Assembly (NCBI GenBank): GCA_017618275.1
Contig: JAFZUS010000197.1
Coordinates: forward strand, 1 to 38,380
Reading direction: 5' to 3'
DNA length: 38,380 bases
From: Prevotella sp.
GTDB taxonomy: Bacteria > Bacteroidota > Bacteroidia > Bacteroidales > Bacteroidaceae
Shown here: one piece after another, positions 1-38,380 of the stretch
How the letters are laid out: every line of letters begins with the position of its first letter
Numbering within the stretch: the stretch's first letter is position 1
The notes under the pieces: generated by a model
Told to the model about the DNA's origin: nothing
Databases searched by the model: none
Seen by the model: the letters and a program-made list of their open reading frames with translations, nothing else
Translations under genes and position numbers: made by a program

Positions 1-137
1 AACTCTTTCAGGAAAAAGACAACCTTTTCAGTAAAGGTGTCAACGATTCCAGTAAAGTGTCAACTTGTTCAGAAAAACGACTGTCAACCACATCAGGAAA
101 AGAGTAAATAACTGTCAACCGAAATCAGGAAAAGACA
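1..137. mobile_element. End of an IS21-like insertion sequence (partial)
   Basis: The first 137 bases carry degenerate direct repeats of about 20-32 bp. Each has a TCAGGAAAA or TCAGTAAAG part (near 8, 28, 49, 69, 93 and 125) followed by TGTCAAC or GACAAC (near 18, 38, 58, 82 and 113). Several subterminal repeats of this kind are typical of IS21-family ends, where they bind the transposase. Read on the minus strand, the element would begin with TG at 137-136, as IS21 elements usually do. It starts inside the HTCS reading frame. No transposase gene is visible, because only the tip lies in the window. The family assignment is inferred from architecture, not from a match. Confidence 0.55.
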
Positions 138-3100
138 TATCTTTCATCTTACGGTGCAACTGGGCACGACTGATACCGACCTCGGAGGTAAGCACCTCCA
201 CATTGAAATCGCTGTCCGACAGATGCTCATTGACGACCTTCATGATCCGTTCCATCAAGCGCTCGTCATTGCCTTTCATCTCTTTCTCCTCGACCTTGTC
301 TTTCTGTTGTTGGCTACCAGAGAATTTCCCCTTCAAGCGCAGCGTCTTGTTGATGAGATTGTTAATGACCATATGCAGTTCATCCATATCGAACGGTTTG
401 GCCAGATAGGCATCAGCGCCTTTCTCCAAGCCTTCCAGACGGTTGCCGACATCAGCCTTTGATGTGAGCATGACCACGGGTATGTGGCTCACGTTCATAT
501 TCGTCTTGACCATCCTTAGGAATGTAAAGCCATCCATTTCCGGCATCATCACGTCACTGACGACCAGGTCAAAAGGCCTTTCAGCCTCTACATTCAGGAG
601 TTTGTGCAAGGCTTCTCGTCCGCTGGTGACAGATGTGATATGGTAATAGCCCCCCAACTCCTGCTTGATATAATTGCCGATCTCCACATCATCGTCCACC
701 ACCAGAACCCGGTAATTCGACTGTGCTTTCTGATGGCTCGTATTCTCTTTCTCCTCCTGCAGTTGCAGGTCTTCCTTCGAGAAGTGCGCCTTCCCCAACG
801 GCAGGCGAACCGTAAAGACGCTGCCCTGCACATCCTGACGGTTGCTGGCTTCGATGGTGCCATGATGCATCGAGACGATCATCTTGCAAAGGTTGAGCCC
901 AATACCTGTGCCCTCGATATGAAGGGAACGTGTCGTACTACCTTGATAGAAACGGTCGAATATCCTATGGACATCGCCTTTGATGCCCATGCCGTTGTCT
1001 GCCACCTGCAACTCCGCCGTTTTCTCGTCCGGCTGTGACACCCTTACATCGATCTCACCGTTATCGAACGTATATTTGAAGGCATTGGAGAGGAGATTGT
1101 CCAGGACTTTGTCCAGTCCGTTACGGTCCAGCCACACATTCAAGCGGTCTATTTCCGGGTTGTACGTCAGTTTTATACCCCGTTCCTTGGCTGTGTATTC
1201 ATAGAACTTCAGGATATTACCCACGTACTGCACGATGTCTGTCTCCTGACAGTGCAGTTTCATCTGCTGCTTGTCTATCTTACGGATGTCCAATATCTGG
1301 TTGACCAGGTTCTGGATACGGTTGGCATTATGCTCAATGGTCTTCAGGTCTTCCCTGACGTCGTCATCCAGATGACGTTTCAGCAGTTTATGAAGCGGAC
1401 TCATGATCAGTGTCAGCGGCGAGCGGATATCATGGGTCGCATTGATCAGGAATTTCATTTTGTCCTCATCTAACTGCTGATGGGCTCTCCGGCGATAGCC
1501 CCACGCCACGAGGGCGGCGATGCCAAGAAGTGCCAATATATATATTATGTACGCGTATGCAGAACGGTACCATGGTGGCCTCACCACGATATGATAGACC
1601 TGTGGCTCGGTGTAGATGCCGTTTTCCAATGCCCTGACCTCGATGACATACGATCCGGGCTGGAGGTGGTAGAATGAGACCACATTACTGCCATCGGACG
1701 TCCTGGTCCACTCCGAGGCACCGTCCAAACGATACTCGTAAAGCACGCTCTCCGCATTGGAATAGTTCAGGAGCGAGAACTCCATGGTAAATGTATTGTC
1801 GATATAGGAGAGCATGATCCGTTTGCTTTCTGTTACAGACCCATTGACAACGGGCTTCCCGTCGGAGAGTGTACTGCCGTTAACAGCATTTCCGCCGATG
1901 AACAGTCCTGTCAGATGCACAGTCTCTTGCCTGTATCTGCTATTGCGCAGGTTTTCTGGGTTGAACGAGGTGATGCCGTCGCTGATTCCGAACCACACCC
2001 TGTCATCAGGCGTATGCATGGCCACGCCGTTCACATATTCACGACTGGCAAGTCCGTTGCCATGCATATAACTCACAAAACTGTTCTTCTGCCGCTGGTA
2101 CTGCCAGATACCCATCGTGGTACTGCACCACAGGTCGCCAGACTTGTCTTCAACGATGCTGCACACGATTTTGTTGCTGAGCGCCTCGGAACCAGGAAAC
2201 GCTACGGCTTCCTTCTTTTTGGTGTCATAGAGAAACAGTCCCGTAGCCGCACCCAGAAGAATACGATGGTCGAAAGTCTCACAGATGGACACGACAGTAT
2301 TATAGTCGAGAATGACCTCCCAGCCATAGGGATGGAAGTGGTCTTCGACAGGATCATAGCAGTTGACACCAGAGGCCGTACATATCCACAGTTTTCCCCT
2401 GCTATCGACAAAGAGGCGTGACACCCAGTCGTTGTGAAGCCTTCCACGTTTCTCGTCCGTCTGTCGCATGGAGAATGTGCGCAGTTCGCCGCTGGCGGTA
2501 TCGTAAGAACAGAAGCCCTCGCCGAAAACAGAGAAGAAGAGATGTCCTTGTCCGTCGTCGGTAATGGTGTTGATAAAGCCGTTACTGAAGGCGACTTTCT
2601 GCTGGGAAGCACCGGTATAAGGATTATAGGCATAGACACAGCCGTTGGTTCCCACCCAGTAGTTGCCTCGTTTGTCGCGATAGATCAGATAGGTACCCTC
2701 TGGCGATGACGGATGGGCCACCACACGTCCTTCGCTGTCAAGTGCGAATATACCGTTGTTCTGCACGGAACACCAGATGATGCCGTTATCACCATCGCAG
2801 AGTGATGTCAGTGAACCCCCGATATTCATGTGCAGGTCTGCAAACTTCCAACTGCGGAACTGCGGTTCCTGCTGGGGCAGCATCAATAGTCCCCGATTCT
2901 GGCAGCCTACCCACAGGTTGTCCTGGTTATCCTCGAAAAGCGACCATACGTTCGTTGTGTTCAGGTCGAATGAAGCACTCTGGTATTCATACCTCTTCAG
3001 TTGGCGCTCTCCTCTTGGAACCCAACAGAGTCCATTGCCCATCGTCCCCACAAAGAGGTTTCCGCGACGGTCTATCATGGCTGTTCGGAACAGCAGTTCT

Positions 3101-3834
3101 TTCTTGCCAAGGGCACTTAGATCGAAATAGTCTTTATACATCTGGCCGTCACGATAATAGAGCAGTCCGTGGATGCACACCATCACCAAACCGCCTTCAT
3201 AGTCAACAAAGCCTGATACTGTGCCGTATGGTGAATCGAATTCCTGCAAGTGCCCATCGGGTGAACGTCTGACGATCTTGCTGCCATGACCCGTCTTCCA
3301 GAAAGCGCCCTCGCTATCAATCATGATATAACTGAAGTAGTCGTTGTCCCCTATGGAATAGCCTTCCAACATCTGTGAAGAGAGGTCCGTGATATTCAGA
3401 CGAAACAATCCATATCCAGCCGTTCCCACTAACAAATGCTCCTCGTCCTCTTGGATGATTGAGTTGATACGGGGAATACCTTTGGCACCCTCGAGACGGA
3501 TATGCTCAAACTGGTCACTCGCCATATCATACCTGTCAAGTCCCTTATTGGTACCAACCCAGAGATGGCCTTGTGAGTCAACGAAGAGATTGGAAATGAT
3601 ATTGTTGCTCAGCGAAGCCTGGTTGTCAGGATCATGGAGATAGTTTGTGAAGCGGTAGCCGTCATACTTATTCAGTCCATACTCCGTTCCCACCCAGATA
3701 TACCCTATGTTATCCTGACGGATATGCGTGATCTGGTTACTCGACAGTTTCTCTGAAGTATAGAAATGCCTTGTCTGTCCAAAAGACAGAAGACAACACA
3801 GCAGAAGCGAGATAATTATAAGGACTTTCTTCAT
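115..3834 (-). CDS. Hybrid two-component system sensor/regulator (HTCS), C-terminally truncated
   Basis: One-protein sensor-regulator expected to detect a xylan oligosaccharide in the periplasm and activate the adjacent susCD genes. Order: signal peptide 1-19; Reg_prop beta-propeller repeats about 25-630 (recurring WVGT/GL motifs); Y_Y_Y domain about 680-752; one membrane helix about 760-780; HisKA with H801 in NATHDIRSP; HATPase with N-box near 912-918 and DNGMG/GTGIGL motifs; receiver domain 1041-1155 with D1094 in SDVMMPEMDG; then the start of an AraC-type helix-turn-helix from about 1190. The protein stops at 1239, after native residue M1233. The last six residues and stop are encoded by the IS-like repeat at 115-137, so most of the AraC domain (roughly 80-100 residues) is missing. 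Family members are usually around 1300 or more residues. Promoter control is probably lost unless another regulator substitutes. It is last in a three-gene minus-strand operon, 18 bp after the TolB-like gene. Confidence 0.93.
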   Translation of the reverse strand: MKKVLIIISLLLCCLLSFGQTRHFYTSEKLSSNQITHIRQDNIGYIWVGTEYGLNKYDGYRFTNYLHDPDNQASLSNNIISNLFVDSQGHLWVGTNKGLDRYDMASDQFEHIRLEGAKGIPRINSIIQEDEEHLLVGTAGYGLFRLNITDLSSQMLEGYSIGDNDYFSYIMIDSEGAFWKTGHGSKIVRRSPDGHLQEFDSPYGTVSGFVDYEGGLVMVCIHGLLYYRDGQMYKDYFDLSALGKKELLFRTAMIDRRGNLFVGTMGNGLCWVPRGERQLKRYEYQSASFDLNTTNVWSLFEDNQDNLWVGCQNRGLLMLPQQEPQFRSWKFADLHMNIGGSLTSLCDGDNGIIWCSVQNNGIFALDSEGRVVAHPSSPEGTYLIYRDKRGNYWVGTNGCVYAYNPYTGASQQKVAFSNGFINTITDDGQGHLFFSVFGEGFCSYDTASGELRTFSMRQTDEKRGRLHNDWVSRLFVDSRGKLWICTASGVNCYDPVEDHFHPYGWEVILDYNTVVSICETFDHRILLGAATGLFLYDTKKKEAVAFPGSEALSNKIVCSIVEDKSGDLWCSTTMGIWQYQRQKNSFVSYMHGNGLASREYVNGVAMHTPDDRVWFGISDGITSFNPENLRNSRYRQETVHLTGLFIGGNAVNGSTLSDGKPVVNGSVTESKRIMLSYIDNTFTMEFSLLNYSNAESVLYEYRLDGASEWTRTSDGSNVVSFYHLQPGSYVIEVRALENGIYTEPQVYHIVVRPPWYRSAYAYIIYILALLGIAALVAWGYRRRAHQQLDEDKMKFLINATHDIRSPLTLIMSPLHKLLKRHLDDDVREDLKTIEHNANRIQNLVNQILDIRKIDKQQMKLHCQETDIVQYVGNILKFYEYTAKERGIKLTYNPEIDRLNVWLDRNGLDKVLDNLLSNAFKYTFDNGEIDVRVSQPDEKTAELQVADNGMGIKGDVHRIFDRFYQGSTTRSLHIEGTGIGLNLCKMIVSMHHGTIEASNRQDVQGSVFTVRLPLGKAHFSKEDLQLQEEKENTSHQKAQSNYRVLVVDDDVEIGNYIKQELGGYYHITSVTSGREALHKLLNVEAERPFDLVVSDVMMPEMDGFTFLRMVKTNMNVSHIPVVMLTSKADVGNRLEGLEKGADAYLAKPFDMDELHMVINNLINKTLRLKGKFSGSQQQKDKVEEKEMKGNDERLMERIMKVVNEHLSDSDFNVEVLTSEVGISRAQLHRKMKDMSFPDFG

Positions 3835-3839
3835 AAGCC

Positions 3840-3863
3840 TAATTCCTCATTTCTAATTCCTAA
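3840..3863. repeat. 7-bp tandem array (TAATTCC type) at a gene junction
   Basis: Three 7-bp units, TAATTCC, TCATTTC and TAATTCC, fill most of the 18-bp gap between the TolB-like gene and the HTCS. The stop codon of the TolB-like gene (3853-3855) lies within the array, and its last residues (VRN) are encoded by it. The same heptad family occurs at 5345, 33275 and 35559. Confidence 0.8.
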
Positions 3864-5355
3864 CCGCCATCTTCGTTGGTGTCCGCTCGTCTCCGTTGAT
3901 ACGCTTTGCCAGTTTACTGGCATCAGTATCGACAGGACGGGAGGTAAAATCGGGGGTGTTATAGGAATATAACAGCCGACGGTAGAACTGCTTGGGATCC
4001 CGCTGCGGCAGGAGGAAGGGCTTCGTAGCCTTACCCTGCCTGTCGAAAGCGGCCAGATAGACCTGCGTGTAAAGGCCATTCTCCCGACGACTGGTAAAAA
4101 GAAACCAACGACTATTTGCACTCCAATTATGGAAACTCTCTGCCCTGTCGCTGTTTACCTCTGTCATCGGACGTGTCTCACCCGTCTCAAGGTCTAGCAG
4201 CCAGAGGTCGGCCTCAGGATGCCAGATGGTAAAGTAACCGTAGTCCGTCTGGGTGTACATCAGATAGCGTCCGTCGTAAGAAGGACGTGGCCACGAAACA
4301 CTCTTGCCCGTCTCACGGGCATTGATAAGGGTATCCACCTGTTCTCCGATCCGACCCGTCTTCTCATCGAAACTGACCCGGCAGAGACTGTATTTCTCCT
4401 GATCGTAGTCGGTGGGGTATACCTGTCTCAAGGCTGTCGTGAAGTAGAGCCACTGGCCGTCGGACGAGAACGCTGGCGTATTCTCCGCCCAGTATTTCTT
4501 CATGATCAGTGTGTCACGGAGGATGGTATGGGTCTCGGTGTCATAGACAAACACATCCGACGAGGAGTCATAGACCTCGATGCGCTTGTTCTTCATGTTC
4601 GTGTGGAACATCTGCGAGGTCTTGTTGGTGGAAAAGGCACAGTAACGGCCTCCTGGGTGCCAATAGGGATAGACCATCGAGCCACGTATGGAGTCATTCT
4701 TCGCCTGCAACAGTTCCAACTTCTCCCCTTCTCCCCTTCTCACCTTCTCACTCCCTATTACCGTTGCCCCGTGGTCGCCACGCACATGGAACAGATACTG
4801 GTCCGGATTCGTACGGTTGGCGGTATGACAGTTCACGCACTGGTTCGGCGTCCGTGTGTTCTGCAACAGTTCCGTCTCGTCGAAGTTACTGAGGTCGCGC
4901 TGGTAGAGCCCCATCTGACTATACATCTCGTAACTGGGCGGGATGCGACGGTAGGTGATGCCCCACGCCTCCAACGGGTCTGCGCTGACATCCATAGAAA
5001 AATCCTTGTATTGTATCCACTGTCCGTCCTTCCTGGCACAGACGGTAAAGGTCAAGGTGGCGCCCTTGTTTTGCTCCAACAACTGATGCCATGCGTCGAT
5101 GTCGAAGTCGGCTAATGCACCATTGGCATGGATGCTGCCTCCCTTTGTACCCTTCACCTCCACATCAATTGTTTCAAAGGCTTCATCAGCCATCGCAAAG
5201 TTCAACGGGGCAATGCCGACGGGTATCGTCACACCCACATAATCGGGATAGATCTCCGGCAGGGCATCCACATTGTTGACATCCGTCGGCTTCGAACTAC
5301 AAGCCGCCAGAATCCATCCCACAGTCAATATGATAATGTAATCAACATTTCTCAT
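3853..5355 (-). CDS. TolB-like beta-propeller lipoprotein with a CxxCH motif
   Basis: Putative periplasm-facing lipoprotein of 500 residues; function unknown. The N-terminus has a lipobox ending LAAC (C19). Residues 30-130 form a beta-rich domain. At 173-177 there is a single CVNCH motif, the signature for covalent heme c attachment. From about 220 to 470 come repeated W/F-S-x-DG-x-x-LYF-type strands of PD40/TolB propeller blades (for example AFSSDGQWLYFT and SYDGRYLMYTQ). It sits between a membrane protein gene and the HTCS gene on the same strand with short gaps, so the three are probably co-transcribed. An 8-bp simple repeat at 4721-4752 encodes a charged stretch (KVRRGEGEK) just after the CxxCH region. 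Both start and stop codons lie within 7-bp repeat arrays. A role in sensing or in envelope redox chemistry is only a guess; the CxxCH might also bind a metal or be structural. Confidence 0.85.
   Translation of the reverse strand: MRNVDYIIILTVGWILAACSSKPTDVNNVDALPEIYPDYVGVTIPVGIAPLNFAMADEAFETIDVEVKGTKGGSIHANGALADFDIDAWHQLLEQNKGATLTFTVCARKDGQWIQYKDFSMDVSADPLEAWGITYRRIPPSYEMYSQMGLYQRDLSNFDETELLQNTRTPNQCVNCHTANRTNPDQYLFHVRGDHGATVIGSEKVRRGEGEKLELLQAKNDSIRGSMVYPYWHPGGRYCAFSTNKTSQMFHTNMKNKRIEVYDSSSDVFVYDTETHTILRDTLIMKKYWAENTPAFSSDGQWLYFTTALRQVYPTDYDQEKYSLCRVSFDEKTGRIGEQVDTLINARETGKSVSWPRPSYDGRYLMYTQTDYGYFTIWHPEADLWLLDLETGETRPMTEVNSDRAESFHNWSANSRWFLFTSRRENGLYTQVYLAAFDRQGKATKPFLLPQRDPKQFYRRLLYSYNTPDFTSRPVDTDASKLAKRINGDERTPTKMAVRN
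4721..4752. repeat. 8-bp tandem repeat inside the TolB-like gene
   Basis: Four 8-bp units, TTCTCCCC twice, TTCTCACC and TTCTCACT, lie in frame in the TolB-like gene. They encode a charged segment that interrupts the propeller sequence between VIGS and LELLQ. It looks like a simple-sequence expansion or insertion tolerated in a loop. Confidence 0.75.
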
Positions 5356-5379
5356 TCCTCATTTCTCATTCTTCATTTA
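5345..5379. repeat. 7-bp tandem array (TCATTCC type) between two genes
   Basis: Five consecutive 7-bp units (ACATTTC, TCATTCC, TCATTTC, TCATTCT, TCATTTA) span exactly the junction between the membrane protein gene and the TolB-like gene. The array includes the stop codon of the former (5377-5379) and the ATG of the latter (5353-5355). Confidence 0.8.
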
Positions 5380-6540
5380 AAAAAAGAACATATCATTGCC
5401 ATTGTCATACACATCCTTTAAACGTTGATACAACGGATAATTTCCTATTTGCTCCGGATGTTCTACCAGCAGACTCATCTTCTGAGCCCAGCCACGATAG
5501 AAGGTGGTCTCCTCCAAGATGGCGATATACTTCCGCGCCACATCATACTGGCCCGTAATGATGTTCGTCTCCACCAGACGATGCAAGGCTCGCGCACTCT
5601 TATTATAATTAGGTATAGCCTCCATTGCCTCGAAAGCCGAACGCTGTGATATATTCACCATACTAATCGGCAGACTGACCTCACTCATCAGAAAGGCCGA
5701 CGACACGCTCTTCAACGTCTGGTTAGAGAGGTCTAGTCCACTCATCAACTCCTGCTGACTGATACGCTGCTGGCTCCAGAGAGCCACGAGCACGGCATTA
5801 CGGATAGCCAGTGACTCCGTCGGATTCTTTTCGTATCTGTCCGTCATCGCTTTCCATTGCTTCCGCCGCATCAGCACGTCGTATGTCATCTCTTCATATG
5901 AGCCGACCTTGTCGCCTTCCCAGTAATAGTCGATGCCACGTGCGACCTGACGCAAGGGATAGGGGGTCAACCAGGCACTGCCCACGATACAGAAAGCAAG
6001 GAGCAGAACGGCAGGAACAAACAGAACTGCCAACAACACGATGGCAGGACCTAACAGCCAATAACCTACAGGCGCCATTACGCAGACCATTGTCCGACGG
6101 GCTTTCCTTGTTTTCGGAAGCAGGTTCATCAGGCCCAACGTCAGCACGACAGCCACAATCGGTGTCATCGGAATATTAGGAACGCACGCCAGATACCATA
6201 GAATACACGAGGGCACAAAACTTAACAGACAATACTTCTTATTCCGGATGAGCCTCCATGTCAACTGTTGGGCTGCGACGAACAGCGCCACATACCAGAG
6301 CGCCCCATAGACAGGATTCAGGAAAAACTGCACAACAAACTCGCCTAGGTATTGTGCCAGTCCTCCAGGCACGGCAAGACGCTCCCAAAGGTAGTCCGTA
6401 TTCCACAGGAACAACTGCATCTGTTCCCGTGCCATCATCAGATGGGGCATCAAGAACAACCAGAAGCAAAACACGGCCACGCCAAACACAGCCGTCAGCA
6501 TCCACCACCTATGAGCATTGATGATTGTTGTTAGTTTCAT
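5377..6540 (-). CDS. Polytopic inner-membrane protein with helical C-terminal domain (DUF6057-like)
   Basis: 387 residues. The first half is hydrophobic with about six predicted membrane spans (near 16-36, 76-95, 103-120, 122-140, 150-170 and 170-190). The second half (about 200-387) is soluble and alpha-helical, with TPR-like pairs such as NKSARALHRLVETNIITGQY. I recall a Bacteroidota family (DUF6057) with this layout, but I could not verify the match, and remembered members may be longer. The gene is first in the minus-strand operon with the TolB-like lipoprotein and the HTCS, downstream of a clear -7 box at 6559-6567. Co-transcription with the HTCS suggests a link to polysaccharide sensing or cell state, but nothing in the sequence identifies a reaction. 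Confidence 0.8.
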   Translation of the reverse strand: MKLTTIINAHRWWMLTAVFGVAVFCFWLFLMPHLMMAREQMQLFLWNTDYLWERLAVPGGLAQYLGEFVVQFFLNPVYGALWYVALFVAAQQLTWRLIRNKKYCLLSFVPSCILWYLACVPNIPMTPIVAVVLTLGLMNLLPKTRKARRTMVCVMAPVGYWLLGPAIVLLAVLFVPAVLLLAFCIVGSAWLTPYPLRQVARGIDYYWEGDKVGSYEEMTYDVLMRRKQWKAMTDRYEKNPTESLAIRNAVLVALWSQQRISQQELMSGLDLSNQTLKSVSSAFLMSEVSLPISMVNISQRSAFEAMEAIPNYNKSARALHRLVETNIITGQYDVARKYIAILEETTFYRGWAQKMSLLVEHPEQIGNYPLYQRLKDVYDNGNDMFFF

Positions 6541-6558
6541 CGCGTTTCAATTGATGCT

Positions 6559-6567
6559 GCAAAGATA
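6559..6567 (-). promoter_or_regulatory. -7 box of the membrane protein/TolB/HTCS operon
   Basis: TATCTTTGC on the minus strand fits the Bacteroidota TAnnTTTG -7 consensus and lies 19 bp before the ATG at 6540, giving a very short leader. No clear TTTG -33 box is seen at the expected distance. Confidence 0.65.
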
Positions 6568-6587
6568 CAACTTTTTACTGAAAAACT

Positions 6588-6710
6588 GTTGCGTTATTGC
6601 AAAAAATAGTTAGGAATTTGATTGTTCTACATGTAACATTACCCCTATTTGACGCAACATTCTGCATGTTTGTTACATTTCGCAAAGTGTTTGTTTCATT
6701 TTACAAAGCG
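6588..6710 (+). promoter_or_regulatory. Probable HTCS operator region upstream of susC
   Basis: This lies in the 325-bp divergent gap. Two direct repeats, TGTTACATTTCGCAAAGTG (6671-6689) and TGTTTCATTTTACAAAGCG (6692-6710), are offset by 21 bp and match at 14 of 19 positions. The second ends just where the -33 element of the susC promoter is expected. AraC-family activators, including the output domain of HTCS proteins, commonly bind direct half-sites two helical turns apart next to the core promoter. Inverted partners also exist: ATGTAACA at 6631-6638 opposite TGTTACAT at 6671-6678, and TGTTGCGT at 6588-6595 opposite ACGCAACA at 6652-6659. Binding is inferred. Confidence 0.55.
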
Positions 6711-6728
6711 TGTATGTTAATTTTATAA

Positions 6729-6737
6729 TACCTTTGC
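6729..6737 (+). promoter_or_regulatory. -7 box of the susCD promoter
   Basis: TACCTTTGC fits the TAnnTTTG consensus. No good TTTG -33 box is seen about 20 bp upstream; the second operator half-site lies there instead, which suits an activator-dependent promoter. The leader before the susC ATG is about 125 bases, AT-rich, with no terminator-like hairpin that I can see. Confidence 0.6.
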
Positions 6738-6865
6738 ACCCGATAACTTTCGAAAGGACAGACTATATTATATAATAAGGTAGAAACACCTAACAAAACA
6801 AGTATGTGAATACATGTAAACCTAAATATTAAAGTCACAATTATCTAACTAATTAATTTAAAAGT

Positions 6866-9800
6866 ATGTGGAATTTTAAATCACTACAAAAGCCGTTAGT
6901 GGCACTGTTCCTGCTCTGTTTGTTCCCAATGGGAGCATTGGCTCAGAGCCTCGTCAAGGGAACGGTGAATGATGAAGCAGGTGAACCGATCATCGGTGCA
7001 ACTGTGAAAGTACAGGGTTCCAATGTCGGTGCCATCACCGACTTTAATGGTAACTTCAGTGTTGAGGCTGCCAGCAACGCTACCCTGAACATTTCTTATG
7101 TTGGCTATGTTCCTCAGAACATCAAGGTCAACGGACAGAGCAACATCAACGTCACGCTGAAGGAAGATGCCCAGATGCTGAACGACGTGGTGGTTGTAGG
7201 TTATGGTACGATGAAGAAGAGCGACATCTCCGGATCTGTTGCTACCGTCGATCAGGAAGCAGTCATGAAGCGCGTACCCACCAATATCGGTCAGGCCCTG
7301 CAGGGTTCTGCTGCCGGTGTGATGGTTACACAGCAGGACGGTTCTCCTGACGGCAAGGCAGCCATCCGCATCCGTGGTGTCGGAACTATCAATGGTGACG
7401 CTTCTCCTCTCTACGTTGTGGACGGTGTACAGGTTGGTACAAGTGCCGACTTCGTGAACCCCGCCGATATCGAGCGTATTGAGATCTTGAAGGATGCCTC
7501 TGCAACCGCTATCTACGGTTCTGCAGGTGCTAACGGTGTTGTGATGATCACGACCAAGCATGGCCAGAAGGGTCACACCAACATTACACTGACTGCTGAC
7601 TTCGGTCTGCAGACACTGCCTTATACCCTCGACGTAATGGGTCTTTCTCAGTATACTACCGCTATTAAGGAGGCTAAGAACAACGACGGTGCCATGTTCA
7701 TCAACCAGTTGTGGAACAACCCCACAGGTGCACAGGAAATCGACTGGCAGAAGGAAATGACACGTGCCGCCTTCAAGCAGCAGTATGGTGCTTCTGTCAA
7801 CGGTGGTAACGACAAGACACAGTACAACCTCTCATTCGGTTACAGCGATATAAACGGTCTGGTTGTGAACACGAACTACAAGCGCTTTACCACCCGTGCC
7901 AACGTCAGCACCAAGGTGAACAAGTACTTAGAAGTCGGTGGTGACATCAACTACACCCACAGTGAGAGCCACGGTTCTAACGCCGGTATGGGTAACAACC
8001 AGAACCTGTCTTCACTCCGTGACTTCGCATCAATGACTCCGACTCTGGACTACTATGATCAGAACGATCTGAGCAAGGGTATGGTTCATGTCAATCTGGA
8101 AAATCCTGACGGAACATACGGTGCTGGTTACCTGATGACTCCTAACGGATGGGAAGGTAACACCTCTATCGCCGCCAACCCATACGCTACTCAGATGCAG
8201 AACGCCGAGCGCGCCCGCAACGGTTTCGACCGTATCCAGACCACCGCTTTCATCGATGTGACATTCTTGGAGACCAAGAATCATAAACTGGATGTACGCA
8301 GTCAGGGTACTTATACATACTGGGGTAACAACAGTTCTGACTACACTGGTGGACGTACACGTTACAACCAGATCAACGGTCAGTGGACTGAAGTGTTGCT
8401 GCCTTCTGGCTCAGACCAGACCTATTCATTCTCTCTGAACAACAGCCACGGCTACAGCCTCGGTATTCAGACTTACCTGACTTACAATCTGAACTACGAT
8501 ATCCACAACCTGACGCTGATGCTCGGTAATGAGGTTGGCAAGTCTTGGGGACAGTGGGTAAGCGCAAGCGCCCGTGACTTCGACTCTGAGTGGAACCGTA
8601 ACTTGGCTCTGACAAACGATCCTGACAACAAACAGGGTAGTGGTGCATACAATGCAGACGTACACACCATCTCTTACTTCGCTCGTGCTTCTTACAGCCT
8701 GATGGATCGTTACATCATCACAGGTACCATCCGTAAGGACGGTAGTTCTAACTTCGGTTCTGGTAACCGTTGGGGTACATTCCCCTCAGTGGCTGGTGCA
8801 TGGCGTATCAGCGAGGAGCCGTTCATGAAGGACATCAAGGCAGTTGACAACCTGAAACTCCGTGTGGGTTGGGGTCAGACTGGTAACGCTGGTAACCTTC
8901 AGGGTAAGGCCATTGCAGCCCTGAACTCTGATAATGGTAACGCTGCTTACAACTTCTACGGACAGAATGGTATCGCAGGTGCTTTTGGTGGTAACCGTCA
9001 GCGTGTAGGTGGTTGGCTCTCCGACCTCGTAGATACCAACCTGAAGTGGGAGACCACTGAGATGCTGAACTTCGGTATCGACTTCGCATTCCTGAACGAC
9101 TGGGATATCACTTTGGACTACTTCATCAAGAACACCAAGGACCTGCTCCTCAAACAACAGATTCGTCCGACAGCCGGTTACACAGAAATCTATACCAACT
9201 ATGGTGAGATTCAGAACAAGGGCTTCGAGTTCGCTATTGGCTATCACAAGCAGTTCACTAAGGACTTCGGCTTCAGCGCTCGTCTGACCGGTTCTACCAT
9301 TAAGAATAAGGTAAAGAAGATGGGTGATCCTCTGTACAACACCTGTTCTAGCAACTCAGGAACAATTGACGGTTCTCAGGTCGGTGCTATCGATGGTAAC
9401 GGTGACTGGAACAACCACTCTATCTGTATGGAAGGCGAGGCTGTAGGTTCATTCTACGGTTACGTAACCGACGGTATCATCAAGGATGAGGCTGACCTGG
9501 CCGCTTACAAGGAGAAACTGAGGAATCCTGAGGATGGTACTTTGAACGATGAAATGACTAAGGTTGACGGTGACCACCCATTGGCAGTTGGTGATATGAA
9601 GTTCAAGGATATCAACAACGATGGTAAGATCGACTCTAACGACCGCCAGATCCTTGGCAACGGTTTCCCCGCTCTGAACTACGGTTTGAACCTCAGCGCT
9701 ACTTATAAGGATTGGGATTTCAACCTCTACATGTATGGTGTATTCGGTCAGGACATCCTGTCTTATTCAGCCATGAAGATGAGTTCTATGCGTCAGTTGG

Positions 9801-10177
9801 ACGACCAGTGCACACCTAACATCCTGGCAGAGGCTTACGATCAGGCCTTCCGCAATGGTAGCGGTAGTCTGCCCCGTCTGAGCATCATCGACTCTAACCG
9901 TAACTTCCGTGTCAGCGACATGTGGGTTAAGAACGGTGACTTCCTCCGCATCTCTAACCTCCAGATTGGTTACACACTGCCGAAGCAGATCAGCAACATG
10001 CTGTCTATCCAGAAGGCTCGCGTATACGTAGGTGTTAGCAACCTGCTCTGCATCTCTGGTTACAACAAGTACGGCGATCCTGAGTGCGGTAGCGGTTCTG
10101 TCCTCTACACAGGTCTCGACACCGGTCGTTATCCGCAGCCCCGCACCTTCATGGGTGGTATCAACGTAACCTTCTAA
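6866..10177 (+). CDS. susC: SusC-family TonB-dependent outer-membrane transporter (xylan oligosaccharides)
   Basis: Outer-membrane beta-barrel that imports oligosaccharides using TonB energy, with SusD as its extracellular lid. 1103 residues, normal for the family. Signal peptide 1-26 (ending GALAQ); carboxypeptidase-regulatory-like domain about 28-108 (VKGTVNDEAGEPIIGATV); DVVVVGYG segment about 109-116 leading into the plug domain (about 115-230, with IRIRGVGT and YVVDGVQVG, and LKDASATAIYGSAGANGVV); 22-strand barrel to the terminal INVTF. The start is fixed by the signal peptide. The substrate is inferred from the surrounding xylanase and esterase genes. susD follows 46 bp downstream. Codon usage looks strongly biased toward a small set of codons, as in highly expressed genes. 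Confidence 0.97.
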   Translation: MWNFKSLQKPLVALFLLCLFPMGALAQSLVKGTVNDEAGEPIIGATVKVQGSNVGAITDFNGNFSVEAASNATLNISYVGYVPQNIKVNGQSNINVTLKEDAQMLNDVVVVGYGTMKKSDISGSVATVDQEAVMKRVPTNIGQALQGSAAGVMVTQQDGSPDGKAAIRIRGVGTINGDASPLYVVDGVQVGTSADFVNPADIERIEILKDASATAIYGSAGANGVVMITTKHGQKGHTNITLTADFGLQTLPYTLDVMGLSQYTTAIKEAKNNDGAMFINQLWNNPTGAQEIDWQKEMTRAAFKQQYGASVNGGNDKTQYNLSFGYSDINGLVVNTNYKRFTTRANVSTKVNKYLEVGGDINYTHSESHGSNAGMGNNQNLSSLRDFASMTPTLDYYDQNDLSKGMVHVNLENPDGTYGAGYLMTPNGWEGNTSIAANPYATQMQNAERARNGFDRIQTTAFIDVTFLETKNHKLDVRSQGTYTYWGNNSSDYTGGRTRYNQINGQWTEVLLPSGSDQTYSFSLNNSHGYSLGIQTYLTYNLNYDIHNLTLMLGNEVGKSWGQWVSASARDFDSEWNRNLALTNDPDNKQGSGAYNADVHTISYFARASYSLMDRYIITGTIRKDGSSNFGSGNRWGTFPSVAGAWRISEEPFMKDIKAVDNLKLRVGWGQTGNAGNLQGKAIAALNSDNGNAAYNFYGQNGIAGAFGGNRQRVGGWLSDLVDTNLKWETTEMLNFGIDFAFLNDWDITLDYFIKNTKDLLLKQQIRPTAGYTEIYTNYGEIQNKGFEFAIGYHKQFTKDFGFSARLTGSTIKNKVKKMGDPLYNTCSSNSGTIDGSQVGAIDGNGDWNNHSICMEGEAVGSFYGYVTDGIIKDEADLAAYKEKLRNPEDGTLNDEMTKVDGDHPLAVGDMKFKDINNDGKIDSNDRQILGNGFPALNYGLNLSATYKDWDFNLYMYGVFGQDILSYSAMKMSSMRQLDDQCTPNILAEAYDQAFRNGSGSLPRLSIIDSNRNFRVSDMWVKNGDFLRISNLQIGYTLPKQISNMLSIQKARVYVGVSNLLCISGYNKYGDPECGSGSVLYTGLDTGRYPQPRTFMGGINVTF

Positions 10178-10223
10178 GAATAAAAAGGTAAAAAAGTTAT
10201 AAGGTAAAAAAATAAATACAAAT

Positions 10224-12137
10224 ATGAAGACAAGATATATTTTATTAAGTGCAGCATTGTGCAGCGTGACAGGTCTTGGTCTTACTTCCTGCGACAACGA
10301 AGAGTTCTTGGAGGTTAACCAGTACGAGATCGTCGCTACCGATGCCCTGTATGAGAATGTTGATAACGCCAAGAAAGGTCTGAACGGCGTTTACGATATG
10401 ATGATGCCGAACGACAACTACGACGGCGACTGGGGTTTCAAGCCCAACCTCTTCACAGGTTGTCACCCCACTATCGATACCCAGGCAACTGGTTGGGATA
10501 AGAACTGGAACGTACAGGCCTGGAACTCTGGTTCATCTGAACTTCTGAGCGGCTGGAAGCATGTCTATCATGGTATCGTACGTGCCAACGACTATCTGGC
10601 AGGTCTTGAGACTGCAGAGGGTCTTGGTGACGCTAAGAAATATCTGGAAGGTGAAGGTCGCGCACTCCGTGGTTTCTACTACCACTGGCTGGCTACCACA
10701 TTCGGTCGTGTACCCATGCTGTCAACTGGTGAGAACTTCTCTAACACCCCGCAGAAGGCTCGTGCAGAGACCTACGCTGAGATGTGGGACTTCATCATCG
10801 AGGACTTCGAGGCAGCAGCCAATCTGCTTGACTGGACTCCCTGGAATGGAGAATATGGTCGCGCTACCAAGGGTATGGCCCTCGCATTCTTGGGTGATGC
10901 CTATATGTGGAAGGCTTATCGTCTGACTGATGGCGCCAATGGCCAGACTCAGGATGCTTCTGCAGCAGCACAACTCTATCAGAAGGCAGCCTCTTGCTTC
11001 AAGCAGATTTTGAGCGAAGGCCCATACAAACTGAACGATTCATTCACAACACTGTGGGATCCCGCTTCTGCATGGGGACCTGAGACCATCTGGTGCGAGC
11101 AACTCGACGAGGGTACCAACTGGGGACAGTGGGGTAACCTGACCTCTAAGTTGATGCTGAAGTGGTACACCGCATGTCCTGAGAACGGCGGTTGGGGTTC
11201 ACTCTACCTCTCTTGGGAGTGGTACTCTTGCTATGAGAAAGGTGACAAGCGCCGCTCTGGTTCTTGTTATACTGGTGCTGTGCCTCAGATCGATCCAAAC
11301 AACGCAGCATACGATGCTCAGTATGAGGGTTGGTATGAGCCCGCCATCTACGGTGTGAACCCCTATCTGCAGGAGGTTCTCGGTAAGGGTGCTTCTGGTA
11401 CCGCTACCAAGCAGTTCCACTTCAACAATGGTGAGTGGGCACCTGCTATCTGGAGTTCTAAGATGTGGCGTACTGCTTCTGCAAACTATAAGGCTTGGGG
11501 CGACGGTCACTGGAGCCCGACTCCTATCTACTGGAAGCGTCTTCCTAACGTGATGCTTGACTATGCTGAGTGCTGCTTCCGTACAGGTAACGAGGCTGAG
11601 GGCTGGGCACAGATTGACAAGTTGCGTGAGCGTGCCTTCGGTAAGTTGGAGGCTGGCAAGGAGCAGGCTCTGACCGACAAATATCTGCCTTACTACAACA
11701 GTTTCGCTGAGTGGGTAGGTCGTGAAGACGGTGTAGAGAGCGATGGTGGTATCTTCTACAAGAACCGCACTGAGTATCCTATTCCTTTCGGCAGCAACGA
11801 CGAGTTGCGTAAGCCAGCTAAGGAATACTATACAGCGTATGCTGCAGCGAAGGGCTTCTCTTCAGAGGTTTGGAAGGTGGCTGTTAACACAGAGCGCCGT
11901 AAGGAGTTCAACTGTGAGTGGTGTCTCCGTCCGGATATGCAGAAGTCTGGCTTCATGGCCGATCACGTAAAGACCAACTATCCGAAGCGTAACGTTGAGG
12001 ATCTGAAGGATGTACCCTGGACCAACCGTGACTACGAGTACAACGACATGAAGATGGATATGCCGATTCCTGAGGACGAGATCATCAAGAACCCGCTCTG
12101 CGACCAGAACCCGGCATACAGAGGCAACAATGAATAA
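10224..12137 (+). CDS. susD: SusD-family glycan-binding lipoprotein (RagB/SusD)
   Basis: Surface lipoprotein that captures oligosaccharides and closes over the SusC channel. 637 residues. The lipobox is LTSC with C23, followed by DNEE, a negatively charged start typical of surface-exported Bacteroidota lipoproteins. The N-terminal helical region has the usual SusD motifs: NVDNAKKGLNGVYDMMM, a WKHVYHGIVRANDYL segment near 112-126, and a TPR-like stretch ending in GRATKGMALAFLGDAYMWKA. The C-terminal part has NVMLDYAECCFRTGNEAEGWAQIDKLRERA and an ERRKEFNCEWCLRPDM segment. It is rich in Trp, as expected for sugar stacking. It is co-transcribed with susC and followed by a strong terminator. Confidence 0.96.
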   Translation: MKTRYILLSAALCSVTGLGLTSCDNEEFLEVNQYEIVATDALYENVDNAKKGLNGVYDMMMPNDNYDGDWGFKPNLFTGCHPTIDTQATGWDKNWNVQAWNSGSSELLSGWKHVYHGIVRANDYLAGLETAEGLGDAKKYLEGEGRALRGFYYHWLATTFGRVPMLSTGENFSNTPQKARAETYAEMWDFIIEDFEAAANLLDWTPWNGEYGRATKGMALAFLGDAYMWKAYRLTDGANGQTQDASAAAQLYQKAASCFKQILSEGPYKLNDSFTTLWDPASAWGPETIWCEQLDEGTNWGQWGNLTSKLMLKWYTACPENGGWGSLYLSWEWYSCYEKGDKRRSGSCYTGAVPQIDPNNAAYDAQYEGWYEPAIYGVNPYLQEVLGKGASGTATKQFHFNNGEWAPAIWSSKMWRTASANYKAWGDGHWSPTPIYWKRLPNVMLDYAECCFRTGNEAEGWAQIDKLRERAFGKLEAGKEQALTDKYLPYYNSFAEWVGREDGVESDGGIFYKNRTEYPIPFGSNDELRKPAKEYYTAYAAAKGFSSEVWKVAVNTERRKEFNCEWCLRPDMQKSGFMADHVKTNYPKRNVEDLKDVPWTNRDYEYNDMKMDMPIPEDEIIKNPLCDQNPAYRGNNE

Positions 12138-12195
12138 GTATTATTAATACAAAATACAGTTAGTACTTAGGTATACATTGTTTTGGTATTTTGAT

Positions 12196-12234
12196 GAGTG
12201 CTGCGTCGAGACGACGCGGCACTCTTTATTTATT
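12196..12234 (+). terminator. Rho-independent terminator after susD
   Basis: A 13-bp stem with one G-T wobble, GAGTGCTGCGTCG (12196-12208) against CGACGCGGCACTC (12212-12224), with loop AGA, followed by TTTATTTATT. Confidence 0.85.
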
Positions 12235-12235
12235 C

Positions 12236-12281
12236 TGTGACATTTCTGGAAAAAGTTACGATTATTTTTCCAAATGTAACA
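12236..12281. promoter_or_regulatory. Inverted repeat upstream of the GH43 genes
   Basis: Left arm TGTGACATTTCTGGAAAAA (12236-12254) and right arm TTTTTCCAAATGTAACA (12265-12281) form an imperfect palindrome with a 10-bp centre. The right arm contains, inverted, the ten bases TGTTACATTT found in the susC operator repeat. It may be a site for the same regulator, about 70 bp upstream of the -7 box. Confidence 0.45.
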
Positions 12282-12351
12282 ATTCCCCGTAAAGTGATGG
12301 TTTATAACTAAACCATTTTAGGAAAAAAGCATCTAATTCAGAAATAATGCG

Positions 12352-12360
12352 TATATTTGC
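12352..12360 (+). promoter_or_regulatory. -7 box of the GH43 operon
   Basis: TATATTTGC fits the Bacteroidota -7 consensus and is 48 bp upstream of the chosen ATG at 12408. A possible upstream start at 12357 (TTG) lies inside this box, so translation must begin later. Confidence 0.65.
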
Positions 12361-12407
12361 AACTGAAACTTAAAAAACGTCCAATTATTCAATTAATATT
12401 AACGCGA

Positions 12408-14534
12408 ATGAAAAAATTACTATGTGTCATTCTCATGGGTGTGCCTCTCCTCGCAGCGGCACAGAATCCCATCATACGCGACCAGTTCTCGGCTGATCCG
12501 ACGGCTCGCGTATTCAACAACAAGGTGTATCTCTACCCCTCGCACGACATCAAGCCTCCCGTGGGACAGCGGCAGGACTGGTTCTGCATGGAAGACTACC
12601 ACGTGTTCTCATCCGAAAATCTGACCGACTGGACAGACCACGGTGTGATTGTCACCCAGAACAAAGTACCCTGGGTAAGACCTAACTCCTATTCGATGTG
12701 GGCGCCCGACTGCGTCGAGAAGAACGGAAAGTACTATTTCTATTTCCCCTCTGCTCCTCAGGCAGGTGGTGGCTTCGGCATCGGTGTGGCCATCGCAGAC
12801 AGCCCTGAAGGCCCGTTCATTCCTGAGCCTGAGAACATCAAGGGTGTCAACGGTATCGACCCGTGCGTGCTTCAGGCTTCCGACGGCAATGCCTACCTCT
12901 TCTGGGGCAACGGCCGTTGCGCCAAACTCAAGCCCAACATGAAGGAACTGGCCGACGACAACCCCAAGACGAAAGTCAAGTTCCGTGAGCGCGAGATGGA
13001 GATGGTTGGCGTCAACTGTCTCGAAGGTCTGCCCAGCCGTCAGGCCGAGGGTCCGTTTGCTTTCGAGGCTAACGGCTGGTACTACCTCACCTATCCGTAT
13101 GTAAGGGAGAACACCGAGGTTCTCGGCTACGCCATGAGTAAGAACCCGATGGGTCCCTACGAGTACAAGGGTCTGATCATGGCCGAACAGCCCAACGGCT
13201 GCTGGACCAACCACCACAGCATCATCAACTTCAAGGGCCAGTGGTATCTGTTCTACCATCGCAACTGGTTCTCTCCCAGCGACGACAAGCGCCGTTCAGC
13301 CTGCATCGAGAAGTTGTTCTTCAATGCCGACGGCACCATCCAGGAGGTAAAGCAGACCATCCGTGGCGTGGGTATCAACAAGGCTACTGAGAAGATTGAG
13401 ATCGACCGCTTCAGCAGTGCAAGTGAAGGCGTGACAGAAGAACTCATCGATACCGTCAACACCTTCCGCAGTTATATGGCTACCCTGCCTACGAAGGGCA
13501 GTTGGCTCCAGTATAACGATGTTGACTTCAGCATGATCACCGACGGCTACCTCATCATGAGCGTCAAGGCTGCCGACAATACTGAGTTCTGCATCCGTGA
13601 GGGCAACGCCAAGGGTAAGGTCATTGCACGCCTCAAACTGACGGTGAGACCACCAGAGCCACCCGCAGGTGGTGCAGGTCCTGGAGGCGGTATGATGATG
13701 CGCTTCAACCGCGACCAGCGTAACCAGTGGCTCACTCAGACAGCCAAACTGGAATATGTTCCCAAGGGCGTGACCAACCTCGTGATCACCAACGAGGGCG
13801 AGGGCGCACTCAGCGTCGACTATGTCCGCTTCAAGAACCGTCCGAAGTACTTCTCACCTGTTGCTGCCAATACCACAGCACAGCCCGACGACGAAGGTTT
13901 CATCCACCGTTGGCTGCTCTTAGAGCCTATCACCAAGCCCAACAGCGGCAATACCGTATTTACCGACTCTTATCTGCGTGAGCACTTCAACAGAGAGTAC
14001 TTCAAGGGTCAGCAGACCATCATTCCGAAGGACGGTCAGAAGGTGAAGGCTGTCTTCCAGCAGGAACAGGCTCCCGCAGGCTTCGGACGTGGATTCGGTG
14101 CCCAGCAACAGCCTCAGGGACCACAGGTGAAGACTGTCACCCAAAACCTCACCTGGCATGCCCTCGACAGCGAGAACATGAACGTGAAACTCTTCCGCTT
14201 TGCCGAGAAGTGGGGTGAGGAGATCTATGGCGTGCTCTTCTGGGCCGTCACCATCATCGACTGCGACGAGGATATCGAGAATGTCCGTCTGGCCGTTGGC
14301 TCTAACTCCGCCTCTATGTGGTGGCTCAACGGCGAGGAGACGCTGCTGCTCTCTGGCGACCGTCGTATGGTAAAGGACGACGCCATGTCGAACCGCATCA
14401 CCCTCAAGAAGGGCCGCAATATCCTGCGCGGTGCCGTCATCAATGGCCCGGGCATGAGCGACTTCTGCGTCCGCTTCCTCGACGAGAATGGTAATCCTGT
14501 CAAGAACTACAAGATCAATTTAAATCAGAAATAA
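12408..14534 (+). CDS. Secreted GH43 glycoside hydrolase with CBM6-like and C-terminal domains
   Basis: Arabinofuranosidase/xylosidase-type enzyme acting on xylan side chains or oligosaccharides. 708 residues from ATG 12408, which begins a clear signal peptide (MKKLLCVILM...AAAQ). The GH43 five-bladed propeller covers about 20-330. Likely catalytic residues: general base D30 (SADPTARV), pKa modulator D151 (NGIDPCV), acid E214 (RQAEGPF). A CBM6-like domain follows at about 345-490 and is interrupted near 415-435 by a Pro/Gly-rich insert (PPEPPAGGAGPGGGMMM). The C-terminal part (about 505-708) is a jelly-roll-like region I do not recognise, with a GFGRGFGAQQQPQGPQ insert near 565. The next GH43 gene begins 2 bp after the stop, so the two are translationally coupled or nearly so. 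Exact specificity cannot be read from sequence. Confidence 0.92.
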   Translation: MKKLLCVILMGVPLLAAAQNPIIRDQFSADPTARVFNNKVYLYPSHDIKPPVGQRQDWFCMEDYHVFSSENLTDWTDHGVIVTQNKVPWVRPNSYSMWAPDCVEKNGKYYFYFPSAPQAGGGFGIGVAIADSPEGPFIPEPENIKGVNGIDPCVLQASDGNAYLFWGNGRCAKLKPNMKELADDNPKTKVKFREREMEMVGVNCLEGLPSRQAEGPFAFEANGWYYLTYPYVRENTEVLGYAMSKNPMGPYEYKGLIMAEQPNGCWTNHHSIINFKGQWYLFYHRNWFSPSDDKRRSACIEKLFFNADGTIQEVKQTIRGVGINKATEKIEIDRFSSASEGVTEELIDTVNTFRSYMATLPTKGSWLQYNDVDFSMITDGYLIMSVKAADNTEFCIREGNAKGKVIARLKLTVRPPEPPAGGAGPGGGMMMRFNRDQRNQWLTQTAKLEYVPKGVTNLVITNEGEGALSVDYVRFKNRPKYFSPVAANTTAQPDDEGFIHRWLLLEPITKPNSGNTVFTDSYLREHFNREYFKGQQTIIPKDGQKVKAVFQQEQAPAGFGRGFGAQQQPQGPQVKTVTQNLTWHALDSENMNVKLFRFAEKWGEEIYGVLFWAVTIIDCDEDIENVRLAVGSNSASMWWLNGEETLLLSGDRRMVKDDAMSNRITLKKGRNILRGAVINGPGMSDFCVRFLDENGNPVKNYKINLNQK

Positions 14535-14536
14535 AG

Positions 14537-16006
14537 ATGAAAAGACTATATAGCATCCTTGCGGCTATGACGCTTGCTACAGCCGCCAGCGCGCAGATTG
14601 GCGCACCCTTTATCCACGACCCCTCGACCATCGCCGAGTGCGAGGGCAAATACTATACTTTCGGCACCGGTGGCGGTGGCCTGATCTCTGAGGACGGCTG
14701 GACTTGGAACAGCGGTGCAGAGCGCCCCGGAGGCGGTGCAGCCCCCGATGTGATCAAGATCGGCGACCGTTACCTCTGCATCTACGGTGCAACGGGTGGT
14801 GGTCTCGGAGGCGGTCACGCAGGCCGTATCCTCACCATGTGGAACAAGACCCTCGACCCAAAGTCACCCGACTTCAAATGGTCTGAGGCTGTAGAGGTCT
14901 GCTTCTCCGACGGTATGGAGGATCAGGACGCCATCGACCCGGGTATCATGCTCGACCCCTCCACAGGTCGTCTGTGGGTCAGTTACGGCACCTATTTCGG
15001 TACTATCCGTCTGATTGAGTTGGATCCGACAACCGGTTTCCGTAAGAGTGGCAACGTAGAGAAGGACATCGCCATCGACTGTGAGGCCTCCGACCTCATC
15101 TGTCGCAATGGCTGGTATTACCTGCTCGGCACCCACGGCACCTGCTGCGACGGTGTTAACTCTACCTATAATATCGTAGTAGGCCGTTCCAAGAGCCCCG
15201 AGGGTCCGTATATCGACAACGTAGGCCGTGACATGTACCATGGTGGCGGTAGGATGGTGGTAGCCGCTGGCGACCGCAAGACGGGTGCCGGACACTTCGG
15301 ACGCACCATTATCGACGAAGGCGTAGAGGTGGCATCATTCCACTGGGAGGCCGACTTCGACATGGGTGGCCGCTCCACACTGGCTATCCGTCCCCTGCTC
15401 TGGAAGAACGACTGGCCCTATTGTGGCGAGCAGTTCAAGGGCGGTACCTTCGAGATTGAGTCAGAGCGTCGTGGCTATGCCCTCGAACTGACGGTTGACT
15501 TCGTCCGCATGAATGTGGCCCGTGCCGGTGGTTTTGGTGGCTTCGGTGGTGGCAGACCCCAGCAGAACGCTGCTCCCCCACAGCCCGTGGCTAACCAGAC
15601 ATTGGATCAGGTCATCGGCACATGGCCGAAGGGTGACATCCCCGCCCGCATCGGCGACTATATGTTCCGTCCCCACCAGCGTTGGACCGTCACACCTGTA
15701 GAGGGTAAGGGCGCCTACCTCGGCAATACCTATTTCAAGATCGTGATCGAAGGTACAGAGCGTGCCCTCGCCGCTACTGCCGACAAGGAAGTGATCACCG
15801 TTCCTGAGTATACTGGCGCTGACGAACAACTCTGGCGCATAGAGCAACTCACCGACGGCACCTTCCGCATCATGCCGAAGGTCATCCCTGGCCAAGAGGG
15901 TATCAACAAGGAGTTCTGCCTCTACTCTGCAGGCGACTCCACCCCCACCCTCGCCAAGTATGACTTCAGCAGCGACAACTCGAAGTGGAACTTCCGCAAT
16001 CACTAA
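14537..16006 (+). CDS. Secreted GH43 glycoside hydrolase with C-terminal ricin-like domain
   Basis: 489 residues with signal peptide 1-20 (ending SASAQ). The GH43 propeller covers about 21-330. Likely catalytic residues: base D28 (FIHDPS), modulator D134 (DAIDPGIM), acid E183 (DCEASDLI). The fold resembles the arabinanase/arabinofuranosidase branch of GH43, and in this setting arabinose side-chain removal or xylosidase activity is plausible. A Gly/Gln/Pro linker (FGGFGGGRPQQNAAPPQP, about 335-355) leads to a beta-trefoil-like C-terminal domain (about 375-489, EQLWRIEQLTDGTFRI) that may bind carbohydrate. The stop codon is immediately followed by the first unit of the CCTAGG array. Confidence 0.9.
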   Translation: MKRLYSILAAMTLATAASAQIGAPFIHDPSTIAECEGKYYTFGTGGGGLISEDGWTWNSGAERPGGGAAPDVIKIGDRYLCIYGATGGGLGGGHAGRILTMWNKTLDPKSPDFKWSEAVEVCFSDGMEDQDAIDPGIMLDPSTGRLWVSYGTYFGTIRLIELDPTTGFRKSGNVEKDIAIDCEASDLICRNGWYYLLGTHGTCCDGVNSTYNIVVGRSKSPEGPYIDNVGRDMYHGGGRMVVAAGDRKTGAGHFGRTIIDEGVEVASFHWEADFDMGGRSTLAIRPLLWKNDWPYCGEQFKGGTFEIESERRGYALELTVDFVRMNVARAGGFGGFGGGRPQQNAAPPQPVANQTLDQVIGTWPKGDIPARIGDYMFRPHQRWTVTPVEGKGAYLGNTYFKIVIEGTERALAATADKEVITVPEYTGADEQLWRIEQLTDGTFRIMPKVIPGQEGINKEFCLYSAGDSTPTLAKYDFSSDNSKWNFRNH

Positions 16007-16116
16007 TCCTAGGTGATCCTAGGCAGTCCTAGGGGATCCTAGGATTGCCTAGGGCCTCCTAGTTTTTCCTAGGTCTGCCTAGGATAGCCTAGAATAACCT
16101 AGGATAACCTAGAATC
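16007..16116. repeat. Left CCTAGG array: 11 units, exact 10-bp period
   Basis: Eleven consecutive 10-bp units, each with the palindromic core CCTAGG (or CCTAGA/CCTAGT) preceded by T, G or A and followed by three to four variable bases. CCT triplets fall at 16008, 16018, 16028 and so on to 16108 with no slip. The array starts right after the GH43 stop codon and ends 16 bp before the ATG of the four-helix-bundle gene. It shares a 20-bp stretch (cctaggattgcctagggcct) with the right array. Confidence 0.95.
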
Positions 16117-16132
16117 TCAAAAATCAATTATT

Positions 16133-16798
16133 ATGGAATCATACACAAAAGGTAAAATACTAAGAAAAGCCGTCGTTTGGAAAGACCTCTACATCTATCG
16201 CAAGAGCGATACCATCTATCAGTTGACAGTGGTGTTCTGCAAGCGTTTTCTCCCTCTTCATGGTGATCGCACCGTGGATCAAATGGTGCAAGCCGCACGC
16301 TCTGGCAAGCAAAACATCGTGGAAGGCAGCGAAGACGGGCAGACCAGTTCTGAGATGGAGATCAAACTGCTGAACGTGGCTCGGGGAAGTCTCCAAGAAC
16401 TGCGGGCCGATTATCAAGACTATCTAAACACCCATCACCTTTCGTTATGGGCAGCCGACAGCGAACGCCAACAGCGACTTCGTGATTTCTGCCACACGCA
16501 TAATGACTATGATACATACGCCCCGTTGGTATCAAAGATGAACGATGAAGAGATGGCTAACCTGCTACTCACCCTCTGCCACCAGACGGATAGGATGATG
16601 TGCGCCTATATCGAGAAATTGGAACAGCGATTTGTAAAGGAGGGTGGCATCAAGGAGCGCATGCACGCTGCACGCACAGGCTATCGCCAGCAGCAGGACA
16701 CCTATCTGCACTCCCTCGAAGCCGAGAACCAGCACCTAAAAGCCGAGAATGCTGAACTGAAGCGGAGGATAGAAGAACTAGAAGCAAGGAGGGGCTAG
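16133..16798 (+). CDS. Four-helix-bundle protein with C-terminal coiled coil, flanked by CCTAGG arrays
   Basis: 221 residues, no signal peptide. Residues about 20-155 match the four-helix-bundle family related to 23S rRNA intervening-sequence proteins and to the Avd accessory protein of diversity-generating retroelements: MVQAARSGKQNIVEG, then a GSLQELRADYQDYL helix. These bundles are basic and bind nucleic acid in characterised members. Residues about 180-220 form heptads (EAENQHLKAENAELKRRIEELEA), a coiled coil likely for oligomerisation; I recall a 'four helix bundle suffix' domain of this kind but could not check it. The TAG stop codon is itself part of the right repeat array. The gene and its arrays fit exactly between two convergent genes, which suggests one mobile unit. 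A role in binding or spreading the repeats is inference. Confidence 0.85.
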   Translation: MESYTKGKILRKAVVWKDLYIYRKSDTIYQLTVVFCKRFLPLHGDRTVDQMVQAARSGKQNIVEGSEDGQTSSEMEIKLLNVARGSLQELRADYQDYLNTHHLSLWAADSERQQRLRDFCHTHNDYDTYAPLVSKMNDEEMANLLLTLCHQTDRMMCAYIEKLEQRFVKEGGIKERMHAARTGYRQQQDTYLHSLEAENQHLKAENAELKRRIEELEARRG

Positions 16799-16910
16799 GA
16801 GACTAGGGAGGCTAGGCAGCGCTAGGCGATCCTAGGTGGTCCTAGGTGGTCCTAGGCGATCCTAGGTAGTCCTAGGTGAGCCTAGGAGAGCCTAGGATTG
16901 CCTAGGGCCT
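16794..16910. repeat. Right CCTAGG array: about 12 units, 10-bp period
   Basis: CTAGG cores begin at 16795, 16803 and 16812 (8- and 9-bp steps), then every 10 bp from 16812 to 16902. Most units read CCTAGG plus four variable bases. The array begins within the stop codon of the four-helix-bundle gene and ends against the stop codon (16909-16911) of the convergent protease gene. Confidence 0.95.
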
Positions 16911-18102
16911 ATTTCTGATTAAATTGCAGGGGCCAGAGGGCGCGGAGGGTGGTGAGGATGCCGATGGGCAGGCGGAGGGTGAATTCGTATTCCTGATCCT
17001 TCACCCAGCGGTAACTGTTGAACTGATCAAATGTGATGGGCTCGCCATCGACTTTCTCGATGACATAGTCGTGGCGGAAGCCAGCCTGCCAGGCCCTACC
17101 CTGCTCCATCACCATCCCAATCATCGCTTTCCCCTCTTTCTCGACGATGACGACATCCGGGCGGCGATTCGCCACAATACAAGATGTGAGCCCGTCGTAA
17201 GGCTGGAAAACCAATTGCTTGCGGAAAGGATCGATGATCATGGCACCGTATCGGAGCAAGGGAGCCCCAATATGCGAGCCTCCCTGAACCGTATTGCAGT
17301 GTACTTCCTCTAACTTAAAGCCACCCCATTTCAGGCTGTCGAGCGACAACAGCGTAATCTGATGCGAATGTTCGCTGCCGAAATGGCCTATGGCATGACT
17401 GCCGAAGGTGGTGCCCTCTATCTGGCTCTCCACAGAGGGAGCGGAGGCCTGCATCTGCACAAAACTCCTGCTGTTGATAGCATAGAGCAGCGGACTGCCT
17501 GAGTCGAAGAGCACCTCTTCTGTCGTGCCCTCAAACGGGGAGATATTGACATAAGGCACGTGCCACTTCAATCGATTTTTCAAAGCCTCGCCCGCAGCCC
17601 GTCGGAAATAGGCCTTTCGGTCAGTAAGGGTCATCTGCCTCGCCCTTGTGTCGATGCGCGCAGCCAGTCCGCGATGGAAGAGGGCAAAGCCGATAATGCC
17701 GTCCTCGCCCCTGCGCACCACGTTACGCCTCATCCGCTGCACCTTGAAACCGCTGATGGTCAGCGAGTCGAGGGTGATGGGAGGCAACTCCACCGTTGTC
17801 ACCTGACGACTCACGCCAATGGCATCCTCCGACTTGATGAATCCCAGTTCCTTAAGACCAGGCAACTCCACATCGTCGTAGATCACGCCCTGACTGGCAC
17901 CCGTGTCGAGTTTAAAGCGGTACTGCCTGCCGTTGATGGTGACGGGCAGATAGATTTGGTCGCGCTCCACCTCGATGGGCATTGTCATCACGAAGTTTTT
18001 CCGCGACAACAGAAAATCTGTGTCGTAACGCTTCATTTGCGCCTCGACACAGACACATATCATCAGCAATACTGCTGCGAAAAGAATTCTCTTACTCAGC
18101 AA
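16909..18102 (-). CDS. Secreted retropepsin-like aspartyl protease with PDZ domain
   Basis: 397 residues with an N-terminal signal peptide (about 1-21). There are two aspartyl-protease motifs, LDTGAS (D66) and LFDSGSP (D200), each heading a beta-rich lobe, so one chain may form the whole two-Asp active site. A PDZ domain is at about 305-385 (AGFRHDYVIEKVDGEPI). The role is probably envelope proteolysis; the substrate is unknown. No ATG precedes the signal peptide, and the best start is TTG at 18102, 6 bp after the upstream stop. Starting at a later ATG would remove the signal core. It follows the lipoprotein gene closely, so translational coupling may explain the weak start. Confidence 0.85.
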   Translation of the reverse strand: MLSKRILFAAVLLMICVCVEAQMKRYDTDFLLSRKNFVMTMPIEVERDQIYLPVTINGRQYRFKLDTGASQGVIYDDVELPGLKELGFIKSEDAIGVSRQVTTVELPPITLDSLTISGFKVQRMRRNVVRRGEDGIIGFALFHRGLAARIDTRARQMTLTDRKAYFRRAAGEALKNRLKWHVPYVNISPFEGTTEEVLFDSGSPLLYAINSRSFVQMQASAPSVESQIEGTTFGSHAIGHFGSEHSHQITLLSLDSLKWGGFKLEEVHCNTVQGGSHIGAPLLRYGAMIIDPFRKQLVFQPYDGLTSCIVANRRPDVVIVEKEGKAMIGMVMEQGRAWQAGFRHDYVIEKVDGEPITFDQFNSYRWVKDQEYEFTLRLPIGILTTLRALWPLQFNQK

Positions 18103-18108
18103 TTCCGC

Positions 18109-19056
18109 TTACTTCTTTGTCATCATGAAACGGAAGTCGATACCGCCTCCGAAGTCACCGACGCGGTCATCGCTCATGCCCATCATCTGATACTTCTTAC
18201 CATCCTTTTCGACGATGTAACTGCGCACCTTGTCGGCCTTCAACTGCTCAGCAGTCATCTCCTTGCCGCTGAAGGTATGGTAGCACTTCACGCCCTTAGC
18301 CTCGAACACATCAGCCAGTTTGTTGTGGATAGCATCGAAGTCGCCATCAGCCAACATGTGGTCAGCATAGAATCCGAAACCGATGGAGCCACCTGTGGCA
18401 CTGCTCTGCACGTTGACCACACGCACATTGGGGATGCCGGCCAGGTCTTCTGCCTTGATGCCAAGAGCATCAAACGAACCCGATACATCGGGCTGGTTCT
18501 TGAACTTGTTGAGCGACACGGTGAAGTTGTAGTCAATATACATCTGCTCGTCGTCACCCTCGCCACGCTTCACAATCTCGTAAGCGGGATTAGGCTCATC
18601 GGCATAGTATTCAAAGGACATATCCTTTTCGAAGTCGAAGCCGATACGCAGGCGGATATCCTTGCCCTGTTCGGGCTGATAGAGGAAGATGTCAGAGTCC
18701 CAGGCAGCCTTGTCGATCTTCTCCTGCTGCCAGTCGGCGATGCGGTAGCCCTTTTCCTTGAGCGACTTCACCCAAGCCTGAAGTTCTTCGCGGGTCACAC
18801 CCTTGTAGTACACCCGATAGAGATAAGAGGCTTCTTCGCCTGAGAGTTCGGTGCACACGATATGTCCCTTGGTGGGAATCTCCGTGTAGCCGTACTTGTC
18901 GTAGATGGCTGCAGGCCATTTTCCGTCGACGAGGCCAGAGGCATTGCCTGAGCCACCTTCTGATTCACCACTTGAGCCGCTGCCGCTGCTCTTTCCACCG
19001 CAGGCCGTCAGTGCGAGGGCCGCGATACACATCAATACGATACTTAATTTCTTCAT
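18109..19056 (-). CDS. Lipoprotein of unknown function
   Basis: 315 residues from ATG 19056. Earlier in-frame starts would run through the upstream terminator and lack a signal, so this ATG was chosen. Lipobox ALTAC with C19, followed by a Gly/Ser/Glu linker (about 20-38) and a mixed alpha/beta body with two similar halves in feel: an EELQAWVKSLKEKGYRI segment near 125 and a FDAIHNKLADVFEAKGVKCY segment near 250. I do not recognise the family. It lies between an OmpA-like gene and the aspartyl protease gene on the same strand, so envelope maintenance is a plausible setting. I see no link to xylan. Confidence 0.8.
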   Translation of the reverse strand: MKKLSIVLMCIAALALTACGGKSSGSGSSGESEGGSGNASGLVDGKWPAAIYDKYGYTEIPTKGHIVCTELSGEEASYLYRVYYKGVTREELQAWVKSLKEKGYRIADWQQEKIDKAAWDSDIFLYQPEQGKDIRLRIGFDFEKDMSFEYYADEPNPAYEIVKRGEGDDEQMYIDYNFTVSLNKFKNQPDVSGSFDALGIKAEDLAGIPNVRVVNVQSSATGGSIGFGFYADHMLADGDFDAIHNKLADVFEAKGVKCYHTFSGKEMTAEQLKADKVRSYIVEKDGKKYQMMGMSDDRVGDFGGGIDFRFMMTKK

Positions 19057-19074
19057 AAATGGTTGGTTTAAAAG

Positions 19075-19108
19075 AAAAAGCACAAGGGGTATCCCCCCTG
19101 TGCTTTGA
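19075..19108 (-). terminator. Terminator after the OmpA-like gene
   Basis: The hairpin pairs AAGCACA with TGTGCTT and GGGG with CCCC, with a small mismatch. On the minus strand it is followed by a T-rich run (TTTTTCTTTT). It lies between the OmpA-like stop (19124) and the lipoprotein ATG (19056). Confidence 0.75.
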
Positions 19109-19123
19109 TTAAAATGTATAGAT

Positions 19124-20401
19124 TTACTTCTTGATGAATTCCACGCGGCGGTTCTTGGCGCGACCGGCTTCCGTCTTGTTGTCAGCCACGGGCTCGTGCG
19201 AGCCTTTACCCACGGCACGGAGGTTGAAGCCGTCAACGCCCAGTCCTTCGAGAGCCTTCACCACAGCCTCAGCACGCTGCTGCGACAGGGGGTCATTCAC
19301 AGCGTCAGAGCCCTGGTTGTCGGTATGTCCCTGTACCTCGAAGCGAACGCTCGGGTTCTTCTTCATATACTCAGCCACCTTCTGGATCTCCTCCATCGAC
19401 TCGGGCTTCAGCGTAGCCTTGGCCGTCTCGAAGAGAATGTTGTTGGTAACGAACTTACCGGTCTCGGCGATGGCCTTCTCAACGGCGCTCATATCGGTAG
19501 CATTACGCTCGTAGAGCTCGTTTCCGCCCTTAGCAAAACGGAAGTTTGACATGTAGTTTTTATTGCCATGGAAGCCTCCCCAATCTGCCTGATGAATCTT
19601 TACACGATCGGCAGCCTGACTATTGGGAATGTTGATTACGCGCTTACCGTTGATATATATCTTGATGGCACGCTTGTTGAACGACAAAGCAAAATGGCTC
19701 CAATCATTCTTCTTCATTTCCCAAGTCTTGCCACCGCCAGAATCACGCCAATCGCCAGAAACAGATCTGTAACGGCAGGTCACCTCGAGTTTGTCATAGC
19801 TCTCACCGATTCTGATTTCATACACATTTTCATCATTGCTCTTGTTAAACTCAAATTCGTAGCAGTTGCTGAGCTCCGTCTTAGGGTCATTCATCCAGAA
19901 ATCACATTCCAAAGTGAAGAAATCGGGCAGATAACTGGATTGATTGGTCATCAAAGGCTCGATCCTCGTATTCGGCTCGAAGTGGATACACTTCTTCCCC
20001 TTCATACTAGCCACATCGGTAGAACCATCAATCAGGTCCCACTTAGAAGGGAACTCACCCATCTGCTCGCCCTGAAGATTGTCCTCGAAGAATACTGCGC
20101 TGCCTGGCACGAAGTCGGTCTGCTGATACTCTGCTTCTGTATCTTGCGGACCTTCTTCCTCCTCATCGTCAGCATCGCTATCAGAACTCTTGCTCTTCTT
20201 GCTGGACTTGCTCTTCTTGCCGTCGAGCACTTCGTCCATCGCATCGTCGGTGGTACGCTCCACCTTGCTCTCCACCTTACGCTCTACGGCATTCTCGGCA
20301 GCCCTTACTGCTCTGTCCTTCAACCTATTCAGGAAACCTTGTGCATCAGCATTTACTGCGAATGCAACCATCACCATGAGCATCAAAATCAATCTCTTCA
20401 T
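19124..20401 (-). CDS. OmpA-family protein with LamG-like domain
   Basis: 425 residues. Signal peptide 1-20 (ending ADAQ); a basic amphipathic helix (about 22-58); an acidic and Lys/Ser low-complexity stretch (about 60-90, KSKSSKKSKSSDSDADDEEEE); a concanavalin/LamG-like beta-sandwich (about 100-300); and a C-terminal OmpA peptidoglycan-binding domain (about 316-425, with NNILFETAKATLKPES, QGHTDNQGSD and GRAKNRRVEF). It probably anchors an outer-membrane or periplasmic assembly to peptidoglycan; the sandwich ligand is unknown. It has its own -7 box at 20446-20453 and a terminator after it, so it is likely monocistronic or partly read through into the lipoprotein gene. Confidence 0.9.
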   Translation of the reverse strand: MKRLILMLMVMVAFAVNADAQGFLNRLKDRAVRAAENAVERKVESKVERTTDDAMDEVLDGKKSKSSKKSKSSDSDADDEEEEGPQDTEAEYQQTDFVPGSAVFFEDNLQGEQMGEFPSKWDLIDGSTDVASMKGKKCIHFEPNTRIEPLMTNQSSYLPDFFTLECDFWMNDPKTELSNCYEFEFNKSNDENVYEIRIGESYDKLEVTCRYRSVSGDWRDSGGGKTWEMKKNDWSHFALSFNKRAIKIYINGKRVINIPNSQAADRVKIHQADWGGFHGNKNYMSNFRFAKGGNELYERNATDMSAVEKAIAETGKFVTNNILFETAKATLKPESMEEIQKVAEYMKKNPSVRFEVQGHTDNQGSDAVNDPLSQQRAEAVVKALEGLGVDGFNLRAVGKGSHEPVADNKTEAGRAKNRRVEFIKK

Positions 20402-20445
20402 ACGCTTTGTTGGTTAATTTAATGGTAAAAAGTATATTATCGCGA

Positions 20446-20453
20446 CAAAGATA
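20446..20453 (-). promoter_or_regulatory. -7 box of the OmpA-like gene
   Basis: TATCTTTG on the minus strand, 45 bp upstream of the ATG, matches the Bacteroidota consensus. Confidence 0.6.
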
Positions 20454-20514
20454 CGGCTAAATTCCGAAATAGCCAAACTTTTTATCTTTTTTTTGAAAAA
20501 TACAGGCCTTATAC

Positions 20515-20544
20515 AAAAAAGCCTCGCAGCGGTTTTGCTGCGAG
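20515..20544 (-). terminator. Terminator after the two small beta-barrel genes
   Basis: Perfect 8-bp stem CTCGCAGC (20523-20530) and GCTGCGAG (20537-20544) with a 6-base loop. On the minus strand it runs into a stretch of six T (20515-20520). Confidence 0.85.
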
Positions 20545-20571
20545 ACCCTATTTGATTATACGAAATTCGGA

Positions 20572-21189
20572 TTAGAATACGTAGGCAGCACCAACAGAGA
20601 TAACTGGCCAGTCGGAATCCTTGGTGTACTGATATTTGATTTCTGCGTTGATCTTGATATTCGGTGACACGAAGTACTCAATACCACCACCAACATTGAA
20701 ACCTACGCGGGTCTCTGAACCTGAGACAGAATCATCTGCATATTGAGAATACTGGCTTTTAACCTGTGCCCAATAAGCATCAAAGTCAGACGCAGAACCA
20801 CCTGCTGCAAGCCACTCCTGCTTAACCTGATTCTTGTAATAATCCATGCCCTGTCCTACTGCACCGCCAATATCAGCCTTAACACCAAAGATGGTTAAAC
20901 CGGCGAGGGGATATACGTTCACGCCCTCAGAGACGGGAATTAGATAGTGGGCATTCAGGTTGACATCCCAAGCACTCACATAGTCCTTCTTGAAGAAATA
21001 GGTACCAGAAGCCTCAGCACGGAATTCTTTCATAAAAGCATACTGGAACTTGGCACCTACACCAAAGGTCTTGTAGTTAGAAGAAAAACCATAGGCACCG
21101 TTAACACCAACAGCCATCTGGCCTGGTTCCTGAGCAAATGCGCCGATACTCATAAGTATCAAAGCGGCAATCATCATAATCTTTTTCAT
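20572..21189 (-). CDS. Small outer-membrane beta-barrel protein, paralogue A
   Basis: 205 residues; signal peptide 1-19 (MKKIMMIAALILMSIGAFA) and alternating beta-strand pattern ending in the aromatic VGAAYVF, typical of outer-membrane barrels with about eight strands. A loop (about 112-150, GQGMDYYKNQVKQEW) is longer than in its two neighbours. Closest relatives in the window are the genes at 21223 and 21939. It probably shares a transcript with paralogue B, 33 bp upstream. Function unknown; such proteins are often annotated porin family or outer-membrane beta-barrel. Confidence 0.88.
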   Translation of the reverse strand: MKKIMMIAALILMSIGAFAQEPGQMAVGVNGAYGFSSNYKTFGVGAKFQYAFMKEFRAEASGTYFFKKDYVSAWDVNLNAHYLIPVSEGVNVYPLAGLTIFGVKADIGGAVGQGMDYYKNQVKQEWLAAGGSASDFDAYWAQVKSQYSQYADDSVSGSETRVGFNVGGGIEYFVSPNIKINAEIKYQYTKDSDWPVISVGAAYVF

Positions 21190-21222
21190 ACGCGTCTTGA
21201 CTTGGTGACACTGATGTCTCGA

Positions 21223-21744
21223 TTAGAATACGTAGGCGATACCAACCTGAATGACAGGACCGTCGTACTTCAGTTCAATACCATCCTTGGTTTTCTTGTT
21301 GTACTGATATTTAGCATCGAGGTTTGCCTTCACATTGTCCGTGAAGTAATACTCGATACCAGCACCAGCCTGGAAGCCAAACATAGACTGTTGCTCACTT
21401 AATATATCACCATGTGTGATACCAAGGTTTGCGCCGGCAAGGGGATAAACTTTCACCTTATCAGCAACGGGAATGAGATACTGCAGAGTCAGATCGATAT
21501 CCATCACACCACTCTTGTATTCGGTACCCAGAATGTCGGTCTTCTTGGCAAACCAGTAGTTGTAGGCAGCCTCAGCACGGAAATTCTCAACAAACTCATA
21601 CTGCAACTTTGCGCCAATACCGAATGGATTGTACTCATTGCCATAAAGGGCAACACCAGCGTTAGCACCGATAGCAAACTTTCCCTGAGCAAATGCGCCG
21701 ACGCTCATGAGCATCAAAGCGGCAATCATCATAATTTTTTTCAT
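21223..21744 (-). CDS. Small outer-membrane beta-barrel protein, paralogue B
   Basis: 173 residues, signal peptide nearly identical to that of paralogue A, with about 60 nucleotides at the 5' end almost unchanged, pointing to recent tandem duplication or conversion. It has beta-barrel strands ending VGIAYVF. It is the first gene of a two-gene minus-strand unit behind a -7 box at 21800-21808. Function unknown. Confidence 0.88.
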   Translation of the reverse strand: MKKIMMIAALMLMSVGAFAQGKFAIGANAGVALYGNEYNPFGIGAKLQYEFVENFRAEAAYNYWFAKKTDILGTEYKSGVMDIDLTLQYLIPVADKVKVYPLAGANLGITHGDILSEQQSMFGFQAGAGIEYYFTDNVKANLDAKYQYNKKTKDGIELKYDGPVIQVGIAYVF

Positions 21745-21799
21745 ACGCTTGTTTGTTTAATGTTAATAATAGAATTGTACAATTGTAGTATTTCTAGGT

Positions 21800-21808
21800 G
21801 CAAATATA
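21800..21808 (-). promoter_or_regulatory. -7 box of the beta-barrel pair
   Basis: TATATTTGC on the minus strand, 55 bp before the ATG at 21744. Confidence 0.6.
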
Positions 21809-21867
21809 AACAATTCTATGATATGTACGTTATTTTTCGTCTTTTTTATAAGTTTTTTTAGCAAAAA

Positions 21868-21900
21868 TTTGGAAGTTAAGAGAAAAAAACATATCTTTGC
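21868..21900 (+). promoter_or_regulatory. Full -33/-7 promoter of beta-barrel paralogue C
   Basis: TTTG at 21868-21871 and TATCTTTGC at 21892-21900, separated by 20 bp, match the complete Bacteroidota housekeeping consensus. Confidence 0.75.
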
Positions 21901-21938
21901 AACGTATTAACATTATTAATCACTAAATTGTTACGATT

Positions 21939-22415
21939 ATGAAAAAATTATTTTTTGTAGTTAGTATGATGCTGATGAGTGTTGCTACATTCGCTCAGCA
22001 GGGAACTTGTACCGCTGGTGCTCACGCTTCTTTCTTACTTGAGGACAACAAGAACATTGGTGTCGGCGCATTTGTTGGCTATGAACTAATCGACAACGTT
22101 CGTGGCGTTGCTGAGTTCGACTACTATTTCAAGAAGGATTATACTTCTGCTTGGGAGGTAGATCTCAATGCAGAGTATCTGTTCAGAGTGGCAGATGGCA
22201 AATTTACGATTTATCCTTTGGTAGGTGTTAATCTGTTCGGATATAAATGGGATGTCAGTGGTTACTCTGACAGTGACTCAAAACTGGGCCTGAACATCGG
22301 TGGCGGTGTTGAGTTTAAATTGACTCCGAGCCTGGCTCTGAAGGCTGAGTACAACTACAAGACTCAGTACGACGGCGGCAGTTTCCTGAAGGCTGGTGTT
22401 GTGATTCCGTTCTAA
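21939..22415 (+). CDS. Small outer-membrane beta-barrel protein, paralogue C
   Basis: 158 residues, signal peptide 1-19 (MKKLFFVVSMMLMSVATFA) then beta-barrel strands with the same landmarks as A and B (NVRGVAEFDYYFKKDYTSAWEVDLNAEYL, YPLVGVNLFG, NIGGGVEF) and a terminal AGVVIPF. It is divergent from paralogues A and B. The region from the FKKDY motif onward is closer to A (FFKKDYVSAWDVNLNAHYL) than to B. Function unknown. Confidence 0.88.
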   Translation: MKKLFFVVSMMLMSVATFAQQGTCTAGAHASFLLEDNKNIGVGAFVGYELIDNVRGVAEFDYYFKKDYTSAWEVDLNAEYLFRVADGKFTIYPLVGVNLFGYKWDVSGYSDSDSKLGLNIGGGVEFKLTPSLALKAEYNYKTQYDGGSFLKAGVVIPF

Positions 22416-22498
22416 TAACCCACGCTTATTGGGAAATAACCCTCCCTTATTTGAAAATAACCCTGCCTTATTGTGCAATAAGGCAGGGTTATTGTTTT
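22414..22498. terminator. Three 21-bp tandem repeats ending in a bidirectional terminator
   Basis: AATAACCC...CTTATT units start at 22414, 22435 and 22456, exactly 21 bp apart. The third forms a perfect 17-bp stem, AATAACCCTGCCTTATT (22456-22472), with its inverted copy (22477-22493), loop GTGC, followed by GTTTTG. It serves convergent paralogue C and GH3. The stop codon of paralogue C overlaps the first unit. Confidence 0.85.
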
Positions 22499-22516
22499 GT
22501 AACGTTCGGGTATTAT

Positions 22517-25114
22517 TTATTTCAGTTCAAGGGTGACCTTTTGGAGGTCCTTGTCCTGTGAACTGGTACCGATGAGAATCTCATAATTGCCGGGCTTCAC
22601 ACGCATGGTGTTGGTCTCTGCATCCCAGAACTCGAAACTCTTGCGTTCGAACTTCAGGTTGGCAGTGACCGTCTGCCCTGCCTTCACCTCGACACGCTCG
22701 AAGGCACGGAGGCTCTTCAGCGGACCGTCGGGATCCTGCAGGTTACGGATATAGAGTTGCAGAATCTCTGTACCATCACGCTTACCGGCGTTCTTGACAG
22801 GGATAGTGAGGGTATAGCCGGAGGAGCCGGATAAACTGGAAGACCCTGAGATAGTGGGCTCGCCCACCTCAAACGTCGTATAACTCAGGCCATAGCCGAA
22901 GGGGAAGAGGGCATCGGTGAAGTAACGGTAGGTGCGTCCCTTCATCGAATAGTCCTCGTAGTCGGGCAACTGGCTGCTGCTCTTGTAGAACGTCACAGGC
23001 AGTTTGCCGCTGGGGTTGTAGTCGCCGAAGAGCACGTCGGCGATGGCGGTACCACCCTCCTGACCAGCATACCACACCTGTACGATGGCCTCGCAGGTCT
23101 TGGTCTCTGGTTCCAGCGCGATGCAAGAACCGGAGCAGTTGACGAAGATAACCTGCTTGCCGGCAGCCTTCAGTGCCTTGAGGAAATCGCGCTGCACCTT
23201 GGGCAGTTCGATGTGGGTACGGTCGCCACCCTTGAAGCCGTCGATGTCGACAGGCATCTCCTCGCCTTCGAGGGCAGAAGAGATACCACCCACGAAGATG
23301 ACCTTGTTGATACCCTTCAACTGGCTGATGATAGCCTGGTAGTCGATGGGATGCTCCTTGGCGATGTTGATCTTCAGGTTGGCATTGTAGGTATGGATAT
23401 GCGAGAAGCGCACCTCGATGTTGTAACTCTTGCCGGCCTCAGCCTGGATAGCCACACGGTTGGGAGTGGTGCGCCAGATGTGGTGACGGAATTTTTGCAC
23501 GCCGTCGATGAAGAGTTCGAAATGTCCGCAACCGTCCACGTTCACAACATATTCGCCAGCCTCCTTGGGCGTGAAGACCGTCTCGTACTTGGCCGAGAAG
23601 TCCTCGAGTTGCACACCAGGGGCGAAGTTATGCATGCCGAAGGTGGTGACAGCCAAGGGCTGAGTGTAGTATTGGGTGGTGACGGGCTTGCCCTCCATGC
23701 GGCGGTTGTTCCAGAAGGTACCCTTCATACCCTTCTTACCCTCGAAGGCACAATCAGAAGCCATCAGACACTCCATCACCTTGTCGTAGGTCAGGTCGCA
23801 ACCAGCGTGATAGAATAGTTTTTTCTGCTTGGTCTTGATACCGTCGAGGATGGTGATGGTATGGTTGGGCGTACCATTGTAGTTACCCCACATCATCGGT
23901 TCATTGTCGGCATTGGGACCGATGACGGCTATCTTCTCCTTGTTCTTCTGGAGCGGCAGGATATTATTGTTGTTCTGCAAGAGCACTATGGTCTGACGCG
24001 CCATGTCGAGGGCTATCTGGCGATGCTGCTTGGAGTCCATGATGGCATAGGGGATCTTCGACCACTCGACGAGTGAGGGATCGTCCATCTCACCCAGGTC
24101 GAAACGGCCTTCCAACAGACGGATGACGTGCTTGTCGACCTCGGCCTCCGTGATGAATCCGCGTTTCACAGCCTCAGGGATGCTACGGTAGGCATAGCCG
24201 TAGCCACACTCCACATCCGTGCCGGCGATGGTGGCCTTGGCAGAAGCGTGGACAGGCGAGGAAGACGACTTGTGCGACTCGTAGAAGTCGGAAACGGCGC
24301 CACAGTCGCTGACCACGAGGTACTGGAAGCCCCACTCGTCGCGGAGGATGGTCTGCAACAGCCGCTGTGAGCCACAGCAGGGATCATCGTCGAGACGCTG
24401 GTAGGCACACATCACCTCGCGCACCTTACCGTCCTGCACACAGGCCTGGAAGGCAGGCATATAGGTCTCCCACATGTCACGGGGCGACACGTTGGTGAGG
24501 TTGGCCGAGTGGCGCGTGTACTCGGGACCGCTGTGAACGGCATAGTGCTTGGCACAGGCCCAGAGTTTGCGGTATTTCGCATCTTCAGGTCCCTGAAGAC
24601 CCTTCACCACCTGCACACCCATCACGGAGGTCAGATAGGGGTCCTCGCCATAGGTCTCCTGACCGCGTCCCCAACGGGGGTCGCGGAAGATATTCACATT
24701 GGGTGTCCAGACAGAGAGGCTATGGAACTTCTCGTCCTCGCCGGAGCCACGGTACATACGTTCGTTGTACTGAGCACGGAACTCGGTGCTGGCGGCGTCG
24801 AACACCTTATATAATAAAGCAGGATTGAACGACGAGGCCATCGCGATAGGCTCTGGGAAGACGGTGACATTGCCCATATTGGCAGCACCGTGCAGGGCCT
24901 CGCTCCACCAGAAGAACTTCTTGATGCCGAGACGGGGGATAGCCGGGCTCTCATCGAGCATCAACTGGGCCTTCTCCTCAAGGGTGAGACGACTGCAGAG
25001 ATCCTTGGCGCGCTCCTTGGCGCTCAGGTTAGGATTCTGATAAGGCAGTGTCTGCGCCGACACCGTGATACTGGCACAGAGCACGAAAGAAAGTGATAAT
25101 AAATAATGTTTCAT
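22517..25114 (-). CDS. GH3 beta-xylosidase (PA14-containing)
   Basis: Releases xylose from the non-reducing ends of xylo-oligosaccharides, probably in the periplasm. 865 residues; signal peptide 1-20 (ending VSAQ). GH3 N-terminal barrel about 25-340 with nucleophile D270 in VVSDCGAVSD and substrate-binding motifs RDPRWGRGQETYGEDP and AKHYAVHSGPE. The C-terminal GH3 sandwich is split by a PA14-like insert (about 445-600, GYVVNVDGCGHFELFIDG-like region). A fibronectin-III-like domain is near 785-855. Size and layout match xylan-cluster GH3 enzymes known from Prevotella (Xyl3A-type). It has its own promoter and a leader of about 165 bases. Confidence 0.93.
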   Translation of the reverse strand: MKHYLLSLSFVLCASITVSAQTLPYQNPNLSAKERAKDLCSRLTLEEKAQLMLDESPAIPRLGIKKFFWWSEALHGAANMGNVTVFPEPIAMASSFNPALLYKVFDAASTEFRAQYNERMYRGSGEDEKFHSLSVWTPNVNIFRDPRWGRGQETYGEDPYLTSVMGVQVVKGLQGPEDAKYRKLWACAKHYAVHSGPEYTRHSANLTNVSPRDMWETYMPAFQACVQDGKVREVMCAYQRLDDDPCCGSQRLLQTILRDEWGFQYLVVSDCGAVSDFYESHKSSSSPVHASAKATIAGTDVECGYGYAYRSIPEAVKRGFITEAEVDKHVIRLLEGRFDLGEMDDPSLVEWSKIPYAIMDSKQHRQIALDMARQTIVLLQNNNNILPLQKNKEKIAVIGPNADNEPMMWGNYNGTPNHTITILDGIKTKQKKLFYHAGCDLTYDKVMECLMASDCAFEGKKGMKGTFWNNRRMEGKPVTTQYYTQPLAVTTFGMHNFAPGVQLEDFSAKYETVFTPKEAGEYVVNVDGCGHFELFIDGVQKFRHHIWRTTPNRVAIQAEAGKSYNIEVRFSHIHTYNANLKINIAKEHPIDYQAIISQLKGINKVIFVGGISSALEGEEMPVDIDGFKGGDRTHIELPKVQRDFLKALKAAGKQVIFVNCSGSCIALEPETKTCEAIVQVWYAGQEGGTAIADVLFGDYNPSGKLPVTFYKSSSQLPDYEDYSMKGRTYRYFTDALFPFGYGLSYTTFEVGEPTISGSSSLSGSSGYTLTIPVKNAGKRDGTEILQLYIRNLQDPDGPLKSLRAFERVEVKAGQTVTANLKFERKSFEFWDAETNTMRVKPGNYEILIGTSSQDKDLQKVTLELK

Positions 25115-25177
25115 TTTCTATTTTGTTTGGGTAAATACTATTTGGTTCAGAAAAACGTTCACGTCAGAAAACAACAA

Positions 25178-25208
25178 CGGGGCAATCGAAACGCCTTTCA
25201 TTGCCCCG
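25178..25208 (-). promoter_or_regulatory. Hairpin in the GH3 leader
   Basis: Perfect 9-bp stem CGGGGCAAT (25178-25186) and ATTGCCCCG (25200-25208), 13-base loop, located between the -7 box (25281-25290) and the GH3 ATG. On the minus strand it is followed by TTGTTGTTTTC, so it could be a weak terminator or attenuator, or a stabilising 5' structure. Confidence 0.55.
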
Positions 25209-25280
25209 AAGTAGGAAAAACTACTAACTACTAATACTAATATAACTAAAACAATTCTATTAATCTGTCACTTATGACGG

Positions 25281-25290
25281 TGCAAAGATA
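25281..25290 (-). promoter_or_regulatory. -7 box of the GH3 gene
   Basis: TATCTTTGCA on the minus strand. About 30-50 bp upstream lies GTTACATTT (25322-25330 on the plus strand), which resembles the susC operator core. Confidence 0.6.
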
Positions 25291-25345
25291 CGGCAAAAAA
25301 CCATTAGTCTTTTTGTTTTGCGTTACATTTATTTTCGTTTTTGTT

Positions 25346-27856
25346 TCAATCGTTTGAAAGGTTACAAATGATAATATTTCCTGCAACAGTTTCAATATCA
25401 TATTCGTATACCTTCTGGACGGGAAGTATCTCAAAGTTAGCAAGTTCCGCAGACCTCAGCGGCTGCTGGATGTCAGCAGGACGGAGCAGGTCATTGGGAC
25501 ATTCACCCTGAGCAGGCTTCAGACCCTTACCCTTCAGGGGCACGTAGGAACGCAGGCGGAGCGTACCGCCGATCTTCGAACGGACGACAGCCTGCTGGAG
25601 TTTGCCCCCACTCCACTTCATATCCACCGTAAAGCCGCCACGGGCCTGCAAGCCCTTCACCTCGCCGTCGGTCCACACTTCAGGCAGGGCAGGCAACAGG
25701 TGGACGGCCCCGTCGTGACTCTGCAACAGCATCTCACAGACACCGGCGGCACAGCCGAAGTTACCATCGATCTGGAAAGGCGGGTGCGCATCGAAGAGGT
25801 TCGGATAGGTGCGTCCGTCAGGATGGGTGCGCATTGAGCGGTCGTCGGGCAACAGGTGCAGCATATTCTTGATGATCTTAAAGGCGTGGTTGCCGTCGAG
25901 CATACGGGCCCAGAAATTGATCTTCCAACCGAGGCTCCAGCCCGTCGCCATATCGCCACGCTGCTTCAACGTATTGGCAGCCGCCGTAAAGAGGTCGGGA
26001 TGCGAATAGGGAGATATCTGGTTGGAGGGATAGAGACCATAGAGATGGGAGACATGACGGTGCTCGTCCTTGGGGTCGTCGCCATCGATCATCCACTCCT
26101 GCAACTGACCATAGCGTCCGATCTGCATGGGAGGCAGACGGTCGAGTGCAGAGTTGAGAGTTGAGAGTTGAGAGTTATCTTTGCCGAGAATCTTGGCAGC
26201 AGCGATAGTTTGCGTGAGGACATCGAAGATGATCTGGTTGTCCATCGTAGAACCAGCCGTCACCGTGGTGCGCTTGCCCAACGGTCCGTGCTCTGGCGAG
26301 ACGGTAGGCACCGACACCAGCCAACCGGCGGCATTCTTCACCTCACCATTAGCCGGATAGGTCTGCATCCAGGCCACGAGGAAGTCGGCGGCTCCCTTCA
26401 TCACGGGATAGTACTCTTCCAAGAACTGTTTGTCGCCCGTGTAGAGATAGTGCTGCCAGAGATGGGTCGTCAGCCAGGCGCCGCCTGTGGGGAACATACC
26501 CCAGGTGGTGCCGTCGATAGGTCCTGCGACGCGCCAGAGGTCGGTATTGTGATGGGCCACCCAACCGGGACAGCCGTACATATCCTTCGCCGTGATAGCA
26601 CCCGTCTCACTCAGGTCGCGGATCATCGAGAAGAGGGGCTGCTGCGTCTCTGCGATATTTCCCACGAGGGCAGGCCAGTAGTTCATCTCGGCATTGATGT
26701 TGATGGTGTATTTCGAATCCCAAGGGGCATTGACCTGTGCATTCCAGACACCCTGCAGGTTGGCGGGTTGTCCACCGGGCTGCGACGAGGAGATGAGCAG
26801 GTAACGGCCATACTGCATCATGAGCGACACCATATCGAAATCGCTGGGGTCCTTCTCAAAGGCAGCGAGGCGCTGGTCAGTGGGAAGAGCAGCCTTCTCA
26901 TAGGATTGCCTAGGATCCCTAGGATTACCTAGTACAAGACTCACCCGATTATATTGCTCCTGGTATTTCTGGAGATGCGATTTCAGCAGTTGCTTGTAAC
27001 TCTTGCCTTGTAAGCCGTCTAATGTCTCATTGTTCTTCTTCACAGGATTACCGCTGACGTCGTGGTAGTTCACGAAGGTCGTGGCAGCGGTGATATAGAG
27101 GGTAGCCGTCGTGGCATTGGAGACGCTCCACGACTGGGCCTTGTTCTCCACCTTTCCATCGGCCTCGACCTTGACACGGCACTCAGCCTTCAGGCCGGCC
27201 TTGATGCCTTCATGATCAACGCCTTCGACAATAGCCGCCAGTTCTTTAACGGCACGGTGTTCCCGTTCTATCCAGTTGGTCGTCTCTGCCTTCAGCGGGG
27301 AATCGAAACTGACATCGAACGACAGGGCACCCTTCTTGCTTGCATTGATACGGACGACAATCACGTTGTCGGCCTGCGAGGCGAAGACGGTGCGCTCGTA
27401 CTTCACACCTTTATATATATAAGAGGTGGTGGCAAGGGCAGTGCCCAAATTCAGTTCACGATGATAGTCGCTGACATCCTCGTGCCCCAGTTTCAGTTTC
27501 ACACTACCTAAGGGCAGGTACTTCATGCCGTGAGGACCCTTAAAGAAGTACTTGTCGATGAGGGCGTGCGCCTGGTCTTCCTTGCCGTCGTAGATCAACT
27601 GGCGTACGTATGGCAGTTGTGCCTTCGCCTCGGGGTTGTTATTGTTGTGGGGCGAACCGCTCCAGAAGGTCTCCTCGTTGAGTTGGATCTCTTCGGTTTC
27701 CGTACCGCCATAGACCATCGCCCCGAGGTGGGAGTTACCGATGGGCAAGGCCTCCAACCACTGGGTAGCGGGCTTGGCATACCATAGTTTGTGCTGCTGT
27801 GCCGTTGCCGACAGCGTTGTCAGACAGACAGCCATTGTGATGAAAAACTTTCTCAT
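25346..27856 (-). CDS. GH95 alpha-L-galactosidase/alpha-L-fucosidase
   Basis: 836 residues, signal peptide 1-19 (ending ATAQ). GH95 signature order: N-terminal beta-sandwich (about 22-260, [14 protein letters not shown] and [11 protein letters not shown]); (alpha/alpha)6 barrel with [13 protein letters not shown], carrying the paired Asn that assist catalysis; [12 protein letters not shown] at the position of the catalytic acidic residue; and a [11 protein letters not shown] motif. Classical members are alpha-1,2-L-fucosidases, but a Bacteroides ovatus GH95 in a complex-xylan locus removes alpha-L-galactose, and with GH31 and feruloyl esterases nearby that is a good candidate activity. Two simple repeats lie in frame: a CCTAGG mini-array (about residues 306-319) and a 7-bp repeat (about 560-569). 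It begins 2 bp after the GH31 stop, so the two are co-expressed. Confidence 0.9.
26151..26177. repeat. 7-bp tandem repeat inside the GH95 gene
   Basis: Three full GAGTTGA units and one partial, encoding part of [11 protein letters not shown] between conserved GH95 motifs. In the coding orientation the repeat has no stop codon in the used frame. Confidence 0.8.
26898..26937. repeat. CCTAGG mini-array inside the GH95 gene
   Basis: Four CTAGG-like cores (TAGG/TAGT at 26901, 26911, 26920 and 26930) at 10, 9 and 10 bp, in frame, encoding about NPRDPRQS between the family-conserved NRVSLVLG and ALPTDQRL. The stretch ggattgcctagg is also found in both arrays around the four-helix-bundle gene. Confidence 0.85.
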
Positions 27857-27858
27857 AT

Positions 27859-30261
27859 TTACTTGCTGATTTTGGTTTCCTGTCCTTGATAGTCGACGCG
27901 CTTCGTGGTGCCGTCAGGCCATACCACGGTAAACTGTCTCGATGTGAGCATGCCAGGGAAATTGCCCTTGCGCTCACCGATGGTGAGGGTACGGCTCTTG
28001 TCGTTCCAGTTGAAGGTGATAGTAGTGTAGACTCCCTTCTCGTAGTTGTAACTGTCGCCCTCGTCCTCGTAGAGGGTAAACGTACCGTTGGCTCCCGGAT
28101 AGACGCGGATCTCCATCTCATTCCACGGCTTCTCGCCCACATACTGCATCTCAGAACCGAGTGGCAGGATGCTGCCCGCACGGACGAACATCGGTACACG
28201 GTCAAGCGAGGTCGACAGCGTTACATTCTGGCCGCCCTTATAAGTCTGGTTCGTCCAGAAGTCATACCAGAGTGCACCCTTCGGCAGATATTTGACAGCG
28301 GTCTTCGTAGCCGTCCAGTCCAGATCTCTTACGTCTTCCTTCTGGCCTCTTACATCATTTCTGTCCCAGCCTGTCATCTCGTTCGAGCGGATGATCTTCT
28401 CTTCCGTATACTGCGGGTCGACGATGGGGGCTGCCAGAATACTGCGACCGAACATAAACTCATCGGTCATGTCCCACACACGCTTGTCGCTGGCGAAGTC
28501 GGCAAACAACGGACGCATGTAACTGTCGTTGTTCGAAGTCACCTGCCAGGCCGTACTATATAAATAAGGTATGAGACGGTAGCGCAGGCGGATCTGTTTC
28601 TCGATGGCGTCGTAGACGGGTTCGCCCTTCTGACCGAACTGCCAGATCTCACGGGGCGCGTCGGCTCCGTGGCTGCGGAAGACCGGACAGAACAGGCCGT
28701 ACTGCATCCAGCGCACGTAGAGTTCCTGGAACTGCGGGTTCTTGGGTGCCGAGCCAGAGCCACGGGTATTATAGGAACTACAGAAGAAGCCACCGATATC
28801 GGTGTTGAAGTTAGGATTGCCCGTCAACGTGAAACTCAGTCCGGCTGGCACCTGCTTACGGAGCATGTCCCACGACGAGTTCACGTCGCCGCTCCACATA
28901 TTCGAGCCGTAGTGCTGCTGACCAGCGTATGAGGAACGCGTCATGATAAAGACGCGTTTCGAGGCGTTCGGATAATCCCTGCGCTGCGACTGGTAGATGC
29001 CACGCACCGTTTCCAAGGGGAAGGCATTACGCTGCGAGCGCCAGGTACCGCCATACACCTTGTGCTGATAGTCTGACTCACGGGGATTGAAGAAATCGGG
29101 GTCAGTAGAGTCCATCCACCAGGCGTCCGTACCATAGTCATAGAGTTTCCTCAAATACTTCCAATAGATATCGCGGGCCTCAGGATGGAAAGCATCATAG
29201 ACCTTCACACCCGAGGGATAGTCCCTCATGGGGGGCCAGACATGCGAGATACCGCTCTGAGGCCAGGTCTCGAAGGGCATCAGCAGACCCTTGGCATCGA
29301 GTTCACGGAACTGCTGGGTCTGCGGTCCGAAACTGGCCCAGATGGAAATCATAAAGTGGGCGTGCTTCTTGTGTACATTGTCAATCAACTGCTTGCCAGT
29401 AGAAAAATCCTCTGAGAGGAAGTCCATGGCGTTCCACAGGTAGTTGGAACCCCAGTACTGCCAGTCCTGGATGATACCGTCGAGGGGCACCTGCAACGCA
29501 CGGTACTGGTCGACGATGCTCTCCGTCTCGCGAGCCGTCTTATAACGCTCCTTCGACTGCCAGAAGCCGTAGGTCCATAGGGGGAACATCGGCACGTCGC
29601 CCGTCAGGTGGCGCATCTGGGCTATCACACCGTCGGCCGAGCCGCCGTACATGAAATAATAGTCCACGCCCTCGCCCACCTCAGATGTAAAGGACATGCC
29701 GTTGGCATCGTCTTCAAACTGCGTCGGCGAATAGTTATCCCAATAGAGGCCCCAGCCCTTGATGCTCTGCAGCACATTCTGGAAGTCCTCGAGGTTCGAC
29801 TGCTCCATACGCTTCTTCTCGCCACGACGGTTCATTTTGCCGTTCTGGATGGTACCCAGGCCATAGATGGCCTCGTCCTTGTCGAGCGTGAAGACCTGCT
29901 TTACCTGATACTTGCCTGCATCATTACCCGTTGTGATGGGTGTCAGCACATGCTGCTTCTCACGGAGCAGTACCTTCCCCTTGGCGGAAAAGGTAATGGC
30001 ACCCGTCTTAGGATCCACCTTCACCGTCAGGGCCTTGCTGGAAAGGGTATTGCCATTGCGGTTCACCTCTACCGCCTCCGGCTGGGCCGTGACTACCAAC
30101 GTCTTCGTGGGCTGGCCTTTCACAATGTGTACAATACTGGGCGTATAGAACTCCACACGCACATCTGTCTCGCCTACCTGCAACTGCATCGGCTGCTGGG
30201 CGAAGGCAGCAATAGCCACCCACCCCAGGGCCATCAGCCATAAGATTCTGTTTCTCATCAT
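27859..30261 (-). CDS. GH31 alpha-xylosidase-type glycoside hydrolase
   Basis: 800 residues from ATG 30261 (ATG at 30258 is an alternative). A longer reading from TTG 30288 would start inside the -7 box, so it was rejected. Signal peptide about 1-22 (ending AAFAQ). N-terminal beta-sandwich, then the GH31 barrel with nucleophile D384 in WWMDSTDP and acid/base D459 in [13 protein letters not shown], then C-terminal sandwich domains. The [11 protein letters not shown] motif and the setting fit alpha-xylosidase, as for GH31 enzymes in Bacteroides complex-xylan loci; alpha-glucosidase is less likely. It is first of a two-gene unit with GH95. Confidence 0.9.
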
Positions 30262-30285
30262 TCGTCTTGTTTTTGTTTGACTGCA

Positions 30286-30293
30286 CAAAGATA
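30286..30293 (-). promoter_or_regulatory. -7 box of the GH31-GH95 operon
   Basis: TATCTTTG on the minus strand, 25 bp before the ATG at 30261. It lies in a 133-bp divergent gap shared with the aldo/keto reductase promoter. Confidence 0.6.
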
Positions 30294-30335
30294 CGAACTT
30301 TTTTTGAAAGAATCACAGAAATACCTCTCTTTTTC

Positions 30336-30367
30336 TTGCAAATATGAAAAATAAACCGTATCTTTGC
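30336..30367 (+). promoter_or_regulatory. Promoter of the aldo/keto reductase gene
   Basis: TTG (30336-30338) and TATCTTTGC (30359-30367) with about 20 bp between. This places the transcription start near 30372 and rules out a start codon at 30344. Confidence 0.65.
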
Positions 30368-30394
30368 CGCACCAACAATCACAATTACAGTTTT

Positions 30395-31747
30395 ATGGAA
30401 AAGGATAATAGAAACATGAACCGTCGCGAGTTCCTCCGGAGACTTGGTATCGGCACTGGTTCTGCGGTGGCCCTGATGGCGATGGAGCCATTGAATGTAC
30501 TGGCACAGAAAGACAAAAAAGCAGCAGACATACGCATGACCTACCGGGTGCAGCACGGCTCTGGCGAACAGATATCACTGCTCGGTTTCGGTATGATGCG
30601 ACTGCCTAACAACCAGGAAGAAGTAAACCAACTGGTGGACTACGCCATCGAACACGGTGTGAACTATTTCGATACGGCTCCGATGTATATGGGCGGTCAG
30701 TCGGAGGTGCTGATGGGCAATGCCCTATCGCGCCATCCGCGTGAGAAATACTATGTGGCCACGAAGATGTCGAACCAGAACCGCCGCAGTTGGTCGTTCG
30801 ACGAGTCGAAGCGGATGTATGAGACATCCCTGCAGAAACTGAAGGTCGATCATATCGACTACTACCTGCTGCACAGCATTGGTGGCGGTATGGACTCCCT
30901 GAAGGGCCGTTTCCTCGATAATGGTGTCCTTGAGTTCCTGCTCAAGGAGCGTGAGGCCGGACGCATCAAGCACCTGGGGTTCTCGTATCACGGTGATGTG
31001 CGCGACTTCGACTGGTTGCTCGACCATCAGAGCGAATACCACTGGGACTTCTGTCAGATACAGATGAACTTCCTCGACTGGCAGCACGCTTCGATGCGTG
31101 GTGGCAGACGGTCGGATGCTGATGCAGAATACCTCTATAACAAAGCCGAGAAGGTGGGCGTACAGTGTGTAGTCATGGAACCCCTGCGTGGTGGTGCCTT
31201 CGGACGGATGGCTCAGGAACTGACGGATCAGTTGAAGGCCGTCCATCCCGACGACAGCACGGCGCGCTGGGCTTTCCGTTGGGTGGGATCCTATCCGAAT
31301 ATCCTCACTGTTCTCAGTGGCATGAACCGCATGGATCATCTGGAAGAGAATGTAAAAACCTTCTCGCCGATAGAGGTATGTACAGAGGCAGAAAACGCAC
31401 TGTTGGCCAAGATTGCCGACCAGATGTCGGGCGTACCTATCGTTCCCTGCACGGCTTGTGAGTATTGCATGCCCTGTCCTTACGGTGTAAATATCCCTGG
31501 CAACTTCACCTATTACAACGAAGCCGTCAACAGTCATATCCTCCCGTTGCCCGAACCCTCTGCCGCCGACTATGCCGAGCGCCAGCAGAAGTTCATTGAG
31601 GGCTACCGCAAGGCCCTGCCCAACGCCGAGACGTGGGCCCGTGCTTGTCAGGATTGTGAGGAATGTCTCTCCAAGTGTCCCCAGCAGATCCGTATTCCGA
31701 ATCAACTGAGCCGCATCGTCCAGACACTGAGAGTCAGAAAAACATGA
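30395..31747 (+). CDS. Tat-exported aldo/keto reductase with C-terminal 4Fe-4S ferredoxin domain
   Basis: 450 residues from ATG 30395; an earlier in-frame ATG at 30344 lies before the -7 box. The N-terminus has a twin-arginine signal (NRREFLRRLG, then a hydrophobic stretch ending VLAQ), implying folding and cofactor loading before export. The aldo/keto reductase barrel covers about 45-330 (GFGMMRLP, HGVNYFDTAPMYMGG, DYYLLHS). Two Cys clusters follow: CTACEYCMPCPYG and CQDCEECLSKCPQ, matching 4Fe-4S binding. NAD(P)H or iron-sulfur-linked reduction of a carbonyl is expected; the substrate is unknown. Its place beside GH31 may be incidental or may mean periplasmic processing of a sugar or ferulate-derived aldehyde. 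Confidence 0.9.
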   Translation: MEKDNRNMNRREFLRRLGIGTGSAVALMAMEPLNVLAQKDKKAADIRMTYRVQHGSGEQISLLGFGMMRLPNNQEEVNQLVDYAIEHGVNYFDTAPMYMGGQSEVLMGNALSRHPREKYYVATKMSNQNRRSWSFDESKRMYETSLQKLKVDHIDYYLLHSIGGGMDSLKGRFLDNGVLEFLLKEREAGRIKHLGFSYHGDVRDFDWLLDHQSEYHWDFCQIQMNFLDWQHASMRGGRRSDADAEYLYNKAEKVGVQCVVMEPLRGGAFGRMAQELTDQLKAVHPDDSTARWAFRWVGSYPNILTVLSGMNRMDHLEENVKTFSPIEVCTEAENALLAKIADQMSGVPIVPCTACEYCMPCPYGVNIPGNFTYYNEAVNSHILPLPEPSAADYAERQQKFIEGYRKALPNAETWARACQDCEECLSKCPQQIRIPNQLSRIVQTLRVRKT

Positions 31748-31769
31748 TCACTTCCGTGCGGTCGGGCAA

Positions 31770-32042
31770 TCAATCCTCTATTGGTGTATTTTTCAGTTTC
31801 TCGAGGGCGCGGCAGAGTTGGTCAGGGCAAGAGGTGCCCTTGGTACCACAGCGGATACCATCAAGTCTCTTAATGACATCATCGATATGCTGACCACGAA
31901 CAAGTTGGCTGATTCCTTGGAGATTGCCATGGCAACCTCCAAGGAAAAAGACCTGTTGGATGATGTTGTTCTCATCGGCAGTGACATCGATCAACTTCGA
32001 ACACGTGCCGTGAGTCTCATATTGTACATGTTTCGTCTTCAT
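31770..32042 (-). CDS. TSCPD domain protein
   Basis: 90 residues. It ends with GIRCGTKGTSCPDQLCRALEK, carrying the TSCPD motif that names the family (also found in some ribonucleotide reductases), plus another Cys pair upstream (HGTCSKLI and LGGCHGNL). Small cytosolic members of this family are of unknown function and may bind metal. It begins 3 bp after the CE15 stop codon and is last in the minus-strand esterase operon, convergent to the aldo/keto reductase gene. Confidence 0.9.
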   Translation of the reverse strand: MKTKHVQYETHGTCSKLIDVTADENNIIQQVFFLGGCHGNLQGISQLVRGQHIDDVIKRLDGIRCGTKGTSCPDQLCRALEKLKNTPIED

Positions 32043-32045
32043 GGG

Positions 32046-33274
32046 CTATAGTCCTGAAACAACATGAATATCGTTGGTGTCAGTATCCTTTCCTAAGAGG
32101 AACTTGTCGATGAAGGCCTGTACCTCCGGGAACTGACTCTGAGGCAACTGACAGTGGCCATGACCTGCGACGATGCTCCATCCAAAGCGGTCGGCGATGC
32201 CGAAGGACTTCCAAACCTCCTTGGCAGCCTTTGCAGAGGCGACCATCGAACCGTCGGCCAGCCACTCGTAGTCAGGATTACCAAGCAATAACAGGGCGCG
32301 CGGACAAACCATCGTACAGAGTTCGTGCTGGTCGTAGGGCAGACGATAGACACTGTCGCCGTGGAAGTTCTCCTTCTGACTCTCCATGAACCAGTGGTAG
32401 TCGGTCTTATCAAGGTCCTCCAGATTCTTACCAGCCAATGTGGACTCGTGAGAGACACGCCAGGCCGCAGCACCACCGCCACCGGGTTCCTGAGCAATCG
32501 TCAGGGCGATACGCTCGTCAAAGGCACCACAATAGAGTGCCATCTTACCAGCATACGAACAGCCGGATACACCGATATGCTTCGTATCAATCTTCGTCAC
32601 CTCAGGACCTAACTGCTGCAGGCCGTCGATGAGACGACTCAGACCCCAGGCCCACTCACTGTAGGCACCATTGTCTTTCAACTCAGGATAGAGACGGTCG
32701 AAGTTGTGCTCACCACGTTCATGATGACGACCCATCTGTCCGTAGTCGTTCACCTGCTTCTCACGGAAGTTCATGATGGCGATGGGACGGTCCTCAAAGA
32801 GTTGACGGGGCAGGGCGAGCATGCTCGTGCCAATCATCAGGGCATAAGGAGCTTCGCCTACCTTCGGATAGGTAATGACCGACGATAATGTCAACGTCTC
32901 ACCATTCACGGTAACATCGACAATCAATGTGTCGCCACTCATCCGTGCCTTGACGGCACCTGGCTCAACAACGGGCTTCGTGCCTATGCCGTAGTGCTGT
33001 ATCTGATGGGCAATCTCACTGCGACGACGCGACCAGTCCTTGAAAGACTTTACCTTTCCCTTGCCGTTACTCCAGGCAAAGGGATCGGGCAACTCACGGA
33101 TGACAGGCAGTTTATCCACCGTCGGCATCACAGGTGCAGCGAATTTGCTGCCCGTGTTCTCAACCTCATATACCAAGGGAACACCACCCTTTGTCTTTTT
33201 CTGTGCGTCTGCCGGGCAGACGACACAGAACAAAGCCAAAGCGATAAGAGTATTTCTTACTATAGAAGTAATCA

Positions 33275-33275
<1 letters not shown>
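32046..33275 (-). CDS. CE15 glucuronoyl esterase
   Basis: Cleaves the ester between 4-O-methyl-glucuronate on xylan and lignin alcohols. 409 residues from ATG 33275, which begins a signal peptide ending ADAQ; a further upstream reading adds only residues encoded by a repeat array and the neighbouring gene. The alpha/beta-hydrolase carries GVSGCSYAGK with the nucleophile Ser of the CE15 GCS-x-x-GK motif, then QEPGGGG, the family's oxyanion and substrate region, and GHGHCQLP with the catalytic His. The Tyr after the Ser replaces the Arg usual in the fungal and many bacterial GCSRxGK motifs. It is downstream of the GH10-CE1 genes, 23 bp apart. Confidence 0.9.
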
Positions 33276-35536
<2,261 letters not shown>

Positions 35537-35558
35537 TTATTGACTACATCAGTAATCA

Positions 35559-37911
<2,353 letters not shown>

Positions 37912-37928
37912 TTATACATTTCACTTTC

Positions 37929-38380
<452 letters not shown>

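Follow-up and report, generated by a model that had tools for sequence, protein, structure and literature searches.

A four-helix-bundle gene between CCTAGG arrays points to a possible single gene family behind puzzling bacterial repeats

Why does the gene for a small four-helix-bundle protein stand in a Prevotella genome between two tandem arrays of the same short word, and do gene and word belong together? The locus lies on contig JAFZUS010000197.1 (assembly GCA_017618275.1), in a stretch of 38,380 nucleotides that was analysed as a whole and that we call the window. Here, we describe the module, the copies of its word elsewhere in the genome, its relatives in the genus and in other phyla, and the published repeats that it resembles. 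The observation extends beyond the single module, to dispersed arrays and to relatives with words of their own, which makes one gene family the suspected owner of a class of repeats that has been a puzzle in bacteria. Many bacterial genomes have an excess of heptamers and other tandem repeats with short units, and the passages of PMC4692102 and PMC4679880 drawn on here treat them as orphans.

The locus comprises the following features:

14537-16006, plus strand: upstream neighbour outside the element, a gene for a GH43 family protein with a lectin-like domain (open reading frames, Pfam)
16007-16115, no strand assigned: left array of 11 CCTAGG-N4 units (sequence, tandem-repeat and motif counts)
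16133-16798, plus strand: gene for a TIGR04258 four-helix-bundle suffix protein of 221 aa (profile searches)
16793-16906, no strand assigned: right array of about 12 units (sequence, tandem-repeat and motif counts)
16909-18102, minus strand: convergent neighbour outside the element, a gene for an aspartyl-protease domain protein (open reading frames, Pfam)

A first-pass annotation, made from the sequence alone, had described 11 units at an exact 10-bp period on the left, about 12 on the right with 10 of them exact, a shared 20-bp stretch, and a module that fills the gap between its neighbours. Motif positions confirm the left array (11 units in exact 10-bp steps, 16008-16113), in which 8 units are exact CCTAGG and whose polarity reads FFFR, exact neighbours sharing one direction and then flipping. 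The right array does hold about 12 CTAG-bearing units, but the number of exact ones has to be lowered to 8, which follow each other in exact 10-bp steps from 16831 to 16906. The shared stretch is present (16038-16057 equals 16891-16910), and the gap is indeed filled: the TAA stop codon of the GH43 gene occupies 16004-16006 and the left array begins at the next base, and the right array begins within the TAG stop of the window gene itself and reaches the convergent gene, whose own TAG falls within the degenerate final unit. The window contains 19 copies of CCTAGG, where 6.7 would be expected and none of 100 shuffles gives more than 14. The two ends of the element are complementary in a trivial sense, CCTAGG being its own complement.

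The window protein consists of an S23/IVS-like N-terminal part (residues 17-93), a suffix domain (138-186) and a coiled-coil-like C-terminus. Its score against TIGR04258 (79.4 bits, cut-off 40) places it in that family; it also passes TIGR02436 (34.7 bits, cut-off 24) and falls below the cut-off of PF05635, the S23/IVS domain (31.9 bits against 33.8). The N-terminal part of the suffix proteins matches an S23 profile with 96.9% probability, and one S23 protein matches the model of Avd, from diversity-generating retroelements, at 28.5 bits (E 1.4e-6), well under that model's cut-off of 80. These scores uphold the earlier view of the protein as S23/IVS-like and distantly related to Avd. Neither a reverse transcriptase nor a template repeat was noticed next to the genes that were read. 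Pfam and NCBIfam scans found no catalytic, nuclease, recombinase or transposase domain in the window protein, and neither it nor P0001 matched any PADLOC family (0 each), so that neither is placed among known or candidate anti-phage defence genes. A known RNA family was also considered and rejected, all 12 Rfam matches scoring under the gathering threshold.

The word is not confined to the module. Three consecutive units, (CCTAGGN4)x3, give 51 forward matches in the genome (3.6 Mb); the module accounts for 9 and 42 lie outside it, and the reversed pattern gives 0. In 20 stretches taken from the matches listed we counted 26 CCTAGG arrays, 3 in the window and 23 elsewhere, and by a rechecked tally 24 of the 26 have a stop codon within 10 bp, often as the TAG inside CCTAGG; the exceptions are an array 250 bp away from one (L065) and the array at 26899 in the window, which lies inside a reading frame. 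The 25 intergenic arrays sit between co-oriented genes (21) or convergent genes (4). Pfam places among their neighbours a phosphoribosyltransferase-adenylate kinase fusion, an ObgE-like GTPase, MurD- and FtsW-like proteins, exonuclease VII large subunit, a lyase and arginyl-tRNA synthetase.

Such positions next to stop codons, some of them in core operons (adk-obgE and murD-ftsW type pairs), lend something to an explanation by host regulation, according to which the protein regulates by binding nucleic acid, with the intercistronic arrays as its operators or as protectors of mRNA 3' ends. A proposal of translational control for TAACTGA repeats, in the part of PMC4679880 used here, points the same way. 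We nevertheless think host regulation distinctly unlikely. At the adk-obgE junction a CCTAGG array occurs in only 3 of 29 measured cases (the genome of the window, G013 and G027), the other 26 having gaps of -11 to 299 bp filled with other sequence (13 bp in G020, for example). The gene family is patchy, with TIGR04258 present in 107 of 200 genomes of the genus (104 above the cut-off). Among co-oriented arrays outside the window a hand tally finds the units running with transcription in 11, against it in 8 and mixed in 1, unlike a sense-strand RNA site. The flush fit to stop codons, in turn, may simply reflect an array that takes up all the space before the next gene's leader.

In other species the adk-obgE junction, viewed by eye, carries unrelated inverted repeats such as CCCCTCC..GGAGGGG (L111, L113, L124, L119 and others), and judging from these sequences it seems to be a hot spot for several kinds of hairpin.

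The units have a direction. Between exact CCTAGG neighbours, 66 of 77 four-base spacers are of the type C/T/G-N-N-T or of its complement, A-N-N-A/G/C (2000 shuffles: mean 38.5, maximum 54), and the recognised word would therefore be longer than the palindrome CCTAGG. The spacers also bear on a second alternative, in which arrays arise first through replication slippage, S23-type genes later find safe landing sites in them or spread by recombination between dispersed arrays, and the protein does not read the word. Neighbouring spacers in the CCTAGG arrays, which were chosen for exact cores, mostly differ from one another, unlike the product of recent slippage. The three adk-obgE arrays differ in length and spacers between near relatives (the adk end of G013 is 94% identical), and the difference in length is a point for arrays coming first.

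If gene and word belong together, they should be found together. A homologue at least 70% identical to the window protein occurs in 13 of 200 genomes, counting a split gene (G055) and a stop-bearing one (G178). Triple CCTAGG arrays are present in 12 of these 13 genomes, compared with 13 of the 187 others (Fisher p = 1e-11), and a TIGR04258 gene of any kind is found in 21 of the 25 genomes with CCTAGG arrays as against 86 of the remaining 175. One genome counted among the 12 (G063) has, at its own gene, arrays that read CCTAC/CCTAT (L081), and one of the 13 others (G013) has CCTAGG arrays but no TIGR04258 gene that could be found in its 84% complete assembly. The exception among the close homologues is G178, with CATAGG arrays beside the gene, the left on one strand and the right on the other; the word can thus change at the gene. 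The dispersal predicted for CATAGG was not seen: all 10 matches in G178 lie beside the gene, and the counts in three further genomes are 1, 3 and 1.

Across 48 array-bearing genes, protein identity and word similarity correlate with r = 0.61, which none of 1000 permutations reaches in a test that leaves shared genome ancestry in; mean word similarity rises from 0.05 at 30-40% protein identity to 0.48 at 70-90%. That the word tracks the protein sequence, and that one genome can hold several genes, each in its own word, both weigh against arrays coming first. The 13 of 187 genomes that have CCTAGG arrays and no homologue of at least 70% identity speak for it, as do the pure heptamer runs among the GGGRAYC matches listed (see below), which resemble products of slippage. 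Taken together, we judge an origin of the arrays ahead of the genes unlikely.

The genome of the window has three TIGR04258 genes. The one on contig C64 adjoins a 9-bp TCCGG word, itself dispersed (11 matches, 2 of them at the gene; reversed pattern 0), and at the one on C129 (L002) neither a reading of the flanks nor a periodicity scan found an array. We examined 72 TIGR04258 genes of the genus, a non-random draw of the best-scoring ones listed (3 from this genome, 29 given as loci and 40 fetched). With 300-bp flanks, and a stretch of 45 bp with at least 65% self-match as the criterion, 72 of the 144 flanks are periodic (control pieces taken at a greater distance: 3 of 134; after dinucleotide shuffling: 0 of 144), and 69 of the 72 have lags of 9, 10, 18, 20 or 22. 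Restricted to lags 7-11, the criterion finds an array at 48 of the 72 genes, with a period of 9 (36 genes), 10 (10), 11 (1) or 7 (1), and none at the other 24, one of this genome's three among them. Co-occurrence of gene and array, as suggested from the module, therefore stands for close homologues and does not hold for every family member. The outcomes named in the first-pass annotation as refuting it, arrays widespread with no tie to the gene family or the gene consistently without arrays, did not occur in that form. The words, read by eye, include CCTAGG, CATAGG, CTATAG, ACTAGT, GCTAGC, TCCGGA, GTCGGAC, TGGGAG, AATAGGCC and TAATCAGA.

Two array-less genes of the family, L002 and L090, each lie directly upstream of what appears to be one conserved gene, and from this position are perhaps resident, domesticated copies. 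Two other loci, L043 and L046, are much alike by eye, with 3' arrays that differ in length and spacers, i.e. with fast turnover of units.

The gene changes its site between relatives. When the window gene was compared with 11 loci of its clade (69-81% identity), no homologous reading frame was found in flanks of about 1 to 1.4 kb; a weak flanking-frame match of 30-37% is common to three of the clade loci (L023, L032 and L033). Restriction-modification genes lie beside at least 7 of the 72 TIGR04258 genes (L073, L074, L085, L086, L089, L096 and L102), with specificity, methylase or restriction-type domains among the neighbours in all seven loci tested. In a wider sample of the phylum the suffix family occurs in 50 of 395 genomes, 37 of the 50 belonging to one family (f42).

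The short S23-type relatives (TIGR02436), which the genome also carries, repeat the arrangement with different words. Besides the suffix genes there are six, one of them at a contig end (L142), and all five readable ones sit, by eye, between inverted 7-bp arrays, in TGCACAA, AGGTGAG, GAGTGTA, GGAGTGA and AATTAGN. The last word, AATTAGN/TAATTNC, is dispersed, with 44 matches and 0 for the reversed control; three overlapping matches make up the window array at 35559-35594.

For a view across phyla we took one genome per species and, from at least 586 confirmed S23 candidates in many phyla, the best 80, of which 75 were usable and 5 had short flanks. Gene starts are approximate; L191, for instance, scored negative through a later ATG start though inverted units are visible there. 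Inverted complementarity of the two flanks (score of at least 12) was found at 43 of the 75 loci against 0 of 69 control pairs, and at 5 of 300 when flanks of different S23 loci were paired; direct similarity was found at 10 of 75 against 1 of 69. The excess of inverted over direct flanks is a further point against arrays that arise first by slippage. Where self-match reaches 70%, lags of 7, 14 or 21 lead in 17 of 23 flanks on the 5' side and 19 of 24 on the 3' side, and at 46 of the 55 loci where a neighbour was called on each side, the gene points the same way as both.

In the suffix genes of the genus the two flanks are alike directly at 28 of 72 loci, inversely at 18, and either way at 29, palindromic words counting twice (control pairs: direct 2 of 64, inverted 1 of 64). 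Inverted ends are therefore a feature of the S23 type and not a general one. The suffix loci of the phylum sample have short 9-bp arrays, and the comparison of flanks, which took in 27 of 29 loci, found inverted complementarity at 11 of 27 against 1 of 24 controls and direct likeness at 7 against 0; by our own count, just 7 of the 29 pass the periodicity threshold.

One argument made from the window module alone does not survive this comparison. The 10-bp spacing had been explained by sites one helical turn apart on one side of the DNA, and we reject helical phasing as its reason: relatives use words of 7, 8, 9 and 10 bp, so that B-DNA phase is not the rule, and the period follows the protein subfamily. 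The density of CTAG, usually rare in bacterial genomes, had been called striking; the tetramer is dispensable, and GTCGGAC, TGGGAG, TAATTNC or GGGAATC can stand in its place.

XCC0516-like S23 proteins are also found on plasmids, in 18 records of which 16 are cyanobacterial by name; 16 of the 18 were fetched (all except H4 and H16). Among the 15 cyanobacterial loci the flanks are complementary at 8 and directly alike at 2, and the rest fall below the score, some with short arrays visible. The words include GGGAGTA, GGGTGTA, GGGAACA, GGTGACA, GGGAAAA and AAAGCTA. By annotation, the gene has ribonucleotide reductase genes on its two sides in one setting, cas6 and cas4 in another (seen twice), and cas10 and a cmr3-family gene in a third.

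In Xanthomonas the word becomes recognizable from the literature. The XCC0516-like gene of X. vasicola (79% identity) lies between accB-like (biotin-carrier) and accC-like (biotin-carboxylase) genes and is preceded by GGGAATC-type units and followed by their complement. A Rhodanobacter locus (L193) has the same accB/accC-type site and GGGAATC-type units, and L192 is, judging by its sequence, probably at the same site as the X. vasicola gene, with GGGATTC units. In X. codiaei and Pseudoxanthomonas the gene stands between the genes for the small and large subunits of carbamoyl-phosphate synthase and has GGGGACC units. Triples of GGGRAYC number 50, 36, 56, 0, 17 and 57 in the genomes of L191, L249, L254, L192, L193 and L196 (control 0 each) and are thus present in five of the six genomes around XCC0516-like genes; in Pseudoxanthomonas the matches listed are mostly GGGGACC, the word of its own gene, and no X. 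vasicola words are among the matches listed.

Among 20 stretches, of which 9 were chosen for neighbouring GGGRAYC matches, 8 hold a G-rich array of at least three units followed, about 27 to 390 bp on, by its complement, and an inverted pair in the opposite order was seen in none of the 20. One of the eight pairs encloses an S23 gene (L271); the other seven have a gap of less than 200 bp, too short for that gene. By eye, an array appears to be translated at L271 and L274, as the tail of the S23 reading frame before the large-subunit gene and within the first part of a biosynthetic gene downstream.

PMC4692102, in the part available, is about the heptamers GGGAATC, from Xanthomonas, and GGGGA(C/T)T, from Nostoc; it finds them close to stop codons and sees no general link between them and mobile elements. 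PMC4679880 reports TAACTGA repeats of Beggiatoaceae and others, for which, in the passages at hand, a mechanism of horizontal transfer is not evident. Judged by its sequence in X. vasicola, the species examined here in place of X. campestris, the repeat of the Xanthomonas S23 locus is the published orphan heptamer GGGAATC. The portions of these two papers that we drew on name no S23/four-helix gene, 'four helix' and 'intervening' having 0 occurrences there, and none of the papers listed by searches of open-licence PubMed Central, apart from preprints, connects short-unit arrays with S23/four-helix genes across a whole genome.

A third alternative takes a DNA structure, G-quadruplex or cruciform, as the selected feature and the link to the gene as secondary, following what the part of PMC4692102 consulted puts forward for GGGAATC. 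G-rich words do lie beside some S23 genes and inverted pairs could form hairpins; on the other hand TAATTNC, CCTAGG, CTATAG and AAAGCTA have no G runs of the quadruplex kind and yet show the same arrangement. We regard a structural explanation as very improbable. The G-quadruplex was rejected as a general account, A/T-rich words taking the same arrangement.

How, then, should the element be classed? REP sequences are dispersed short extragenic repeats whose partner gene, the REP-associated tyrosine transposase (RAYT), is flanked by them. The flanking repeat of the window element is likewise dispersed, and the earlier remark that the layout recalls REP/RAYT with a different protein fits what we found: the window protein lacks the Y1/HUH transposase domain that defines the partner (Pfam, NCBIfam), the units are tandem and 7-10 bp long, and the gene sits at differing sites in relatives. 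MITEs are gene-less derivatives of a parent transposon, and the likeness to them lies in the inverted ends and in a gene-bearing copy accompanied by gene-less ones; unlike a MITE and its transposon, the element ends in tandem word arrays and has no transposase domain. The STRR of cyanobacteria are tandem repeats of the heptamer type. From these and similar heptamers the window array differs by its 10-bp unit, the S23 relatives having mostly 7, and the S23 arrays resemble the orphan heptamers (GGGAATC, GGGGA(C/T)T, TAACTGA) in being 7-bp, tandem, intergenic, dispersed and near gene ends. The Nostoc S23 words, e.g. GGGAGTA, are of the same kind as the published GGGGA(C/T)T but different from it.

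The rRNA intervening sequence, in the passages of PMC4990558 used here, has tandem heptamers in strain-variable number before its S23 reading frame and a terminal stem of 28 bp that RNase III cleaves; those passages do not mention dispersed solo arrays. S23 loci share with it an S23-family reading frame between complementary ends. The window element, unlike it, lies between GH43 and protease genes and not in 23S rRNA, and the suffix type is set apart by an additional domain and by units of 10 bp. Because the defining enzyme of the one and the defining site of the other are both missing, we file the element under neither REP/RAYT nor rRNA intervening sequences; by analogy, it may be said to work like the former and look like the latter.

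We consider the pairing of the S23/four-helix superfamily with short-unit arrays established, though not for every member. On balance we lean towards the view that an S23/four-helix-bundle gene together with arrays of its own word forms a small, probably mobile element of an unnamed kind, that solo arrays and inverted pairs are its gene-less derivatives, and that the protein probably reads the word. Observation shows that genes and arrays are paired in many phyla, that word and protein are inherited together, that the S23 type has inverted polarity, that the word is dispersed, that arrays reside between genes (in this genome directly behind stop codons and mostly where the genes are co-oriented), and that related species have the gene at different sites. 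From sequence comparison, both recognition of the word by its protein and mobility of the whole are likely. The gene-less derivatives would stand to the gene-bearing copy as MITEs do to a transposon or REPs to a RAYT.

As to mechanism, the structure entries of two solved S23 relatives contain five chains each, a count that by itself does not prove a pentamer, and Avd is presumably a pentamer that contacts nucleic acid. We propose that the protein, probably a ring-shaped oligomer, recognizes one word per subunit, which would make the period depend on the subfamily; such a ring would account for words of 7-8 bp in the short S23 type and of mostly 9-10 bp in the longer suffix type. Recognition of the word would be needed to found or keep arrays, and intergenic gaps would be favoured because coding sequence seldom tolerates arrays. 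As the element has no known nuclease, recombinase or reverse transcriptase, growth and movement of the DNA could be left to host replication and repair, with template switching at words the likeliest route.

A more sweeping version, to which we attach only tentative weight and which we consider rather doubtful, makes the S23/four-helix superfamily the general partner of bacterial short-unit tandem arrays. The protein would form a ring on single-stranded DNA or RNA, one word per subunit, its geometry fixing the period at 7-10 nt; the protein would drive a nuclease-free spread of the word through annealing or template switching that it promotes at the words as the DNA replicates; and rRNA intervening sequences, cyanobacterial heptamers, Xanthomonas GGGAATC and CCTAGG would be one class.

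The pairing of repeat and gene offers a testable handle, each gene predicting a word and each word its gene. It would account for the presence of S23 genes in rRNA as well as in operons, and mobile elements with no known enzyme for cutting DNA would become a class of their own. Should the protein indeed read one word per subunit, there are many natural protein-word pairs from which a recognition code could be learned.

The window itself holds further arrays. The periodicity threshold is passed by 6 of its 39 gene flanks, 3 belonging to the module and 3 found among the 36 others. The additional arrays are:

5346-5378, plus strand: 7-bp CATTTCT/CATTCCT array with a minus-strand gene on each side, located where the gene at 5377-6540 has its stop codon
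26899-26933, no strand assigned: degenerate CCTAGG array of 4 units, in frame within an 836-aa open reading frame (25346-27856, minus strand)
33268-33303, plus strand: degenerate TAATTCC-type array, also with minus-strand genes on both sides, located where the gene at 33299-35518 has its stop codon
35559-35594, plus strand: solo 7-bp TAATTNC array, at the stop codon of the minus-strand gene at 35590-37893

The word of the solo array at 35559-35594 is that found beside the S23 gene on contig C56 of the same genome (L143). The minus-strand reading frame at 25346-27856 contains, besides its CCTAGG array, a 7-bp array at 26144-26176, and both are translated as short peptide inserts. Between two convergent reading frames, at 22414-22481, lies a 21-bp repeat (AATAACCCTCCCTTATTGGGA) in 3.2 copies, terminator-like in look.
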